In this document: in pieces, positions 1 to 64,000 of the stretch
Layout of the letters: each line of letters begins with the position of its first letter
Position numbering within the stretch: the stretch's first letter is position 1
Assembly: GCA_016188965.1 (NCBI GenBank)
Contig: JACPGT010000010.1
Coordinates: 1 to 64,000, forward strand
Origin: Microcaldota archaeon
Lineage (GTDB): Archaea; Micrarchaeota; Micrarchaeia; Norongarragalinales; Norongarragalinaceae
Length of the DNA: 64,000 nt
Direction of reading: 5' to 3'
Translations under genes and position numbers: made by a program
Notes under the pieces: generated by a model
Database searches by the model: none
Told to the model about the DNA's origin: nothing
What the model saw: the letters and a program-made list of their open reading frames with translations, nothing else

Positions 1-449
1 TCGGTGGGTGAGGCTTGCGAAAAAAGTTCGGCAAGCAGGCTGATTTTCTGGTCCTGGCTGCCAACGCCTTCCGTCGTGGCCAATTTGTACAAGTTGTCGT
101 ACACTTTTTCAATGCTCAAGCTTCCGCCACCCAGGCTTTTCTGGGACTTGGATGTCAGCACGGATTCGGCTACTTGGCCCAAGTCGCCCGTCTTGCGGTA
201 AGCCGCCTGGATTTGCTTGAGCGTCTTGCCGGAAACGGTGGCCAAGGCCTGCTCGCACAGGCGCTCACCGATGCCTAATTGGATGCCGCGATGTTCCGGC
301 ACCAGGATGCCTTGCAATAGGTATACGATGTGCCGGATTTTGTCGGGCGGCACGGTTTTGAAAAAGGCTGCCAAGTCGTCGGCCATCTGCAACCGTTTGG
401 TGGTGGACTCCAATTTCTCGTACACGTCGGCCATGCGGGCAAATTCCAT
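1..449 (-). CDS. lig: ATP-dependent DNA ligase, N-terminal part (3' end outside window)
   Basis: The gene runs off the left edge, so it is absent from the ORF track. Reading from the ATG at 449 gives about 149 residues beginning MEFARMADVYEKLESTTKR. This resembles the all-helical N-terminal DNA-binding domain of archaeal and eukaryotic ATP-dependent DNA ligases, including a segment that starts LLQGILVPEHRGIQLGIGE, which matches the conserved helical pattern of that domain. The adenylation domain with its catalytic lysine motif would lie beyond position 1 and cannot be checked. The enzyme would seal nicks during replication and repair. The preceding gene on this strand ends 75 bp upstream. The family call rests on the N-terminal domain only. 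Confidence 0.8.
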   Translation of the reverse strand, partial: MEFARMADVYEKLESTTKRLQMADDLAAFFKTVPPDKIRHIVYLLQGILVPEHRGIQLGIGERLCEQALATVSGKTLKQIQAAYRKTGDLGQVAESVLTSKSQKSLGGGSLSIEKVYDNLYKLATTEGVGSQDQKISLLAELFSQASPT

Positions 450-524
450 GATTACCACTAGTGTCTGGACGAATTAAAGGGAAATGGCCGTGGGGGTAAA
501 GGGCCACAAACCGACGGTTGGGGC

Positions 525-1273
525 TTATTTTTGGCAGTTTTCCAACACGTCACAAACCGGTTGGTGCAAGGCGCCGTTTGTGGCGACCGAAAGGCCGTTT
601 TTGCGTCCCGGCAGTTTGGATACCTTTCCGCCGGCTTCTTCGATGCACGCCGTCGGCGCGGCCACGTCCCAAATGTGGGCGTAGCCTTCCACAAACACGT
701 CGGCAAGCCCGGTTGCGACCGCAAAATAGCCGTACAAGTCCGCATAGCCGCGTTGCTGGTGCACGCGTTGGGACAATCGGTCTACGCCCCGGCGGTACCC
801 TTCCCGCCCCGAATGCACGATTTCCACGTTCAAGTAGGCGCGTTCCAGCGAATCCGTCTTGGAAACTCGGCATTTCTTGCCATTCCAAAACAACCCTTCC
901 CGCGTACCGCCCAGACCCGCTCACCCAACATGGGCAACGACATGACGCCCGCTTGCAGGATGCCATCGCGTTCAAAGGCCAGAAGGGGTCCGCAAAAGGG
1001 AAATCCGCGGATGAAGTTGTGCGTGCCATCCAGCGGGTCGATGATCCAGCGGTGGGTCTGTCCGCCCGTGGCGCCGGATTCTTCGGCCAGGAACCCGTAT
1101 TCCGGAAAATGGCCGCGCAAGACGGTCATGATGGCTTTTTCGGCGTTCTGGTCTGCGGTCGTGACTTTGGAGCCATCCGGCTTGATTTTTACGCCAAACG
1201 GTTTTCGGAAGTATTTCCGGATTACCGCATCCGCGGCGTCAGCCGCTTCCAGCAATGCATCCCATTCCTGCAT
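525..1273 (-). pseudogene. Inositol-monophosphatase-family phosphatase, frameshifted
   Basis: Two overlapping frames together make a full-length Mg-dependent sugar-phosphatase of the inositol monophosphatase / FBPase IV family. The first frame, from the ATG at 1273, carries the acidic LAEES motif (residues 63-67) and the metal-binding DPLDGTHNF motif (79-87). The second frame, in the track as 525..893, carries the second metal motif as WDVAAPTACIEEAGG. The frames join near the four-base homopolymer at 887-890, where one added base would give the expected continuous reading (GKGCFWNGKK). As written, the product would lack its second metal-binding motif. A sequencing or assembly indel is as likely as a true pseudogene. 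It is divergent from the 1328 gene, apparently sharing one TATA box. Its substrate (inositol phosphate, fructose bisphosphate or another) cannot be told. Confidence 0.8.
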
Positions 1274-1296
1274 ACGGGAAGTGAGGACGCCGAAAC

Positions 1297-1304
1297 AATA
1301 AATA
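1297..1304. promoter_or_regulatory. Bidirectional TATA-like box between two divergent genes
   Basis: The sequence AATAAATA is the only clear AT-rich box between the divergent starts at 1273 (minus) and 1328 (plus). Its centre lies 27-28 nt from each start codon, the usual spacing for an archaeal TATA box that drives a leaderless transcript. One box may therefore serve both genes. Inferred from position and composition only. Confidence 0.5.
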
Positions 1305-1327
1305 CGTCCGGCTTCCTGCATTGGCCT

Positions 1328-2227
1328 ATGCGTTCCGGACTCTTGCCCTTCTTTCTTGCCCTCGTCGCGGCGACCGCTCTTTCGGCTTTGTCCACCACGG
1401 CCGAGTTCAACGCCTCGCTTTCCACCGTGGACCAATTGGTCCGAGTCCAGGCCGATTTCGATTTTCCTCCCTTGCTGCCGGGCGCCGAATACGCCAAGGC
1501 CGTTTCGGTCCGCTGGGCCCTGCCGGCCGAAAGCCTGCGCGACCTGAAGACCGACGTGGTTCGCGTGCATGTCGTGGCGTACGCACAAGAGCCCACGTGG
1601 GTGTCCTTCCAGGCTGGCGGCAAGACGTACCGCGCGTATTCCTTCGTTTTGGAATGCCGTGCCGTTTCGGGCATCTGTTCGAACGGGTCGGTGCTGGAGC
1701 ACTCATTCCAAGCCGTCCTGCGCGTGCCATCCAACGCCTCGACGGGCCACTCCGAACGCCTGTTCGTGCAAGCCTCGCTGTCCGAGAACTATCCGTCCAT
1801 CGCGGTCGGGCAAAGCGGCGCCGATTTTGCCGCGGGCGTGCAGGATTTCTTCCAGTCGCTTCCGTGGGACCAGGCCGCCCAGACCGTGCAGCGCATCGTC
1901 GTGCCAGTGGAGCCGACGACGACTCCCGTGCCGCTCGATGCGTCCGATTCGTCGAACGCCACTCTCGCGCTTTCGGCCACGGATGACGTCCGTACCGGCT
2001 CGGCGTACGTGCCGGCCGATTCGTCGACTCCGCCGCAGCAGGGCGTGTGGCATGCGCCGGCCTTGCTGCCGGACGGCCGCGAGAACATAAGCCCGGTTTC
2101 AGGTTTGGTGGTCACGAAGGACGACGCCGTGTTCACCGGCGGCGTGGTCGTCATGATCCTTTTGGCCATCCTCTTCTACAAGCGCTTCTTCGGCGCGCAG
2201 CGCGCCAGCGGCCTTTTGGAAGTGTAG
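1328..2227 (+). CDS. Secreted protein with C-terminal membrane anchor, unknown function
   Basis: The track ORF starts at 518, but the part before 1328 is antisense to the phosphatase gene. The ATG at 1328 lies 28 nt downstream of a TATA-like box and begins a signal peptide (MRSGLLPFFLALVAATALSA). The 299-residue product has an extracellular domain of roughly residues 25-240 with two cysteines close together (CRAVSGIC) and several N-glycosylation-type sequons. A Thr/Ser/Pro-rich stretch follows. A single hydrophobic helix (VVVMILLAILFYKRFF) near the C-terminus is followed by basic residues, consistent with anchoring to the outer face of the cell membrane. No family was recognised. It is probably a cell-envelope protein. 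Confidence 0.75.
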   Translation: MRSGLLPFFLALVAATALSALSTTAEFNASLSTVDQLVRVQADFDFPPLLPGAEYAKAVSVRWALPAESLRDLKTDVVRVHVVAYAQEPTWVSFQAGGKTYRAYSFVLECRAVSGICSNGSVLEHSFQAVLRVPSNASTGHSERLFVQASLSENYPSIAVGQSGADFAAGVQDFFQSLPWDQAAQTVQRIVVPVEPTTTPVPLDASDSSNATLALSATDDVRTGSAYVPADSSTPPQQGVWHAPALLPDGRENISPVSGLVVTKDDAVFTGGVVVMILLAILFYKRFFGAQRASGLLEV

Positions 2228-2275
2228 TCGCTCGTTTCATGGCCATTTTTAAGTCTGGGCTTTTGTTAATCTGTG

Positions 2276-4138
2276 ATGGCATCGCCTGCTTTTTTTCGGC
2301 CCAAACCTATTCCGTTGAACGAAGTGAAGTTTTCCGCCCGGCCGTTGGGCGGTTGGACGCTGCCGGCATTCATTCCAAACCCCCGGCAGGTCAAGCTGTT
2401 CAAGCCCCGCCAGGTCAACTTCCGGACGCTGGAACGGGCGTTTCGTTCGTGGCGAATTCCTGACTCCACGCTCGCCGGAGGCCCGCGGAAGGACGCGCTC
2501 AAGAAGCAGGAAGAGGAGTTGGGGACGCTTTGGGAGGCGTTCCGTTTCATGCGGTATGTCCACGGCTACCATGTCCGTGCCGACGGAACCGTGCTTCCCA
2601 CGCAACTCCGCAAGGTCAAGCGGTTCGGGTTCTTACCGACCCAGTATGAAGAACATCCGTTCAACGCAGCTTTGTACGCCGCGCAGTCCGGCTGCGACTT
2701 GCGGACCGTCATCGCCGCCATGTTGCATGACTGCGTGGAGGACCGGCAGGTCCGTGTCGAGGAAATCCGGGACCGTTTCGGGTCCGACATTGCCACGATG
2801 GTGTCCAAGCTTTCAACGCCGCGGCTGGTCACGGCCGACACTCCGGACGCCCAGCTGGAACGGGTGAAAATCAACGTCGATGGGAAGGAACTGTTCAAGG
2901 AAATCCATGTCGTTTATCCCGAGTCTCGTTACTATCACGAGGAAGTCATCAAGAAACAGGAGAAGAATCTCTTCCAAGACCGGTTGAACCGGGAAGCCAT
3001 CATCCAATTCCAAGCTAACCGCATCTATGGCCCTGCCGAAGGTGATTTCACTGCCCAGGATTTCAACACCATCCTGGTCAAGCAATTCGAAGGCCTCCAC
3101 AACCTTCAGACCATGGAGTACCTGCCGGCGGACGCCTTGCTCAAGCGGGTATCCAAGAGCGTCAGCTATGCCATGTTTTCATTCGACCGCCTCAACCCGG
3201 CGTTCATGCGCTCCGTCCCTCGAAGAGTCAAGGACGTGCTGCTTCGCCTGGATCCTCATTTTAAGGCTCACTTTCCACAGCCCGGGGGTGTTCATCATTG
3301 GTACGCGCGGCTGGGCCCCCGCCGCTGGTTGAACCGGCGACGGCTACTGGCGATTCCCGCCGCAACCGATGACCGGGTCAACGTGCACGAGGTGGCCGAT
3401 CCCGCGCAGGAACGCCTCACGTTGCATCACACGTTCGAGGTGGGCTTTCCTTTTTCGATGGTCGGCGGCGGCCAAGCGGTGTCCGAAGGCCTGTACGCCG
3501 AATTGAAGCGCCAGTTTTCCGCGCATTTCGGCGACGTGGTCAGAATCGAAAAAACCTCCAGCCTCCTGCCCCCGGGTTTGGCCATTTTCCATTTCTTCAA
3601 GGTCGACCTCAGCCGGCTACAGACGCCGAAGGATGGAAATCATTTCAACCGTTATCTTAAACCGGCCTTGGCGCAGACTTTGGCACGGTTCCATATCGAT
3701 CCTTTAATGGACCTTGGCGCCTCCAAGCGGGACCGGATGCTGCGGCCGCTGTTGAACAACGCGTACTACGCCCAGTTTCCCGGCAATTCCCACCACGTCG
3801 CGCTTTTCCTGCCGCACGTGCATTACGGCGGTCCTGCTGCCCGGGATGAAATCGGCCGGATCATCGGGGAATTTCAGCAAACCCAACCGGGCAACTTGTT
3901 GAACGTCGCGGCCGATGCGGCCCATCCATGCGCAACGTTCCACTCGTTTGAGTTGAACTTCAAACCCGGACGCAAGGCTGACCGCGTCAACAACAGCCTT
4001 AAGGACCTCGTGGCTTTTCTGGATCAGGAACGCGACCGCTTCGCCGTTTCAAGACGCGGGTCCATCTCAACTCGCGCAGGCTATGCCGTGCGTTGGATGG
4101 CTGACCAGGTGAAGAAAAAACTCGGGCGCGGACGTTGA
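2276..4138 (+). CDS. RelA/SpoT-like HD-domain protein
   Basis: The 620-residue product has an HD-type metal phosphohydrolase domain near residues 125-160. Its segment HPFNAALYAAQSGCDLRTV followed by IAAMLHDCVED matches the pattern of the (p)ppGpp hydrolase domain of RelA/SpoT proteins (HP, then LLHD-x-VED). A later FEGLHNLQTME resembles the LADRLHNMRTL helix of the same domain. No synthetase motifs were seen, so hydrolysis rather than synthesis of an alarmone-like nucleotide is the reasonable guess. The remaining 300 residues or so are unrecognised. The track start is a GTG at 2273; the ATG at 2276 is chosen because a TATA-like TTTTTAAG lies about 27 nt upstream, suggesting a leaderless mRNA. 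Substrate unknown. Confidence 0.65.
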   Translation: MASPAFFRPKPIPLNEVKFSARPLGGWTLPAFIPNPRQVKLFKPRQVNFRTLERAFRSWRIPDSTLAGGPRKDALKKQEEELGTLWEAFRFMRYVHGYHVRADGTVLPTQLRKVKRFGFLPTQYEEHPFNAALYAAQSGCDLRTVIAAMLHDCVEDRQVRVEEIRDRFGSDIATMVSKLSTPRLVTADTPDAQLERVKINVDGKELFKEIHVVYPESRYYHEEVIKKQEKNLFQDRLNREAIIQFQANRIYGPAEGDFTAQDFNTILVKQFEGLHNLQTMEYLPADALLKRVSKSVSYAMFSFDRLNPAFMRSVPRRVKDVLLRLDPHFKAHFPQPGGVHHWYARLGPRRWLNRRRLLAIPAATDDRVNVHEVADPAQERLTLHHTFEVGFPFSMVGGGQAVSEGLYAELKRQFSAHFGDVVRIEKTSSLLPPGLAIFHFFKVDLSRLQTPKDGNHFNRYLKPALAQTLARFHIDPLMDLGASKRDRMLRPLLNNAYYAQFPGNSHHVALFLPHVHYGGPAARDEIGRIIGEFQQTQPGNLLNVAADAAHPCATFHSFELNFKPGRKADRVNNSLKDLVAFLDQERDRFAVSRRGSISTRAGYAVRWMADQVKKKLGRGR

Positions 4139-4238
4139 CGTTGCCGGTAGCGAACGCATCGTAGCCCATCTGGTCGCATACGGTTCGGCCGCCGACTGCC
4201 TTCTTGGTTTATTAATTCGCGCGGGCTTTTTCCCACTC

Positions 4239-5108
4239 ATGGAAATCGAGCGCAACCGCTGGGGTTTTCCCGTCGTGAAACCCTCGCGGAAACCCGTTTC
4301 CGAAAACCGCCGTTTCGCCCTCAAGACCGGGACGCTTCGGTGGCGCGACTTTTTCGACGCCTTGAAGGTGCACCGGCTGATGTGGCCGGATTCCCACTTG
4401 GTCATGGACTGGAAGATCCTGCTCAAGCAGATGCTCTTCAACCGGAAGTTCCAGAAAGGCCTTTGGGTCTACGACCGCGAAAAACGCACGCGGACCCTGG
4501 TCGGCCTGGTCAGCACGGCGCGCTTCCAAATGGACGCCTCCAAGGTCGATCCGACCACGCTGCACGTGCGGCCGGATGAGACGGTTCCGACGGATTACCG
4601 CGAATACGCCCATTCGACCCGCGGCAATGCGTTGGGCTGTTTCATCATTTCCAACTTGTCGAAGAAAATCGTGCAGGACCGCTTCGGCCGCCATGCGGAT
4701 CAGGTGAACGGGCTTTTGCGGGGGGCGGCCAAGCGGCTGATCCGATCCGTCAACAAGCAAGCCGCCCGCACGAACGAAATCGACCTGATCACGGCCGTCA
4801 GCACTCCTGCAGAAATCGAAAAAGTGATGGGCATCACACCCGGCGAGCCGGCTTCGGTCGAGCAGACCGCCCGATACGTTGCGAATCACGACTGTCCCGT
4901 ACTGGTCCGGTTTCACGGGAAAAACGGCGCCGAACTGTTGAAAGTCATTTCGCCCCTTGATGGCTTCAGGGGCCGTCCGCGTTCGGAAAAACTCAAAGGC
5001 GGCGGCGTCATCGGACTGATGGTGTACCCGTTCCGAAAAGGCGCTGATTTGATTGTTCGTCGGCCCAAAGATTTGCCGCAAGCCAGCCGCTTGTCGAAAG
5101 CCGCTTGA
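4239..5108 (+). CDS. Conserved-looking hypothetical protein, possibly GNAT-like
   Basis: The product is 289 residues, soluble and basic, with no signal peptide or membrane segment. The region around residues 85-200 alternates strands and helices in a way reminiscent of an N-acetyltransferase fold: a strand-rich LVGLVSTARFQMD, then CFIISNLSKKIV and a long basic helix, then IDLITAVSTPAEIEKVMG. No clear acetyl-CoA-binding Q/R-x-x-G-x-G/A motif was found, so the fold is only a guess. The upstream 100 bp contain a TATA-like TTTATTAAT about 28 nt before the ATG, supporting this start. It stands alone, convergent with purE 33 bp away. Confidence 0.6.
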   Translation: MEIERNRWGFPVVKPSRKPVSENRRFALKTGTLRWRDFFDALKVHRLMWPDSHLVMDWKILLKQMLFNRKFQKGLWVYDREKRTRTLVGLVSTARFQMDASKVDPTTLHVRPDETVPTDYREYAHSTRGNALGCFIISNLSKKIVQDRFGRHADQVNGLLRGAAKRLIRSVNKQAARTNEIDLITAVSTPAEIEKVMGITPGEPASVEQTARYVANHDCPVLVRFHGKNGAELLKVISPLDGFRGRPRSEKLKGGGVIGLMVYPFRKGADLIVRRPKDLPQASRLSKAA

Positions 5109-5141
5109 AATTCGCCGGTAGCGGTTGCAATCGAACGGAGC

Positions 5142-5615
5142 CTACTGGATGCCCGCGTCGTCCTTTCCCAATTTGTCGGCCTTCTGCTTGAGGTAATCGT
5201 CGACCTTCTTTCGTAAGGCGGCGTCGCTTATCGAGAGGATTCTGACGGCAAGCAGCGCGGCGTTCTCCGCCCCCAGGACCGTGCCGTGGGCGACGCCGGG
5301 TGGCATGCGGATGGACGACCAGATGTCCTTCAGCTCATCCCCCGGCGGGCAGGTGACGACGGGCCAGTGCGTGGCCCCCGCCAGCATGCCGGACAGGGCG
5401 TTGGAGAGGCCGGCGACGCCGATGAACACGATGGGGTCCTTGGACTTGTTCGCCTCTTCGGCCATCTTCAAGACGGATTGGGGCGTGCGGTGGGCCGACG
5501 CGATGCGGTACTGCACGCTGACGCCAAAAGCTTCCGCGGCTGAACCGATTTTTTGGCAGAATTCCAAGTCGCTTTTCGATCCCATCGCGATGATGATTTT
5601 CCCGGCCATGGCCAT
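5142..5615 (-). CDS. purE: AIR carboxylase PurE, class II type
   Basis: PurE makes carboxyaminoimidazole ribonucleotide (CAIR) in step 6 of purine synthesis. The 157-residue protein has the GSKSDLE phosphate-binding loop and SAHRTP. Its later motifs follow the class II pattern of the PurE domain of animal PAICS: VAGLSNALSGMLAGATHWPV and DIWSSIRMPPGV, rather than the class I AGGAAHLPG/QMPxG form. Class II enzymes carboxylate AIR directly with CO2, so the absence of PurK here is expected. The ATG at 5615 is preferred over the track GTG at 5621 because AGGTGA lies a few bases upstream. It is last in a minus-strand run purB-purA-purC-purE and begins 32 bp after purC ends. Confidence 0.93.
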   Translation of the reverse strand: MAMAGKIIIAMGSKSDLEFCQKIGSAAEAFGVSVQYRIASAHRTPQSVLKMAEEANKSKDPIVFIGVAGLSNALSGMLAGATHWPVVTCPPGDELKDIWSSIRMPPGVAHGTVLGAENAALLAVRILSISDAALRKKVDDYLKQKADKLGKDDAGIQ

Positions 5616-5647
5616 TTTCACCTTTTCCGTTCCGTCCTACTCGCGTT

Positions 5648-6586
5648 TCATCGGAATTTCTGTCCCGTAAGCTGTTCGAACAATTCGACGTACACCTGGC
5701 TGGTCTGCTGCACCAGTTCCGGCGGCAGCGCCGGAATGTCCGGCTCGTGTGTTCCGGCTTTTCTTGCGGCGTATAATGCTTCATGGTAGCCCGTTTCGCG
5801 GTAGTGCTGCCGCACGAATTCTTTGCTTTTTTCCACGTGCCGGCCGGCGTCGAACTCATCGAGGTCCCAAAAGCGGTCTTCGTCGGCCGTTCCGAACGTG
5901 TCCACCACCATCAACTGCCGGTCTTCGTCGAAGGCGAATTCTTTCTTTCCGTCCACGTGCACCAGGCCCCGGTTGCGGACTTCGCGGTTGATGTGTGAAT
6001 CAATCTTCAACGCGGCTTCTTTCAAATCATCCCATTCCCGCACGCTCATGCCCGCCATTTTCATGGCTTCGTCTTTCTGCAAGGGCCTGTCCGTTTTTTC
6101 CAGTTTCGTGGTGACTTCAAAGAACGGCTCGGGAAGCGCTTCGGCTTTTTGCACGGCGTGGCCCTTTGGGAAGCCGAGTTGCGGAGCGGTGATCTGTCCT
6201 TCCAGGATGCGGTCGTACAGCGAGCCGTACGCGTAGTATCGGACGATGACTTCCAACGGAATCAGGTAGTTGCGTGTGTTGGAATTGATTTTCGAGTAAT
6301 CGTGGATGACTTGGACGCGTTTGACGTGCATTTTGTTGGGCGCCGTTTGTTTGAGAAAATGCGTCTTGATGCCGGCTTTTTGGCAGACGCCGAACCAGTG
6401 CGCGGACGTGCGGCAGAGCGTCTCTCCTTTGAAAGGTATGTCAGAGGGGATAATCTTATCAAAGACGGAGACGCGGTCGGAAAACTCGAATTCAAGCGTT
6501 TTCTCGTCGACGGCGTAGACGTTCTTGACTTTGCCTTTGTGGATGAAGTCCATCGGTTTTGCTCCGTGGGCATGCGTTCCGCTCAT
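5648..6586 (-). CDS. purC: SAICAR synthetase PurC
   Basis: Phosphoribosylaminoimidazole-succinocarboxamide synthase joins aspartate to CAIR with ATP (step 7). The 312-residue product shows the family N-terminus (KGKVKNVYAVDEKTLEFEFSDRVSVFD, nucleotide-binding strand region), then GETLCRTSAHWF, IPLEVIVRYYAYGSL and the C-terminal DEFDAGRH region. Its length suits the family's longer forms (about 300 residues). Its ATG overlaps the purA stop codon as ATGA, so the two are very likely translationally coupled. purE follows 32 bp downstream; in this set PurC uses the CAIR made by that neighbour. Confidence 0.96.
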   Translation of the reverse strand: MSGTHAHGAKPMDFIHKGKVKNVYAVDEKTLEFEFSDRVSVFDKIIPSDIPFKGETLCRTSAHWFGVCQKAGIKTHFLKQTAPNKMHVKRVQVIHDYSKINSNTRNYLIPLEVIVRYYAYGSLYDRILEGQITAPQLGFPKGHAVQKAEALPEPFFEVTTKLEKTDRPLQKDEAMKMAGMSVREWDDLKEAALKIDSHINREVRNRGLVHVDGKKEFAFDEDRQLMVVDTFGTADEDRFWDLDEFDAGRHVEKSKEFVRQHYRETGYHEALYAARKAGTHEPDIPALPPELVQQTSQVYVELFEQLTGQKFR

Positions 6587-7887
6587 GGCGTGGCACCTCG
6601 CAGCAGGATCTGTTCACGGCCCGGACCGACGGACACGCTCAAGACCGGCAGGCCGCTTTTCTTCTCGATGAACTCCACGTACTTGCGCGCGTTCTTCGGC
6701 AGGGCGTCAAAGCCGCGGGCCTTGCTGTCGTGGCATGCGTCATCCCAATCTGCTTCGCCGAAGCCGTCCAGGGTTTCAAAGACCGGTACTGCTTTTTCCA
6801 CTTGCTCGCGCTGCGTCGGGAAGTATGTGATTCGTTTGCTTCCGACTTGGTATGCCGTACAGACTTTGAGCTCGTTGATTCCGGCCAAGACGTCCAATTT
6901 AGTGATGTGCATCCCGTCGTAGCCGTTGAGCCGGTTGCCCAGTTCCAGCGCCGTAAGGTCCAGCCATCCGACGCGCCGTGGCCGTCCCGTCGTGGTGCCG
7001 TACTCGTTGCCTCGCTTGCGCAGGCGTTCACCCAACGCGTCGGTCAACTCGGTGGGAAACGGTCCTTCGCCCACGCGTGTGGCGTAGGCCTTGACCACGG
7101 CTTCCACGCGAGTGATGAGGCGCGGGTTGATGCCGGCCGATGCCGCGGCGTTGGCCGCGATGGGCTGGGACGACGTGACGTACGGATAGGTTCCGAAGTT
7201 ATTGTCCAGCAGCGTGGCCTGCGCGCCTTCGAACAGCACGTTCTTGTCCCGCTGCAGCGCCTCGTCGATCTCGATGGAGGCGTCGCACAAATAGGGCTTG
7301 AAATGCTCGCCCAGCGTGCAGTACTGCTTGAAGGTCGCTTCAAGCGACGGCAGTTTGGTCACGCCGAATATTTCCTTGAGCGTCCGCGCATGGATGGGGT
7401 AGTATCGTTCCAACGCGGTCATCAACAGGTGGGGGTTGACCAGGTCTTCAAATCGGACGCCGAAGCGGGCGGCCTTGGATTCGTAGACCGGTCCGATGCC
7501 GCGTCCGGTGGTGCCGATTTTGTGCGTGCCGCTCTCTCGCGCCGCGTCCCAATAGGTATGCCAAGGCATGATGATGTGCGCGCGGAAGTCCACGCCCAAG
7601 ACGTCGGGCCCGACCGGCAGGCGGTGGCCGCTGAAGAAGTCGATTTCTTCCTTCAACACGCGGGGGTCGACCACTACGCCGGATGCGATGAGGCTGCGCT
7701 TGCCGCGGATGACGCCCGATGGGAGTAAATGCATCTTGTACGTGGTGTCGCCGACTTGCACGGTGTGGCCGGCGTTGTTGCCGCCTTGGTAACGGACGAC
7801 CAGGTCGAAGCGGTCGCAGAAGTAGTCGACCAATTTGCCTTTGCCTTCGTCGCCCCATTGGGCGCCGAGGATAACCGTGCTGGGCAT
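6583..7887 (-). CDS. purA: Adenylosuccinate synthetase PurA
   Basis: PurA condenses IMP with aspartate using GTP, the first step from IMP to AMP. The 434-residue protein begins with the P-loop-like GAQWGDEGKGK, followed by the IMP-binding GGNNAGHTV, then TTGRGIGP, and ends with the GTP-specificity region including VSVGPGREQI. Its length is normal for the family. It lies 29 bp downstream of purB and overlaps purC by 4 bp (ATGA), so it sits in a purBACE operon that places both AMP-branch enzymes together with steps 6 and 7. Confidence 0.97.
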   Translation of the reverse strand: MPSTVILGAQWGDEGKGKLVDYFCDRFDLVVRYQGGNNAGHTVQVGDTTYKMHLLPSGVIRGKRSLIASGVVVDPRVLKEEIDFFSGHRLPVGPDVLGVDFRAHIIMPWHTYWDAARESGTHKIGTTGRGIGPVYESKAARFGVRFEDLVNPHLLMTALERYYPIHARTLKEIFGVTKLPSLEATFKQYCTLGEHFKPYLCDASIEIDEALQRDKNVLFEGAQATLLDNNFGTYPYVTSSQPIAANAAASAGINPRLITRVEAVVKAYATRVGEGPFPTELTDALGERLRKRGNEYGTTTGRPRRVGWLDLTALELGNRLNGYDGMHITKLDVLAGINELKVCTAYQVGSKRITYFPTQREQVEKAVPVFETLDGFGEADWDDACHDSKARGFDALPKNARKYVEFIEKKSGLPVLSVSVGPGREQILLRGATP

Positions 7888-7916
7888 GTTTTTCCAAACG
7901 ACTCCATTTTGTGAAT

Positions 7917-9296
7917 CTAGAACGCGGATGCGCCTTGCGTTTCCTTGTACGCCTTGAGCTTGGTCTTGAGTTTCTTCGAAAATGCGGCGGCCTTGCGGCC
8001 GGCGAGGCCCGTGTGCGCCGACACGTCGTGGCCTTTGACTTCCTTGAGCAGCGGGTTGGGTTTTCCTTGCAGCACGTCGTTCCAGGCCGCCATCGACTTT
8101 TCCCGCAGTTTTTCGTGCGCGTCCTGGCGCGAGTGGCCTTTTTGGACCAATGCCATCAGCAGCACTTCCGTCAGTGCAAAAGGACCGTGCTGTTCGAGGT
8201 GTTTCTGCACGACGGCTTCGTTGACGACCAGGCCGTCGGCCACTTTGTACGCCAAAAGCAGCATTTCGTCCAATGCCAGGAACGATTGGGCCATCCAGAC
8301 GCGGCGGTTGGCCGAGTCATCCAGCGTCCGCTCCAAACCGTTGTTGGCCGCGTTCTCCCATGCAATCTGTGGTCCCGCGGCGACGAGGCGCGCTAGGCTG
8401 CAGATGCGTTCGCAGCTGATGGGGTTGCGTTTGAACGGCATGGCGGACGAGCCGACTTGTTTGGTTTTGAACGGTTCGGACACTTCGTGCTGCATTTGGA
8501 GTAGCCGGATGTCCAGCGCCATTTTGTGCAGCGATTCGGCTACTCCGGCCAGCACGGATGCCAATTCGTAATCTTGCTTGCGGCTGTACGTCTGCGTGGC
8601 AACATCGAAAGCCGTCAGTCCTAGTTTCTTGAGGAAGTCGGATTCCAGCTTTTCCACGGCCGCGCCATCGCCGTCCATGATGGCCAGGTAGCTTGCCGCG
8701 GTTCCGGTGGCGCCTTTGAGGCCTTTGGCCCACAGGTCGCCTTGGATCCATTCCAGCGTCTCGAGGTCCTCCAGGACGTCTTGCGCATAGACGGCGAATC
8801 GGTATCCCAGCGTGCTGGGTTCGGCGGATTGCAGGTGCGTGTATGCCATGCACGGCGTGTCCTTGTATTTGGCGACGAGGCGCTCCAGCGCGAATAACAG
8901 CGAAGCCGTGCGCTGGGTCAGCAGTTTCAAAGCGTCCATTTGGTGCAGCACGTCGGCATTGTCCTCGATGTCCATGGACGTGGCGCCCCAGTGCAGTTTG
9001 CCGCCGCCGACCTTGCATTGGGACGAAAAGACGCGCAGTTCAGCGACCAAGTCATGACGGATTTCTTTTTCAATTTCGAGGCTTTTTTCCACATCAACGT
9101 CGGCAACGTGTTTTTCAATGTCGTCCAGTTCAGCCTTGTTGATTTTCCCCGCTTTGTGCTGGGCGAATGCCAATGCGGCCCAGACCCGGCGCCAAGTGAG
9201 CCTTCGGTGGTGTTCGGAGAAAATCGACCGCATGGGTTGCGACGCGTAGCGCCAAGTGAACGGGGATAAGTAGTCGTCAAACCCGTAGGATGCCAC
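7917..9296 (-). CDS. purB: Adenylosuccinate lyase PurB
   Basis: PurB removes fumarate from SAICAR and from adenylosuccinate, acting in both step 8 and the IMP-to-AMP branch. The fumarase-superfamily signature appears as SSAMPFKRNPISCE, carrying the flexible catalytic-loop serines. The N-terminal YLSPFTWRYASQPMRSIF resembles the start of animal adenylosuccinate lyases. The track ORF begins at 9365, but a TATA-like CTTTAATAAG lies at about 9332-9341, inside that extension. The in-frame GTG at 9296 leaves a short leader and is preferred, giving about 459 residues. It is first gene of the purBACE run. Confidence 0.95.
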   Translation of the reverse strand: MASYGFDDYLSPFTWRYASQPMRSIFSEHHRRLTWRRVWAALAFAQHKAGKINKAELDDIEKHVADVDVEKSLEIEKEIRHDLVAELRVFSSQCKVGGGKLHWGATSMDIEDNADVLHQMDALKLLTQRTASLLFALERLVAKYKDTPCMAYTHLQSAEPSTLGYRFAVYAQDVLEDLETLEWIQGDLWAKGLKGATGTAASYLAIMDGDGAAVEKLESDFLKKLGLTAFDVATQTYSRKQDYELASVLAGVAESLHKMALDIRLLQMQHEVSEPFKTKQVGSSAMPFKRNPISCERICSLARLVAAGPQIAWENAANNGLERTLDDSANRRVWMAQSFLALDEMLLLAYKVADGLVVNEAVVQKHLEQHGPFALTEVLLMALVQKGHSRQDAHEKLREKSMAAWNDVLQGKPNPLLKEVKGHDVSAHTGLAGRKAAAFSKKLKTKLKAYKETQGASAF

Positions 9297-9386
9297 TTCT
9301 GAGTCCCACCGTATGAGATGAATGCCGACCGGCTTATTAAAGGCTTTATTGCACCGGGCGTGCATCGGCTTTTGTTGTATGGTTGC

Positions 9387-10058
9387 TTATTCTCTTTTGC
9401 CGGCGGACCGTGGTTTGACCACGATTCGTTTGATGGAAATTTCGCGGTCCTCGTGGTGTCCGATGGCCTTGTAGCCCTGTTTTTTCAGGAACCTCTGGCC
9501 ATCCTGTTCGTCTGCTTCCAGTTGCGCTACGCGGTGAGTAGCCGTGCCATGAAAATCGGATACGGCCCTGGTTTCATGTTCATCGTAAAGCCGGCTGCCC
9601 AATTTTTTCTGTCGGTACCCGGGAAGGATGTAGCCGTGGCCTCCGAATAGTACCCGTTGCGATATTTCCTTCGGCGCTACTTCAGCCAGGTCCGATTCCG
9701 CTTGCCGAATCAGCGCGACCATTTTTTCGGGGATTATTCCCTTCCGATACGAATGGACGTATCCGATGACGTTCCCGTCGGAAAACAAGAGGTGCACTAT
9801 TCCTTCCCCGCGCTGCATGTCGCTTTGGAGCGTTTCCTCCCGACTTCGGAAACGCTGCACCACTTTTTTCAGCAATGCAGCGTTGTTTTCCATGTTTTCC
9901 GATCGTTCTTTGGCGTTTTGCTTTTCGTCCGCTTGGCGGGGCCCATAGGGCTGAACGATGGCTTCACGCAGTTCGTTCAAGTGGGCTTGCAAAATCTCGT
10001 GGAGAGCCCTACGGTGGTCGGCATTATCGTGGTCAACTTGGACGATTTTCGTTTTCAT
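9387..10058 (-). CDS. GNAT-family acetyltransferase
   Basis: The 223-residue protein has the acetyl-CoA-binding motif A of GNAT enzymes near residues 150-170 (GYILPGYRQKKLGSRLYDE, a Q/R-x-x-G-x-G/A-like loop followed by a helix). A strand-rich stretch precedes it (GIVHLLFSDGNVIGYVHSYRKG) and a C-terminal ending LKKQGYKAIGHHED follows, the usual final strand. The first 90 residues are helical and charged. The ATG at 10058 is chosen over the track start at 10079 because a TATA-like AATATAAAG directly precedes the upstream ATG, too close for it to be the start. The substrate cannot be told. It sits between purN and purB but has no evident purine role. Confidence 0.75.
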   Translation of the reverse strand: MKTKIVQVDHDNADHRRALHEILQAHLNELREAIVQPYGPRQADEKQNAKERSENMENNAALLKKVVQRFRSREETLQSDMQRGEGIVHLLFSDGNVIGYVHSYRKGIIPEKMVALIRQAESDLAEVAPKEISQRVLFGGHGYILPGYRQKKLGSRLYDEHETRAVSDFHGTATHRVAQLEADEQDGQRFLKKQGYKAIGHHEDREISIKRIVVKPRSAGKRE

Positions 10059-10101
10059 GGATTGGTAGTCACGTTCCATTCTTTATATTGTGATCTCCGC
10101 C

Positions 10102-10836
10102 CTACACTGCGTTTTCAGCGTCAACACCGTGGGGGCTGGGCTTGCCGTCGAAATACAGCGCGCCCGTCTTGTCTTCTTCGAAACGTTTCTCGGCCAGCCA
10201 CTGTAGCGTCTTTGGGAAGATGACCCAGTCGCCTTGTTCCTTCAGCCGGTTCTGATGCTCGGCGGCGGCTTTTTGCACTTGCGCGTCATCCTTGGGGTCG
10301 AACCCTTTCGGCAGACGGACGGGCATTGGCGCGGAGCGTACCAGCAGACGGCCGCCGTCCACCGTTTCTTCCACCAGATGCGTGGTCGAACGCAGGAATT
10401 TCTCGCCGGCCAGGATGGCAGCGCGAACCGCGTGCTTGCCGACGAAGGCGCGATGCCCGGCTTCATCCAGCAAGCTCAAGTCCGCGGGGTGCACGTTGAC
10501 GCCCAGGAATGCCTTGACCAGCACGGGTGATGCGATGCTCATGTACCCGCAGTACGCCACAACGTCCGGCTGGTAGGGTTGCAGCAACTTGACCGTTTCG
10601 CGGTCGAACTCGCCGCGCACGCTCAAGTCCGTTTTTTTCAAGCGTTTCTGGCGGTAGAACGCGTTGATGTCGTTTTGCTCGTAATCGATTCCGTATTGCT
10701 TTGCGATGGAGCGGGCGTTGCTTTGCGGGTTGTCCGTGAGGATGCAGACGACTTGGTACGCCTTGCCGTTCGCAGCGTCTTCGAGAATCTGGGTGAGGTT
10801 CGAACCGGAACCGGACATCAAAGCCGCCACGCGCAT
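10102..10836 (-). CDS. purN: Phosphoribosylglycinamide formyltransferase PurN
   Basis: PurN formylates GAR using 10-formyl-tetrahydrofolate (step 3). The start at 10836 gives MRVAALMSGSGSNL, the canonical opening with phosphate-binding GSGSN; the track start at 10890 lies only about 8 nt from the TATA-like box and is unlikely. GGAG lies about 8 nt upstream of the chosen ATG. The catalytic region reads VNVHPADLSLLDEAGHRAFVG, retaining N-x-HP, and THLVEETVDGGRLL matches the C-terminal H-V-x-E-x-x-D-x-G motif. The 244-residue length is longer than the usual 190-220, with an extra charged C-terminal tail. It is divergent from folD, which supplies its cofactor pool, across one palindromic TATA box. 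Confidence 0.9.
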   Translation of the reverse strand: MRVAALMSGSGSNLTQILEDAANGKAYQVVCILTDNPQSNARSIAKQYGIDYEQNDINAFYRQKRLKKTDLSVRGEFDRETVKLLQPYQPDVVAYCGYMSIASPVLVKAFLGVNVHPADLSLLDEAGHRAFVGKHAVRAAILAGEKFLRSTTHLVEETVDGGRLLVRSAPMPVRLPKGFDPKDDAQVQKAAAEHQNRLKEQGDWVIFPKTLQWLAEKRFEEDKTGALYFDGKPSPHGVDAENAV

Positions 10837-10893
10837 GGGCGTCGCTCCACGAAAAAGCGAATGCCGCTTCGGTAGGCGCGCCGGTAGCATAGA

Positions 10894-10903
10894 CCATATA
10901 TGG
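10894..10903. promoter_or_regulatory. Palindromic TATA box shared by purN and folD
   Basis: CCATATATGG is a perfect palindrome between the divergent purN and folD genes. Its centre is about 29 nt upstream of the folD ATG and about 62 nt from the purN ATG, so it would give folD an essentially leaderless mRNA and purN a leader of roughly 35 nt. Because it is symmetric, it can position transcription in both directions and may couple formyl-folate supply with its use. Confidence 0.5.
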
Positions 10904-10926
10904 CTTTGCCGGTATTAATCCGTTAT

Positions 10927-11661
10927 ATGCCCGCCCAATTGCTCAACGGAAAGGAACTGGCCCAGAAAATCCGCACTAGGCTTGCCGAAGACGCGGCCAT
11001 TTTGGCCGAGACGAAGGGCCGCCCGCCCGGCTTGGCCGCCGTGTTAGTCGGCGAAGATCCGGCCAGCCAACTGTACGTGTCCAGGAAGCACCAGGCCTGC
11101 CAGGAGGCCGGATTCCACTCCGAACTCGTCCAACTGTCCGCCTCCATCTCACAGGACGAATTGCTCCGGAAAGTGCGCGATTTGAACCGGGCCGCTCACG
11201 TTGACGGCATTCTGGTGCAACTGCCATTGCCCAAGGGTCTGGATGAGCAGGCCGTGTTGGAGGCCGTACTACCGGAAAAGGACGTTGACGGTTTCCATCC
11301 GCTCAACCAAGGCCGCCTGATGCTGGGGCTGGATGGGTTCGTACCCGCTACGCCCACGACGGTCACCGTTTGCCACTCCAAAACGAAAAACCTCGAGAAG
11401 ATCACGACGCAGGCCGACGTCTTAGTCGCGGCCGTGGGAAAAGCCGGCCTCATCAGCGCGGACCACGTCAAGGACGGCGCCGTCGTGGTCGACGTGGGCA
11501 CCAGCCGCGTAGGCGGCAAGCTCAAAGGCGACGTGGATTTTGACGCCGTGAAGGAAAAAGCCTCTTGGATCACGCCCGTTCCCGGCGGCGTGGGTCCCAT
11601 GACCATCGCCATGCTTCTGGAAAACACGTTCGAATCCTACCAGAAACGCAACGGCGTTTAA
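10927..11661 (+). CDS. folD: FolD-like methylenetetrahydrofolate dehydrogenase/cyclohydrolase, internal deletion
   Basis: FolD interconverts methylene-, methenyl- and 10-formyl-tetrahydrofolate. Catalytic-domain motifs are present: the YVSRKHQACQ helix with its lysine, ILVQLPLPK, DVDGFHP, and the C-terminal ITPVPGGVGPMTIAMLLENT. But the chain reads FVPATP directly into TTVTVCHSKTKNL. In normal FolD about 42 residues lie between these points, including the GRSxxVGxP nucleotide-binding loop. At 244 residues it is short for the family (about 280-300). The frame is kept across the junction near 11355. Dehydrogenase activity is therefore doubtful unless this is an assembly error. The ATG at 10927 is chosen over the track start at 10900, which lies inside the TATA box region. 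Confidence 0.85.
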   Translation: MPAQLLNGKELAQKIRTRLAEDAAILAETKGRPPGLAAVLVGEDPASQLYVSRKHQACQEAGFHSELVQLSASISQDELLRKVRDLNRAAHVDGILVQLPLPKGLDEQAVLEAVLPEKDVDGFHPLNQGRLMLGLDGFVPATPTTVTVCHSKTKNLEKITTQADVLVAAVGKAGLISADHVKDGAVVVDVGTSRVGGKLKGDVDFDAVKEKASWITPVPGGVGPMTIAMLLENTFESYQKRNGV

Positions 11662-11714
11662 GCGACTCAAAGCATCGATTTTTTAATGGACTCCTCATTT
11701 GGTTGTTGCATCGC

Positions 11715-12506
11715 ATGACTTTCCTGGTTTTCACGGTGGACGTCGACCGCGACGCGGCTTGGCCCCAGAACGGCTCGGGCGCAGCGGGCACCCGCAACCG
11801 TTCCGCGCCGTCCTTCGAATCTTCCCGCAAAGGATTTTTTTCCTTGCTTGAGACCGTCAACGATTTGGGCATTCCGACGACGTTCTTCTTCGAAGCCGCT
11901 ACCGCGCTGGAGTTGGAACCGGTTTCCCTGACCGGTCACGAAGTCGCATGCCACGGCTTGGACCACGAGGACTTCACCGGCAAGCACACCGAGAAGCCGT
12001 TCACCCGCGTCGAGAGACGCACCACGCTGCAGAACGCAGTCACCTTGCTTGAAAACCGCTTCAAAGTCGAGATCGACGGCTTCCGGGCGCCCTATTTAGG
12101 CTGGGATTTGGACTTGCTGATGGCCATTGCCGAAACCGGTTTTTCCTACGATTCTTCCGTCGTCGCCGGCCATTTGAAGAACCCGCCTCTTCCTGAATTG
12201 TATTTGCCCGAATGGAAGGATGCCGCCGGCCAGAAGATGTCCGGATACTTATGGCCCCTCATGGAAGGCAAACGCGCCGTCTCGGAATACGTCGACGCAG
12301 TTTCGAAATCCGTCGTCGCCGGCGAGCCGTACATCGTTCTGGCCACGCATTCCTGGCACACGCATTGCTCGGTCGAGCGGGGCGAACTGCCGGAAGCCGA
12401 GGCCCGTTTTAACGTCCAACGCGTTCGCCAACTGCTGGAAGCGGTCAAAGGCATTCCGAATCTCGAATTCAAACTGGCGCGCGACGTGGTCCTGCAAAAG
12501 CTTTAA
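11715..12506 (+). CDS. Polysaccharide deacetylase-family hydrolase
   Basis: The 263-residue protein follows the carbohydrate esterase 4 (NodB-like) plan. It opens with a strand ending TVDVD, the metal/catalytic aspartate motif. VACHGLDHEDF gives the H-x-x-x-H metal ligands, and GFRAPYLGWD gives the conserved R-x-P motif. VLATHSWH near residue 215 suits the final catalytic histidine motif. No signal peptide is present, so it would act in the cytoplasm or on lipid-linked sugars. The true start is the ATG at 11715, about 28 nt after a TTTTTTAATGG box; the track start at 11565 lies inside folD. It sits among purine genes without an evident link; deacetylation of an N-acetyl sugar or related amide is the family expectation. 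Confidence 0.85.
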   Translation: MTFLVFTVDVDRDAAWPQNGSGAAGTRNRSAPSFESSRKGFFSLLETVNDLGIPTTFFFEAATALELEPVSLTGHEVACHGLDHEDFTGKHTEKPFTRVERRTTLQNAVTLLENRFKVEIDGFRAPYLGWDLDLLMAIAETGFSYDSSVVAGHLKNPPLPELYLPEWKDAAGQKMSGYLWPLMEGKRAVSEYVDAVSKSVVAGEPYIVLATHSWHTHCSVERGELPEAEARFNVQRVRQLLEAVKGIPNLEFKLARDVVLQKL

Positions 12507-12564
12507 GGGCCTATGTCGGCACTAACGCCCTAACCAACTTTTTTCGCAACCGGGTGCATCCGCA

Positions 12565-14118
12565 GTGATTGGAAAAGCAGTCGACGTCAAACGGGCATTG
12601 GTCAGCGTCCATGACAAGACCGGAATCGTGCCGTTCTGTCAACGCCTCCAGAAACTCGGCATCCAGATTTTCTCCACCGGCGGCACCTCTAAACTCCTCA
12701 AGGAAAACGGCGTTTTTGTGACCGACGTGTCCGACTACACGGGCTTTCCGGAAATGATGGGCGGACGCGTCAAGACGCTGCACCCGAAAGTCCACGGCGG
12801 CATTTTGTACCGCCGCGACCAACCCGACGACCGCGACGACGTGTCCAAGAACGGCATTTCCGGCTTCGACCTGGTCGTGGTCAACCTTTACCCTTTCCAG
12901 CAGACCGTTGCCCGTAAAGGAGTTAGCTTGGCCGAAGTCGTGGAGAACATCGACATCGGAGGTCCGGCCATGCTGCGCTCCGCGGCCAAGAACTACGAGT
13001 ACGTCGGCGTGCTGGCCGACCCGGCGGACTACGACGACGTGGCGATGGAACTACAGGCCACTTGCGGCCGTTTGTCGTATGAACGGCGAGAAAAACTTAT
13101 GCTCAAGGCCTTCGAACGTACGGCCGCGTATGATGCGGCCATTTCCGACTACTTCCAGAACCTGCAAGGCCACGCTTTCCCGCAATCGCTTACCCGCCAA
13201 TTGAGCAAGGTCTCCGATTTGCGTTATGGCGAGAACCCCCACCAGAAAGCCTCGTTGTATTCCTGGAAACCCGGCATCGCCCAAAGCAGGATCCTCGCCG
13301 GAAAGGAAATGTCGTACAACAACTGGCTGGACGCCTACTCGGCTTTCCAAATCGCCCGCGAGTTCGACCCTTCCCTTCCCGTGGCCGTCATCGTCAAGCA
13401 CAACAACCCCTGCGGTGGCGCGCTTGACGCCCAGCAGCACGTCGCCTTGCAAAAGGCTTTGAAGACGGATGCCGCGTCCGCTTTCGGCGGCGTCTACGCG
13501 TTCAACACGCCGGTCACCGTCGAATCCGCCCGCGTATTGGCGGACTGGTTCGTCGAAGTCATCATCGCCAACGGCTATGAGCCCGGCGCCGTCGAAATCC
13601 TCTCTGAAAAGAAGAACCGCCGGTTATTGGATGCGTCCGCCGTGTGGAACGAACCGGCCGGTATGGACATACGCAAAATCGGCGGCTCCGTGCTCGTCCA
13701 GGAATCCGACTCCTTGCTCTACCACGACTTGAAGACCGTGACGCAACGCAAGCCCACGGACGCCGAAAAACAAGATTTGGACTTCGCGTGGAAGTTCTGC
13801 AAGCACGCCAAATCCAACGCCATCGTCTTTGCTAAAGACCACCACGTCGTCGGCATCGGAGCGGGGCAATCCAGCCGCATCGACTCCGTCCGCATCGCCG
13901 TCCAAAAAGCCCGCGCTGCCGGACTCTCACTGGAAGGCGCCGTCATGGCGTCCGATGCGTTCTTCCCGTTTCCCGACGGCGTCACGGAGGCCGCCAAAGC
14001 CGGCATCAAGGCTGTCATGCACCCCGGTGGCTCCCTGAAAGACGCCGACGTGACTGCCGAGGCGGACAAACTCGGCTTGGCCATGCTGTTCACGGGCATG
14101 CGGCACTTTAGGCACTAA
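12565..14118 (+). CDS. purH: Bifunctional AICAR formyltransferase / IMP cyclohydrolase PurH
   Basis: PurH performs the last two steps to IMP. Residues 1-200 form the cyclohydrolase (MGS-like) domain with STGGTSKLL, GFPEMMGGRVKTLHPKVHGG and IDIGGPAMLRSAAKN. The rest is the AICAR formyltransferase domain, with LRYGENPHQKA, the catalytic VIVKHNNPCGG (Lys-His) and VGIGAGQSSRIDSV. The 517-residue length is normal. The start is a GTG; no better in-frame ATG exists. The two-domain protein is common in bacteria and eukaryotes, whereas many archaea use PurP and PurO, so acquisition from bacteria is likely. It needs 10-formyl-tetrahydrofolate, tying it to folD upstream. Confidence 0.97.
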   Translation: MIGKAVDVKRALVSVHDKTGIVPFCQRLQKLGIQIFSTGGTSKLLKENGVFVTDVSDYTGFPEMMGGRVKTLHPKVHGGILYRRDQPDDRDDVSKNGISGFDLVVVNLYPFQQTVARKGVSLAEVVENIDIGGPAMLRSAAKNYEYVGVLADPADYDDVAMELQATCGRLSYERREKLMLKAFERTAAYDAAISDYFQNLQGHAFPQSLTRQLSKVSDLRYGENPHQKASLYSWKPGIAQSRILAGKEMSYNNWLDAYSAFQIAREFDPSLPVAVIVKHNNPCGGALDAQQHVALQKALKTDAASAFGGVYAFNTPVTVESARVLADWFVEVIIANGYEPGAVEILSEKKNRRLLDASAVWNEPAGMDIRKIGGSVLVQESDSLLYHDLKTVTQRKPTDAEKQDLDFAWKFCKHAKSNAIVFAKDHHVVGIGAGQSSRIDSVRIAVQKARAAGLSLEGAVMASDAFFPFPDGVTEAAKAGIKAVMHPGGSLKDADVTAEADKLGLAMLFTGMRHFRH

Positions 14119-14163
14119 ATCTCTTTTCCAAAGGATAAAGAATCATCCGGTGCTGATGGGGAT

Positions 14164-14511
14164 ATGGAGCCGAGTTTTCAGAAAGGCACGATTCGACAAG
14201 CGGTCCGCGAAATGGAATTTCTCCAAGAGCCCCTCGTTCTTTACCACGATCTTCCAGCCAACCTAAAGAAAAGGCCCCCCGGGGCTGAAATTCGGTTGGT
14301 CCATCTTCAGGTAAAACACCCCGTATTTCCGGAGGGAAATGTGCCGGTACTTGCGCTGGAGATGAAAGGCAAGGGGGTCAAAAAAGGCCTGACGGTAATT
14401 GGAATGCCGCACTATGATGATCCCAACGGGGTCGCAATGAAGAAAATGGCTCACTATCGTTTTACGCCAGAGTTTGCTCGACAGATCCAAGAACTCCTGG
14501 TCCGTCACTAG
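14164..14511 (+). CDS. Small hypothetical protein
   Basis: The predicted product is 115 residues, soluble and slightly basic, with no signal or membrane segment. It contains a strand-rich middle (EIRLVHLQVKHPVF, VPVLALEMKGKGVKK, GLTVIGMPHYDDPNG) and a C-terminal helix. No family was recognised. Codon choice is a little less GC-biased than in its neighbours. It lies 45 bp after purH and 130 bp before purF in the same direction and may be co-transcribed. A longer antisense ORF (14263..14958 minus) was judged less likely because it also overlaps the start of purF. Confidence 0.55.
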   Translation: MEPSFQKGTIRQAVREMEFLQEPLVLYHDLPANLKKRPPGAEIRLVHLQVKHPVFPEGNVPVLALEMKGKGVKKGLTVIGMPHYDDPNGVAMKKMAHYRFTPEFARQIQELLVRH

Positions 14512-14641
14512 CCCTTTTAAGCCTTGGGCGTCTAATACAGCGTAGGCAGGGGTAACGGAAGCCGCTTTGAGGCCCGCGACGTTCATTTTGAAGTCCAGAC
14601 GTCGTCGGCGGATTAGCCGCTTCCGGAGGGGAAAGCGAACC
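14512..14641 (+). promoter_or_regulatory. purF promoter and structured leader
   Basis: The 130 bp before purF hold a TATA-like CTTTTAAGCC at about 14515-14524, predicting a start near 14545 and a leader of roughly 100 nt, unlike the leaderless genes around it. The leader can form a closing helix CGGAAGC (14556-14562) with GCTTCCG (14619-14625), enclosing CGACG/CGTCG and CGGC/GCCG stems. The GGAGG that may be the purF ribosome-binding site follows immediately at about 14624-14629, overlapping the helix edge. Structures of this size occur by chance in GC-rich DNA, so regulation is only a suggestion. Confidence 0.4.
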
Positions 14642-16060
14642 GTGTGCGGCATCATCGGCATCATGGGCCAGCAGAACGTCTCGTTCGACGTGTATAGAGG
14701 CCTCTTGGCCTTGCAGCACCGCGGACAGGACTCCGCGGGAATCGCGTGTTTTGATAAAGTCCGCATCAACCTCAAGAAAGGCGTGGGCCTGGTTTCCGAA
14801 GTCTTTTCCGACGCGAATTTGGCGCTTCTGAAGGGCCGCGCGGCCATCGGCCACGTCCGGTATGCCACGGCCGGCTCGACGCCCAAACTGGACAGCCAGC
14901 CGTTCGTCGTCGACATCCCGCACGCCATCGCGTTCGCCCACAACGGCAACGCCATCAATTATTTGGACTGGCAGAGCGCGTATTCCGACCGCACCGAATC
15001 CTGCTGCGACACCGAAGTTTTGCTGCATTTGTTTTCCGAGAAGCTCAATGGCGAGAAGCACCTGACGGTCGAGAAAGTGTTCGACGCAGTGCAGGCGTTC
15101 ATGAAAGAAGTCATCGGCTCGTACGCCATCGTCGCACTGGTGGAGAACCTGGGCATTTTGGCGTTCCGTGACCCGCATGCCAACCGGCCGCTGGTGTTAG
15201 GCCGCCGCGGCTCCGACGTGGCCTTTGCTTCCGAATCCGTGGCTTTCGACGCCATGGGCTTCGACTTGGTCCGTGATTTGAAAGCCGGCGAAGCCATGTT
15301 CATCGAATATTCGGGCGTTGTCCACGAAAAAATCCTCTTGCCGAAAGCGCCGCGGCATTGCATGTTCGAATGGGTCTATTTTGCTCGGCCTGATTCGCAA
15401 TTGGAAGGAAAAAGCGTGTACGAAGTCCGCATCGCTTTGGGCAAGGAATTGGGCAAGGCCATGAAGAACCAGAAACCCGATGTGGTCGTGCCCGTTCCGG
15501 ACACGTCCCGCCCCGCCGCATTGGGCCTGGCTGAACAGATCCAGGTGCCCATGCAGGAAGGGCTTATCAAGAACCGCTACATCGGCCGCACGTTCATCAT
15601 GCCAACGCAGGAAAGCCGGGAGCGGGCGATGAACGTCAAACTCAACACCGTCACGCCCGTGGTCAAGGACAAGGACGTCTTGCTGGTGGATGATTCCATC
15701 GTGCGCGGCACAACGGCCCGTAAAATCGTGGGCGTGGTCAAGAAGGAAGCCAAAAGCGTGCACCTGGCGTCGACTTGTCCGCCCATCCAGTACCCCTGTT
15801 TTTACGGCATCGATTTTCCCATCCAGTCCGAACTCGTCGCGTACCAGGAAAAGGACGTCGAAGGCATCCGCAAGAAGCTCGCCGCGGACGGTTTGACTTA
15901 CCAGTCACTGGAAGGACTTCGAAAAGCCATCGGAGTGTCCGGCTTGTGCACGGCGTGCCTCGACGGGGATTATCCGACGAGCATTCCGGAGGCCTTGCGC
16001 AACAAGCTGGAGTCCGCCCGCACGTCCGAGCGCAAGAAGGTGCAGCAGGAATATGCCTAG
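14642..16060 (+). CDS. purF: Amidophosphoribosyltransferase PurF
   Basis: PurF makes phosphoribosylamine from PRPP and glutamine, the committed first step. The true start is the GTG at 14642, which gives CGIIGIMG with the N-terminal nucleophile cysteine exposed after Met removal; the track start at 14567 adds an unrelated arginine-rich tail. The glutaminase domain shows GHVRYATAGS and AHNGNAINY. The transferase domain carries the PRPP loop VLLVDDSIVRGTT. Cysteine residues in the C-terminal part (ASTCPPIQYPCFYGID, SGLCTACLDGDYP) match positions that ligate an Fe-S cluster in Bacillus-type PurF; this is inference. It overlaps purD by 8 bp. Confidence 0.96.
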   Translation: MCGIIGIMGQQNVSFDVYRGLLALQHRGQDSAGIACFDKVRINLKKGVGLVSEVFSDANLALLKGRAAIGHVRYATAGSTPKLDSQPFVVDIPHAIAFAHNGNAINYLDWQSAYSDRTESCCDTEVLLHLFSEKLNGEKHLTVEKVFDAVQAFMKEVIGSYAIVALVENLGILAFRDPHANRPLVLGRRGSDVAFASESVAFDAMGFDLVRDLKAGEAMFIEYSGVVHEKILLPKAPRHCMFEWVYFARPDSQLEGKSVYEVRIALGKELGKAMKNQKPDVVVPVPDTSRPAALGLAEQIQVPMQEGLIKNRYIGRTFIMPTQESRERAMNVKLNTVTPVVKDKDVLLVDDSIVRGTTARKIVGVVKKEAKSVHLASTCPPIQYPCFYGIDFPIQSELVAYQEKDVEGIRKKLAADGLTYQSLEGLRKAIGVSGLCTACLDGDYPTSIPEALRNKLESARTSERKKVQQEYA

Positions 16061-17411
16061 GGCCGTCTTGGTCGCCGCCATCGGACGCGGCCACGCTTTG
16101 GCGAAGAAATTCCATCAAAGCGGAGTCGAACTTCACTCCCTGATGCCGTTTCATAATCCCGGCATCGCGGCCTGTTCCACTTCCTTTCAAATCGGCAACA
16201 TCAACGACCCGGCGGCCGTCGCCGCCTTTGCCGAGAAGATTGATCCGGATTACGTCTTCGTGGCCGGTGACGATCCCATTGCGGCCGGAGCCGCGGATGC
16301 CGTCATCGAGAAAGGCTTCGACGCCATCGCGCCGCTCAAATCCGTTGCGCGCCTCGAATCGGACAAGGTTTTCGCGCGGCAGTTCATGCAAGAATACGTG
16401 CCGGACGGCACGCCCGTTTTCCAGACGTTTACGGATGCGGACGAGGCGCAACAGTATATCGACTCGGTTCCGTTCGACGTAGTCGTCAAGCCTTCCGGCC
16501 TTACCGGTGGAAAAGGCGTCAAGGTGCAAGGCGTCCAGCTCAAGGACAAAGCCGAAGCCAAGGCCTATGCCGCCGAATCGCTGCGCACGTATGCCGGCGG
16601 CGTCGTGGTTGAGGAAAAGCTCGACGGTGAGGAATTCTCGCTGCATGCTTTCGTCGACGGCGAACACTTCGCCACCATGCCTCTGGTCCAGGATCACAAA
16701 ACGGCGTTCGACGGCGACACGGGTCCCATGACTGGCGGCATGGGTACGTTCACCGAGCCGGATGGCCGGTTGCCGTTCGTCTCGGAATCCGACTACCAGA
16801 CGGCGTTGTCCATCGTCCAGCGCACCATCGATGGCGTCAAGGAAAAGACCGGTTTGAAGTACAAAGGCATCCTCTATGCCCAATTCATGCTGACGGCCAA
16901 AGGTCCGATGCTCATCGAGTACAACGTGCGCTTCGGCGATCCTGAAGCGATGAACCTTCTTCCCCTGTTAAAGACGAACTTCCACGACGTATGCTCCGCC
17001 ATCGTGGATGAGGAACTGGAAGGCTTCAAGGTCGAGTTCGAACCCCGCGCATCCATCTGCAAATACGTCGTGCCGACCGGATACCCGGAACGCAAGGAGC
17101 AGTTCGCTTTTTCCATCGACGAATCCAAGTTGGGCGACGTGGACCTGTATTATTCCGGCGTGGAAAAGAAGCCGGACGGCACGCTGTGGACTACGGGTTC
17201 GCGCGGCTTCGGATTGGTTTCGACCGACGTAGCGCTGCAAGGCGCGTACGACAAGGCTGAATCCGTCATTGCCGGCTTGGGTTTGAAGGGCTTCCGGTAT
17301 CGGAAGGACATCGGCTCGGAAGAATCCATCCGCCGCAAAGTCGAACGCATGCAGCGCATCCGCCTGGGCAATGCCGCTGTCCGCAAGGAGCAAGTCGCCC
17401 AGAACCCGTAG
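16053..17411 (+). CDS. purD: Phosphoribosylamine-glycine ligase PurD
   Basis: PurD is an ATP-grasp ligase that joins glycine to phosphoribosylamine (step 2). The 452-residue protein has the ATP-grasp core: VVVKPSGLTGGKGV (glycine-rich lid), VVEEKLDGEEFSLHAFVDG, MTGGMGTF and the metal-binding IEYNVRFGDPEAMNLL. The N-terminal segment VLVAAIGRGHALAKKF replaces the usual VGxGGREHA loop in a diverged form. It is somewhat longer than typical (about 420-430), with extra C-terminal basic helix. Its ATG lies inside the end of purF, so translation is coupled to the enzyme that makes its unstable substrate. A T7 tract follows the stop. Confidence 0.94.
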   Translation: MPRAVLVAAIGRGHALAKKFHQSGVELHSLMPFHNPGIAACSTSFQIGNINDPAAVAAFAEKIDPDYVFVAGDDPIAAGAADAVIEKGFDAIAPLKSVARLESDKVFARQFMQEYVPDGTPVFQTFTDADEAQQYIDSVPFDVVVKPSGLTGGKGVKVQGVQLKDKAEAKAYAAESLRTYAGGVVVEEKLDGEEFSLHAFVDGEHFATMPLVQDHKTAFDGDTGPMTGGMGTFTEPDGRLPFVSESDYQTALSIVQRTIDGVKEKTGLKYKGILYAQFMLTAKGPMLIEYNVRFGDPEAMNLLPLLKTNFHDVCSAIVDEELEGFKVEFEPRASICKYVVPTGYPERKEQFAFSIDESKLGDVDLYYSGVEKKPDGTLWTTGSRGFGLVSTDVALQGAYDKAESVIAGLGLKGFRYRKDIGSEESIRRKVERMQRIRLGNAAVRKEQVAQNP

Positions 17412-17412
17412 C

Positions 17413-17419
17413 TTTTTTT
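17413..17419 (+). terminator. T-tract terminator after purD
   Basis: Seven T residues begin 2 nt after the purD stop codon. Archaeal RNA polymerase terminates at such tracts without needing a hairpin, so this probably ends the purF-purD transcript. The following 210 bp contain AT-rich boxes (for example ATTTAATAAGGGATATTAATT near 17560-17580) that would drive the next gene, and nothing else recognisable. Confidence 0.5.
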
Positions 17420-17630
17420 CGTCTATCCGGCGATCTTGCCGCTCCAGCTCTCTTTCATGCCTCTGCGCATCTTCGGCTGTGTGCGGTCGCCGGTTCCCTA
17501 CGTCTGCGGTCCTTCGTGCGTCCACCGGTCCAATCGTTATTTTTTCTACATATTTGTTAATTTAATAAGGGATATTAATTCGGGTCGCAATCATCCTCAC
17601 TGGCTTCAAACCAGGGCAGGGGTGGCGGGT

Positions 17631-18086
17631 ATGTTGGAACTTCGGTACAAGACCAAGAGTCCCAGTGAGACGGTCGATTTGGCGGAAGCGATGGGCAAGC
17701 CGGTGATTGCCAAGGACGGACAGCGCATCGGCTCGATCGCGTCGTTCCACGCCGACCCGCGCACGCTGGTCGTCGAAGGCATTCGCGTGAACCGCGGCAT
17801 TTTCGAGCCGCTGGAATACATCGGCCGCGAATACGTCTATTCGGTGTCCGCCCGCGGAGTGGTTCTGGAAGTCGCTCCGGTGACGGAAATTGTCGGCATG
17901 CGTGTGTACGACGCGCGGGGCAAGTTCGTAGGCGAAGTCAGCGAAATCGAGCGGCGCAACAACACGAATGAGTTGGTCAACATCGAGGTGGACCGCGGCC
18001 TGTTCAAGCGCTCCATCCTGCTGCCCCGCGACACCATCAAGGACGTAGGCAAAGGAGTGCTTTTGAACGTGGCCGTTCGCGGTTGA
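17631..18086 (+). CDS. PRC-barrel domain protein
   Basis: The 151-residue product has two PRC-barrel-like halves: residues 15-75 (GKPVIAKDGQRIGSIASF, then VEGIRVNRG) and residues 80-148 (GMRVYDARGKFVGEVSEIE, then VNIEVDRGLFKRSILLPRD). This G-x-x-V-x-x-x-x-G-x-x-x-G-x-V pattern is that of the small beta-barrel domain found in RimM and in archaeal stand-alone proteins thought to assist RNA metabolism or act as adaptors. The ATG at 17631 follows GGTGGCGGGT, a good Shine-Dalgarno match; the longer track ORF from 17436 includes promoter sequence. The gene stands alone between purD and a strong T-rich terminator. Confidence 0.8.
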   Translation: MLELRYKTKSPSETVDLAEAMGKPVIAKDGQRIGSIASFHADPRTLVVEGIRVNRGIFEPLEYIGREYVYSVSARGVVLEVAPVTEIVGMRVYDARGKFVGEVSEIERRNNTNELVNIEVDRGLFKRSILLPRDTIKDVGKGVLLNVAVRG

Positions 18087-18141
18087 GCGACGTTTGAAAT
18101 GTATGCACGTACGATCGCTGCTTTCAGACGTAACGGGCGAA

Positions 18142-18181
18142 TTATTTTTCCCTTTTTCTTTTTTTCGAAAGATCTTTTTTT
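18142..18181 (+). terminator. T-rich terminator after PRC-barrel gene
   Basis: Three T-rich runs (TTTTT, TTTTTCTTTTTTT and TTTTTTT) occur on the plus strand within 40 bp, between the convergent PRC-barrel and AHSA1-like genes. This is the form of archaeal intrinsic terminators and would end plus-strand transcription; the minus-strand gene has no comparable T-tract here. Confidence 0.6.
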
Positions 18182-18187
18182 CGGTTC

Positions 18188-18598
18188 CTATGCTTTTGAA
18201 AAATATTCTTTCATCGGCTCCCAGTAGCTCTCGTGCCACCCGGGCCCGTATTGCGCTTCCTGGCCGGCGGGAATCTTGGAGTGCGTCATCTTCAACACGG
18301 TTCCCTTTAGGTCCTTCGTGACGGAAAGCTCGATTTTCAAGACGGAGTCTTCCGCGTCGTCCGGAAACTCCGTTGTACGCCACGCCTGCACTATTTTCTT
18401 GCCGGAAACGAGTTCCAGGTTTTTGCCCGTGATGTAGCCGTCCCAAGCGGTGAACGACGCGCCGACTTTGTCTGAGATTTCGGCAGCCGCGCCACCGGTC
18501 ATGTCGGAATGGCCTTTGCTTGAAAGAAAGGAGTCGTAGACTTCTTGCGGCGTCACGCCTGGAAATTCGACGGTTTGCTTAATGGTGGCGGTCTTCAT
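18188..18598 (-). CDS. AHSA1-like START-domain (SRPBCC) protein
   Basis: The 136-residue protein fits the small ligand-binding START/SRPBCC fold of the AHSA1 (activator of Hsp90 ATPase homologue) family: an opening strand TIKQTVEFPGVTPQEVYDSF, central GASFTAWDGYITGKNLELV, then IVQAWRTTEFPD and a closing helix WHESYWEPMKEYF. In prokaryotes such proteins are usually stand-alone and of unknown ligand. The start at 18598 is preferred because GGAGGT lies 7 nt upstream; the ORF also opens at 18628 with an ATGA overlap on the purM stop. It is therefore co-transcribed with purM. Transfer from bacteria is plausible. Confidence 0.8.
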   Translation of the reverse strand: MKTATIKQTVEFPGVTPQEVYDSFLSSKGHSDMTGGAAAEISDKVGASFTAWDGYITGKNLELVSGKKIVQAWRTTEFPDDAEDSVLKIELSVTKDLKGTVLKMTHSKIPAGQEAQYGPGWHESYWEPMKEYFSKA

Positions 18599-18624
18599 GG
18601 GGTTTACCTCCGTAACGCTTTGGC

Positions 18625-19674
18625 TCATGACGCCTGGATGCTGATGCCGGGCTTATCCGTCACCGCGCCGGCCACTTTGGCCTCCAGGTTCATTTTTTTG
18701 GCCTGCGCCAGCACTTTGTCCGGTTCCGACGTCACGATGAGCATGCCGTTGCCCATGTTCCACGTCTTGTAGGCTTCATCCTCGTTGACGGGCCCCATTT
18801 CCATCAGCGTGGTCATGGCCTTGCACGGGGGGTATAAATCAATCAAATCCGCGCCCAGGCCGGATGGCCGAAGCGCGCGGCCCAACTTGCCGTAAATGCC
18901 GCCGCCGGTGATGTGAGCCATGGTGGAAACGGACGCGACGGCTTCGCCGTCGTAGCCGCCGAAAAGCGACGAAGCGAAACGCGTATAGATTTTCGAAGGG
19001 TGCAGCAACTGCTCGGCCAGGCGCTTATACTTCACGTGCCATTCGCCGCCGCCCTGATGCTCCAGGATCCTGCGGGCCAACGTTAAGCCGTTGGAACGGA
19101 AGCCGTCTTCCTTCAACGCGATAATGGATTGGCCGGGCTTGACTTTCGAACCATCCAGCAAGCGGTCTTTGCGGGCCAGCCAGATGCACGAAGCGGCCCA
19201 ATTCAGCCGGAACGCGCCGAATCCGCCGACTTTTTTGCCCAACTCCGCGATTTCCCCGTTGATGACCGACACATTAGCCATCTTGGCCGCCCTTTCCAAG
19301 CCGTGTGCCAATTGAGCCATGGGCTTCGGATCGATGCGGCTGACGTCCAGCACGTCGCCCACGGCGACCGGTTCGGCGCCGCGGATGACGGCGTCGTCGC
19401 ACACCATGGCCAATAAGTCAAAGCCGAGCGTGTCGAATTTCTTGAGACGTTCCGCGATTTCCGACTTGGTGCCCACGCCGTCCAAGTTGTGACCCATCAC
19501 GGTGTCTTTGAGGTTGGACACGTCGATGAATCGCAATGCCGAGAAGTCGTCAAAAGTGCTTTGGACTCGGCCAGCGCCTTTGCGGAACTGCCACGTGGTC
19601 TTGGAGGCCTTGTAGAACGCGTCGGAGGCGGCGTCGCCCGCTTTGACGTTGACGCCGGCTTTCTGATAATCCAT
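18625..19674 (-). CDS. purM: Phosphoribosylformylglycinamidine cyclo-ligase (AIR synthetase) PurM
   Basis: PurM closes the imidazole ring of FGAM with ATP (step 5). The 349-residue protein shows the PurM/PurL superfamily pattern: the HNLDGVGTKSEIAERL catalytic segment (normally T-DGVGTK), FDLLAMVCDDAVIRGAEPVAVGDVLD, the KEDGFRSNGLTLARR loop and the AHITGGGIYGKLGRAL C-terminal motif. Length is normal. The start codon is the ATG at 19674. It is followed by the AHSA1-like gene with overlapping stop and start, and preceded on the same strand by a large surface-protein gene rather than by other purine genes. Confidence 0.94.
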   Translation of the reverse strand: MDYQKAGVNVKAGDAASDAFYKASKTTWQFRKGAGRVQSTFDDFSALRFIDVSNLKDTVMGHNLDGVGTKSEIAERLKKFDTLGFDLLAMVCDDAVIRGAEPVAVGDVLDVSRIDPKPMAQLAHGLERAAKMANVSVINGEIAELGKKVGGFGAFRLNWAASCIWLARKDRLLDGSKVKPGQSIIALKEDGFRSNGLTLARRILEHQGGGEWHVKYKRLAEQLLHPSKIYTRFASSLFGGYDGEAVASVSTMAHITGGGIYGKLGRALRPSGLGADLIDLYPPCKAMTTLMEMGPVNEDEAYKTWNMGNGMLIVTSEPDKVLAQAKKMNLEAKVAGAVTDKPGISIQAS

Positions 19675-19792
19675 GACTAGTACACCCGGTATTGTATTGG
19701 ATGGCTACTAAAAAAGGGCTTCGCAAATCAAAGGATTTTTTCCCATCGGATTGGAGACGGTAATTATTCAGGCTCGTTCCTTTTATCTTGGG

Positions 19793-22700
19793 TTATTTGC
19801 ATTTCTTTCCGGAATCCATTTGTCCGGAGCAGCAAAAAGGCGCGTCCTTAGCCTCGCGCAGCTCGGTACCTTTCGAAGCACATACCCGCCTCGTGTCTTT
19901 TGCTTCAAGGGCAAAGTAACGGTTATAGGGAGAAGGATAGGGGCTCATATCCGGCTTTATGCCCATTCTGTAGCGCTCTAGCCAAGTCGTTTCCAACGCA
20001 GAATCCCAGAATGCTTCGTGCCATGCTTCGACGCATTTCCCGTTGTGGTTCCACTCTTCCGCCGGCTTGCCGTCGGTCCCGGCTCCACCGCACCATTTTC
20101 CGCCGGGGTTCCAGACGCAGCAGTTGTCGTGGCGGATGCTTCCAGCCGAAGTATAGCATATCCTTTCGCCGTTTTCTTCAGCGAAACAACCTATTCGGCG
20201 GTCGGTTTTCGTTTCTCCAGGTCCTTGGAAGTCTTTACCTTTTGATCCTTTGCAGCCCGGCCCGATGGCGCCGAAGCACTCTTCAATTTTTCCATCTCCA
20301 TTGAGTATCGTCGGTTCAACTTGGTTTGAGTAAATCTTGAGTTGGAATGTGTTGTCCGGCCTTTCCAAGGTGATTGTGGATTCGACGCCGAAATCCGGCT
20401 GGATCCCCCAGCGGACGTTGTAAAGATAGACGTGTTCGTCGTCGATGATCCGGAAATCGACCGGATTGCCGTCGATTGAAAGCTTGCGCAACGTCCGATA
20501 CTCGCCTCCGATGATGGTGACCGGCTTTCCGATTTGGTCGTTGTCGGCTTGGATTTTGGATAGATATGGATACGCCGGCGGCTTGGGTGTCGGTTCCGGT
20601 TCGCGGAAGAAAGGTTCGATGCCTTCGTTTCGGAAATAAGACTGTTTTTGGTTCAACAAGTAAGCTTCGAATTCCTCGACGGGTTTTTGATAGAATTGTT
20701 TGTGGTAGTAGCTCCAGTCGCGCATGCCCCGGATGAACGGCTTCGCGGTCGTGTCTTGGACGATGTAGTTGTACGCGGCATCATACTTGAACCACGACTT
20801 GGGTTTGTAGCTTTCCAAGTCGGGTCCGAACGTCTTGAGCAGGGTTTGCCTGACGATGCGGATGTCGTACTCCTGCATGAATTCACCGATTCCCGTATCC
20901 TTAAGGAACGAGTCCCAATTGTCCTTGATCCATTTTTCCATCTCTAAAGCAGTGCTTCCGCCTTTGCCCGAGCGGAATGCGGCCAAGGCATATTGGAAAG
21001 GCACGCCGTCTTCGCGCGTGGCGAATTCCTTCAAGCCAGGATAATCCGACCTGCCGAAAGCCCAGCCCATGGCCCGGCCGACCAGGCGCTTTTCCTGTTC
21101 GGGGGATGGTTTCGTCTTTACGGTGCGGTCCTGATTCATGTCAAGCACGCACTCCTCGTACGGGTACAGCATCCGGTCGATTCTCTTCAATATTGTGGTA
21201 CAGCCGGATTCGAACAGGCCGTAATCGCCTTCGGCCCCTTCGAACTTAAGCACGGGCGTTTTTCGAGTGTCGATGTCGGCGACGCATCGGTCCGCTTGCG
21301 GCCCGCAACGGATGGCGTCACTGTCCCGCGAGACGACCGTGCCCAGCCGCGGCTTGACTACGGTCAGCTTGTTGTAGATGGCCTTGTAGAACGTCAAGGT
21401 CACGGCCCTGTCCGCGTCCATCGTCAGTTTGCAACTGGCCGCGCCCAGGCAGCTTCCGGAAAATCCTTCCCACACGAAGCCGGCGTTGGTCCTCACGGAC
21501 AAATCTAGCCAGCTCCCGTGCTTGAAATCGTAAGTGCAGTTGGTGGTGCATTCGTGCAGGGGGATGAGTGAGCCGGGCTCGTAGCTGCTGACGAACAGGG
21601 AGCCGCCGACCACCGACGGTATAATTATGCTCAGTCTCTTGCGGCTGGGCGGCCCCTTGAAAACTGCGCGCACGCTCTTGGAGTCGTCCATGGTTACGGA
21701 GCATTGGGGTTGCTGGCCGGTGCAGGCGCCTTCCCAACGGTCAAACGTGGATCCTGCGGCGCTGTTCGCGGTAAGAACAGCTCGGGACTCGAACGGGTAA
21801 TGTCCGGCGCAGTTGTAGACTATCCGGCCGCTGCTGCCGCAGAAAATACGGGTGTCGCCTGAGTGCACCCATCCGTCGCCCTCGATGCCTACGCTCAACA
21901 CCTTGTTTTCCGGCGCGAAAACAGCCCGGACTGTTGTTGACGAGACGAAAAGCGCCGAGCCTTCAATTGTGGCCGTGCATTCCGTCCCTTCCGTGTTGAT
22001 GCAGCTGCCGCCCCAGCCGACGAATTTCCAGCCTGCTGCAGGCGACGCCGTCAGCTGGACATCGCTGAAGCGGGCGTATTTTTCCTCGCAATATCCGTTG
22101 CATTGTATTTTGCCATCCGAAGACTTCACCATGCCCTTGCCGGTGACTTGGACTACGAGGGGATAATTGCCGTCCGCAGGCGGCTTTGGGGCCGACGTGG
22201 GACGGGGGATGTAGGGCGGCGGCGTTGGAACCGCGCCTTCGCCCGGGGACGGGCTTGGGGTCACGCTTTCGCGTACGGGTGTTGGAGCTTCGGTCAGGCC
22301 GAACGACGCGGTGAGCTTTTTCGGTCGGTCAAGGGCGATTTCGCACACCTGGCCGTTGCAGTCGCCGGCCCACTTTTCGAATTGCGAGCCCGGCCGGGGC
22401 ATGACCTGGAAAGCGAACGAGGTGTTGAACGGGTACTTGAACGCGCATATCTTGTCGCTGGAGCCGCACAGCTCCTGGGAACGGCCTGAAGGCCAAACGT
22501 AGATGGCGCCGCTGCCGGGGCCTGATTTGGTTATTGCCAGCTCGAATTCGGGCAAGGGCGTTGGGGCGGCAGTTGCTTTCGGGGTTGGCGCAGCGGTGGG
22601 CGCCGCCGAAGGAAGCAAGGTGGCGCCGGGCGTAGGCATGATTGACGGGGAGGCAGGCAGCGTAGGCGAGGGTCTTGCTGTGGCGGTTGCAGTTGGTGAA

Positions 22701-23257
22701 GAACTAAGCGAAAAGATGGCGGTTGCGGATTGGGCCGAATCCATATTCACCGTACAGGTTGCTTTGGTGCCGGAACAAGCGCCTGACCATCCATCGAAGC
22801 GCGACCCTGCGTTGGCAGAGGCCGTGAGCGTAACTTTACTTCCTGCTGGGAATTTGGCCGAATCATAAGGCGCAATCTGGCCGATGGTGATGCCAAAAGG
22901 ATCCGAGGACACTGTGCCGGAACCGTCCCCTGCTTTGTAAACAGTAAGCCCGTATTCGGACGAGGTCTGGCCGGCAAAGGTGGCCGTGACTATTTTCGGC
23001 CCGTCCAGCGTCACGGTGCACGTCGTTTGGGTGCCGCTGCAGGCGCCGGACCAGGTTTGGAACGGGCCGCCTTGCGCCGTCGCCGTGAGCGTGATGGCCG
23101 TGCCTGCGTCGTAGGTTTCCATGCAGGCTGCGCCACACAGTATCCCGGACGGACTGGAGGACACGTATCCGCTGCCTTGCGTGATGACCGTGAGGGAGTA
23201 TCCGGCAAAGACGAGTGGGGAAAACGCGAGGAGGAACAACAGAATGCCGTGCCGCAC
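19793..23257 (-). CDS. Large secreted protein with InlB/Listeria-type beta repeats
   Basis: The GTG at 23257 gives a signal peptide (MRHGILLFLLAFSPLVFA) and a product of about 1154 residues; the track ORF extends further upstream into the lipoprotein gene. Residues 20-700 hold about eight divergent 70-80 residue repeats, each with a pattern like F-x-x-W-S-G-A-C-x-G-x-x-x-x-C-T-V-T-x-D-x-x-K-x-V-T-A-x-F. This is the divergent InlB B-repeat / bacterial-repeat pattern of cell-surface proteins. Two Pro/Thr/Ser-rich linkers separate blocks. The last 400 residues are non-repetitive, with a cysteine-rich end (IRHDNCCVWNPGGKWCGG, FCCSGQMDSGKKCK). It lies 14 bp after the lipoprotein gene, so the two probably form an envelope operon placed inside the purine island. 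Confidence 0.8.
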   Translation of the reverse strand: MRHGILLFLLAFSPLVFAGYSLTVITQGSGYVSSSPSGILCGAACMETYDAGTAITLTATAQGGPFQTWSGACSGTQTTCTVTLDGPKIVTATFAGQTSSEYGLTVYKAGDGSGTVSSDPFGITIGQIAPYDSAKFPAGSKVTLTASANAGSRFDGWSGACSGTKATCTVNMDSAQSATAIFSLSSSPTATATARPSPTLPASPSIMPTPGATLLPSAAPTAAPTPKATAAPTPLPEFELAITKSGPGSGAIYVWPSGRSQELCGSSDKICAFKYPFNTSFAFQVMPRPGSQFEKWAGDCNGQVCEIALDRPKKLTASFGLTEAPTPVRESVTPSPSPGEGAVPTPPPYIPRPTSAPKPPADGNYPLVVQVTGKGMVKSSDGKIQCNGYCEEKYARFSDVQLTASPAAGWKFVGWGGSCINTEGTECTATIEGSALFVSSTTVRAVFAPENKVLSVGIEGDGWVHSGDTRIFCGSSGRIVYNCAGHYPFESRAVLTANSAAGSTFDRWEGACTGQQPQCSVTMDDSKSVRAVFKGPPSRKRLSIIIPSVVGGSLFVSSYEPGSLIPLHECTTNCTYDFKHGSWLDLSVRTNAGFVWEGFSGSCLGAASCKLTMDADRAVTLTFYKAIYNKLTVVKPRLGTVVSRDSDAIRCGPQADRCVADIDTRKTPVLKFEGAEGDYGLFESGCTTILKRIDRMLYPYEECVLDMNQDRTVKTKPSPEQEKRLVGRAMGWAFGRSDYPGLKEFATREDGVPFQYALAAFRSGKGGSTALEMEKWIKDNWDSFLKDTGIGEFMQEYDIRIVRQTLLKTFGPDLESYKPKSWFKYDAAYNYIVQDTTAKPFIRGMRDWSYYHKQFYQKPVEEFEAYLLNQKQSYFRNEGIEPFFREPEPTPKPPAYPYLSKIQADNDQIGKPVTIIGGEYRTLRKLSIDGNPVDFRIIDDEHVYLYNVRWGIQPDFGVESTITLERPDNTFQLKIYSNQVEPTILNGDGKIEECFGAIGPGCKGSKGKDFQGPGETKTDRRIGCFAEENGERICYTSAGSIRHDNCCVWNPGGKWCGGAGTDGKPAEEWNHNGKCVEAWHEAFWDSALETTWLERYRMGIKPDMSPYPSPYNRYFALEAKDTRRVCASKGTELREAKDAPFCCSGQMDSGKKCK

Positions 23258-23271
23258 GTCGTATGCCCTCG

Positions 23272-24291
23272 TTAGCCGCCGTAAGTCTGGCCGAACTTCA
23301 TCTGGATCTGTCCAGGGCTCGAGACGATGGGCGGCCCCACGCGGTAAATGACCCACATGAAGTCGACCCGCGATTCTGATTCTTCGATGGGCCCGTCGTT
23401 GGTCTCGCCGTTCCACCCGTTCAGCACGAGTTTGCGCGTAGGGCCGTAGGACGGAACCCCCCACTTCTGCCAGTCGGACTCCTCGATGGCTTGGATGCTC
23501 CACGTGCCGGTCGAAGTGCTGAAAGTCCACGTCTGGTCGGCCCGGATTTCAAGCAACGTGGTGGCAGGGGTGTCCAGGTAATTCCAGGCGCCGGCATCGT
23601 AGTAGATCGCTTGGGAATAGACGCGCCATTTGCGGACGATTTGCGGAGCCATGGACGATTCGGCAGCGGGTGTCTGGGTGCCGGGGGTCGTTTTCAGTTT
23701 GAAGGATGCAGTCATGGCTTCGGCAGCGCGTCTGTATTCGTCGAACGTGGAGGATAACGCCGTATAGGTTACGATGATGGCGTGTCCGCTTTGCACGGAA
23801 ATGGTCTGCGCGTATTGGATTTTGCCTTCGGTGGATTGTTCGGAATAGGTGATGGTGCGTGCCGGCTGGCCGGAAAGCGTGGTTGCGGTTGAGTCGATCA
23901 ATTCAAAGCCGGCGGTTTCGACCGACTGCGACAACGCCGCTTCGATGAACGCATTCAGGTCCTGTTCGCTGGGAACGATGAGCACGTTGACGTTTTCCTG
24001 GTAGGTATCGTTTTGGCCGGTCAGTGGCGTTTGGAATATCGTGATGCCTTGCGCTTCGTTGAGTTGCCAATCTTGAGGATATTGGATCGTATACGCTTCG
24101 CCATCATAGGTCTTGTAATCTGAAATGCTCGTACTAGCAGCGGAAGCGCTATCTTGCGTGGTTGCGACGGCTTGCGATGTAATGGTCCCACTTGGAGCGG
24201 CAGTCGGTTGCGTGGGCGCGTTCGTAACGCATCCCGTGATGAGCAAAGCGGAAAAAACAAGCAGGGCAGCAAGTCGGAGTTGTGCGTGCAT
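23272..24291 (-). CDS. Lipoprotein with PsbP/DcrB-like domain
   Basis: The 339-residue product begins with a lipoprotein signal (MHAQLRLAALLVFSALLITGC) whose LITGC is a good lipobox, followed by a Thr/Ser/Ala-rich tether. Residues 60-190 (YDGEAYTIQYPQDWQLNE, ITIFQTPL, VNVLIVPS, FELIDSTATTLSGQPAR) resemble the PsbP-like fold common in archaeal and bacterial lipoproteins. The C-terminal 130 residues form a separate unrecognised, Trp-rich domain (DQTWTFSTSTGTWSI). The start at 24291 is chosen over the track start at 24303 because a TTTTTATATC box lies about 27 nt upstream. It is followed closely by the large repeat protein, suggesting joint function at the cell surface. Confidence 0.75.
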   Translation of the reverse strand: MHAQLRLAALLVFSALLITGCVTNAPTQPTAAPSGTITSQAVATTQDSASAASTSISDYKTYDGEAYTIQYPQDWQLNEAQGITIFQTPLTGQNDTYQENVNVLIVPSEQDLNAFIEAALSQSVETAGFELIDSTATTLSGQPARTITYSEQSTEGKIQYAQTISVQSGHAIIVTYTALSSTFDEYRRAAEAMTASFKLKTTPGTQTPAAESSMAPQIVRKWRVYSQAIYYDAGAWNYLDTPATTLLEIRADQTWTFSTSTGTWSIQAIEESDWQKWGVPSYGPTRKLVLNGWNGETNDGPIEESESRVDFMWVIYRVGPPIVSSPGQIQMKFGQTYGG

Positions 24292-24349
24292 GGCATCAAG
24301 CAAGACGGGCTGATATAAAAACAGTGTCTTTAGGAATCGGAGTTTGTCG

Positions 24350-25222
24350 TCACGTTTTTTCCTTTACGTGTCGGAAGAGGCTGTGAAATACGGCCATGCC
24401 TTGGCCTTCTTTCGGCAGGGGCTGGCCAGCGCGTTGGAGGGCGTCCTTGCGGCGGTGCCAGAGCGGGTGGTTCTCGAACTCAAGAAAGCCTTCCGGGTGC
24501 GGCATCATGCCGAACACGCGGCCCGTGGGATCGCAAATGCCGGCGATGGCCTGCATCGAGCCGTTGGGATTGTCCGGATAGAACTGGGTTGGTGAAGCGC
24601 CGGATCCGGTTTTCTGTGCGTATTGGGCCAGGACTTGGCCGTCTTGGAACAGTCGTACGAGCGCTTCCTCGCCTTTTGCCGGGGAAGCGGTTCCGAAGCG
24701 GTCGTATACGGTGAATCGGCCTTCGCCGTGGCGCACCGGCAGCTCGATTTCGCTCATGCCGTCAAAAGCAGGGCATTTCGAAGGCAGGACCTTGAGTTTG
24801 ACCCAACGCATCTCGAACTTGCGAGACTGGTTGAACGTCAGCGTAGCCGTCTGTTGGCCGTACTTGCCGTCGAAAGCCGGCAGCATGCCGAGCTTGACGA
24901 GGCACTGGAACCCGTTGCACGCGCCGTAGACGATGCCTCCATCCTGGACGAATTGCGCGAGGTGTTCGACAAATGGCTTGCCGGCGATGCGCGTGGCCTG
25001 GATCAAGTCGGCCAGGGCTTTGGCCGAGCCTATGTCGTCGCCGTGCAAAAAGCCACCGGGAAAATGGACGACGTCGGCGTCGAGGGCTTGTTTGCCGGAG
25101 AGCAAGTCGCGCACGTGGACTACTTTCGCATCAAATCCGGCCCGAAGAAAGCCCTGCTGTGCCTCGACTTCGCAATTGAGCCCTTCGCCGGCGAGTACCA
25201 GTGCTTTGGGCGGGTTGGCCAT
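24350..25222 (-). CDS. purQ: FGAM synthase glutaminase subunit PurQ
   Basis: This is a class I glutamine amidotransferase that feeds ammonia to PurL in step 4. The nucleophile is in YGACNGFQCLVKLGMLP and the His/Glu pair in GMMPHPEGFLEF. RFTVYD and the segment after it match PurQ or the C-terminal glutaminase domain of large PurL. At about 290 residues it is longer than stand-alone Bacillus-type PurQ (about 225) and closer to the fused domain. The ATG at 25222 (MANPPKALVLAGEG) is preferred over the GTG at 25231. It follows purL after an A-rich 113-nt spacer. Confidence 0.93.
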   Translation of the reverse strand: MANPPKALVLAGEGLNCEVEAQQGFLRAGFDAKVVHVRDLLSGKQALDADVVHFPGGFLHGDDIGSAKALADLIQATRIAGKPFVEHLAQFVQDGGIVYGACNGFQCLVKLGMLPAFDGKYGQQTATLTFNQSRKFEMRWVKLKVLPSKCPAFDGMSEIELPVRHGEGRFTVYDRFGTASPAKGEEALVRLFQDGQVLAQYAQKTGSGASPTQFYPDNPNGSMQAIAGICDPTGRVFGMMPHPEGFLEFENHPLWHRRKDALQRAGQPLPKEGQGMAVFHSLFRHVKEKT

Positions 25223-25335
25223 TTGCTTCACATTTTTTTGGCGAATCTTTTTTGTTTGAGGCGGTTGCGTTCTTCATTCTTTTTTTTGGATTTTTTCGAC
25301 TTACTTCTTTTTTGAGTTTTTTTCTGGCCTCTTTT
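25223..25335 (-). other. A-rich spacer between purL and purQ
   Basis: Read in the direction of the two genes, this 113-nt spacer is strikingly A-rich, with eight runs of five to eight A residues (for example AAAAAAACTCAAAAAAGAAG and CCAAAAAAAAGAATG), in a region otherwise GC-rich. The T-tracts are on the opposite strand, so this is not a terminator for purL. It may act as an unstructured ribosome-entry leader for purQ. No ORF or hairpin was seen in it. Confidence 0.5.
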
Positions 25336-28300
25336 TCAAATTTTGATTTCCGGCAAGTCCTGCCGCAACGGTCCGGTGTATGCGTCGGATAATTCTTGAA
25401 GCGTGATGCTTTCGAATTGGCCTTCCAGCGTCTTGAACGTGACGGTGGTGTGCTTGCTGACGGTCCCGACTTGTGCGAACGTCACCTTGCCGTGCAACGT
25501 TTTTTCGAATGCAGCCTGGTTTTCCGGCGCGACCGTCACCAAGAAGCGGTTCTGCGTTTCCGATCCCAGCAGCAGGTCGCTTCGGGCCAAACCGGTTTTC
25601 GGCACTTTCGCAAGCTCGATTTCGGCACCTATTCCCGCGGCCAACGCGCATTCCGTGATGGCCAACGCCAAGCCGCCTTGGCGCACGTAGTACGCGGATG
25701 CGGCCAGCGGCAACGCGTCGGTCACTGCGGAAAATACCTTCTTGCTTTCAGCCGGGTCGACGGCGGGCACGGCTCCGGTTTGGATTCCGAACTGTTCGGC
25801 ATACTGTGAGCCGCCCAGCTCGTTCTTGGTCGTGCCGATGACGTAGATAATGTCGCCGGGTGCCTTGAAGTCGATGCTCCGAGTCTGCGCGTAATCGTTG
25901 ATCTTGGCGACCAACGAGATCAGAAGCGTGGGCGGTACGGAAATGCGGAACGTTTTGCCGTCTTTTTCGTACTTCAAGTCGTTCTTCATGCTGTCCTTTC
26001 CGGACGTGAAGGGGATTCCCAGAGCGACGGCATAGTCGTACATGCCTTGGCAGAGGCGGACGAGCTGGGCCAGTTTGTATTTACCGTCGGGATTCTGCTC
26101 GGAATACACGGAATCCGGGACGCAGAAGTTGTCGCACGCGGTCCAGAATGTGTCGTCTTGTGGAAGCTTGGCGCCCAATGCGATGAGTTTTCCGACCGCT
26201 TCGTTGAACGCGCAGAGCGCGGCCTGCCGGCTGTCAAAATCGCTGTACTTGGGGTATGCGGCTTGCGACATCGCGGCCGCTTCCCTTCCTGGCAGAAACG
26301 TGGGCTTGATGAGCGTCGCCGGCGTGTTGACTTGGCCGGATACGCCGTTGATGGGCGGCAACAGGGTCCCCCCTTTGACGTTGTGGTCCTTCTGCCGGAA
26401 AATCCACTCCTTGCTGCAGACGTCCAGCGACGACACGATGGCCTTGACGGCATCGGGAACGGGGTGTTGTGGAACCGTTTTCTGGGGGAATTGGGCCGGA
26501 CCGCGCCATTCTGCCTGGAGGCGCTTTCGAGGGACTCCCTGGTGCAGGAATTCCAAGTCCAGGTAGGCGATGGGTTTTTGGTTGTAAAAGACCTCAAAGA
26601 AGCCGGAATCGGTGAATTCGCCCAGCACGACGGCTTCCACGCCACGCTCTTTGGCCAGCTGCATGAATTCATCAATGTGGGCCGGAATGACGGCGAGGGT
26701 CATGCGTTCTTGCGCTTCCGACACGAGGATTTCCCACGGTTGCAAGCCATGGTACTTCAACGGGGCAACGCCAATGTCAAAACGCACGCCGTTGGATGTT
26801 CGCGCCATTTCTCCCAGTGATGAGCTCAAGCCCCCGGCGCCGTTGTCGGTGATGCCGCGCAGCCAGCCGTTGTCGCGGCAGACGGCCAGGAAGTCGAACA
26901 TGGTTTTCTGTGTGATGGGGTCTCCGATCTGCACGGCGGTGACGGGCGTGTTCTCGCTTCTTGCAACCGAGGACATGGTGGCGCCGTGGATGCCGTCTTT
27001 GCCGATGCGTCCTCCCACTTGGACGGCCAAGTCTCCGGGCAGCACGTTCTTTTCAGCCGAATCCCGGCCCGCGATTTTCGCTTTCATCAAACCGCCGGTG
27101 CCGCAGTAGACCAGCGGTTTGGCCATGAACCGCTGATCAAAGCATGCTCCGCCGTTGAGCGTCGGAATGCCGCACTTGTTGCCGCCGTCTCGGACGCCGG
27201 CGACCACGCCTTCGTAAATCAGACGGGGATGCATGGTGCGGGGCGGCAGCGGTCCTTCATGATGGGGATCGCCCAGGCAGTAGTAGAACTGGTTGAACCA
27301 CAAGTCAGCTCCGCCCATGCCCACGCCGGCGACGTCCCGGTTGTTGCCCACGATGCCCGTCAGGGCGCCGCCGTAGGGGTCCAACGCGGATGGGGAGTTG
27401 TGCGTCTCCACTTTGAGCGCGAAGTAGTATTCGTCGTTGAACTGGACGACTCCGGCGTTGTCCTTGAATACCGACACCAGCCACGGACAGTGGGGCGAGA
27501 CTTGCTTGGTCGCGCCGGCGATGAACGTGGGAAACAGGCCTTCAATGATTTGCGTCTTTCCGGTTTGGACGTCCTTGTATTCGATGATGGCGTTGAATTC
27601 CTTGTGTTTGCAGTGTTCCGACCACGTCTGGGCGAAGACTTCCAACTCCACGTCGGTCGCTTTTTCGCCCATTCCCCTCTTTTTGCGGGCTTGCATGAAT
27701 TGCGGGTCCTTGTAGTGTTTCTGGATGGCTTTGAGTTCTTCCAGGTTCAACGCCATCTGGCGGTACTTGTTGAGGATTTGCAGTTGCTCGTCGGAATACG
27801 TCGAAAGCGCCACTTCTTCCACAACGGGCTTGTGCGAGTCGGCCACTTTCGGGACGGTGGCGGGGACGCGCTCGCCGTCCTTGAACGCGTCCTTGGTCAG
27901 GACGATGAACTGTTCGATAAGCGGGTTGCCCAGCAACTGTGTGGCGATGTTCTGGCCGTCTTGCGCGGTTAGGTTCCGTCCTTTCTCTGCGCGGAAGAGG
28001 TACTGGGTGGACGAATAGACTGACGCGTCGTCCTTCAAGGCACGTTGGAGCACGGCAGTAGCCACTTGACGGGCCGTCTTGCCGACGGCGTCGGTGACGC
28101 CGGGCCGGAAGCGCTTTTCGATGAGCAGGTCGAAGTGGAACGGGTTTTCGGACACCCAGGCCTTGCGGTAAGCCGCTTTCTCCACGATGGGGTCGCAATA
28201 CGCTTGTTCGGCCAACTGCTTCAATTCGTCTGCCGAGACGTCGAAGTCCAACGAATACACGGACATGGAGTACGCTTCGGTCACCGGCAGGCCCAGCAGG

Positions 28301-28362
28301 TTTTGGATTTTCTTGGCCAAACCGGGCTCTTCGCGCAATCCGACTTCGATTCGATGCACCAT
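25336..28362 (-). CDS. purL: FGAM synthase PurL with N-terminal PurS-like domain
   Basis: PurL converts FGAR to FGAM with ATP and ammonia (step 4). The ATG at 28362 gives 1008 residues. Residues 1-170 look like two PurS-like halves (MVHRIEVGLREEPGLAKKI..., then FDLLIEKRFRPGVTDAVGKTARQ). The synthetase follows with FAQTWSEHCKHKEF, VETHNSPSALDPYGGALTGI and GGNKCGIPTLNG, then a second PurM-like half. ETHNSP instead of ETHNHP is, from memory, the form in a clade of large single-chain PurL proteins. Here the glutaminase is a separate downstream gene, as if a fused PurL had been split. No separate purS was seen. AAGGAAT lies upstream of the start. Confidence 0.93.
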   Translation of the reverse strand: MVHRIEVGLREEPGLAKKIQNLLGLPVTEAYSMSVYSLDFDVSADELKQLAEQAYCDPIVEKAAYRKAWVSENPFHFDLLIEKRFRPGVTDAVGKTARQVATAVLQRALKDDASVYSSTQYLFRAEKGRNLTAQDGQNIATQLLGNPLIEQFIVLTKDAFKDGERVPATVPKVADSHKPVVEEVALSTYSDEQLQILNKYRQMALNLEELKAIQKHYKDPQFMQARKKRGMGEKATDVELEVFAQTWSEHCKHKEFNAIIEYKDVQTGKTQIIEGLFPTFIAGATKQVSPHCPWLVSVFKDNAGVVQFNDEYYFALKVETHNSPSALDPYGGALTGIVGNNRDVAGVGMGGADLWFNQFYYCLGDPHHEGPLPPRTMHPRLIYEGVVAGVRDGGNKCGIPTLNGGACFDQRFMAKPLVYCGTGGLMKAKIAGRDSAEKNVLPGDLAVQVGGRIGKDGIHGATMSSVARSENTPVTAVQIGDPITQKTMFDFLAVCRDNGWLRGITDNGAGGLSSSLGEMARTSNGVRFDIGVAPLKYHGLQPWEILVSEAQERMTLAVIPAHIDEFMQLAKERGVEAVVLGEFTDSGFFEVFYNQKPIAYLDLEFLHQGVPRKRLQAEWRGPAQFPQKTVPQHPVPDAVKAIVSSLDVCSKEWIFRQKDHNVKGGTLLPPINGVSGQVNTPATLIKPTFLPGREAAAMSQAAYPKYSDFDSRQAALCAFNEAVGKLIALGAKLPQDDTFWTACDNFCVPDSVYSEQNPDGKYKLAQLVRLCQGMYDYAVALGIPFTSGKDSMKNDLKYEKDGKTFRISVPPTLLISLVAKINDYAQTRSIDFKAPGDIIYVIGTTKNELGGSQYAEQFGIQTGAVPAVDPAESKKVFSAVTDALPLAASAYYVRQGGLALAITECALAAGIGAEIELAKVPKTGLARSDLLLGSETQNRFLVTVAPENQAAFEKTLHGKVTFAQVGTVSKHTTVTFKTLEGQFESITLQELSDAYTGPLRQDLPEIKI

Positions 28363-28449
28363 GTAGATTCCTTTTACAAGGCCTTGCCGCAGCAAATGAC
28401 TTCCTTGATGCGGTGAACCGGTGGCGTTTTGGTTCCCGAAGCCAAGCTA

Positions 28450-28540
28450 TAGCAAAGCTTGCATGTTTCACGACTATTTGGCAAGCTTTGCTAGATAGCA
28501 AACCAAGACTATTTAGTCGGGTTACTTTCTTGGTTTGCTA
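28450..28540. repeat. Tandem-hairpin intergenic element, copy A
   Basis: A 91-bp element between top6A and purL. Hairpin 1 is TAGCAAAGCTTGC (28450-28462) with GCAAGCTTTGCTA (28481-28493), a perfect 13-bp stem with an 18-nt loop. After GA, hairpin 2 is TAGCAAACCAAGA (28496-28508) with TCTTGGTTTGCTA (28528-28540), again a perfect 13-bp stem, with a 19-nt loop. The loops contain CGACTA and TAGTCG, which are complementary. The left half is nearly identical to copy C; part of loop 2 is the reverse complement of loop 1 of copy B. No ORF lies inside it. Confidence 0.85.
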
Positions 28541-28595
28541 TATGCCCGGAAATCCATTTAAACAGTTCCTCCGGCTCCGATTTGTGCGTCCGGGT

Positions 28596-29729
28596 TTACG
28601 GCAGGAAGTCCTGCGACTTTATTTTTTCCGGCAGGTACGTCTTGGAGATGTATTGCAGGTTCTTGGACGAGAGGGCCTGGATTTCGGCTTTCAGCTTCTT
28701 TTCCAGGAACAAGTTGATTTCGCGCTGCCATTCCTTGGTCTTGAACCAGTCGTACGCTTTCATTTCCTGCGCACGCTTGATGTCGACCTCTTTGGCCTTG
28801 ATGGTGACCGAGGATAGGTCGTAATGCTCGATGTCCGACGTCGACATGCCTAAAAACTTCATTTCCGGACAGCCCAAGCGTTCCGACTCGTGCGCCAAGG
28901 CCATCGAGCCGTACTTCATCGTGCTGTAGATGTACCACCCGTACGGGTCCGAGTCGGTTAGACAATAGATGGGCACCTTCAATTCGGCGCTGATGCGTTG
29001 CAGCAACCGGCGGGCGCCGCGGGCGGCCTGTCCCGCAGTGGTCATCAGCAGGCACTTGTTCTTCTTCCAGTAATCGTCCTCGTTCAGACGGTCGAAGATG
29101 GCGTTCTTTTCGGCCACCAGCACGTACTCGATTTCCGAATCCACGAATTCGATCTGTTCCACGATGCTTGGCACGGCCCATCCGCCGGAGCCCATGCGTT
29201 CCAAGTCGATGGTGTCTACTTTGTCCCGCACGCGGTCCTTGACTTTGAGCGTTCCGGCCATGCGGCCTTTGGGTTCCGCACGCAAGTGCAAGCGTTCACG
29301 GAACGTTTCGAGCGACACTTCCAAGTCGACGATGGCGCCGTCGGACTCCTTTTGTTCGTCAATCGTGTCTTCCTTCGTGCCGGCGATGGTGTGTTTCTTG
29401 GCGTAGTACAGGTCACGAAGCGTGGCCGTCAAATTGTTGGCCAACAAGTCTTTCTTGACGTAGGAGGCCACCAGGAGCGTCTGCATGAAGCGGCGGGAGT
29501 GCGCGACGTTGAACAGATAACGTTTGGCGATCTTGTCGCCCAACATGATTTGTTTTGCTTTTTCGTCGTAGAACACGTTGCCCGAGCCGCGGATGGGAAT
29601 GTCCAAGTGGGGGTTCTGCCCGGCCTCGATTTCCTTGACCAGTTCCTGGCCCAACTCGTCGATCTTGATGTCGATCAGCGCGGCTTTTTCCTTTTGTGTC
29701 AAATCTTTTTCGTTTTTCTTGGCGGCCAT
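28596..29729 (-). CDS. top6A: DNA topoisomerase VI subunit A
   Basis: The A subunit is the Spo11-like DNA-cleaving part of the type IIB topoisomerase that relaxes and decatenates DNA in archaea. The 377-residue protein has the catalytic tyrosine motif in TLRDLYYAKKH (about residues 104-114), a winged-helix region, and the Toprim domain with metal-binding DSDPYGWYIY. AEKNAIFDRL carries the conserved Toprim glutamate. Length is normal for archaeal Top6A. It lies 120 bp downstream of top6B in the same direction, so the two subunits are probably made together. The C-terminus is slightly extended by basic residues. Confidence 0.97.
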   Translation of the reverse strand: MAAKKNEKDLTQKEKAALIDIKIDELGQELVKEIEAGQNPHLDIPIRGSGNVFYDEKAKQIMLGDKIAKRYLFNVAHSRRFMQTLLVASYVKKDLLANNLTATLRDLYYAKKHTIAGTKEDTIDEQKESDGAIVDLEVSLETFRERLHLRAEPKGRMAGTLKVKDRVRDKVDTIDLERMGSGGWAVPSIVEQIEFVDSEIEYVLVAEKNAIFDRLNEDDYWKKNKCLLMTTAGQAARGARRLLQRISAELKVPIYCLTDSDPYGWYIYSTMKYGSMALAHESERLGCPEMKFLGMSTSDIEHYDLSSVTIKAKEVDIKRAQEMKAYDWFKTKEWQREINLFLEKKLKAEIQALSSKNLQYISKTYLPEKIKSQDFLP

Positions 29730-29849
29730 GGGGTTTCGTCTCCGGTGTTTTTCGGCGTTCAGATCGTTTCGACGCGTTTTTTTCGGATGTTCTTTTTCCA
29801 GACTGACGCATTGTCAGCATTTTTTTCGGTTGAATTTGCTGTTTTGTGT

Positions 29850-31532
29850 TTATCCTTCGTTCTTGACTTCTTCCTCGAACTGGTCCTCGATTTCTTCCAG
29901 TGCCTTTTCAGCTTCAGGATCTCCCTCTTCTTGGGCTTCCAGTAATGCCGTGCGTTCTTCCGCTATTTTCTTAAGTTTGGGCTCCAGGACCGAGGCCTTG
30001 CGTCCGGTGACGTCTTCCAGCGCTTGGGCGATTTCCTTGATGTACTTGAAGAAGATGAGGCGGCGGCGTTCCTGCTCTTCCGCCTTGGCCAAACCATGCA
30101 GGTATGTCGAGATGTCGCGGGCGGCTTCCATCAAGGCGAAGCGGATTTCAGCCACGATTTCCTCTTCCGCTGAAATGGCCAGCTTGCCGGCGCCGGTGTA
30201 GGGCACGTAGACCGAGACGAAGTTCACCAAAATGGTCACGGGCATGGTCTCAAATTCCTTGAGGTCGTAGCGGTTCAAGTCGAGGCTCTTGAATGCCTCG
30301 GTGATGGCGCAGTTGCCCGCGTCGAACAACAACGGCACGCGGTTGGCAAAACGCGTCAGTTCGCCTTTGCGGGCTTCGCCTACTTGTTGGCCGGATTTTC
30401 CGCCGTACGCGATGGCTACTTCCACGCTGAAAGGAATGCCGCCGCGGAACACGCGGGGCTTGCGTTCGACCACCTTGAGCTTTTCAGGTTCCAGCAGGTT
30501 CTTCAGCGATTTTTCGAGTTGGTCCTCGCCGATGGGAATCAAGGCGTCTGTTTCCGGCGCAATCCACTTGACTTTCTGGAAGTTCTTGACCAATTCCTCG
30601 GCTTCAGCCCATGCCAGTGCCTTGGGCGAGCGTTCCAGATCCACGGCGGGCATCAACGCCTGCAGTTCCTTGACTTTTTCGGCGCTCACGCGGGTAAAAT
30701 CGGATACCAAGAACGAGGAAATCTTGCGGCCCGTAGTGACTTGCGCCATGTCCATCAAGTCGGACGTGGTGATGCCCAACGGGTGGGGCTGGACGTTCTT
30801 GGGCTTCTTGGGAATGTCCTTGCTGGCGCGGGGAAATACCGTGATTTGGTTGTCCGGCTCGACCAGCGTGATCTGGCAGTGGGGGTTGGCCAACGCCGTC
30901 CGACGCAAGTATTCGTACGAGCCGTATTCGGAGCGGTTGTAGCCCACTTCCGCGTATTCGGCCTCCACCCGGAGTCCCTTGAACTTGCCGGCGTATTCCT
31001 TTTCATCCGTGATGGCCGGTTCATTGCTTTTGATGTCGACCGAAACCAGGCACTCGTAAACTTTGCCGTCGCCCAGCCCCGTCTTGACTTTGGTGGGCTT
31101 GCCGGTGGTGATTTGCGCGAAAAGCGTGGCGTAGGCGGCTCCGATGCCTTGCTGTCCCCGTCGTTGGGCGCGTTGAGAGAATTTCGAGCCGGCCAGCAGT
31201 TTGCCGAGCGCCTGGCCGACGTTCTTCTTGGGGATGCCCGTGCCGTTGTCCTCGACGACCAGTTTGTAGTGGTCATCCGGCAGTTGCGCGATTTCCACCC
31301 GGATTTCCGGCAGGATCTTGGCGTCTTCGCACGAGTCCAGGCTGTTCGTGACGAATTCGTGCACCAACGTGGTCAAGCTGCGGATTTTTCCGGAGTATCC
31401 CAGCATCTGGCGGTTCTTCTTGAAGAATTCCGCGACGGAATACTCCTTGAATGATTTTTCCAGCTCTTCGCGCGTCGGCGCCTTTTCCTGCGCCTTCTCG
31501 GTTTTAGTGACTTTTTCGGTTTTCTCGGCCAT
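29850..31532 (-). CDS. top6B: DNA topoisomerase VI subunit B
   Basis: The B subunit is the GHKL ATPase that gates the DNA cleaved by Top6A. The Bergerat motifs are visible: LVHEFVTNSLDSCEDA (N-box), VVEDNGTGIPK (G1) and RRGQQGIGAAYATLF (G2). The transducer domain follows with EVAIAYGGKSGQ, including the conserved lysine region. The ATG at 31532 is chosen because AGGTTGAT precedes it; the track ORF from 31619 adds 29 unlikely residues. The product is about 560 residues with an acidic C-terminal tail (ALEEIEDQFEEEVKNEG) that other Top6B proteins usually lack. Together with the A gene it is strong evidence for an archaeal origin. Confidence 0.97.
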   Translation of the reverse strand: MAEKTEKVTKTEKAQEKAPTREELEKSFKEYSVAEFFKKNRQMLGYSGKIRSLTTLVHEFVTNSLDSCEDAKILPEIRVEIAQLPDDHYKLVVEDNGTGIPKKNVGQALGKLLAGSKFSQRAQRRGQQGIGAAYATLFAQITTGKPTKVKTGLGDGKVYECLVSVDIKSNEPAITDEKEYAGKFKGLRVEAEYAEVGYNRSEYGSYEYLRRTALANPHCQITLVEPDNQITVFPRASKDIPKKPKNVQPHPLGITTSDLMDMAQVTTGRKISSFLVSDFTRVSAEKVKELQALMPAVDLERSPKALAWAEAEELVKNFQKVKWIAPETDALIPIGEDQLEKSLKNLLEPEKLKVVERKPRVFRGGIPFSVEVAIAYGGKSGQQVGEARKGELTRFANRVPLLFDAGNCAITEAFKSLDLNRYDLKEFETMPVTILVNFVSVYVPYTGAGKLAISAEEEIVAEIRFALMEAARDISTYLHGLAKAEEQERRRLIFFKYIKEIAQALEDVTGRKASVLEPKLKKIAEERTALLEAQEEGDPEAEKALEEIEDQFEEEVKNEG

Positions 31533-31663
31533 GCGTATCAACCTGGAGGGAGGGTGGTTTTTCAATGATTGTTCCGGTTCAAAGATTGCTTGCGAGGTGG
31601 GTTCCCTTTTTTCGTTCAATTGCGGTTTGACTTTTTTTCACGGTTTCGGCGCCGCTGCGGCCC

Positions 31664-32176
31664 CTACATGAATCGTTTCTTACGTTGGTTCTCTTTTTCA
31701 AGGTACGTGTATACGCCGTTGTGCTCGGCGCCTTCCAGTAACCTCAAAACGGCTTCCTTGGCGGACTTGAGGTCGTCAAATTCGCCGAGGATGGCGATGG
31801 AGTCGGCCGTGACGGCCAAAAATGCGCCGGAAAGTTCTTGCAGCTTCTTCTTGGCCGTCCCCTGCGCGCCGATGACGCGGGCCTTGTAGCGAATCATCTT
31901 TTTGTGGTTGCCGCGGAAAGCGGCCTGCAAGTCGATGACGTCCATGAAGTACTGGTCGGAAAACAGCTTGTAGGCCTGTTTAGCCAAGAAGCCGCATCCT
32001 AATGCCTTGAGGACTTGTTCAACAACCCATTCCTGGCCGCCTTCGCCTTCGATGGACACGTCGCGCTCCGCAATGCTCAACTTGACTTGTCCGCGTTGCT
32101 CGACTTCCTTGAGCAGCTTGTTCTCGTTGCGGCTCAACGCGGTGATGGTCTTTTGCGGCAAAGTGATGATGCGCAT
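31664..32176 (-). CDS. KH-domain RNA-binding protein, Pno1/Krr1-like
   Basis: The 170-residue protein has two KH-like segments. The first (residues 1-75) ends with a helix that includes ALGCGFLAKQAYKLF. The second carries the RNA-binding loop as RVIGAQGTAKKKLQELSGAFLAV, matching the I-G-x-x-G-x-x-x-x-x-I-x-x-x-T-G pattern, followed by a C-terminal strand and helix (IAILGEFDDLKSAKEAV). This arrangement is that of the archaeal Pno1/Krr1-related protein implicated in small-subunit rRNA processing. GGAGGATC lies upstream of the ATG. It precedes top6B by 131 bp on the same strand, but no functional link is known to me. Confidence 0.88.
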   Translation of the reverse strand: MRIITLPQKTITALSRNENKLLKEVEQRGQVKLSIAERDVSIEGEGGQEWVVEQVLKALGCGFLAKQAYKLFSDQYFMDVIDLQAAFRGNHKKMIRYKARVIGAQGTAKKKLQELSGAFLAVTADSIAILGEFDDLKSAKEAVLRLLEGAEHNGVYTYLEKENQRKKRFM

Positions 32177-32267
32177 GGTGGGTCTTTGTGATCCTCCGGA
32201 GTCTGCCGCATCGTTAATGCGGTTTCCGGAGCGGTGGGTTTTAGTAAATGGTTTGGGTTAAAATACG

Positions 32268-32693
32268 TTATTGTGGATTTGGGCCTTTTTCGACGGCGGT
32301 TTTGACTAGTTTGATGAGCTCTGCCGGCTCGAACGGTTTGTCGATTGCCTGAACGCTGCGGCCACGTTTTTTCTCTTGGTCCATAAGGGTCTCCCGGTCT
32401 TCATTGTGCCCTGCCGTCATCAGGATGAGTGGAACGCGTCGGTGAGGCTCAAATTCGTGATTGTGCATGTGTTCCAGCAAGGCTTCGGCATTGCCGTACG
32501 GATAGGAAATATCGCTTAAGACGACGTGAAATGCCTTTCCTGCATCCAAATGCTGGCGGGCTTCGTTTCCGTCTGCGGCCTCATGGACGTCAAAATCTTT
32601 GGAAAGAAGTATTTTGGTCAACCTTCGGACCGGGCCATCATCTTCAACTAACAGCACCCGCGGTTTACCTGCTTCGCGTTCTCGTTCCATCAT
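32268..32693 (-). CDS. Stand-alone response-regulator receiver domain protein
   Basis: The 141-residue product is essentially one CheY-like receiver domain: acidic pair in VLLVEDDGPVRRL, phospho-acceptor aspartate in VVLSDISYPYGNAEALL, the threonine position in LILMTAGHNED and the conserved lysine in IDKPFEPAEL. No output domain follows, so it would signal by protein contact. No histidine kinase is in the window. The start at 32693 is chosen over the track start at 32741 because a TATA-like box lies about 28 nt upstream of it. It is divergent from thrB across that same box. Two-component proteins are patchy in archaea and often of bacterial origin. Confidence 0.88.
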   Translation of the reverse strand: MMEREREAGKPRVLLVEDDGPVRRLTKILLSKDFDVHEAADGNEARQHLDAGKAFHVVLSDISYPYGNAEALLEHMHNHEFEPHRRVPLILMTAGHNEDRETLMDQEKKRGRSVQAIDKPFEPAELIKLVKTAVEKGPNPQ

Positions 32694-32716
32694 GCGGCGG
32701 ATGATGTTCCGAAGTG

Positions 32717-32725
32717 CTATTAAGC
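32717..32725. promoter_or_regulatory. Bidirectional TATA-like box between response regulator and thrB
   Basis: CTATTAAGC is the one AT-rich box between the divergent starts. Its centre is about 26 nt from the thrB ATG (32747) and about 28 nt from the response-regulator ATG (32693), the spacing for leaderless transcription in both directions. This is the same layout as at 1297-1304. Confidence 0.5.
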
Positions 32726-32746
32726 GTTTGCGCCATTGCAAAAGCC

Positions 32747-33658
32747 ATGGATTCCATCCGCGTGCGAGCTCCGGCCACCACGGCCAACATGGGCGCCGGT
32801 TTTGACGTCTGCGGCATGGCCCTGTCCGAACCGTTCGACGAATTCGTCATATCCAAGTCGGACGCGTGGGCCGTGACGAATGAAACGGCTTGCCGGGCGG
32901 CCACCGACGTGGACAAAAGCGTGTTTGCGTTCGTCTGGAAGGCGATGCGCGAAAAATTCGGCTTGCCAGGAAGCCTTTCCATCGTGTGTAGAAAAGGAAT
33001 CAAGCCGTCGGCGGGCATGGGTTCTTCCGCTTCCGAAGCCTCCGCGACGGCGTTTGCCGTGAACGAACTGTTCCAATTGGGCCTGACCCGGGACGAGTTG
33101 GTCTTCTGGGCGGGCTACGGCGAGGCTTTCACGGCGGGCCAGCCGCATTACGACAATGTCGCTCCAGCCGTGCTGGGCGGCGTCACCGTCACTTATTCCA
33201 CCCACCCGCTTAAAGTCAAGCGCCTGGACGCGCCGGATTTGGCTTGCATGTTGGTCATTTCAGAAAAGACCAAGCCGTCAACCGCGTTCGCCCGCAGCGT
33301 ACTGCCCGAATCCGTGCCACGCAAGGACGCGTTAGCGAACCAATTCACCCTCGCCAAGTTGCTAGTGGGGCTATACGGCCGTGACGCGGCATTGGTGGCC
33401 GATTCGTTGGACGACCGCATCGTCGAGCCGGCACGCTCCAAGGCGGATATCCTGCCTCATTTGATTGAATTGAAAGATGTGGCCCGTCAACATGGCTTCG
33501 GTGCGGCGGCATCCGGCGCCGGACCCACGCTGATATGCATGGGTACGGAGAAGTCGGACACGTTGGGCAATGCCGTCACGTCGTTGTACGCCAGTAACGG
33601 CCTCAAGACGCAGTTGGTGTGGACGACGCCGTCCGCGCAAGGGGTGCATGGGGTATGA
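32747..33658 (+). CDS. thrB: Homoserine kinase ThrB
   Basis: A GHMP-family kinase that phosphorylates homoserine for threonine synthesis. The ATG at 32747 gives 303 residues opening with VRAPATTANMGAGFDVCGMAL, the typical ThrB N-terminus. The ATP-binding GHMP motif is KPSAGMGSSASEASATAFAVN, and the C-terminal motif is FGAAASGAGPTLICM. The track start at 32714 would place the start inside the promoter. Its stop overlaps the thrC start (ATGA), so kinase and synthase are coupled. Confidence 0.95.
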   Translation: MDSIRVRAPATTANMGAGFDVCGMALSEPFDEFVISKSDAWAVTNETACRAATDVDKSVFAFVWKAMREKFGLPGSLSIVCRKGIKPSAGMGSSASEASATAFAVNELFQLGLTRDELVFWAGYGEAFTAGQPHYDNVAPAVLGGVTVTYSTHPLKVKRLDAPDLACMLVISEKTKPSTAFARSVLPESVPRKDALANQFTLAKLLVGLYGRDAALVADSLDDRIVEPARSKADILPHLIELKDVARQHGFGAAASGAGPTLICMGTEKSDTLGNAVTSLYASNGLKTQLVWTTPSAQGVHGV

Positions 33659-34923
33659 ACGTCGAATTGAAATGCTGCAAGTGCGGCAAGACTTACCCGG
33701 CGGCGGCCACCGAATTCACGTGCGCGTGCGGCCATTTGCTGGAAGTCCAGCTGGATTTGTCGGCCATTGGCGTGTCCAAGGCCGATTTCGAAAAAAGGCC
33801 GGCCGACTTGGGCGTGTGGCGTTTCCGCGAAATGGTGCATCCCTTGGTCGAGCCTTCCAACATCGTCACCCGGGGCGAGGGCAACACGTTCTTGTACCCG
33901 TCGGAACGCGTTTCCGCGTTCGTCGGCACCCGGACGTGGCTCAAGCATGAAGGCGAAAACCCGACGGGTTCGTTCAAGGACCGTGGCATGACTGCCGGTA
34001 TCACCGAAGCCGTCCGTCGAGGCGCCAAGACCGTCATCTGCGCTTCCACCGGCAACACGTCCGCATCATTGGCGTCGTATGCCGCCATTGCCGGGTTGCG
34101 GTGCGTCGTGCTGATGCCGGACGGCAAGATCGCGTTCGGAAAATTGTCGCAAGCCTTGGCATACGGCGCGAAGGCCATCCAGGTCAAGGGCAACTTCGAC
34201 CAGGCGCTGGCCTTGGTTCGCCAACTGGCCGAAGCGAAGAACTATTACGTCTTGAATTCGGTCAATCCGTGGCGGCTGGAAGGCCAGAAGACCATCGTAT
34301 GGGAAATATTGTTCCAGATGGGTTTGGCGGGACAGGACGGGCCGGATTGGATCGTGGTTCCGGCTGGCAACGTCGGCAACGTCAGCGCGTTTGGCAAGGC
34401 CCTCAAGGAATGGTACGAACTGGGCTGGATTGAAAAGTTGCCGCGGTTAGCCGCGGTGCAAGCGGAAGGCGCCAATCCGTTGTATCGTACCTGGAAGGCA
34501 AGCGCCGGCGGCATTCCGGACGCGCTTGAGGCCGTGGAGAATCCGGACACCATCGGTTCGGCCATCCGCATCGGAAAACCCGTCAACTGGGTCAAGTGCC
34601 TCCAGTACCTCAAACTGACCAACGGCGTGGCCGAACAGGTGTCAGACCAACAGATGATGGACGCCAAGGCCGTAGTGGATGCAGCCGGGATCGGTTGCGA
34701 ACCGGCGTCGGCCGCATCCGTAGCAGGAGCCAGGAAACTGTTGGAATCGGGCGTCATATCGCGCGGCGAAAAAGTCGCATGCGTGTTAACGGGACACGTG
34801 TTGAAGGACGCGGACAACACCGTCAACTACCACTTGGGTAAATTGCCATACCCGCCGGCGTTTGCCAATGCCCCCATCCAAGCGGAGGCGTCGTTGGACG
34901 CGCTGGAAGCGGCTTTGAAATAG
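33655..34923 (+). CDS. thrC: Threonine synthase ThrC
   Basis: A PLP enzyme that turns O-phosphohomoserine into threonine. The chosen ATG at 33655 overlaps the thrB stop. The N-terminus carries a zinc-ribbon-like CCKCG...CACG segment found in many archaeal and plant-type threonine synthases. The PLP lysine is in NPTGSFKDRGMTAG, and STGNTSASLASYAAIAG is the phosphate-binding loop. At 422 residues the length is normal. A short 10-bp gap separates it from the Cys/Met-metabolism gene, so thrB-thrC and that gene probably form one operon for homoserine use. Confidence 0.95.
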   Translation: MNVELKCCKCGKTYPAAATEFTCACGHLLEVQLDLSAIGVSKADFEKRPADLGVWRFREMVHPLVEPSNIVTRGEGNTFLYPSERVSAFVGTRTWLKHEGENPTGSFKDRGMTAGITEAVRRGAKTVICASTGNTSASLASYAAIAGLRCVVLMPDGKIAFGKLSQALAYGAKAIQVKGNFDQALALVRQLAEAKNYYVLNSVNPWRLEGQKTIVWEILFQMGLAGQDGPDWIVVPAGNVGNVSAFGKALKEWYELGWIEKLPRLAAVQAEGANPLYRTWKASAGGIPDALEAVENPDTIGSAIRIGKPVNWVKCLQYLKLTNGVAEQVSDQQMMDAKAVVDAAGIGCEPASAASVAGARKLLESGVISRGEKVACVLTGHVLKDADNTVNYHLGKLPYPPAFANAPIQAEASLDALEAALK

Positions 34924-34933
34924 GGACTGAAAA

Positions 34934-36319
34934 ATGGAAGCTGAAATCGTGACTGAAAATTACGCGCATCTTTCCCACGTCATAACCGAAGCCCGCAAAC
35001 GGCAGGCCGTATGGGACCAGGAATTGGAACGGATGCGGCAGCTTCATTTTTCGACTCTTTGCGTCCACGGTGGCTATACGCCTGCGGAAGCGATTCGCAA
35101 CAACCAGGGATCCGTAGTGGAACCGGTATATTCGTCAACGGCGCAGGCCCATGCTGATTCGGATTGGCTGGAAGCGGCGTTGGCGTACCAGATTCCGGCG
35201 TGGGTCTATTCCCGCATCGCCAACCCGACGGTTGGATACTTGGAAACCGTTTTGTCGCTTTTGGAAGGCTATCGGTTACCTTTCCAGACGGCTGCCTGCT
35301 GCACTTCTTCCGGCATGTCCGCGATTAAAGCCGCGACGGAGCCGTTCGTGGCTGACCGACCGGGTAATAGGCCGAAGAACATCGTGGCCATGGTGCAATG
35401 CTATGGCGGAACGTATCAGCAATTCGACGTCCGTTATGGCCGCGAGCGCGGCATACCGATCCGATGGGTGCATGATGCAACCGATTTGGACGAATGGAAC
35501 CAAAAAATCGATTCAGATACGTGTTTCGTCTTCGGAGAATTTCCCAGCAACCCCGGTCTTGCCGTTTTCGACATACAACGCGTAGCCGAATTGGCCCACG
35601 GCCAAGGCGTGCCGCTCATCGTGGACTCCACCATCGCCACGCCGGCGCTCTGCCGGCCCTTGTCGCATGGCGCCGATATCGTGGTCCAATCCTTGACCAA
35701 AACGATGACGTCCAGCGGACGCGGCATCGGCGGTGCGCTGATCAGCAAAAACGGCATGACCTGCCATGCGGCAACGCCGGAAATGCGGGACAATTATGCC
35801 GGCTGGGTCAAACTTTGGCCCTACCGCGACGCGGGTCCCTCGCTTTCGCCGGAAAGCGCGGCCCACACGTTGGACTCCATCAAGACGCTGCGCATGAAGA
35901 TGGACGTGTTGAGCCAGAACGCGATGCATGTGGCGCAATTCCTTGAAGACCACCCTGCGGTGGAAAGCGTGAATTACTTAGGCTTGTCCAGCCATCCCCA
36001 GCACGCGTTGGCCAAGCGGTATATGCGGCTAGTCGATTCGGAAGAGAACCGGTACGGACATTTGTTGTCGTTCACGGTCAAAGGCGGTGCTAATGCCGCC
36101 CGCAAAGTCCTGGACCGCCTCGAGTTGGTGTTCCGTGCGACCGATTTGGGCCGCATCAAGTCCGTGGCCACGATTCCCTCCATCAGCACGCACCAACAGC
36201 AAGGCGAGCACGCCCGGCTGGCCGCACGGATTCCTGCGGCCCTTGTCCGCCTCTGCGTCGGCGGCGAAGACCCCGAAGATCTCATCGCCGATTTGGACCG
36301 TGCACTTACGACCGTTTGA
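34934..36319 (+). CDS. Cys/Met-metabolism PLP enzyme (cystathionine synthase/lyase or homoserine sulfhydrylase type)
   Basis: A fold-type I PLP enzyme of the trans-sulfuration family, 461 residues. The PLP-lysine motif is QSLTKTMTSSGRGIGG (normally HSxTKYxxGH), VYSRIANPTVGYLE matches the substrate-loop YxRxxNPT motif, and CCTSSGMSAI matches the cofactor-binding SGMxA turn. SCREENING between cystathionine gamma-synthase, gamma-lyase and O-acylhomoserine sulfhydrylase is not possible from sequence alone. A 40-residue N-terminal extension precedes FSTLCVHGGY. Placement directly after thrB-thrC suggests it uses O-phosphohomoserine or another activated homoserine to make methionine precursors. Confidence 0.85.
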   Translation: MEAEIVTENYAHLSHVITEARKRQAVWDQELERMRQLHFSTLCVHGGYTPAEAIRNNQGSVVEPVYSSTAQAHADSDWLEAALAYQIPAWVYSRIANPTVGYLETVLSLLEGYRLPFQTAACCTSSGMSAIKAATEPFVADRPGNRPKNIVAMVQCYGGTYQQFDVRYGRERGIPIRWVHDATDLDEWNQKIDSDTCFVFGEFPSNPGLAVFDIQRVAELAHGQGVPLIVDSTIATPALCRPLSHGADIVVQSLTKTMTSSGRGIGGALISKNGMTCHAATPEMRDNYAGWVKLWPYRDAGPSLSPESAAHTLDSIKTLRMKMDVLSQNAMHVAQFLEDHPAVESVNYLGLSSHPQHALAKRYMRLVDSEENRYGHLLSFTVKGGANAARKVLDRLELVFRATDLGRIKSVATIPSISTHQQQGEHARLAARIPAALVRLCVGGEDPEDLIADLDRALTTV

Positions 36320-36346
36320 CTGAAGCCAATTTTTCGGACTGCTTTG

Positions 36347-37228
36347 TCAGCGGTGCAGTCGAAAGGTGCTTGCCGCAAGGACGATGCGGATGACGACGAT
36401 GTGCAACACGCCCACCACGGCCGGAACGGGTCCGAAAAGCGTCGAAATCAGCGTGACGGCAAACGTGTTGTTTTTGTAATAGCAGAACGTCGCATACGTG
36501 ATTTTTTCCTTCTCATTCTTTCCCAGCGCCCAGCCCAAGGCAAAAACCACGAGGGACGCCGCGGCCAAGGCTGCGACGATGGCAGCGGCCTGCAGCGGGT
36601 GTTCGTAGAAGAACGGCGCGCTTTGGGCCGTCACACCCCACACCAAGAGCGTCAAGAGCACAAGGTTCAGCGGTTTTCGGACGCGCTGCAGAGGCGGCGC
36701 CAACGGCGTGTGCTTCAGCACGCCGGCAGCGACGAGGGGCACGCCCACGAGCAACGTCACGTTCAGCAGCAACTTGGCCACGTCAATGGGCACGGCCTGT
36801 CCGGCCAGTAGCAGCGTCAGCGGCGGGATTAGGATCGGCGCCAGGATGGTGCTGAACAAGGTCAGTGACAATGCTTTGGCCTTGTCGCCGTGGTGCAAGT
36901 CGACGACGGCCGGGACGGAGTATCCCGACGGCGCCAGGCCCACGATGACGAACCCGATGAGCAGACCCGGTTCGAACCATTGCGCGATGCTCCACGCCAG
37001 CAGACCGAACACGCCGACCTGGATTCCCAGCAACAGCAAGCCGGTTCGGTCCAACGCGCTTGCGACGCTTTTACGGAATGGCAAGTCCAGAAGACTTAGG
37101 ACCATGATGGAAAACAAAAGCGGGATAGAAAACGGGCTGAACGCGAGGCCGACGCCGGGCAGCGCGATGCCCAAGACGACGGGAAGCAGGAAAAATAACC
37201 ACAAGTGCTGGTCCATCCATCGCGGCAT
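36347..37228 (-). CDS. BASS-family (bile acid:sodium symporter-like) transporter
   Basis: The 293-residue protein is almost entirely membrane-embedded, with about nine to ten hydrophobic helices. GLAPSGYSVPAVVDLHHGDKA resembles the conserved discontinuous-helix motif (A-x-P-x-x) of the bile acid:sodium symporter / arsenical-resistance-3-like superfamily, and KITYATFCYYKNNTFAVTL fits the second crossover region. Substrates in the family range from organic anions to amino-acid precursors and cannot be assigned. A paralogue follows upstream at 37235. Both lie in a minus-strand run with asd, aspartokinase and hom, so a link to aspartate-family metabolites is possible. Confidence 0.75.
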   Translation of the reverse strand: MPRWMDQHLWLFFLLPVVLGIALPGVGLAFSPFSIPLLFSIMVLSLLDLPFRKSVASALDRTGLLLLGIQVGVFGLLAWSIAQWFEPGLLIGFVIVGLAPSGYSVPAVVDLHHGDKAKALSLTLFSTILAPILIPPLTLLLAGQAVPIDVAKLLLNVTLLVGVPLVAAGVLKHTPLAPPLQRVRKPLNLVLLTLLVWGVTAQSAPFFYEHPLQAAAIVAALAAASLVVFALGWALGKNEKEKITYATFCYYKNNTFAVTLISTLFGPVPAVVGVLHIVVIRIVLAASTFRLHR

Positions 37229-37234
37229 GGCCTT

Positions 37235-38067
37235 TCAACTCGTTCTGCGAGGCGTGCGGGCGGCGACCCGGACGGCCGACGCTTGGCTTTCCGTTGGAAT
37301 CAAGCGGCCGGTCAAGGCAACCATTCCGTGGACGACGACGAGGTATGCGACGCCGACCGCGGCGGCAACCGGAGAGAACAGCGTGGTCAGAAGCGTGATC
37401 GAAAGCGTGTAGTTGCGGTGGTAACACACCGTGGCATACGCGATCTTATCCGCACGCTCTCCGCCCAACTTCGAGCCGATGAAGAACATCACCAACGCCA
37501 GGAGCGAGAGGACGGCGGCTACGGATAGCGCCGTCAATGGTTGCTGACGGAAGAACTCGGCACTTTTGGATACCAACGCCCAGCCCAAGACCATCAGAAT
37601 AAGCACGTTCATCGGTTTTTTGTGCGTTCGACCTGCTGGCTTGCCGCGACCATGACGAACAGCGGCAACCACAACGGCGCGGTGACGTTGTTCAATACGG
37701 TCAAGCCGATGCTTTTTTTCACGTCGCCGCCGTACAGGTCCACGATGGCCGGCGCGGAAATGCCGGACGGCGTGGCGGCGAGGATGATGAACCCGATGAA
37801 TAGTTCCTGCGGAAATAAATACGAAGCCAGATACGCCAGCAACCCGAACAAACCGTATTGGACTGCCAGCACCTGGATGCTCCGGGCGTTCAGGCTTTCC
37901 TTGAGGCTATCCAGAACGGGCACATCCAGAAGGCTCAACGTCATGACGGAAAACAGCAAAGGCGCCGCAATCGGCGCGAACCAAGACCCGATTTCCGGAA
38001 GCGCCAAACCCAGCACGACTGGCAAGGCGAACAAAGCCGTCGCATGGCGTTCGATGAAAAACGGCAT
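37235..38067 (-). pseudogene. Second BASS-family transporter, deleted and frameshifted
   Basis: Two frames match the neighbouring intact transporter. The first (from ATG 38067) covers the N-terminal half including AATPSGISAPAIVDLYGGDV and ends with a stop soon after VMVAASQQVERT. The second frame (MNVLILMVLGWALVS onward, with KIAYATVCYHRNYTLSITL) covers the C-terminal half. Compared with the paralogue, about 30-40 residues are missing between the halves, and the frame also changes, close to a run of six A/T at 37616-37621. Neither half could transport alone. It starts 2 bp after the asd stop codon, so was translationally coupled. An assembly error is possible. Confidence 0.8.
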
Positions 38068-38069
38068 AG

Positions 38070-39125
38070 TCAACCCAGGGCGCCGTTGGCCTTAAGCACT
38101 TCCGCGTGAAGGATGGCGCCGCCGGCCGCGCCCTGGATGGTGTTGTGCGACAAACAGGCGTACTTGATGCGTCGCGGCCCGTCCGAACGCAGGCGGCCCA
38201 CGGTGGTGCTCATGCCTTTTCCGGTCAACACGTCGAGGCGGTGCTGGGGGCGGTTCGGCTCGTCACGGTACACGATGGGCGGTTGAGCCGAAGGAAGCTT
38301 GAGTCCGTGGATGGCGCCCTGAAATTGATCCCACGCCTCGCGGACTTGGCTGACGGACACGTCGGAGTCGAATTCGACGAACACGTTCTCCAAATGGCCT
38401 TCCAGCACTGGAACCCGGTTGCACGACGCGCTCACTTCTATTTTTGCCGTTTCAATGCGGCTTTGCTCGGGATGCAAGCGGCCCAAGATCTTTCCGGTTT
38501 CCCGCTCGATTTTTTCTTCCTCGCCGCCGATGTACGGCACGACGTTGCCCAACGCATCAAGAGACGCCACGCCGGGGTATCCGGCGCCGGAGAGGCCTTG
38601 CAGGGTCGTGACGTGGACGCGCTTGACTCCGAAGGGCAAAAGCGGTTTGAGCGTGAGGGCCAGCGGCGTAGTGCTGCAGTTTGGATCGCACGAGATGAAT
38701 CCACTCCAGCCGCGGGCTTTGCGCTGGGCGGCGATGAGGCCGTCGTGGTCCGGGTTGACTTCCGGAATGATCAGCGGAACGTCGGCATCCATGCGGTGTG
38801 CCGAGGCTTTCGAAATGACGGGAAGCCCAGCGCGGGCGAAGGCTTCCTCTGTGGGCCCGGCCAATTCGTTGGGCAAACAGGAAAACACGACGTCGACTCC
38901 GCCGGCTTTTTCGACCGCTTCCGGGGTGCAGGCCACGACGGTCTTCTGGCCAACAGCGTCAGGCCGGGAAGTGTCCATGAGCCAGTGGGCCGCGTCGGCG
39001 TAGGTCTTGCCCACGGAACGCTCGGATGCCGCCAACACCGTCACCTCGAACCAGGGATGGCCTTGCAACAGCTGGATAAATCGTTGACCAACGAATCCGG
39101 TGGCGCCCAAGATAGTGGTTTTCAT
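38070..39125 (-). CDS. asd: Aspartate-semialdehyde dehydrogenase
   Basis: Reduces aspartyl phosphate to aspartate semialdehyde with NADPH. The Rossmann loop is ILGATGFVGQRF, the catalytic cysteine is in ISCDPNCSTTPLAL, and GLSGAGYPGV plus the C-terminal GRLRSDGPRRIKYACLSHN follow, the form of archaeal and fungal-type enzymes. The ATG at 39125 (MKTTILG) is preferred over the track start three codons earlier. The product is 351 residues, a normal length. It lies about 40 bp downstream of aspartokinase on the same strand, and its stop is 2 bp from the broken transporter gene. Confidence 0.95.
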   Translation of the reverse strand: MKTTILGATGFVGQRFIQLLQGHPWFEVTVLAASERSVGKTYADAAHWLMDTSRPDAVGQKTVVACTPEAVEKAGGVDVVFSCLPNELAGPTEEAFARAGLPVISKASAHRMDADVPLIIPEVNPDHDGLIAAQRKARGWSGFISCDPNCSTTPLALTLKPLLPFGVKRVHVTTLQGLSGAGYPGVASLDALGNVVPYIGGEEEKIERETGKILGRLHPEQSRIETAKIEVSASCNRVPVLEGHLENVFVEFDSDVSVSQVREAWDQFQGAIHGLKLPSAQPPIVYRDEPNRPQHRLDVLTGKGMSTTVGRLRSDGPRRIKYACLSHNTIQGAAGGAILHAEVLKANGALG

Positions 39126-39164
39126 GCGGTTCAACCTTCCGTCTTTATTGTCTGCATGGGAGTC

Positions 39165-40520
39165 TCACTCAATGAATTCCGCATGGACGGCCTTTAACGC
39201 TTTGTCCACGTCGCCACGCGCGATGCCCACCGTGATGTTGATTTCCGAAGCGCCTTGCGAGATCATTCGGATGTTGACGCCGGCTTTTGCCAGGCACGAG
39301 AAAAGCTTGCCGGATGTGCCGACATGCCGGCGCATGCCTTCTCCCACCAACCCAAGCACGGCCACGTCCTTCTCGACGGTCGGTGGCGCGATGTGGCCAT
39401 TGACCGATGCCAGGCACGTTTGGAAAAGGGGAAGGTATTTGGCTTCGAAGCACAGCGTCAAGTCGGCTTGCGACGAGGCCATGGCGTCGATGGGCAAATC
39501 ATGCTGGCGTAGCTGTTCGAACAAGGGGTAGGCCGTGCCGGATAGGCTGCCCAAGGCGCCGCCGTTGAGGCTGACGAGGCAGGCGTCCTTCTTGATGGCG
39601 ACGGATTTGGCCACGGCATGGATTTGACGGCCTTCGACGGAAATGACCGTTCCGGGTTTTTCGGGCGTCCGGATATTGCGGATTTCCGCCGGAATGCGTT
39701 TTTCGCGTAGGGGGGCCATGGTCTTGGGGTGCAGGATTTTGGCGCCGAAATAGCCTAATTCTTCGGCTTCGTCGTAGCTCAAGTCGGAAAGCAGGCGGGC
39801 GGACGGCACCACTTTCGGATCGGCGCTCATGAAGCCATCCACGTCCTTCCACACCCAGAGTTTTTCGGCATCCAAGCAATTCGCGACCAAACCGGCGGAG
39901 TAGTCGGATCCTCCGCGCCCCAACGTGGTGACGTGGCCGTCCGCGTTTTGGCCGAAATAGCCGGTGAACACGACGGCTCCGGCCACGGCATCCGGCAGCA
40001 GGTTCTTGCGCAGGTTCTCCCGGCATGCATCCATCATGGGCGCCGCATTGCCGAAGGCGGCGTTGGTCAGCAGGCCGGCCTGGTCCGACATCCAGGCGCG
40101 GCAAAGCATTCCAGAATTCCGGACATGGGCATCCAACACGATGGCGGAAAGCCGCTCGCCGAAGCTGTGGACCAAATCCAGGGTGCGGGGCGTCAGTTCT
40201 TCCAATAGCTGGATGCCGTAAAGAATCTTAGTCAAACGGTTGATTTTCTGCACCAGCGCGGCGGAGGCATCTTTCTGCACGTCGGCCGAAGCGATAGGCT
40301 CAATCAGGGACATGTGGCGTTGAAGCAGTTGCCGTGAGAATTCGTCCACGTGGTTGGCCGAAGAATTCCGGGCCGCGCGGTCCAATTCGTCCGTCACGCC
40401 GTACAAAGCCGATACGACGGCCACTTGCCCGGGCCCGGATTGTGTGAGCCTCTGGGCGGCCCGAAGGTAACCGTCCGCGTCACGCAGGATGCCGCCGCCA
40501 AACTTGTGGATTTGTATCAT
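39165..40520 (-). CDS. lysC: Aspartokinase
   Basis: Phosphorylates aspartate, the entry step to threonine, methionine and lysine. The 451-residue protein starts IQIHKFGGG (normally KFGGTS, here with Gly for Thr), and has SFGERLSAIVL, TTLGRGGSDYSAG and WKDVDGFMSADPKVV of the amino-acid-kinase domain. Two ACT domains follow, with VSLNGGALGSLSG and VAVLGLVGEGMRR...GVNIRMISQGASEINITV, which normally bind a feedback inhibitor such as threonine or lysine. It is encoded between hom (12 bp upstream) and asd, so a hom-ask-asd operon is likely. The symbol lysC is used loosely, since the isozyme type cannot be told. Confidence 0.94.
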   Translation of the reverse strand: MIQIHKFGGGILRDADGYLRAAQRLTQSGPGQVAVVSALYGVTDELDRAARNSSANHVDEFSRQLLQRHMSLIEPIASADVQKDASAALVQKINRLTKILYGIQLLEELTPRTLDLVHSFGERLSAIVLDAHVRNSGMLCRAWMSDQAGLLTNAAFGNAAPMMDACRENLRKNLLPDAVAGAVVFTGYFGQNADGHVTTLGRGGSDYSAGLVANCLDAEKLWVWKDVDGFMSADPKVVPSARLLSDLSYDEAEELGYFGAKILHPKTMAPLREKRIPAEIRNIRTPEKPGTVISVEGRQIHAVAKSVAIKKDACLVSLNGGALGSLSGTAYPLFEQLRQHDLPIDAMASSQADLTLCFEAKYLPLFQTCLASVNGHIAPPTVEKDVAVLGLVGEGMRRHVGTSGKLFSCLAKAGVNIRMISQGASEINITVGIARGDVDKALKAVHAEFIE

Positions 40521-40531
40521 CGTATCGTTGC

Positions 40532-41491
40532 CTACCGTATTCGCTGCAATTCAAGCAGGTCGTTCAAGACCGATGACGCCGTCGGCAAGCCGCCAGCGCC
40601 CCGGCCGGATACCGTGATGGCGTCGGCATTTTTCGTGTGGAAGGACAAGGCGTTCCATGCGTCGCCGATGTTGGCCAACGGATGCGTGTACGGGACTTTC
40701 TGAAGGGAAACGGATACCTGCTGCGCGTCGACCGAAGCAATCAGCTTGTAGCGCTGGCCATCTTTTCGTGCCGTCACCACGTCCTCCAAGGTCACTCCCA
40801 TGATGCCTTCCGGCCGTGTGTCGGCGTATCGGACGTCCTGGTCGAACAAGGCGTTGGCAAGGATCACGGCTTTGGCCATCGCATCCCCGCCTTCCAAGTC
40901 GTTGCGGGCATCGGCTTCCAAGTATCCTTTCTCACGGGCGAACGAGACGGCCGAGTCGAACGACTCGCCTTGTTCCATCAACGTCAGGATGAAGTTGGTC
41001 GAGCCATTGAGAATGCCTTCCACGCGTTGCAACCCGGCGCCGGCCAGACAATGACGCGCCAAGCTGAACACGGGCGTTCCGCCGGCCACCGTGGCCTCGA
41101 AACGCAATTCCGCCTGGTTCTGCTCCGCAAGTTCCTTCATGTTCCGGTACTGGAAAGCCAGCGGGCCTTTGTTAGCGGTCACGACGGATTTGCCGCGCTC
41201 AAAAGCCGTCCGCCAATAGGCTAAGGACGGCTCGGCCGTGGCCAGGTTCGTGGGCGACAAATCGACTAGAACGTCAAAATCGAGGGTTTGGACAGCTTCC
41301 AGCGGATTTTGGATCCGGAATTCAGGCAATGCATCCAGGCGTTTTTGACCCGTCGCGGCGTCTTGGATGGCTTTTAAAGGCACTTCGCTGACCCCGCCTT
41401 TGCTTGAAAAGATCGAGACTTCCGATTGCGGAGGCAGCAGGCTGACCAGCGCGCGGCCGACGGTACCAAAACCCAGGACGAGTAGACGCAT
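40532..41491 (-). CDS. hom: Homoserine dehydrogenase
   Basis: Reduces aspartate semialdehyde to homoserine. The ATG at 41491 (MRLLVLGFGTVGRALVSLL) gives the Rossmann GxGxVG start and 319 residues; the track ORF from 42193 runs antisense through the lipoprotein gene. Conserved catalytic segments are TANKGPLA, FEATVAGGTPVF, ILNGSTNFILT and DLEGGDAMAKAVILAN (with the catalytic Asp and Lys). No ACT domain is present, so feedback regulation would fall on aspartokinase. It is the first gene of the run hom-aspartokinase-asd and is divergent from the lipoprotein gene. Confidence 0.94.
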   Translation of the reverse strand: MRLLVLGFGTVGRALVSLLPPQSEVSIFSSKGGVSEVPLKAIQDAATGQKRLDALPEFRIQNPLEAVQTLDFDVLVDLSPTNLATAEPSLAYWRTAFERGKSVVTANKGPLAFQYRNMKELAEQNQAELRFEATVAGGTPVFSLARHCLAGAGLQRVEGILNGSTNFILTLMEQGESFDSAVSFAREKGYLEADARNDLEGGDAMAKAVILANALFDQDVRYADTRPEGIMGVTLEDVVTARKDGQRYKLIASVDAQQVSVSLQKVPYTHPLANIGDAWNALSFHTKNADAITVSGRGAGGLPTASSVLNDLLELQRIR

Positions 41492-41515
41492 GCAAATCTC
41501 TTTATAGCCCGTGGA

Positions 41516-41532
41516 CTTAACTGGCTTAAAAC
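41516..41532. promoter_or_regulatory. Divergent promoter boxes for hom and the 41553 lipoprotein
   Basis: Two TTAA-centred boxes lie side by side: CTTAAC near 41516-41521, about 28 nt from the hom start, and GCTTAAAAC near 41524-41532, about 25 nt from the lipoprotein ATG. A TATAAAG on the minus strand (around 41501-41507) is too near the hom ATG to give a leaderless mRNA with this start. Confidence 0.4.
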
Positions 41533-41552
41533 TATCCGTCGGGTGTTTTTCC

Positions 41553-43409
41553 ATGGTTTTGCGAAAACTTTTCGTCCTGCTTTCTGCCTTCCTTTTGTTG
41601 GGCTGCATCGGCTCGGGGCAAGGCATCGACCCCGTCAACGCCGCCAAGGCCTCCGGCCAGGTCCAGGCGTTCCTCAGCGAACACCCCAACGCCAAGATTG
41701 TCGCCGTCCTACTCGCACCGGAGCAGGTTTCGAACCGCTCCAAAGAGTATCCTGACTGCGGCGGACTGCCTGCGCAATCCATGTACCAAGTCACTTTCGA
41801 TGAGTCCGGAACCAACGCCGTCGCCTTCATCAGCGCAGACAAAGGCCAGGCCGTCTGCGTCGTCGTCAGCGGATCCGGCAAAAGCGCGTCACCTTCGGCC
41901 ACTGCCTCCGCGCCAACCCCCACTGCAGTATCGCCTTCAGCGCAAGCGTCCATCGCGCCCGGAGTGCCTTCCGAAGTGATTTCCGAAACCAAAGCAGAAG
42001 TCTCCGGCGAGCAATTGGTCGAATACCGTAACGAGAAGCAAGGATACCGCGTGCTCAAACCCTCGGCTTGGGACGCGGAAGTCGTCGAAGACTCGTACCT
42101 GCTGGTCAAGGAAAATTCCAACACGGACGCCCTCATCTGGCCCATCAAGCTCTCCGGCGAATACGCCCGCATGAACGGCCTGGACTTGGGCAACTACATC
42201 ATCGGCCTGATCAAGGATAACTATGAAGACTTCAAGGTGGAAAACATCCACGTGGCGAAAGACAAATCCAGCATGGAAGTCATCGCAACCGTGCCGGACC
42301 CCGAAGCGCCGAACGTGATGCTCAAAGTCGTCATGACTACCTTCGTCGGCGCTAACGGAAACGGTTTGCTGGCCGGCTATGAAGCCCCGGTAGGCGCGTT
42401 CGACCAAAAAGAAGCCGTCCTGCGCAAGATCGTGGCGTCGTATGCGCCCATCGTGACGGATGCCACCAAGGCAGCCGTCGGGTCCGCGCCGTCAGGCGGA
42501 AGCGTCTCCGGCGGCACGTCCGTCCAATTGACGCCCTTTGCATCAGGCGACGGCGGGTTTACCTTCAACGCGCCGTCGGGCTGGAAAATCGAGTCCCTGG
42601 GCCAATGCTCAACCAAATCCATGGCAGCGTACGACCCCCAGAACTACATCCGCCGCGTGTTCGCCATCAACACCAACACCATCGCCATGCCCGTACGCGG
42701 CAACACGGCCGAATCGGTTGCAACCGAGGGCCTGCCCGCCTTGACCCGCTACGTCGCGGCCTACGGCTCGGTTTCCAACGTGCAAGTCGTGCCCGGCTCG
42801 CGGCAGCCCTACCCGGCCACGCAGGGATTAGCCGGAATCGTCGACGCAGCAATCTTCGACATCACGTTGACCATCGACGGAAAACCGGCCAAAGGCCAAG
42901 TCGGCACGTACATCTACGATCCGTCCAACGGCGCGCTGGGCGCAGCCTACTTGAGCTTGGCCGGCGCCATCACCGAACCAGAAGCATTTGACGCGCTCAT
43001 CGGCGTGGCCACGCCAACAGACGCTCGCGGCCCGTTGGGCAAATCCGTCGGCAGCTTCCTGATCAGCCAGTCGTACGCCGATGCCTGCAGTGCGTCAAGC
43101 CAGGCCGACATCTCGCGCCGCACCGGCGACATTTCCCGCACCTTGTCGGAAACGTCGGACATCGTGACCGGCGGATACGAGGAACGCAGCCGCGTGAACG
43201 ACCGCATCGCCGAAAAGTGGTCGGACACGACGCTGGGCGTGGACCGCGTGTACAACCCGGACAGCAACGAAGTCTACCAGGTGCCGAACGACTTCTATGC
43301 CAATTACGACATCAACCGGCAGTCGTTCGAACAGCAGAACCTCCAGCAACTCACGCCGGATCAGTGGAATGACTACGCACCGTTGGATGGGCAGTTGAAT
43401 ATCCGGTAG
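41553..43409 (+). CDS. Large lipoprotein, PsbP-like and unknown domains
   Basis: The ATG at 41553 starts a lipoprotein signal (MVLRKLFVLLSAFLLLGC) with an LLLGC lipobox; the product is about 618 residues. After a domain of roughly 95 residues and a Ser/Ala/Pro linker, residues 150-310 (YRNEKQGYRVLKPSAWDAEVV onward) look like the same PsbP/DcrB-type domain seen in the 23272 lipoprotein. A second linker and a second domain of similar style follow (FTFNAPSGWKIESL). The last 100 residues are hydrophilic, with ISRRTGDISRTLSETSDI and a Tyr/Asn/Gln-rich tail that resembles a helical bundle end. Function unknown; anchored at the outer face of the membrane. Confidence 0.75.
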   Translation: MVLRKLFVLLSAFLLLGCIGSGQGIDPVNAAKASGQVQAFLSEHPNAKIVAVLLAPEQVSNRSKEYPDCGGLPAQSMYQVTFDESGTNAVAFISADKGQAVCVVVSGSGKSASPSATASAPTPTAVSPSAQASIAPGVPSEVISETKAEVSGEQLVEYRNEKQGYRVLKPSAWDAEVVEDSYLLVKENSNTDALIWPIKLSGEYARMNGLDLGNYIIGLIKDNYEDFKVENIHVAKDKSSMEVIATVPDPEAPNVMLKVVMTTFVGANGNGLLAGYEAPVGAFDQKEAVLRKIVASYAPIVTDATKAAVGSAPSGGSVSGGTSVQLTPFASGDGGFTFNAPSGWKIESLGQCSTKSMAAYDPQNYIRRVFAINTNTIAMPVRGNTAESVATEGLPALTRYVAAYGSVSNVQVVPGSRQPYPATQGLAGIVDAAIFDITLTIDGKPAKGQVGTYIYDPSNGALGAAYLSLAGAITEPEAFDALIGVATPTDARGPLGKSVGSFLISQSYADACSASSQADISRRTGDISRTLSETSDIVTGGYEERSRVNDRIAEKWSDTTLGVDRVYNPDSNEVYQVPNDFYANYDINRQSFEQQNLQQLTPDQWNDYAPLDGQLNIR

Positions 43410-43412
43410 GGC

Positions 43413-44243
43413 TTATCTTCCCTTTCGTCCTTTGGCTGGTTGATTTTTTGGACGGGAAAAATCGTCAAAATCAGCCTGTCCGGAATGTATTTGCAGCAGG
43501 CGCTCGTAATCGATAGGATAGTTGAGGTTCCATGTTCGCCAGTGAAGGTATTCTGCTGGGTGTTCATGTTCCGTTGCCTGTTCAAGCACTTGGATTAGGC
43601 CCATTTGCTTGGTTCGGCTAAGCGGAGTATTGATGAAAAAGTCGTACAGGAACTGATGCAATCGGGGTTGCAGCAGAAATGCTTTGACGGAGGGCGAATA
43701 TTGTTCGCCGCCGTCTTGCTGGCGAGCAGCACACACGGGTACGATATGTCCGTTCACTTTTTTCTTTGTAGGTAGTTTTACCGTCTCAGCAAGGAAAACG
43801 GATTTCTTGGTCTGCCGTGATCTTCGTACCAGCGCGGCAATGGCGCCCTCTTGGAAATAATTATCTCCATGGCTGAAAAGGAATGGGTCGTTTCCGATGA
43901 ATCGTTGTACTTCGGGTTTAACAAGATCCCGTCGAAGAAAGTTGCTTCCGCGTTGGTATTCCGTTGCGTCATCCAGGACCATGCAATGATACGTCATTTC
44001 GGGATATTTTCCTCCTTCAATGAACTGGCTGACCTCTTTAGCCTGTTCATGATTCCTCAAGAGGATCATGACTTCCTTGATTCCGGCATCCTTCATCTGC
44101 TGGAGTTGATGGTAAACTACCGGTTTGCCGCCGACTTCAACATGTATTTTCATGATTTTTCCGCGGGTGACCGGCGTCATACGCCCGCCTAGACCCATCG
44201 AACTAATGATGGCTTTTCTCACCGACCCACGCCAAATCGCCAT
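43413..44243 (-). CDS. Sugar-phosphate nucleotidyltransferase-like protein
   Basis: The 276-residue protein has the nucleotidyltransferase signature near its N-terminus: AIISSMGLGGRMTPVTRG followed by KIMKIHVEVGGKPVVYHQL, a variant of GxGTRLxPxTxxxPKxxxPVxGKP. SHGDNYFQEG matches the metal-binding D motif (usually xGDNxF) of the glucose-1-phosphate thymidylyl/uridylyltransferase family. It would make an NDP-sugar for glycan synthesis. The sugar is unknown, and an extra C-terminal basic tail (RPKNQPAKGRKGR) is unusual. TATA-like GAATTAATAC lies about 25 nt upstream of the ATG. Codon use is more AT-rich than its neighbours, perhaps a sign of later acquisition. Confidence 0.8.
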   Translation of the reverse strand: MAIWRGSVRKAIISSMGLGGRMTPVTRGKIMKIHVEVGGKPVVYHQLQQMKDAGIKEVMILLRNHEQAKEVSQFIEGGKYPEMTYHCMVLDDATEYQRGSNFLRRDLVKPEVQRFIGNDPFLFSHGDNYFQEGAIAALVRRSRQTKKSVFLAETVKLPTKKKVNGHIVPVCAARQQDGGEQYSPSVKAFLLQPRLHQFLYDFFINTPLSRTKQMGLIQVLEQATEHEHPAEYLHWRTWNLNYPIDYERLLQIHSGQADFDDFSRPKNQPAKGRKGR

Positions 44244-44350
44244 GGTTCAATAAAGCCCGTCACCGTATTAATTCTGTTTGGGTGTTTTGGGACGCTGCAA
44301 AACCTTGAAAAACCCGACCCACCCCAAATGATTGCAGACATATCCCTAAT

Positions 44351-44462
44351 GGCGATGGTCGTCTAGCCTGGTTAGGATAGGGGACTGTGGTTTTCCAACG
44401 GCTTAGTGGTCCGTTGGCAAAGCAGACATCCCCTGACGGGGGTTCAAATCCCCCCCTTCGCC
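44351..44462 (+). tRNA. tRNA-His (anticodon GTG) with intron
   Basis: After removing a 37-nt intron, the sequence folds as a full tRNA. The extra 5' G typical of tRNA-His is encoded at 44351 and faces C73 (44462). The acceptor stem GCGATGG pairs with CCTTCGC, with one T-T mismatch. The D arm is GTCT/GGAT and the anticodon stem GGGGA/TCCCC. The loop reads CTGTGG+A, with anticodon GTG. The T arm is GGGGG-TTCAAAT-CCCCC. CCA is not encoded. A T-rich run about 10 nt downstream probably ends the transcript. Confidence 0.93.
44391..44427 (+). other. Intron of tRNA-His at position 37/38
   Basis: The 37-nt intron lies between tRNA bases 37 and 38, the usual archaeal site. It forms a canonical bulge-helix-bulge: exon CTGT pairs with intron GCAG (one G-U), the 5' bulge is GG^T and the 3' bulge AC^A, cut at the carets. 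The intron interior has a perfect 7-bp stem CCAACGG/CCGTTGG. This is the substrate of the archaeal splicing endonuclease. Confidence 0.88.
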
Positions 44463-44465
44463 CTG
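44451..44465 (+). repeat. Direct repeat, left copy, at 3' end of tRNA-His
   Basis: CCCCCCTTCGCCCTG spans the T-arm/acceptor 3' end of tRNA-His. The identical 15 bases recur at 44699-44713, 248 bp downstream. Integrated elements that target tRNA 3' ends leave such repeats as attachment sites, but no integrase is seen here. Confidence 0.75.
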
Positions 44466-44698
44466 ACCCGTTTTTCTTTCCCAAAGAAAAACCGGTCGAG
44501 CAAAAAGAAAAGGTTTTAGTTTGCGAATCAAATTTGAAGGGGGGTCGAGGCGGGCGGAAGTAGCGATGGTCGATAGACGACCATCGCTTGCAACCGTTCC
44601 GCGCCAAGGACGACGCAAATCCATGAGGGATTTGCGAAGGCCACAATTCCTGTACGGAATTGTGTGCGAACGCTTCCCCTGGGTCGACCGTTCCAACT

Positions 44699-44713
44699 CC
44701 CCCCTTCGCCCTG
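44699..44713 (+). repeat. Direct repeat, right copy, of the tRNA-His 3' end
   Basis: CCCCCCTTCGCCCTG is an exact 15-base copy of the tRNA-His 3' segment at 44451-44465. Bases before it (CCAACT) also resemble the tRNA T-loop side (TCAAAT). It closes the structured segment and is followed by CC and seven T residues. Confidence 0.75.
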
Positions 44714-44715
44714 CC

Positions 44716-44722
44716 TTTTTTT
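44716..44722 (+). terminator. T7 tract ending the structured segment
   Basis: Seven T residues follow the right direct repeat. This is a typical archaeal intrinsic terminator and would end plus-strand transcription before the translin gene at 44782. Confidence 0.5.
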
Positions 44723-44781
44723 CATGGAAAGAAGCGCTTTTGAGTACGTTTTGGTATTGTTTTACTTGGAGTTGACCGTTT

Positions 44782-45339
44782 ATGACCTTGGAAAAGACCG
44801 TTGACGCGTTGGACAAGAAGTTTTCCGAACAGGAAAAGGCCCAGGATGCGGCCCTCTCCCAGAGCCGTTTGGTCATCCGCGACTGCGCCAAAGCCATCCG
44901 CCACCTACACACGGGCCATGCCGAAGAGGCGCATGTCGTGATAAAGACGCTGGATTCCGATGTCAAGAAGCTACAGAAGGCCGCAGGCGAGGATTTCGCG
45001 CACATCGCGACGTCGGCGTACCAGGAATACGCGGAAATCAAGTGCCTGGTCGCATTGCTGGAAAAGAAAGAACTGCCCACGCCGTCGGACTTGGGAATCG
45101 ACGAGTTGTCGTATTTGGCCGGTTTGGCTGATTGTGTCGGCGAATTGCGGCGGTCGCTGCAACTGGCTTTGAAAGCCGGAAAGAAGAAGGACGCGGAATA
45201 CCTCTTCGAGAAGATGAATTACATTTACGACAATTTGATGGTGCTCAAATACAGTGGCAGCATCGTCGGCCAGTTGAAGCGGAAACAAGATATGATTCGC
45301 AGCCAAGTGGAGTACGCGCGAAGCGAGATGTTGCGCTAA
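44782..45339 (+). CDS. Translin-family protein
   Basis: The 185-residue all-helical protein matches archaeal translin/TRAX homologues, most clearly in the C-terminal half: LSYLAGLADCVGELRRSLQLAL followed by AEYLFEKMNYIYDNLMVLKYSGSIVGQLKRKQDMIRSQVE. The LAGLAD-C-GELRR segment and the K-x-D-x-x-R near the C-terminus are the most conserved parts of the family. In eukaryotes translin-TRAX binds and cuts single-stranded RNA, including tRNA 5' leaders; archaeal homologues have reported ribonuclease activity, though the catalytic acidic residues were not verified here. It lies just after tRNA-His and the structured segment. GGAG precedes the ATG by about 12 nt. Confidence 0.9.
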   Translation: MTLEKTVDALDKKFSEQEKAQDAALSQSRLVIRDCAKAIRHLHTGHAEEAHVVIKTLDSDVKKLQKAAGEDFAHIATSAYQEYAEIKCLVALLEKKELPTPSDLGIDELSYLAGLADCVGELRRSLQLALKAGKKKDAEYLFEKMNYIYDNLMVLKYSGSIVGQLKRKQDMIRSQVEYARSEMLR

Positions 45340-45350
45340 ACGGTAGGTAT

Positions 45351-45393
45351 TCCTTTTTCATTTTTGATTTTTTTTTGTTTTCCTTAATTTTTC
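45351..45393 (+). terminator. T-rich terminator after translin gene
   Basis: Several T-runs (TTTTT, TTTTT, TTTTTTTTT, TTTTT) within about 45 bp follow the translin stop codon and lie between it and the convergent fibrillarin gene. This is the form of an archaeal intrinsic terminator on the plus strand. Confidence 0.6.
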
Positions 45394-45409
45394 AACCGTG
45401 CTTTTTCAA

Positions 45410-46087
45410 TTATTTTTTCTTGACAAAAACCGCAAACATATGGTCCGCCTCGTACGGGTCCAATCGCACTTTTTCGACGAGTTCCAGATGGGCGTGCGGG
45501 TCGGCAAGGATCTTGGCGATGACTTTTTCGTAGATGGAATCCGGGTTGGCCGCCGAGTCGATGGAGCGGGCCTTGATGGCCAACATGGCGTATCCTCCGG
45601 TTTTCAGGCACGCCGTGGCGTTATGGGCCAAAATGTCGTCCTGCTCGCGCGCGGCCACGTCTTCGAACACCACGTCGACTTTCCCCACGTCAGCGGCGTA
45701 TTCCTGCGGTTGGCTCGCGTCGGCCAGGATGGGAAAAATGTTGCCGCGTTTTTCGCAGACGAAAATCAGGTCGCGCAACGCGCGCTTCGATATTTCGACG
45801 CCGAAAATCTCGCCGTCCGGGCCGATGACATCAGATAGGAAGGAACACGTCACGCCTTGCGCCGCGCCCAAGTAGAGGACCTTGGCACCGGTTTTGAACG
45901 GGAACGTCTTGAGGCCTTGGACCATGGCGGCGGATAGCTTGCTGTGTTCCGGAGCCCAGTGGCGGAACTCGCCGTCCGGCAGCCGGAGGATCTTTTCTCC
46001 ATGGACTTTGAATCCGGGCGTGATGCTGCGGGTGTACGGTTGGCCGCGGAGTTTGTAGACGCCTGGGAAAAAGACTTCGCGTTTCAT
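45410..46087 (-). CDS. flpA: Fibrillarin-like rRNA/tRNA 2'-O-methyltransferase
   Basis: The catalytic subunit of C/D-box ribonucleoproteins, which methylates ribose at guide-RNA-selected sites. The 225-residue protein shows WAPEHSKLSAAMVQGL, the SAM-binding VLYLGAAQGVTCSFLSDVIG, GEIFGVEISKRALRDL, VDVVFEDVAAREQDDIL and a catalytic lysine region MLAIKARSID. Length is normal for archaeal FlpA. TATA-like CCTTAAAAATCC lies about 24 nt upstream of the ATG, suggesting a leaderless mRNA. The Nop5 and L7Ae partners are not in the window; in many archaea nop5 lies next to this gene. Confidence 0.96.
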   Translation of the reverse strand: MKREVFFPGVYKLRGQPYTRSITPGFKVHGEKILRLPDGEFRHWAPEHSKLSAAMVQGLKTFPFKTGAKVLYLGAAQGVTCSFLSDVIGPDGEIFGVEISKRALRDLIFVCEKRGNIFPILADASQPQEYAADVGKVDVVFEDVAAREQDDILAHNATACLKTGGYAMLAIKARSIDSAANPDSIYEKVIAKILADPHAHLELVEKVRLDPYEADHMFAVFVKKK

Positions 46088-46113
46088 GGATCTTTTGATG
46101 GCTTTGCGGATTT

Positions 46114-47535
46114 TTAAGGTGATTTTCGGCTCGGGAGTAAAGAGACGGTACCACGGAGGCCGTCAACTCGGATTTTCCGGCCGCTTTGGAGGACCTGGGT
46201 GGCCGAATGTGTGCCTACTACGCAGGGAATGACCAATTCGCGTGCGATGATGGCGGCATGGCATGTCACGCCTCCTTCGTCCGTCACCAAGGCGGCGCAA
46301 CGTCGGATGTAGGGCACGAAGTCCTGGCGGGTCATGGTCGCCACCATCACGTCGCCGGCGCGGATTTTGGGCAAGTCTTGGTTGGTCAGGACGATGCGGA
46401 CGGTTCCGACTGCGGTTCCAGGACTGGCCGAAATTCCACGAAGCAACTTTGCGGCAGCGCCGTGTACTCCTGATTCCGGCAAGCCCGTCGTTAACTGCAG
46501 GCGGGTCGGCGTTTCGAGCATGGAAAAACCGCTCTGGCGGGCTTTGGCGGTTTGCCGCATCCCCGGCCGGGACCCGGAGTCTTTTAAGAGCAGGCTGATT
46601 TCGTTGCAGGTCAGAAGAGAGACGTCGGCGATGGACATTCCGGCACGCCGGGCGATTTCACCGTAGAGGTTGCGCAACGCCAGGTTCATCTTTTGCCGCA
46701 GCGTGTCGCGGTAATCCCGCAGGTACGCCAAGTCGGAAAGCATGCAGATTTGGGCGAGTTCCAGGCCGTTTTTTGGCAAACCGAGTTTGGATATGAGCCG
46801 GGGGAATTTTCGGCGTCTTTGCAAAAAAAGCCGCTGCAACCGGCGTAGTTCATTCTGGGGCTTACGGATGCGGGCCAGTTCTTTTCCAAAGTGCTCGAAG
46901 TCGTACGGTTCGTGGTTGAAGTCGAAGACGGGGATATGCGCGAAGCATCGGGCGTGGTTTTCAAGACGGGTTCGGCGGCGTCGGGCATCCGTTTCCGACG
47001 CGATGCGCAGCAGGCTTTGGCGTTCACGGATGGCGTCGTTGGGTGCCAACGGCGACGAGAATTCTAACAGCAGTTCGTCGGCAAGGTCGGGAATGGCTTT
47101 GCGGAGGGACTCCGCGACGGATTCGGCCAAAGGCTCGTTGATGAGAAAGACGAGCCACATGCGCGTGTAATATTCGTCGGCCATGGCGCTGACGTCGAGA
47201 AATCGTTGATGCAAAGCGGAGTCCGACAAACCGGAAAAATCATCCCGGCAGGCGCATTGGATTCTTCCGCTTTTCTTTTCGAGGAAGCGTTTCGCGTCGC
47301 GGGCGAAGGTCCGCACGAAGGCCTGGTCGGCGAGTTTTTCCCGCATGCCTTTTTCGAACCGGCGCCATTGTGCCGCATCGACGCAGTATTCCGTCTTGCG
47401 ACCGTCAAAATCGATACGGACGTCGTCTATGCCGATGCCGAAGGGTTTGCGCATGCGCCAGAACGCGTGGTTCCACTGCTGGGCGACTTGCACGCCGATG
47501 CGGCGCGTCACGAGCAGGTGCCAGACGTTTGCCAT
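46114..47535 (-). CDS. PEP-utilising-enzyme mobile-domain protein
   Basis: The last 90 residues of this 473-residue protein are the swivelling phosphohistidine domain of PEP synthase / pyruvate phosphate dikinase: GDVMVATMTRQDFVPYIRR followed by ALVTDEGGVTCHAAIIAREL, with catalytic His in TCHAA, and VVGTHSATQVLQSG. The remaining N-terminal 370 residues are helical and charged. They contain no ATP-grasp motifs and no PEP-binding TIM barrel, so the usual phosphotransfer chain is absent. Similar proteins exist in archaea without known function. It may take its phosphate from a partner or bind PEP-synthase substrates. It stands alone, divergent from a small-membrane-protein run. Confidence 0.8.
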   Translation of the reverse strand: MANVWHLLVTRRIGVQVAQQWNHAFWRMRKPFGIGIDDVRIDFDGRKTEYCVDAAQWRRFEKGMREKLADQAFVRTFARDAKRFLEKKSGRIQCACRDDFSGLSDSALHQRFLDVSAMADEYYTRMWLVFLINEPLAESVAESLRKAIPDLADELLLEFSSPLAPNDAIRERQSLLRIASETDARRRRTRLENHARCFAHIPVFDFNHEPYDFEHFGKELARIRKPQNELRRLQRLFLQRRRKFPRLISKLGLPKNGLELAQICMLSDLAYLRDYRDTLRQKMNLALRNLYGEIARRAGMSIADVSLLTCNEISLLLKDSGSRPGMRQTAKARQSGFSMLETPTRLQLTTGLPESGVHGAAAKLLRGISASPGTAVGTVRIVLTNQDLPKIRAGDVMVATMTRQDFVPYIRRCAALVTDEGGVTCHAAIIARELVIPCVVGTHSATQVLQSGRKIRVDGLRGTVSLLPSRKSP

Positions 47536-47645
47536 GATTTGTTGCCTAGGGAATCGGCATACAAAAACCGATGCGTCCCTTCGCCGGATCCGCCTGGAAG
47601 CTATTTAAGCCGGCGCATCGTTGTAGGCTTCAGGTTCGAATCATC

Positions 47646-48119
47646 GTGTTGGAATTGTTCGAGACGTTGGGGGAGTTGGGCTTCGTAGTCCAACTGTTGG
47701 TCTTCACCTACAGCCTGTTTTGGCTTTATCTGACATTCCGTGACCTGCCGCTTCTGTTCGGCACGTCCGCGGTCGCCGTGGGCTTTTTGATCTTCATCCA
47801 CGGCGTGTCCGTCACCATCCTGGTGGCAGCGTTCGTCTTTTTGGTCCTGTTCGGCATGCAGATCCAGCAGGTGCTCTGGTTCGGCCTCTTCCCTCTGCTG
47901 GGTTATCACGTCATGGGCGACCGGTTGGGCCGGTCCTACGAGTCGGATCCGCAGGCCATGGAGATGCGCCGATATGACTTGGGCCAGAAACTGGAGCAAG
48001 GCATGGAATTGAGTGCGGAAGAGGCGGATTGGTTGCACAAGCAGCAGGCCCAGTCACAGATGGGAGGCATGGCCTTGCAGCAACAACAGATGATGCAACG
48101 GAATCTGAATATGGGCTGA
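47646..48119 (+). CDS. Small membrane protein, unknown function
   Basis: The GTG at 47646 gives 157 residues (VLELFETLGELGFVVQLL); the track start at 47571 would include the TATA-like CTATTTAAG at about 47601. Three hydrophobic segments span residues 10-30, 35-60 and 60-90, followed by a cytoplasmic-type charged helix and a Gln/Met-rich end (GGMALQQQQMMQRNLNMG). It begins a run of four small membrane proteins on the plus strand (to 49016). No family recognised. Confidence 0.65.
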   Translation: MLELFETLGELGFVVQLLVFTYSLFWLYLTFRDLPLLFGTSAVAVGFLIFIHGVSVTILVAAFVFLVLFGMQIQQVLWFGLFPLLGYHVMGDRLGRSYESDPQAMEMRRYDLGQKLEQGMELSAEEADWLHKQQAQSQMGGMALQQQQMMQRNLNMG

Positions 48120-48144
48120 TGAACGAAACGGCGGTTAATGGGTT

Positions 48145-48462
48145 ATGGGTTTTGAAGACATCGCATTCTGGTTCGACATCGGCAAATGGCTAATCCTGTT
48201 CTTCGTCGGTTGGTGGTGGTACAACTGGGTCCGCGAAAAGCTGGCTTTTTCGCCGTTGTTGACGCTGGTCGTATCCGCGTTGGTCGTCTATTACCTGGTC
48301 ATCGAACATCCCATCATCGGCAGTATGGGCGTCTTTGGCTGGATTCTGCTTACATCAGGTATCCTATTCATGTTGCCGTCGTTCTCGCTGGTCTTCAACA
48401 CGCTGTTTCCACGGCAATTACCTAAATCGGAAACGGATTACACGGGAGGGTACAACCAATGA
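48145..48462 (+). CDS. Small membrane protein, unknown function
   Basis: The 105-residue product has three predicted membrane segments (WLILFFVGWWWYNWV, LLTLVVSALVVYYLVI and WILLTSGILFMLPSFSLVF) and short hydrophilic ends. It starts 26 bp after the previous gene and its end overlaps the next gene's start by 4 bp (ATGA), so it belongs to one operon with them. Family unknown. Trp and Tyr are abundant at the membrane boundaries. Confidence 0.65.
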   Translation: MGFEDIAFWFDIGKWLILFFVGWWWYNWVREKLAFSPLLTLVVSALVVYYLVIEHPIIGSMGVFGWILLTSGILFMLPSFSLVFNTLFPRQLPKSETDYTGGYNQ

Positions 48463-48872
48463 TCCGCAGGCTCAAGAAGTACACGTCGTTCTACAAGATC
48501 GCGCACAACCAGCGAGTCAAGCTGTACCACCTCAAGTGGCGGCTGTTCATGATGTTGCTGGTCGCGGCAACCATGATCCTTATCTACGAATATCTCCAAG
48601 GCCGCTATCCGTACGGCGTGTACGACGCGATCAAGGGAACCAAGTTCCTGCTGGCGGACCGCGTGTTCGAATGGTTCTCCATCGGGGTCATCTTCGGCGT
48701 CGTGGCGCTTTCGGTCCTGTATGAAGGCGAATTCATCCTCAGCGTACGCCGGCTGGTCAAGCATTTCGAACAGCAGACGTTGTCCATCTTGCACCAGGCA
48801 CGTGCGCGCAAGTCCAGCCGCGTTCCGGCCAAACTTGCTGCGAAGGCTGCCAGTGGGCGCAAGCGCAGCTGA
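48459..48872 (+). CDS. Small membrane protein with basic tails
   Basis: The 137-residue product has two membrane helices (LFMMLLVAATMILIYEYL and WFSIGVIFGVVALSVLYEG) and a strongly basic N-terminus (MIRRLKKYTSFYKIAHNQRVKLYHLKWR) and C-terminus ending in many Lys/Arg residues. The basic ends would face the cytoplasm and could contact nucleic acid or lipid head groups. The start overlaps the previous stop codon. Function unknown. Confidence 0.65.
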   Translation: MIRRLKKYTSFYKIAHNQRVKLYHLKWRLFMMLLVAATMILIYEYLQGRYPYGVYDAIKGTKFLLADRVFEWFSIGVIFGVVALSVLYEGEFILSVRRLVKHFEQQTLSILHQARARKSSRVPAKLAAKAASGRKRS

Positions 48873-48896
48873 AGAAGTAAAAGCGGGGCGGCATGC

Positions 48897-49016
48897 ATGG
48901 CGTCGGGTCTTTTTTCCCGCTTCGTCCACTTGATTGACAAGCAACCGGAGGAATTCTTCTGGCGTCTTTTTCCGTTCTTGCTGGTCATCGTGCTATTCTA
49001 TCTGTTCAATGGCTGA
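48897..49016 (+). CDS. 39-residue membrane microprotein
   Basis: This ORF is too short for the track. It reads MASGLFSRFVHLIDKQPEEFF followed by a hydrophobic helix (WRLFPFLLVIVLFYLFNG) and stops at 49014-49016. It lies 24 bp after the preceding membrane-protein gene, in the same direction, in the last gap before ribD, and has an amphipathic helix followed by one membrane span. The position and composition fit a small membrane subunit or regulator of the operon. Confidence 0.5.
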   Translation: MASGLFSRFVHLIDKQPEEFFWRLFPFLLVIVLFYLFNG

Positions 49017-49038
49017 TTGCCGCAGGAATCCGTCAGCG

Positions 49039-50163
49039 TCAACCTCGAAGCATCCGCACGTGGAACAGAGCATCGTCACCGAGGGCGCGAACCTGCGCGT
49101 GTTTGAATCGCTTTTCTTTTCCGGAATAAAGCAGCGCAGCTTGCGGGCCGGACAAAAGAGGCGCCATGACGAACCAGGCCTCGTCCACGAATTCTTGCTC
49201 CAAGAAGGTGGTGGCCGTCTTTCCGCCTCCTTCGACCAGAAGGTTCACGATTCCCCGGCGGCCCAGCTCGTCCAGAAGCCCGTCCAGAGGGACGTGCCCG
49301 CGGGCGTCCGCGTCAGGGGCGGTCCAAACGTCGATTCCGGCTTTGCGCATTTTCTCCCGATTTGTCATAGGGGCGGCGGGCGTGCATGCCAGAAGCAGCG
49401 GGCCGTTGCGGGAAAGCCGCATGCGAGGCATGCGGTCGGCCAACGACAGGCGCGAGTCCAATACGACGCGCAAGGGCTGCAGAGCAGCCGGTTTTTTGTT
49501 GTTGCGGACCGTCAGGCGCGGATCGTCATTGCGGACGGTGTCCTTGCCCACCAGGATGGCGTCGGATTCCTTGCGCAACTGCTGGACGAATCGGAGGGCC
49601 TGCTGGTTGGACAGCCAACGGTGCGCCGACGTAATCCTGCCGTCGAGGCTGGCCGCCATCTTGAGCGTGACGAAAGGGCGGCCAGTGCGGACCCAGTGGA
49701 AGAAGAAGCGGTTCAACTCCTGTGCTTTCGCACGGAGGATGCCTTGCGTCACGGCAATGCCGGCTTTTCGGAGCATCCGGATGCCGCGGCCGTTGACCCG
49801 GGGATTCTTGTCCTTGCAGGCAATGACGGCCCGGGCGATTCCGGCTCCGATGAGTGCCTGCACGCAAGGCGGCGTCTTCTTGTCGCTGTGGCAGCAGGGC
49901 TCAAGGGTGAGGTATGCCGTCGCGCCTTCTGCCTTGTTTCCGGCTTTTTCAAGGGCAATCGCTTCGGCATGGGGTCCGCCGAAGCGTTGGTGCGCGGCCT
50001 GCGCGATGACGCGGCCGCGCTTGACGAGGATGCAACCGACGCGGGGGTTCGGCGCGGTACGCACATGGGCGACGGATTGTGCCAGTTCCAGGGCTTTTTG
50101 CATCCAGGCCTCATCCGTGGCCGTTTGGCGTCGACCCGGTTTCCGGCCTAACCGCGGGGGCAT
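49039..50163 (-). CDS. ribD: Bifunctional riboflavin biosynthesis deaminase/reductase RibD
   Basis: Deaminates and then reduces the pyrimidine intermediate of riboflavin synthesis. Residues 20-150 form the cytidine-deaminase-like zinc domain with [10 protein letters not shown] and [14 protein letters not shown]. The reductase domain follows with [12 protein letters not shown] and [14 protein letters not shown]. At 374 residues it is a normal bacterial-type RibD. The track start is kept, though a later start near the conserved [13 protein letters not shown] is possible. It overlaps the end of ribBA by 16 bp, so the operon order is ribC-ribH-ribBA-ribD. Confidence 0.95.
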
Positions 50164-51395
50164 AGCGACTCGAACCGTGGCGGCGAGCGGAAGCCCAGGA
50201 CGTGGCGCATCTTGCGCCGCTTGGTCTCCATGTAGGCCGCGTTTTCCGGAGTGATGGGTAGTTCCAGCGCTTCCCGTTGGACGACGTGGATGCCGTATCG
50301 GGTGAGGTCCTTGATTTTTTCCGGGTTGTTCGTCAAAAGGCGGATGCGGGGCGCGCCCAATTGCTTGAGGATCTGCGCCGCCAACCAGTACTCGCGCAAA
50401 TCGGGGGCGAATCCCAATTCGACGTTCGCCTCGACGGTGTCGCGGCCCTTGTCCTGCAAGGCATACGCTTTGATCTTATTCTCCAACCCGATGCCGCGGC
50501 CTTCCTGCCGCAAGTAGACCAGGATTCCAAAGGGCTCCGATGCGATGCGGGACATGGCCTCGTCCAGCTGCGCCTTGCAGTCGCAACGCGTTGAGTGGAA
50601 GACTTCGCCGGTGAGGCATTCGGAGTGCACGCGGACCAGCGGCACGTGGCCGTCCGGTTTTCCGCGGACCAAGGCGACCGTTTCATGCGCGTCACCCGGT
50701 GCGCGGAAGACGTGGATGCGGAATTCGCCCATGGCCGTCGGCAGCCGAGCCGTTGCGGTGTGCGAAATGAGTTTCTGGTGCGTCCGGCGGTAATCCAGTA
50801 CTTGTTCGACCGTGACGGTTTTTAGCCGGTGTTTGCGGCCGTAGGCTTGCAGCTGTCGCTTGTCCGCCATGGTGCCGTCGGGATTCATGATTTCGCAGAT
50901 GACCGCGGCAGGGTGAAGGCCTGCCATCTGCGCCAGGTCGCAACCGGCTTCCGTCTGTCCGATGCGCTCCAGAAGGCCGTTTTCGCGCGCCGAGAGCACG
51001 TGCAAGTGGCCGGGTTGCGCGATGTCCTCGGGTTTGGTCTTCGGATCCAACAATAAGCGGATGGCATCGACGCGATCTTTCGCCGACGTGCCGGATCCGC
51101 CGTTTTTGCTGCTGACGTTGACCGCAAACGGCGTCTGGTAGGCTTCCGTGTTCTGCTGGACCATCATGGGGATGCCCAGGTGCTTTCGGCGGGAATTGCG
51201 GATGGCCAGGCAGACGAAGCCCTTGGCTTCGTTGAGCATGAACGATACCTGTTTTTCGGTGATTTTTTCGGCGGCCACCATCAAGTCACCCTCGCCTTCG
51301 CGGTGTTCATCCAGTAGGATGACCGGCTTGCCTGCGCGCAGGTCCTTGAATATGGCGTGCATCGGGTCGTAAACTCGCGCGGGTTTCATTTTCAT
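50148..51395 (-). CDS. ribBA: RibBA: DHBP synthase / GTP cyclohydrolase II, altered DHBP domain
   Basis: Residues 1-205 are the DHBP synthase domain, with [11 protein letters not shown] and [12 protein letters not shown]. Residues 210-400 are GTP cyclohydrolase II, with zinc ligands in [16 protein letters not shown] and [13 protein letters not shown]. The DHBP domain has GQTEAGCDL where the family has GHTEA; that His binds the catalytic metal in known structures, so this half may be weak or inactive. The RibA half looks intact. The 415-residue length is normal. RibA and DHBP synthase supply the two starting compounds of the pathway. Bacterial-type; it replaces the archaeal GTP cyclohydrolase III route. 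Confidence 0.92.
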
Positions 51396-51413
51396 CGTGC
51401 AATTCTGCCTCGA

Positions 51414-51890
51414 TCATTTTTTGCGGAGTTGTTGGCAGCCGAGCAATACGGCGTCCAGTGCGCCTTGCGCGTATTCCTCCACGCGTTCGTGCGCCTGTTC
51501 CAGCGTCACGCCCGGTCCGATGATGCCGATGCCGACGGGTTTTCCGACTTCCAACGATGTCCGGACCAAAGCGTCGGTGGCACTGCGCACTACGACGTCA
51601 TCGTGCGCCGTCGTTCCTTGTATCACAACGCCCAACACTACGACGCCGTCAATGTCTTTGCGCTGCAATAGTTCCTGGGCCAAAAGGGGCGTCTCAAGGG
51701 CACCGCGGGCGAGCCGTTCCCGGGTGATTTTGGCGTCGAATCGGGCGGCACGCTGCTGGACGAGGGTTTGCATCCGTTCGGTCAAAGCGGAGCGGAATAA
51801 GGCGCGGACGATGCCGATGCGCAGGCCCTTCTTGACGCCGATGGCTTCGATTTGGTTGCCGACTATGTCGGACTCACGAAGAGGACTCAT
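51414..51890 (-). CDS. ribH: 6,7-dimethyl-8-ribityllumazine synthase RibH
   Basis: Condenses the pyrimidine and DHBP to make lumazine. The 158-residue protein starts at ATG 51890, which overlaps the ribC stop (ATGA). The N-terminus is a variable strand, followed by GALETPLLAQEL (normally GAFEIPL) and DGVVVLGVVIQGTTAHDDVV, which matches the catalytic GxVIxGxTxHxDYV motif with Asp for Tyr. VTLEQAHERV matches the C-terminal TxEQAxxR. The differences are within what diverged RibH shows, but the catalytic histidine is present. It lies between archaeal ribC and ribBA. Confidence 0.85.
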   Translation of the reverse strand: MSPLRESDIVGNQIEAIGVKKGLRIGIVRALFRSALTERMQTLVQQRAARFDAKITRERLARGALETPLLAQELLQRKDIDGVVVLGVVIQGTTAHDDVVVRSATDALVRTSLEVGKPVGIGIIGPGVTLEQAHERVEEYAQGALDAVLLGCQQLRKK

Positions 51891-52369
51891 GCCGTCAGTC
51901 CTCCAACGTCCTGGCGTCCTTGGCGGAGTCCTTGGCCTGCGCGTTTTACGAACCAACGGGGATCCAACAGCAGTCGAGCAGCGTTGCGCGCGTGCTTGCG
52001 CGTGCGGTCGTCAAAAAGCAAGGCGAGGTCCTGCGCATCCTGGGCTTCAGTCTCATGGACGAAGACTTCGATGATATGCTTAGAAGTCGCGATTTTGGCC
52101 ATCTGGATGCCCAGGCTTGCCTCGTGGGCGCATTGGCGGTCGATGTCGGCGCTTCCGACCATGCCCAAGGCCAAAGCGATGTCGGCGCCGGCGTCCAACT
52201 GGCGTTTGCACTCGACGGCCAGATCCTTGATGCCGGGAACCGTGACGCGGACGGTGCGGACGTCGAAAGCGGACAGCTCTTTTAACGCGGCGCGACCCAT
52301 GTCGAAGCGCGAAAACGTGGTGTCGACTACCGCGACCAAAGGCCGGCGGGTTTTAGAAAGTCTCGTCAT
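51887..52369 (-). CDS. ribC: Archaeal-type riboflavin synthase RibC
   Basis: Turns two lumazines into riboflavin. This is the archaeal family, related to RibH and unlike bacterial RibE. The 160-residue protein shows VAVVDTTFSRFDMGRAAL, RVTVPGIKDLAVECKRQL, DIALALGMVGSADIDRQCAHEASLG and HIIEVFVHETEAQD, matching MJ1184-like enzymes throughout. A TATA-like GCTTAATAACG lies about 30 nt before the ATG. It is the first gene of the operon with ribH, ribBA and ribD, combining an archaeal enzyme with bacterial-type ones. Confidence 0.95.
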   Translation of the reverse strand: MTRLSKTRRPLVAVVDTTFSRFDMGRAALKELSAFDVRTVRVTVPGIKDLAVECKRQLDAGADIALALGMVGSADIDRQCAHEASLGIQMAKIATSKHIIEVFVHETEAQDAQDLALLFDDRTRKHARNAARLLLDPRWFVKRAGQGLRQGRQDVGGLTA

Positions 52370-52445
52370 GCGTGGAACATTAGGGACGTCGACCGTTATT
52401 AAGCCTCACCCAAAATAAAGTAATTACGCGAAAGTGAGTAATAGG

Positions 52446-53033
52446 CTAGTCCAATTGCAGTTCGACCACATCGCCGTCCTTAAGGCGCAGGTGCTTCCGG
52501 AGGAATACAGGGGCCAGGACTTCGACCACGTCCTGCGGGTAGTGCGTCCGATCCGGCACGATGATGGCTCCGGCGGCTTTTTGTCCGATGCGACAAGGAT
52601 AACAGCGGGCACCTCCGTATGTGCGGTTCGTTTCAGTGAATCCGACCAGGGGCCGACCCGGTTTTTGGCGAAGCTGGGCACTGGATGCAAGGCTGGCATT
52701 TTCGCTCAAACGCAGATTCATTGTGCCTGGAAACGGCGTGAACCCCAGCAAGGGCTGGAATTGGCGTTGGTATCCTTTTTTTGACAAATAGTATTTGCCC
52801 TCGCCCACGCCGCGAAAAAGCGTGCCCACGATCCGATTAGAGCCGCTGGAAAGGCCGGAAAAATAGACCCGCCCTGCCGCCGTTGGGGCGTACTCCTTGT
52901 TCTTTGCCACCAATCCGTCTTTACGAAGCTGGCTGAGCCACCGCGAACCGGTCTGCTGGGAGACGTGCAACCGCTGGGCCAAGTCCGCGGAGGAGCGTGC
53001 GGGCTGGCGCAGCAAGTCCAACAAGGCATGCAT
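52446..53033 (-). CDS. ribK: CTP-dependent riboflavin kinase with winged helix-turn-helix
   Basis: Phosphorylates riboflavin to FMN with CTP, an archaea-specific enzyme. The C-terminal domain carries GEGKYYLSKKGYQRQF, LGFTPFPGTMNLRL and CRIGQKAAGAIIVPDRTHYP, as in the family. The N-terminal 70 residues are a winged helix (SSADLAQRLHVSQQTGSRWLSQLRKDGLVAK), which suggests DNA binding and perhaps self or operon control. The start at 53033 (MHALLDLLRQ) is preferred because a TATA-like CAATAAT lies about 26 nt upstream; the track start is 53057, and 53048 is another option. It is transcribed separately, just ahead of the ribC operon in the same direction. Confidence 0.93.
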   Translation of the reverse strand: MHALLDLLRQPARSSADLAQRLHVSQQTGSRWLSQLRKDGLVAKNKEYAPTAAGRVYFSGLSSGSNRIVGTLFRGVGEGKYYLSKKGYQRQFQPLLGFTPFPGTMNLRLSENASLASSAQLRQKPGRPLVGFTETNRTYGGARCYPCRIGQKAAGAIIVPDRTHYPQDVVEVLAPVFLRKHLRLKDGDVVELQLD

Positions 53034-53118
53034 CCACGTCGGCTTCATCCTACGCATTATTGAGTAGGTGCTGTTAAACCCGACGGTTCCGGTCCGAAGG
53101 CTGCGCAGGATCGCAGAA

Positions 53119-53406
53119 TCAAAGTCCGACCATGGTGATGATGATGGCTGCGACGATGAACCAGGTGAACCCCTCTCCGACTGCGGAAGGCACCAGTACG
53201 TTGAAGTAGTACAACAATGCCAGGACGAACAAGGGCGCGAAAAGCGGAAACGCGCCCGCCAGGTTCATCAAAAGCTCGAAAGGAATGGAGACGAACATGG
53301 CCGAGCCCCAGACCAAAGGTAGGTCGCTCATCAAGGTATTCGTGGCGAACCCTACGAACATGACGAACGCGATGAGGATCCACGTCATTTCGGTACTGGT
53401 TTGCAT
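53119..53406 (-). CDS. Small membrane protein, unknown function
   Basis: The 95-residue product is nearly all hydrophobic, with three membrane helices (WILIAFVMFVGFATNTLM, ELLMNLAGAFPLFAPLFVLALLYYFNVLV and FTWFIVAAIIITMVGL). No family was recognised. It is divergent from the plus-strand run of small membrane proteins that starts at 53553, from which it is separated by 146 bp of promoter-like sequence with T-rich boxes. It may belong to the same functional set. Confidence 0.6.
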   Translation of the reverse strand: MQTSTEMTWILIAFVMFVGFATNTLMSDLPLVWGSAMFVSIPFELLMNLAGAFPLFAPLFVLALLYYFNVLVPSAVGEGFTWFIVAAIIITMVGL

Positions 53407-53552
53407 CGTAATCGTTCCTTGGCTTCGGCGCTCCGCCGGGAATGGGCGAAGCGGATGACCTGGGGTAGTTGGGCAACGCCCAGTATTTAAACATTGCCAC
53501 TAAAGAGTAGTAACATATCCTTTAAGAGGTTTTCAGGTTCAAACGCCTTATC

Positions 53553-53861
53553 ATGTCCGAGCTTTGGGATGCCTTCGACTTCATCGCGACGCTAATCGTT
53601 TTCTTCATGTCGTATTCGCGTCTGTTCTACCCGGAAGTCATCAACAACAAAGTCGTCGCCTTGTTGGTGACCATGATCGTCATGTTCGTCTTGGTCATAC
53701 CGTTTCCCATCGTCAAGTGGATCATGTTCGTCGGCCTTTTCAGCTACGGCTTCTTCTGGGGTTTCCGGCCGTGGGAATGGGGCTTCACTGAACAAGAGCC
53801 GGTCGGCGAGCAAGTGGGTGGCTTCGGTCAGCCCTACGTGGCGCACGAACACGACTTATAG
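53553..53861 (+). CDS. Small membrane protein, unknown function
   Basis: The 102-residue product has two to three membrane helices (FIATLIVFFMSYSRLFY, VVALLVTMIVMFVLVIPFPIVKWIMFVGLF) followed by an aromatic SYGFFWGFRPWEWGF segment and a polar tail. The TAG stop codon is at 53859-53861 and is at the same time the first three bases of the hairpin element copy B. It opens a five-gene run to 55650, oriented the same way. Function unknown. Confidence 0.6.
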   Translation: MSELWDAFDFIATLIVFFMSYSRLFYPEVINNKVVALLVTMIVMFVLVIPFPIVKWIMFVGLFSYGFFWGFRPWEWGFTEQEPVGEQVGGFGQPYVAHEHDL

Positions 53862-53949
53862 TCGACCACGAAAGTAACCCGACTTAAGAGTCGTGGTCGA
53901 CTATCTAGCAAACGGCTCGAAAGTCTCGGCGGACTTTCGAGGTTTGCTA
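53859..53949. repeat. Tandem-hairpin intergenic element, copy B
   Basis: A 91-bp element, the same length as copy A. Hairpin 1 is TAGTCGACCACGA (53859-53871) with TCGTGGTCGACTA (53891-53903), a perfect 13-bp stem with a 19-nt loop. After TC, hairpin 2 is TAGCAAAC-GG-CTCGAAAGTC (53906-53925) with GACTTTCGAG-GTTTGCTA (53932-53949), 8 + 10 bp with a GG bulge and a 6-nt loop. Stem 1 differs from copy A in almost every base yet is fully paired. Loop 1 (AAGTAACCCGACTTAAGAG) contains the reverse complement of part of copy A loop 2. Its first three bases are the stop codon of the preceding gene. Confidence 0.85.
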
Positions 53950-54058
53950 TATAGCGTCTATCCGGCCATTGTCCCCAGCCGCCCCGTTTTTTTCTTCGTT
54001 GCGGCCGGCCGTTGGCCTGAAAGCGGGCTATAAAAAGCCGGAATCCGTTCCGTAGTGG

Positions 54059-54367
54059 ATGGATTTCACGTTCCTCTTCATCATCATCCTGATGCTGTTG
54101 GCCCTCAAATCCGGCTTGAGCATCATCGCCGTAGGCCTGTTCATCATCCTGCTGTTCACCTCGAAGAACAAGTGGCTGCTCATCGCGACCCTCATCGGCG
54201 GCGGCTTGGTGGCGTTCGTCAGCTACACCGGCGTCAGTTCGGCCCTGGATGACCCCGCCACATTGGCCGTGCTGGGCGGATTGTTTGTCATCCTCCTGCT
54301 GTTGGCCCGCAACGACACGGAGAGTCCGGCTCCGCAAGGCTACTACCCCGGCGGCGCAATGGGCTGA
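54059..54367 (+). CDS. Small membrane protein, two-helix type
   Basis: The 102-residue product opens with FTFLFIIILMLLALKSGLSIIAVGLFIILLF, a helix-GL-helix unit, then two more hydrophobic stretches (WLLIATLIGGGLVAFVSYTGV, TLAVLGGLFVILLLLARN) and a polar C-terminus. The opening unit resembles those of the genes at 54452 and 54821, so the three may be paralogues. TATA-like CTATAAAAAG lies about 25 nt before the ATG. Function unknown. Confidence 0.6.
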   Translation: MDFTFLFIIILMLLALKSGLSIIAVGLFIILLFTSKNKWLLIATLIGGGLVAFVSYTGVSSALDDPATLAVLGGLFVILLLLARNDTESPAPQGYYPGGAMG

Positions 54368-54451
54368 ACTTTTCCCACTACCCGCATTTTTTGCAGTTTG
54401 GGCGGGCATGGTTCCGTCACCGTTATAAAGTTCGTTCGAGTCACTATCCGT

Positions 54452-54817
54452 ATGAGCCTACTGATTGTCGCGGCCTTGATGGGCATTGCCTATATCCTGC
54501 TTGAATCCGGCCTTCCGTTCTTCGCGCTCATCGCGTTTCTCGTCGCGATTCTTCATGCGTTGACTACACGAAGTTCCGGCGGCCATGCCGGTGCTGCCGG
54601 CCATGGACCGGCTGCACCCCGCCAGCGGCCCGTCATCGTCACCACGACCGGCGGCGACATCCACAACCCCATGAAGATTGCCGTCAAGCACACGTGGGAT
54701 GGTTCGGACGCGTATTCGGACTTCATGTATTACGTGAGCCATTGCATTGCCTGGCCCTTCCGAGTCATATCCCGCATCATCACGGGCCGTTCCGGAAAAC
54801 TACTCAAGGCGCACTAG
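54452..54817 (+). CDS. Small membrane protein, paralogue pair member
   Basis: The ATG at 54452 lies about 27 nt after a TTATAAAG box; the track start at 54398 precedes that box. The 121-residue product has one long or two short membrane helices (SLLIVAALMGIAYILLESGLPFFALIAFLVAILHAL), a Gly/Ala/Pro-rich linker, and a C-terminal amphipathic part (KHTWDGSDAYSDFMYYVSHCIAWPFRVISRIITG). That C-terminal part aligns by eye with KHDWHDYRQFEYSFFNFGSS... in the next gene. The two are probably tandem duplicates and begin 3 bp apart. Confidence 0.6.
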   Translation: MSLLIVAALMGIAYILLESGLPFFALIAFLVAILHALTTRSSGGHAGAAGHGPAAPRQRPVIVTTTGGDIHNPMKIAVKHTWDGSDAYSDFMYYVSHCIAWPFRVISRIITGRSGKLLKAH

Positions 54818-54820
54818 GGC

Positions 54821-55192
54821 ATGAATCTCCTACTGGTTGCAGCATTGGCGGCGGGTGCGTTCATCACCGAGCAAATGGGGTTGACATTTGTCGCCATCCT
54901 GATGCTCATCCTCGCGGTTCTGGTGCTGCTGACGGGTAGCGGTTCGGGTTCAGGGCACGGCGAGAACCCAAATGTAAACATCACCGAGCCGTTCGGACCG
55001 GAAGGACCCATCGTCGTGGAGAACAAGGTGCCGGACGTACCGTACCCGCTATTGCTTAAACTCAAGCACGACTGGCACGATTACCGCCAATTCGAATACT
55101 CGTTTTTCAACTTCGGCTCGTCCATGCACAACGTGGGTAATTTCATCTGGCAGCTTCTTTCGGGCCAACGCCCACCCAAATCCGATCATTAA
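54821..55192 (+). CDS. Small membrane protein, paralogue pair member
   Basis: The 123-residue product has an N-terminal hydrophobic hairpin (NLLLVAALAAGAFITEQMGL, TFVAILMLILAVLVLLTG), a Ser/Gly linker, then a polar domain ending HDWHDYRQFEYSFFNFGSSMHNVGNFIWQLLSG. The layout repeats that of the gene before it. The polar part would lie on one face of the membrane. It follows with a 3-bp gap and precedes the next gene by 11 bp, so they are one transcription unit. Function unknown. Confidence 0.6.
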   Translation: MNLLLVAALAAGAFITEQMGLTFVAILMLILAVLVLLTGSGSGSGHGENPNVNITEPFGPEGPIVVENKVPDVPYPLLLKLKHDWHDYRQFEYSFFNFGSSMHNVGNFIWQLLSGQRPPKSDH

Positions 55193-55203
55193 GCTGATCC
55201 GTC

Positions 55204-55650
55204 ATGGAACGTAACATCTATGGTGGGCTGCTGGGTTTGGCCGTCTTGGGCCTGCTTTTGAACTTCGAATGGCTCTTCTTGACCTTTTTGCTGCTGACGG
55301 CCGGTTTATTCCTTGCGGAACGATTCAGCGCACCGTCCTACTCGAATTATTCCCGTGCCGGGCCGGTCGAGTATTCAGCAGGGCCTGCGCCGATGCCGCC
55401 GGTCAACCAGCAGCCCATCGTCATCCAATCCGCCACCCAGTCTCCTTCAAGCAACATGATGATGGACATGATCAGCAACTTGGTGCAGGAAAGTGCCACG
55501 TATCACCGACCCAACTCACCTTGGAAGAAGATGACGGGCCAGATGGACAAAATCGGCAGCCGGCTGAAGAAGATGGAGCACACCCTGGACCACTTGGAAA
55601 AGCATGCCAAGCAGGCCGATAAGGACGGCCATGGCGGCGGACACCACTAA
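55204..55650 (+). CDS. Membrane protein with C-terminal coiled coil
   Basis: The 148-residue product starts with two short membrane helices (GLLGLAVLGLLLNFEWLFLTFLLLTAGLFLAERF), followed by a Pro/Ser/Gln-rich linker. It ends with an amphipathic helix (MTGQMDKIGSRLKKMEHTLDHLEKHAKQADKDG) likely to form a coiled coil, then a His-rich end. It ends the five-gene run of small membrane proteins; the next element is repeat copy C and a convergent gene. Function unknown. Confidence 0.6.
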   Translation: MERNIYGGLLGLAVLGLLLNFEWLFLTFLLLTAGLFLAERFSAPSYSNYSRAGPVEYSAGPAPMPPVNQQPIVIQSATQSPSSNMMMDMISNLVQESATYHRPNSPWKKMTGQMDKIGSRLKKMEHTLDHLEKHAKQADKDGHGGGHH

Positions 55651-55668
55651 GGCTACAGGCATTGCATA

Positions 55669-55758
55669 TAGGAAAGCTTGCATGTTTCACGACTATTGGG
55701 CAAACGTTTCCAGAGACAAACTAGTCTTGATGGGTTATCGTTCTTTCTTGGCTTGCTA
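55669..55758. repeat. Tandem-hairpin intergenic element, copy C (degenerate)
   Basis: A 90-bp element whose left half, AAAGCTTGCATGTTTCACGACTATT, is identical to copy A over 25 bases, and whose right end (TTTCTTGGCTTGCTA) differs from copy A by one base. Both stems are decayed: hairpin 1 keeps only GGAAA/TTTCC and TTGC/GCAA, and hairpin 2 does not pair well. It lies between the convergent genes ending at 55650 and 55794. It looks like an inactive copy. Confidence 0.8.
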
Positions 55759-55793
55759 TAAAACCGGCGTAGGGTTTTCGGCCGCGTTCCGCT

Positions 55794-56300
55794 TCACTTC
55801 AGCCGCAACAGCACGTCGCGCTGCGATTGAAGGATCTTCTGGTTGATGTCCTGCAACGCCTTCAACAATGCGATGGTCTGGTCCAATTTCTGCTCGACGC
55901 TATCCAAGTCCCCTAACGAGGTCTTGGACACGGTTTTCATCAGCTCCGTTGCGGACGCGGCCAGATCCTCGGACTGCCTTCCAGCGACGACGTTTTCTTC
56001 CTTCTCGCCGGATTCCGATACGCGAGTGAACGAAAAACCGGGTTTCGAAGACTCGGATTCAGATGAGGAGGAGCGTGCAGGCTCGCTGGCGAACAACTCC
56101 TTCTCTTCGCCAGATTCCTCAACGGACGGAGTGGTCGGCTGGGGTGCAGGCGACGAAGGACTCACGGGCTTCATCCGGTCCACCGCATCGGCAAACACGG
56201 CGTCGGCATCCTCGATGCCCAGCTCCCGCAGGTTGTCCTTTATTTGCTGTTCGCTCATGCCGGAGTTGAGCATCTCGCGGATGATGGATTTAACGTCCAT
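55794..56300 (-). CDS. Coiled-coil protein with acidic linker
   Basis: The 168-residue soluble protein has an N-terminal helical domain (VKSIIREMLNSGMSEQQIKDNLRELGIEDADAVF) with the shape of a small UBA/CUE-like three-helix unit. A low-complexity Pro/Ser/Glu-rich middle follows (residues 45-110). A C-terminal coiled coil (LDSVEQKLDQTIALLKALQDINQKILQSQRDVLLRLK) ends it. No family was recognised. Such proteins often bind partners through the coiled coil. It stands alone, 92 bp upstream of the UbiA gene's end, on the same strand. Confidence 0.6.
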   Translation of the reverse strand: MDVKSIIREMLNSGMSEQQIKDNLRELGIEDADAVFADAVDRMKPVSPSSPAPQPTTPSVEESGEEKELFASEPARSSSSESESSKPGFSFTRVSESGEKEENVVAGRQSEDLAASATELMKTVSKTSLGDLDSVEQKLDQTIALLKALQDINQKILQSQRDVLLRLK

Positions 56301-56391
56301 GGATTACAACCAAGTCTCCTTCTTCAAGTCACGGATTCCCGCTTTATTACTCTAATCCCCCACTGGCCGATCCAAGACCATACCTGGCCGC

Positions 56392-57897
56392 TCAAGCCAG
56401 AACCCAGAAGCCGGATAAATGCAGCGCCAGCAAAGCCAAAAAAGCGTAATCCAAGGCAAAGACTGCGTGTTCCATCCGTTCCGGATTCCGGATGAACGCG
56501 ACAGCGGCAGACGAAGCCAAGGCAAAGGCCAGCCCGATGAGCCAAGGAATGCCGGAAAGCCACGTAGCCCACAGCACGGCAGCCAACACCAATGTGGCAC
56601 AGATGCGACGCGCCGCAGATTCAGGAAGCCACGAAGCCAGGGTGAACACGCCGGCTTTGCGGTCGCCTGCCGCATCCTTGAGGTCTTTGAACGGCGCGGC
56701 AAAAAAGATGAATCCGAATACGAGCAGGACCGCTTTGGAAGGCAATTCCGCCGGCACCTGGGCCTGGTCCAGCAATCCGACGCTGAAACCGGCGGCTACG
56801 ACCGCCACCGAAACGGCCGCCAATATGACCGATGCGGGCACCACGTGCCAGCGCAGGCGCAACGGAGGCACGGAATACGCGACGGACAAGGCCAACGCAA
56901 AGACGATCCAAACCCACGCAGGATACCCGACGGCCAGGCCGGCCAAGGCGCTTAAAAGGACCCAACCTGCGACGTCCGCCGTGGGAAACGGCTTAAGCGG
57001 GCGGTCCGTGAAACCGGCTTTCCGGTCAATAACCTGATCTGACCAGTCGTTGACGCGCACGGCGGCTTCGAATGCAAAAACGATGGACGCCAAGAGGGCA
57101 GCCAATGGCAGGAGGACGCCCGGCCAGGCATGCGTCCAGTGAGGCCAGCCTATGGCCGCGCCGAACAAGGCGAGGCCGGCATAATGCAGGAGCCGGACCC
57201 AGCGCAGGCGGCGCTTGGACGGCGCGAGGGACGCTTGCCAAGGAATCAGGACGGCGGCGCAAATCATCAACGCGTAGCTGGAAAGCAGTTCGCGCGTGAA
57301 GAAAGCGTCCGTATATGGATGATCCGTGTACCCCAGTAGGTACGCCGGCCAGATGGCCTGGAAGACGACGAAGCCGTAGACAAGAAGGGCGGAAAAAACC
57401 GACTTGACCTTGGAACGGGTGGCCCAGTACATGAAGCCAGCGGACGCGATTGCCGCCAGAAGTACTTCAACGCGGAGGCCGGGCGAGACGCCGGCGCAAT
57501 CCGCGCACGCGTTGGAAACGGCCGTCCAGAAAGGAGGCGGCGAGAACACGAATTGCAACGCGTAACCCCGGCCGCCCGAGGCGATGAAGTCCCAGATGGG
57601 CGGAATCCAGAGGACGGGGGAAAAAAAAGCCAAGACCTTGGCCACGCTCAAGGCCGCCTTTCCCGAAAGCGACCATAAGATCAGAAAAATGCCGCCAAGG
57701 GCGGATGCGAAGTACACCAGGAACAAGAACAGTGCCGCAGGCGTCTCGATGGTCTTCTGGGACTCCAACGACCACTCCAGGACGATGCGGACCGTCAAGA
57801 CGCACATCAAGACGCCGGCCAACTGCAAGGGACCGGCGGGCATGCGTTCCAACTGCCCGAAGACGGATAGCCAGCGGTCGGAAAACGAATTCGCCAT
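56392..57897 (-). CDS. UbiA-family prenyltransferase with extra N-terminal membrane domain
   Basis: The ATG at 57897 gives 501 residues, against about 280-300 for ordinary UbiA proteins. The C-terminal 270 residues show both metal/diphosphate-binding motifs: NDWSDQVIDRKAGFTDRPLKPF (N-D-x-x-D) and KDLKDAAGDRKAGVFTLAS (D-x-x-x-D). The N-terminal 210 residues add about six to seven hydrophobic helices of unknown family. The archaeal UbiA family includes DGGGP synthases for membrane lipids and other prenyl transferases; the acceptor cannot be told. It lies 55 bp after the giant surface-protein gene on the same strand. Confidence 0.8.
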   Translation of the reverse strand: MANSFSDRWLSVFGQLERMPAGPLQLAGVLMCVLTVRIVLEWSLESQKTIETPAALFLFLVYFASALGGIFLILWSLSGKAALSVAKVLAFFSPVLWIPPIWDFIASGGRGYALQFVFSPPPFWTAVSNACADCAGVSPGLRVEVLLAAIASAGFMYWATRSKVKSVFSALLVYGFVVFQAIWPAYLLGYTDHPYTDAFFTRELLSSYALMICAAVLIPWQASLAPSKRRLRWVRLLHYAGLALFGAAIGWPHWTHAWPGVLLPLAALLASIVFAFEAAVRVNDWSDQVIDRKAGFTDRPLKPFPTADVAGWVLLSALAGLAVGYPAWVWIVFALALSVAYSVPPLRLRWHVVPASVILAAVSVAVVAAGFSVGLLDQAQVPAELPSKAVLLVFGFIFFAAPFKDLKDAAGDRKAGVFTLASWLPESAARRICATLVLAAVLWATWLSGIPWLIGLAFALASSAAVAFIRNPERMEHAVFALDYAFLALLALHLSGFWVLA

Positions 57898-57952
57898 CGA
57901 AAAATCAACTTCAAATCCGTAGCCGCCAAACCCAGGCGGCCGCCACCGTCCG

Positions 57953-60900
57953 TTACCGGGGGCTGACGGACCACAACGTGTTCTTGCACGCATACGCCGT
58001 CGCATCCCCGAAGGACATCTGCTTGGAGTCCGAACACGGGATGCCGGGACTGGTCATGCGGATGATGTTGGATTTCAGCTCGGCCGCGCTGGCCGCCACG
58101 TCGCCGCCAAGGGCGCCAATGCCTTCCAAACCGGCGAATACGCCCCCGCCGCCTTGATCGTTCAAATTGACGAATCCCAGCGTGATGATTTGGACGATGA
58201 ATGCCAGCAGGTTATAGCTTTTCTTCTGGCAGTCACAATCCGAATGGCAGCCGAGGTCCTTGCGCCAAGTGAACGTCTGCTGTCCGGTCGATCGGCCCAG
58301 CGGATCCCAATGCTCCAGCGTCTGGTAGTCATAATGCACCTTGTGGTCGCCCTCGCAGCGATCCGCGAAGGTTCCCGGCTCCAGTTGGGCGAACACTTCG
58401 CCGCCGGGCGAGATGCCGTAGCCGATTCCGTTCTTGATGCCGTAACCCAAGCCGACCAACAACGGCACGCTGGCATCCACGCCGAGGCGTTTGGACGAAG
58501 GCGAGATTTTCAGCACGGAGTTGAAACAGCCGCCGAACTGGGTCGAATAGTCCGGATAGGCCAGTTCGCAGAGCTTGATATTCCAGTTGGGTTTCCGGCA
58601 GACGTCCGAACGGACGCCCAGGTAGTTCTTGACCGGTAGCTCCAAAACGGACGCCGTGGCGGACCAGACCTCATCCGAAGGACCGAAGGAGTTGGAATCG
58701 CGGATTTCATAGATGCCCTGGTTGGGCGCCAACGTGTCGTCGAACGGGTAGTCGCCACCCGGTCCGCAGCCGGCTACGGACACGATCTTGCTCAAGGAAT
58801 CCAAGCCACCGGACTGCAGTTTCGAGCTGACCACGTACGAATGGGCGAAAACGGGTTTGCCCTCTGTCTGGAGGTACGCATCGGGGAACCACGCGGCCGG
58901 CAGGAACGGCCGTCCGCGCGAGAGATGGGCCGTCGCGATGGTCACGGACGTCACCGGGCTTTCGTTGAGCCAGCCGACGAACGTCCGCGTGCTCTGCCCG
59001 GTGGGAATGCTCTTGACGCCGGAAGCGCTGCAGAGGATGGACGGATCGCAGTTGGGCTGGGCGCAATAGTTCTCGCAGCCGGAAAGGCAGAAGTTGGATA
59101 CGGCCAACTGGCCCCGCACACACGTGTAGCTGCCGCCAAACGCCGAGCCACCGCCAAAAGTCGACGGCGTTGCGGGGTCCAGGTCGTTCATCGAATTGAT
59201 TTCCGACGCGATTTCCGGATCGATCATGCCATTGCCGTTGCTGTCGAAAAAGCACCGCGGCGCGTTCGGCAGTATTGGCGCCGTGGCCGGATTGACCACC
59301 AGCGGACACAAACCGTTGCGGCAACGCTGCAAATCCGCCTCCGTGGCGATGGTACGGTACGTCACGACGCCGCCTTGCCGAGCGGGTTGGAAGAAGCGGG
59401 ACTCCTCGACGGCCATGATCTGGCCGGCGGGACATTCAAAATAGCGGTTGAGGGGGCTGCCGCCGAACGCGCCGGAGGTGCGGTGCACGGACAATGCCAA
59501 CGCCTCGCTGGGCTGCCATAGGCCGTCGTGGTTGGAATCGGCCACGCATTTGGGCGTGACCGTCGTGCCGCCCACGAACGTGTCGGCCGCGGAGGCGATG
59601 ACCAGCGGGCACTGGCCGTTGCTCTGGCAACGCGAAACGGATTCGTCCGAAAGCCGGGTCTGCGGGTTCGAAGGCACGTAATACGTATAACTGTTGCTTC
59701 CGGGCGTGAATTCGATAAACGCGTTGAGGGAAGAGACGACCAGTTCACAGGTGCGGCCGGCCAACACGTCGCCGTACCGAATCTTCTGTCCGCTGAGCGC
59801 GTCCAGCGTGATGCCGGTGCCCGGCAGGCCCAATTGGTTGACGTAGTCCTGGACGTTCGCCGGCCACATCGCGCGGGGCGTACAACGCTGGTCGCAGTTG
59901 TACACTTGGGCTCCAGCCTGGTTGGTGCACTGAAGGTACCGGCTGATGTGGGCGTCCGACGTCTCGGTACAGGAGGGGTTGTACGTGTTGTTGCAGAACG
60001 TGCAGGATTGCGTGGTGTACTGAACCTGGACCGTCTGGTTCTGCCAGTCCTCGATCGAATCACGGCAACAGCCGCCCAACGTGTAATAGGAAGAAAGGCA
60101 GGCCGGCGTCTGTTGGCAGTAGCGCACGGCGTTGTTGCTGCGCCAGTACGCCGTGCGTTGGGACAAGACGGGTACGGATGCGCTCAGCCGTTCGGCCACG
60201 TCCGTGCGCAAAAACGCGTTTTCGGAAAGCGATTCGGTCAGCAGCAGCGAAATGGCCTGCGCATACGGCGTGTCAAGGTTGAATGCCTGCCCTTCGGCCG
60301 CCAGAGCCAGGCCATAGCGCGAAACCGCCCGGATGGGACTAGTCGGCGAACCCCATTGGAACACCGGCGTGTTCAAGTCCGAACCGTCGAATGCCTGGAT
60401 GCCGGCGCCCGCCGCCGGATAGATGGCCACCACTTGCGTGCCGGGTCCTTCGAACGAAAGACCGAGGTTGGACGGCTGTTTGAACACCACCGTCCGTTTG
60501 CCCAGCTGCTTGAGGTTCGTCACGGCCCACAACTGGGGATAAAAGAGGGAGGACACTCCGGAGCCGGAACGGTAGAACGTGTAGACGGGCGAGAAGTACA
60601 GGCTGGAGTCGGACTCGTCGTTCAGCACGTGCAGCGTCACGTTGCGCCGAGACGTCTGATCGCCCGTGAACGAGAACTCAAGCGTGACTTGCGAGCGGGC
60701 CAAGCGGTTGCCTTGGACTTTGTACGCCGCCGGGCAAGTAGTCCGCAGTTCAGGGTTGTACCGCAACAGGAATTGCTGGCCGTTGTACAGTGTTTTGCCC
60801 AAATCGCTGCAACCGTATACCTGGCCGTTGGCCTCCAAGTCGCAGATTTCATAGCATTTTTCCGAGCCGTCCGTCATCGAAGTACGAGTCAGGATCTGGC

Positions 60901-63900
60901 CGTAATCCGGCATGGATACGTTCAGCAGGATGCTGTCGGCCGGGAAGATGGGTGAAACGCGGAAAGCCAAGTCGGTACAGCCTTGGCCCAACGTGAACGG
61001 GGGGTTGGATAACGGATCGTAGCGCAATCCGATGAAACCATTGCACGTATCCCAGCCCGGCGGGAACGGATCCGAGCCGTTGAGTGTGAAACCGGCGCCG
61101 CCCAACGCGACGGGACGCCGAAGAGACGTGGACTGGGCCCCCGCATCACGCGTGATGGTGATGTTGACAGTGCCCGTCTTTTCCGGGACGATGAACTGCG
61201 CCACGCCTTGGATGGATTGACCCCGTTCCAGGACGGCCGTCGGCGTCGACGGCTGCAGGTCGTACAGGGAAATACCGGGGTCGGTCAAGGCCCGTACGGA
61301 AATCGAGGCGCCGCTAAGTGCGGTGACGCGGAACGTGGCGTTGAGGAATCCGGCATCGCACTGGCGGGAAATGATTTGCGAAGGCGTGCAGTTGCCCGTG
61401 GACAACGCCTGGAACTGACCGGAGTCGGACAATTGGTTTTCCGGCTGGCCCAAAACGGCCTCCACAATGGCGTTCTGGTCAGCTGTCACGCCGAAGCCGG
61501 AAACGTCGAAGACGGCGGAGTGGACCAAGGGCGCGGAAGTGGCGTTCAAACCGGAAATCACGAGCGAGACGTTGGCCCGGCCCGCTTCCAGCACGCGGCT
61601 TTTGGCCACGCCTTTGAACGAGTATTTCAGCCCTGCGCTTTGCTCGTTGTAATTGGTGCAACGCGTCAGGTTGCCCAAGTCAATGCCGAACGACGCGTTG
61701 AGGACCCCGAACGTGCGGGCTTTGAGGCTGTCCTTCTCGCAGTTCAAACCCGTGCCCAACGGCGAAGGGCCCTTGATGGGCGTCGTGGCGTTGAACACGA
61801 CGATCCGGTTGGCCGGAGCCAGGAAATCCATGCGCGTCTCGTTCCCAGGACGGGAAAAGAACTCGACGTCGTAGAATACGAAGAACGGAATCAGCGCGCG
61901 GCGGTTGACGAGGACCTGGTTCTCGGCCTGGAAGTCTTGGCCTCCAGACTCCGATCCTTGGGCGAACCGCAGGGTGAGGCAGGCCTGGCCGTTGCACGTC
62001 GTGCCCGTGCTCTTGACGGTATAATTACGGTAGTACATGGCGGCAGGACAGCCGGATGGGTGGCTCTGGCCCGGCTGGGTCGACAAAGCCGGGTCGAAGG
62101 GATTGCGGAGGTAATCCGCGCCGCGGACGATGTAACTGCGGTAACCGAACGACAACACTTTCGTACGCGTCCGTGGGTCCAGCGCCATGTCCGGCTCAAG
62201 CGACACGTTGAACACGACGGAGCCGCTGGCCGCGCCGTTGTACCGCGAGTCCACCCAGGCGACGCGGTCGCGGGCAAAGTCGACGGCGGTCGGATAGCAA
62301 CTGTCGCCATAGGATCCCTTGACGTCGAAGCCCTGCGGGTCAAGGCCGGCAATCAAGGCGTCGTCGTTCTGCGTGTCCAGCACGACGCCGGATTGGTCGG
62401 CTTCGTGCGAAAAGACCTGCAGGCGCGCCAAATAAGAGTGGCCCGGCTTGAGCGAGCCTGAAACCGGCCGGTTCTGGGAGGTGAAGAGGCCGTCCCACTG
62501 CACGTACGTGTCAGCCAAGGCGGACGAATTGACCAGGTACAAGGTGACGTTCGAATCCACGCCTTCGTAAAGATAGACCGTGCGCTCCGAGCCGACGTAG
62601 CCATCGGCTGATACGTTGAACGTCACGTCTTCGCCGGAAACCACGGTAAGGCGGCAACCGTTGCCGTCACATTGGCCAACGGTCTTGTTGCCGACGCGCG
62701 AGGCGAACCGGGCCGACGGCACGTACCGGCGGGTGAGCGGGTCGTAACCGTACGCCGTGATGCGGAACGGCGTGCGGGCAATCCGGACATCCAGCGGATT
62801 GATGCCTTGGACCAAAGTGGCGTTGGCTTCGCCGCTTTGCTCATACAACGTGGCCCGCACCTTGACTTGGGCGCCGATGGGCAACTGCGCGAACTGGGCC
62901 AGGCCTTGGTGGTTCGCGGACTGCTGGTCCACCACGGCCCATGAACCGAATTCCGTGCGTTGTTGCAGCACTACGTCGGCATAGGCCGCGCTGGCGTTGG
63001 CCTCATCCGTGACGTTGACCCGCACTTGCGCCTCGTTCTGGCCCGGATTGGGACAGTTTTCCGGCGTGCAAGGCGGACAGCCCGAACCCGTGCAACCGCC
63101 ACCCCCGCCACTGATGGGGGGAAGCACGATGAAGACATCTTGTCCCCCTTGGAAAAGCGCGGAATTATTGGTGATGTAGCCGGGAGCCTGGGCCACGGCA
63201 AAGTAGGACCCGTTTCCGACCGTCAACAGAAGAATGCCGCCGTCATACGTGTAGTCCGTGTAGAGGACTTCCGCGCGATCCGGAACAAAGACAGATACTT
63301 CCGCGCCGTCGATGCCCGTGCCGTTGGGCGCAACGACGTGCACCCGGACGCGGTCCGGCGGTAAAGCACCCGTGTTGTTGCAATCGGCAACGCACGGTCC
63401 GACGTATCCGCCATTTCCGGCGCGCAACGTGACGGTCAGCTTGTTCGTGGCCGGCCGGATGGTCACGCCGGAATCGTTGCCGAAGTAAGGCGAATAGCCG
63501 GGTGCAAAGACGTTGACGTAGACTTGGCGGCCCACCGAAAGCGAAGGAACTAAACCGGAGCCTTGCACCACTTCGGCATCCGCGATGAAGCCATTGGTCT
63601 TGGCGTCGTACACGGATGCACGCGCGTCCAACGGGTTTCCTTGGGTGTCCTTGACCAGGACCAGCAGGCGGCCGGTGGCAGAATCGGAGTCGGCATCATC
63701 GTCGCAACCGTCGCCTTCGCAGAAGTTCCACGTGCCGTTGCCGTCATCTACTGGATAGGTCGGCTCAATCAACACGTCCGGCGTGGGCTTTCCGCCGGGA
63801 TATTCCTGGTTGCCGGGATCCTCGAACTCGGCGGCCAAAGCGGCGCACGTGCTCGCATCCATGCAGGCCAAATCCAGTCGCAGGACGGATTTGACCGAGA

Positions 63901-64000
63901 CATCAACCGACCCGTTGGCAGGCTTGAAACCGTTTTTTTTAGCCCGGACGGTAAGCTTGGCGAGAGGCACGTTGGAAAACATGGCGCGTCCGCGCTTAGC
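57953..64000 (-). CDS. Giant Cys-rich surface protein, C-terminal 2015 residues (5' end outside window)
   Basis: The frame is open to 64000, and the first in-window ATG (63982) has no signal peptide, so the gene continues upstream. The N-terminal part here has several carboxypeptidase-regulatory-like beta domains (RLLVLVKDTQGNPLDARASVY; RVHVVAPNGTGIDGAEVSV; RVNVTDEANASAAYADVVL) and a Cys/Gly-rich linker. Two EF-hand/dockerin-like calcium loops, ADSNHDGLWQPSEA (about residue 1480) and FDSNGNGMIDPEIASE (about 1575), lie further on, with many cysteine pairs. A hydrophobic segment near the C-terminus (LLAFIVQIITLGFVNL) could anchor it. Many sequons suggest glycosylation. It is probably an exported cell-surface or adhesion protein. 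Confidence 0.85.
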   Translation of the reverse strand, partial: AKRGRAMFSNVPLAKLTVRAKKNGFKPANGSVDVSVKSVLRLDLACMDASTCAALAAEFEDPGNQEYPGGKPTPDVLIEPTYPVDDGNGTWNFCEGDGCDDDADSDSATGRLLVLVKDTQGNPLDARASVYDAKTNGFIADAEVVQGSGLVPSLSVGRQVYVNVFAPGYSPYFGNDSGVTIRPATNKLTVTLRAGNGGYVGPCVADCNNTGALPPDRVRVHVVAPNGTGIDGAEVSVFVPDRAEVLYTDYTYDGGILLLTVGNGSYFAVAQAPGYITNNSALFQGGQDVFIVLPPISGGGGGCTGSGCPPCTPENCPNPGQNEAQVRVNVTDEANASAAYADVVLQQRTEFGSWAVVDQQSANHQGLAQFAQLPIGAQVKVRATLYEQSGEANATLVQGINPLDVRIARTPFRITAYGYDPLTRRYVPSARFASRVGNKTVGQCDGNGCRLTVVSGEDVTFNVSADGYVGSERTVYLYEGVDSNVTLYLVNSSALADTYVQWDGLFTSQNRPVSGSLKPGHSYLARLQVFSHEADQSGVVLDTQNDDALIAGLDPQGFDVKGSYGDSCYPTAVDFARDRVAWVDSRYNGAASGSVVFNVSLEPDMALDPRTRTKVLSFGYRSYIVRGADYLRNPFDPALSTQPGQSHPSGCPAAMYYRNYTVKSTGTTCNGQACLTLRFAQGSESGGQDFQAENQVLVNRRALIPFFVFYDVEFFSRPGNETRMDFLAPANRIVVFNATTPIKGPSPLGTGLNCEKDSLKARTFGVLNASFGIDLGNLTRCTNYNEQSAGLKYSFKGVAKSRVLEAGRANVSLVISGLNATSAPLVHSAVFDVSGFGVTADQNAIVEAVLGQPENQLSDSGQFQALSTGNCTPSQIISRQCDAGFLNATFRVTALSGASISVRALTDPGISLYDLQPSTPTAVLERGQSIQGVAQFIVPEKTGTVNITITRDAGAQSTSLRRPVALGGAGFTLNGSDPFPPGWDTCNGFIGLRYDPLSNPPFTLGQGCTDLAFRVSPIFPADSILLNVSMPDYGQILTRTSMTDGSEKCYEICDLEANGQVYGCSDLGKTLYNGQQFLLRYNPELRTTCPAAYKVQGNRLARSQVTLEFSFTGDQTSRRNVTLHVLNDESDSSLYFSPVYTFYRSGSGVSSLFYPQLWAVTNLKQLGKRTVVFKQPSNLGLSFEGPGTQVVAIYPAAGAGIQAFDGSDLNTPVFQWGSPTSPIRAVSRYGLALAAEGQAFNLDTPYAQAISLLLTESLSENAFLRTDVAERLSASVPVLSQRTAYWRSNNAVRYCQQTPACLSSYYTLGGCCRDSIEDWQNQTVQVQYTTQSCTFCNNTYNPSCTETSDAHISRYLQCTNQAGAQVYNCDQRCTPRAMWPANVQDYVNQLGLPGTGITLDALSGQKIRYGDVLAGRTCELVVSSLNAFIEFTPGSNSYTYYVPSNPQTRLSDESVSRCQSNGQCPLVIASAADTFVGGTTVTPKCVADSNHDGLWQPSEALALSVHRTSGAFGGSPLNRYFECPAGQIMAVEESRFFQPARQGGVVTYRTIATEADLQRCRNGLCPLVVNPATAPILPNAPRCFFDSNGNGMIDPEIASEINSMNDLDPATPSTFGGGSAFGGSYTCVRGQLAVSNFCLSGCENYCAQPNCDPSILCSASGVKSIPTGQSTRTFVGWLNESPVTSVTIATAHLSRGRPFLPAAWFPDAYLQTEGKPVFAHSYVVSSKLQSGGLDSLSKIVSVAGCGPGGDYPFDDTLAPNQGIYEIRDSNSFGPSDEVWSATASVLELPVKNYLGVRSDVCRKPNWNIKLCELAYPDYSTQFGGCFNSVLKISPSSKRLGVDASVPLLVGLGYGIKNGIGYGISPGGEVFAQLEPGTFADRCEGDHKVHYDYQTLEHWDPLGRSTGQQTFTWRKDLGCHSDCDCQKKSYNLLAFIVQIITLGFVNLNDQGGGGVFAGLEGIGALGGDVAASAAELKSNIIRMTSPGIPCSDSKQMSFGDATAYACKNTLWSVSPR

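Follow-up and report, generated by a model that had tools for sequence, protein, structure and literature searches.

Two 91-bp units in a 64,000-nucleotide stretch of a Micrarchaeota contig (the whole of which is called the window here) raise the question of why the arms of a hairpin should stay paired while their sequence changes, and whether this is the mark of a conserved RNA or of a process acting on DNA. An earlier note on the two units, copies A and B, had held that their first stems have hardly any sequence in common yet are perfectly paired at the same place, and had concluded that structure, not sequence, is kept. The hairpins themselves hold up. Scanning the window for perfect arms of at least 13 bp with loops of 3-30 nt returned exactly three places, all inside copies A and B. 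In first-order Markov simulations of the window, 19 of 20 runs gave no such hairpin and the remaining run gave 1, so the three are not a product of chance. In copy B, TAGTCGACCACGA (53859-53871) and TCGTGGTCGACTA (53891-53903) pair across a 19-nt loop as had been described, and the pairing reaches 14 perfect bp with the addition of A53858/T53904. In copy A, TAGCAAAGCTTGC (28450-28462) and GCAAGCTTTGCTA (28481-28493) form the reported 13-bp hairpin around an 18-nt loop. The unit size of 91 bp is also correct, as measured between TA dinucleotides (Table 1).

Table 1. Copies of the element in the window and the parts of copies A and B.
Feature	Position	Strand	Score
Copy A, complete 91-bp element (28450-28540), TA on each side	28448..28542	-	108.4 bits
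Copy A hairpin 1, homologue of copy B hairpin 1: TAGCAAACCAAGA / loop / TCTTGGTTTGCTA	about 28495..28542	-	
Copy A hairpin 2, the "stem 1" of A in the earlier note	28450..28493	-	
Copy B, complete 91-bp element (53859-53949), TA on each side	53857..53951	+	94.9 bits
Copy B terminal inverted repeat on the left, 27 nt, made up of the outer arm and the conserved motif AAAGTAACCCGAC	53857..53883	+	
Copy B hairpin 1, outer arm, formed by the tip of that repeat	53858..53871	+	
Copy B hairpin 1, inner arm, a perfect inverted copy of the tip	53891..53904	+	
Copy B hairpin 2: TAGCAAAC, GG bulge, CTCGAAAGTC, 6-nt loop, GACTTTCGAG, GTTTGCTA; includes the right terminal repeat	53906..53949	+	
Third copy, decayed, hairpin 1 pairing lost; 1.7 kb from copy B	55667..55760	-	27.5 bits, E 0.0037

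The comparison between the two copies needs to be recast, because copy A is a minus-strand copy (28542->28448), scoring 108.4 bits in that orientation vs 75.4 on the plus strand. Reading both copies in the same direction had set the second hairpin of A against the first hairpin of B; the two stems are not homologous, and this direct register is ruled out. The true counterpart in A reads TAGCAAACCAAGA / AAGTAACCCGACTAAATAG / TCTTGGTTTGCTA on the minus strand and has the loop motif AAAGTAACCCGACT in common with copy B. Placed in register, the homologous stems do not share merely a leading TAG but differ at just 4 of 13 positions. All four differences are compensated on the opposite arm; the compensatory change is therefore real, but its extent had been exaggerated.

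Each end of the element is a terminal repeat of about 27 nt with the pattern TATAGCAA-CC--GAAAGT--CCCGAC, after which its first 13 nt recur in inverted form, so that the element has two hairpins. The outermost ends read TAYAGC/GCTRTA. What had passed for a conserved loop is mostly the inner portion of the terminal repeat, which by analogy with ISY100 (PMC2170065) would be the portion bound by the transposase. The repeats connect the element to the IS630 family. On a Nanohalarchaeota contig (L101), a transposase gene of the IS630 family (ORF 2868-3908; Pfam DDE_3; NCBIfam NF033545, E 4e-62) lies intact between the termini TATAGCAATCCAATGAAGTTTTGCGA and TATAGCAAACCAAGAAAGTAATGCGAC, and the right repeat, TATAGCAAACCAAGAAAGTAATGCGAC, is identical to the end of copy A at 25 of 27 positions. 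Repeats of the type TATAGC---CC--GAAAGT are also present outside the gene, in corresponding places, for most of the transposase's full-length relatives within the class. These IS630 repeats are asymmetric, with AAAGTAAT at one end and AAAGTYTT at the other, and the same asymmetry is seen in the element between hairpin 1 (GTAACCCGAC) and hairpin 2 (GTTTCCCGAC, other strand). The unit is an IS630-derived MITE located between TA dinucleotides. Obvious hairpins like these were not seen in the IS630 elements looked at, which counts against this explanation in that the inner arms would need a source or role of their own.

The element itself contains no transposase gene. A search of its own genome for an autonomous IS630 with the same ends found none, the DDE_3/IS630 transposase (PF13358) had no match in the carrier genomes G000, G001, G002, G008 and G047, the window's own included (MAGs that are 71-90% complete), and the L101 transposase used as query had no match in the first four of these. 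Given five carriers with no IS630 transposase match, mobility would be in trans, would depend on a gene on a missing contig, or would belong to the past. The absent transposase bears on present activity, not on descent. One MITE carrier of the same order (G025) also has a truncated IS630 gene between such repeats (L121, G025:C122:2470-3102).

The element is present in dozens of copies in its own Micrarchaeota genome. Blastn finds 24 places, and the covariance model gives 69 matches, a count in which double matches on plus and minus are left unmerged and many places are matched on both strands. Copies were compared as the sequence stretches around such matches. Copy B recurs in identical form three more times in the same genome, and all four agree over at least 93 bp, with unrelated flanks. 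Beyond this genome, the element is found in three sister species (G001, G002 and G008), in G025 and in a genome of the same class (G047); class-wide, 13 of 301 genomes carry it. Exact matches to the pattern outside the class set include Candidatus Iainarchaeum, Nanohalarchaeota, Peregrinibacteria and rabbit-gut Clostridia. Viral contigs gave no exact pattern match, and a viral origin was dropped. Small elements with TATAGCAA-CC-CGAAARTAA-GCRAC termini occur in rabbit-gut Clostridia MAGs (L084, L093, L115) and in Peregrinibacteria (L087), and the similarity of these termini suggests a wider family of such ends that crosses domains.

Insertion sites provide evidence of movement. Among 80 distinct copies, 79 start with TA and 79 end with TA, and in one case (L019) two different elements are arranged head to tail with a single TA common to both. 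The spacers orthologous to the copy B site align in G002 and G008 and are without the element; in G001, an element of a different subfamily sits in reverse orientation at a distance of about 20 bp. Together with the identical copies in unrelated flanks, this implies that the element has moved. At the empty copy B locus, G008 has TTATAA at the gene end, and the spacer in G002 and G008 is too diverged for a base-exact site. At the copy A locus, G002 aligns on both sides of a gap with ~900 other bases between, and G001 aligns on one side only. ISY100, a member of the IS630 family, inserts at TA with duplication of the dinucleotide (PMC2170065), and TA was presumably duplicated at the present sites as well.

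The covariation of the arms was analyzed in 36 distinct copies aligned in register (MAFFT) and in a second set of 80 distinct copies; because copies are related, the counts in both sets do not represent independent events. In the 36 copies, 97.6% of stem 1 cells are paired vs 77.8% in shuffles, and changes on both sides occur in 11 of 14 pairs. The covariation score is 0.517 vs 0.144 in shuffled alignments (0 of 500 shuffles as high), and slid controls stay at or below 0.107. In the 80 copies, 94.2% of stem 1 is Watson-Crick paired vs 62.9% when the inner arms are dealt out anew. The covariation that the earlier note proposed to look for among genome-wide copies is thus strong in both sets, and stem 1 in further copies is far from being unpaired at the level expected by chance. 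One-sided differences in the stem average ~0.5-0.9 per copy pair at every divergence; double differences rise to about 4. Doubly changed pairs are present even between closely related copies, for which counts are few. Old copies lose their pairing, as in the decayed third copy of the window. A further idea, that stems 1 and 2 of one element are kept different from each other ("orthogonal hairpins"), was rejected: P was 0.02 with 26 combinations and 0.86 with 61.

Does this covariation speak of RNA? On the reading taken from the earlier note, a conserved structure, in RNA or at the RNA level, would be under selection in transcripts. Such a structure would fit covariation far above both shuffled and slid controls, and stable stem-loops are known in MITE transcripts (PMC10969869), but the kind of pairing points elsewhere. 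Among the 1040 stem 1 cells of the 80 copies, G·T is found in 11 and A·C in 21, and in hairpin 2 the counts are 14 and 16, so that there is no preference for G·U. Decayed copies are unpaired, loops are inverted between copies, and a tRNA was the sole match to Rfam at the gathering threshold in the sources searched, with no family for the element. According to a rough ORF caller, the copies occupy tandem, divergent and convergent gaps alike (28/23/18). We consider a conserved RNA very unlikely. Of the proposal that structure is kept rather than sequence, the compensatory covariation in register stands; the sequence is kept too, in the form of the IS630 terminal repeat, and nothing points to a conserved RNA.

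The same distribution over gaps, with copies about equally common in divergent and convergent ones, led us to drop a role as terminator. Were the copies shared transcription terminators, or REP-type repeats that a RAYT (Y1) transposase has spread, their dozens of short intergenic palindromes and the start of copy B at a stop codon would be accounted for. However, the ends are IS630 repeats with TA flanks and not GTAG/CGTC-tagged REPs, and copies A and B have no T-run directly after hairpin 2, which leaves either reading with hardly any probability.

Comparison of individual copies brings out a different type of change. The hairpin 2 loop of one copy (L016) is exactly inverted relative to that of another (L012), and the whole of hairpin 2 in a third (L020) is inverted relative to copy A (score 37 inverted vs 11 direct). 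Polymerase template switching in inverted repeats is known to result in homogenized arms and inverted spacers (PMC8604942), and multibase compensatory changes made in this way have been proposed as the means by which RNA hairpins arise and persist (PMC8794818). Arms that change together and/or loops that are inverted in near-identical copies, the pattern by which template switching is recognized, are found here, and the loop inversion is a signature of template switching in DNA. The missing G·T excess, the doubled changes in close copies, the loop inversions and the decay of old copies are the grounds on which DNA template switching that homogenizes the arms, possibly with selection for DNA hairpins, fits better than a conserved RNA. 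Template switching is the most likely cause of the paired arms.

The covariation by itself does not tell template switching apart from strong selection for hairpins in the DNA. It could be that the same MITE has its arms paired by selection for hairpin folding of its DNA ends, in single strands at the replication fork or in cruciforms, with only foldable copies being mobilized or tolerated. Young copies are paired near perfectly and old copies are not, the extra hairpins that some copies carry inside their inner arms keep nearly perfect stems, and the double-hairpin layout recurs in distant carriers (L087 in Peregrinibacteria; L085 and L086 in Candidatus Iainarchaeum), whereas hairpin 2 is missing from the simple copy L093 in Clostridia. 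Transposition of the IS630 type proceeds by double-strand cut-and-paste and is not known to require hairpins (PMC2170065), and template switching directly explains the loop inversions and the doubled changes in near-identical copies. Selection for folding is possible as the main cause, and clearly the less probable one.

The element also occurs in variant architectures. Single-hairpin copies between TA dinucleotides are represented by L028, L064, L056, L057, L061 and L069. In L057, the outer arm CAAACCAAG is paired with the inner arm CGGGGATTGC, and this copy looks like a recombinant when its arms are compared. Longer copies (L021, L026, L029, L040, L070, L071, L110 and L111) have two to four extra, nearly perfect hairpins, mostly near the inner-arm tip of either hairpin, and intact terminal repeats. 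Where the two hairpins meet, 68 of 78 copies have TC and 6 have TA. A guess is that the element arose from two single-hairpin elements with one TA in common, and that a later mutation of this TA fixed them as a unit. Ordered arrays of four to ~six nearly perfect hairpins with conserved linkers are seen in L042 and also inside L026, L021, L029, L070 and L071; stems differ between arrays yet stay paired. In L042 (G000:C4, about 500-800), the array is apparently on its own, without the ends of the element.

A more far-reaching reading gives the hairpin termini a function: this IS630 lineage would transpose or be copied through a step that acts on folded single-stranded ends, the inner arms would have been acquired and kept for this reason, and nested hairpins would enlarge the DNA fold for mobilization or for gain in copy number across DPANN archaea and some bacteria. 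We regard this as rather improbable.

Around copy B, at 53553-55650 (+), lies a row of small hydrophobic ORFs of 102-148 aa, three of which were scanned with no Pfam match. The stop codon of the first (53553-53861) is supplied or overlapped by copy B. Riboflavin genes occupy 49039-53057 (-) of the window and encode RibD, a fused DHBP synthase/GTP cyclohydrolase II, two lumazine-synthase-like proteins and a CTP-dependent riboflavin kinase with an HTH domain.

Taken together, the element is probably a non-autonomous MITE of the IS630/Tc1-mariner type, with arms matched by template switching and covariation arising as a by-product of DNA copying. This explanation builds on the observed anatomy, the repeat match, the TA flanks, the copy number, the presence and absence in sister genomes, the covariation limited to Watson-Crick pairs and the loop inversions. 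An IS630-family transposase supplied in trans would most likely bind the ~27-nt terminal repeat at each end, excise the element and insert it at a TA dinucleotide, which would be duplicated. MITEs are known to be mobilized in trans (PMC10969869), and we infer the same for this element. With the first 13 nt of each terminal repeat present in inverted form as well, each half can form a hairpin, and can do so on either strand. A mutation in one arm would be followed by rewriting of its partner to match, most likely by a replicating polymerase that switches template within the hairpin, and such switching would homogenize the arms and sometimes invert the loop. The covariation may be reinforced by selection for foldable ends and would not constitute evidence of a functional RNA.

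With dozens of replicate hairpins per genome in which the arms change together, this mobile DNA family of DPANN archaea, the termini of which are matched in Clostridia and Peregrinibacteria, offers a natural test bed for template switching. It also serves as a warning that strong covariation statistics can arise from transposon DNA and not from functional RNA. The terminal repeats provide a handle for seeking the trans-acting IS630 transposase of these reduced genomes.

In its general features, the element resembles the type I MITEs derived from IS630/Tc1-mariner in bacteria and archaea, which are small and gene-less, have IS630 terminal repeats and TA flanks, and are found in many intergenic copies. 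Unlike these, the element has in each terminal repeat an inverted copy of that repeat's tip and so consists of two hairpins. Self-complementarity is kept within each hairpin although the ends diverge from each other, and further hairpins are nested within. In the mitochondrial genomes of fungi and other organisms, double-hairpin elements are mobile two-hairpin units with variable stems that insert into one another, and the present element is like them in all three respects. We know of no TA target or transposon-like ends in the mitochondrial elements, whereas the ends described here belong to an identified IS630 clade. REP/BIME sequences are likewise short intergenic palindromes in many copies, but they are tagged by GTAG/CGTC (PMC3733652), and the element has no such tag and has different ends, with TA flanks and IS630-type repeats. 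Repeats homogenized by template switching, known as quasipalindromes (PMC8604942; PMC8794818), have in common with the element the one-step homogenization of arms and the inversion of the loop or spacer. Unlike those quasipalindromes, the element is a multi-copy transposon, in which many outcomes can be read in one genome.
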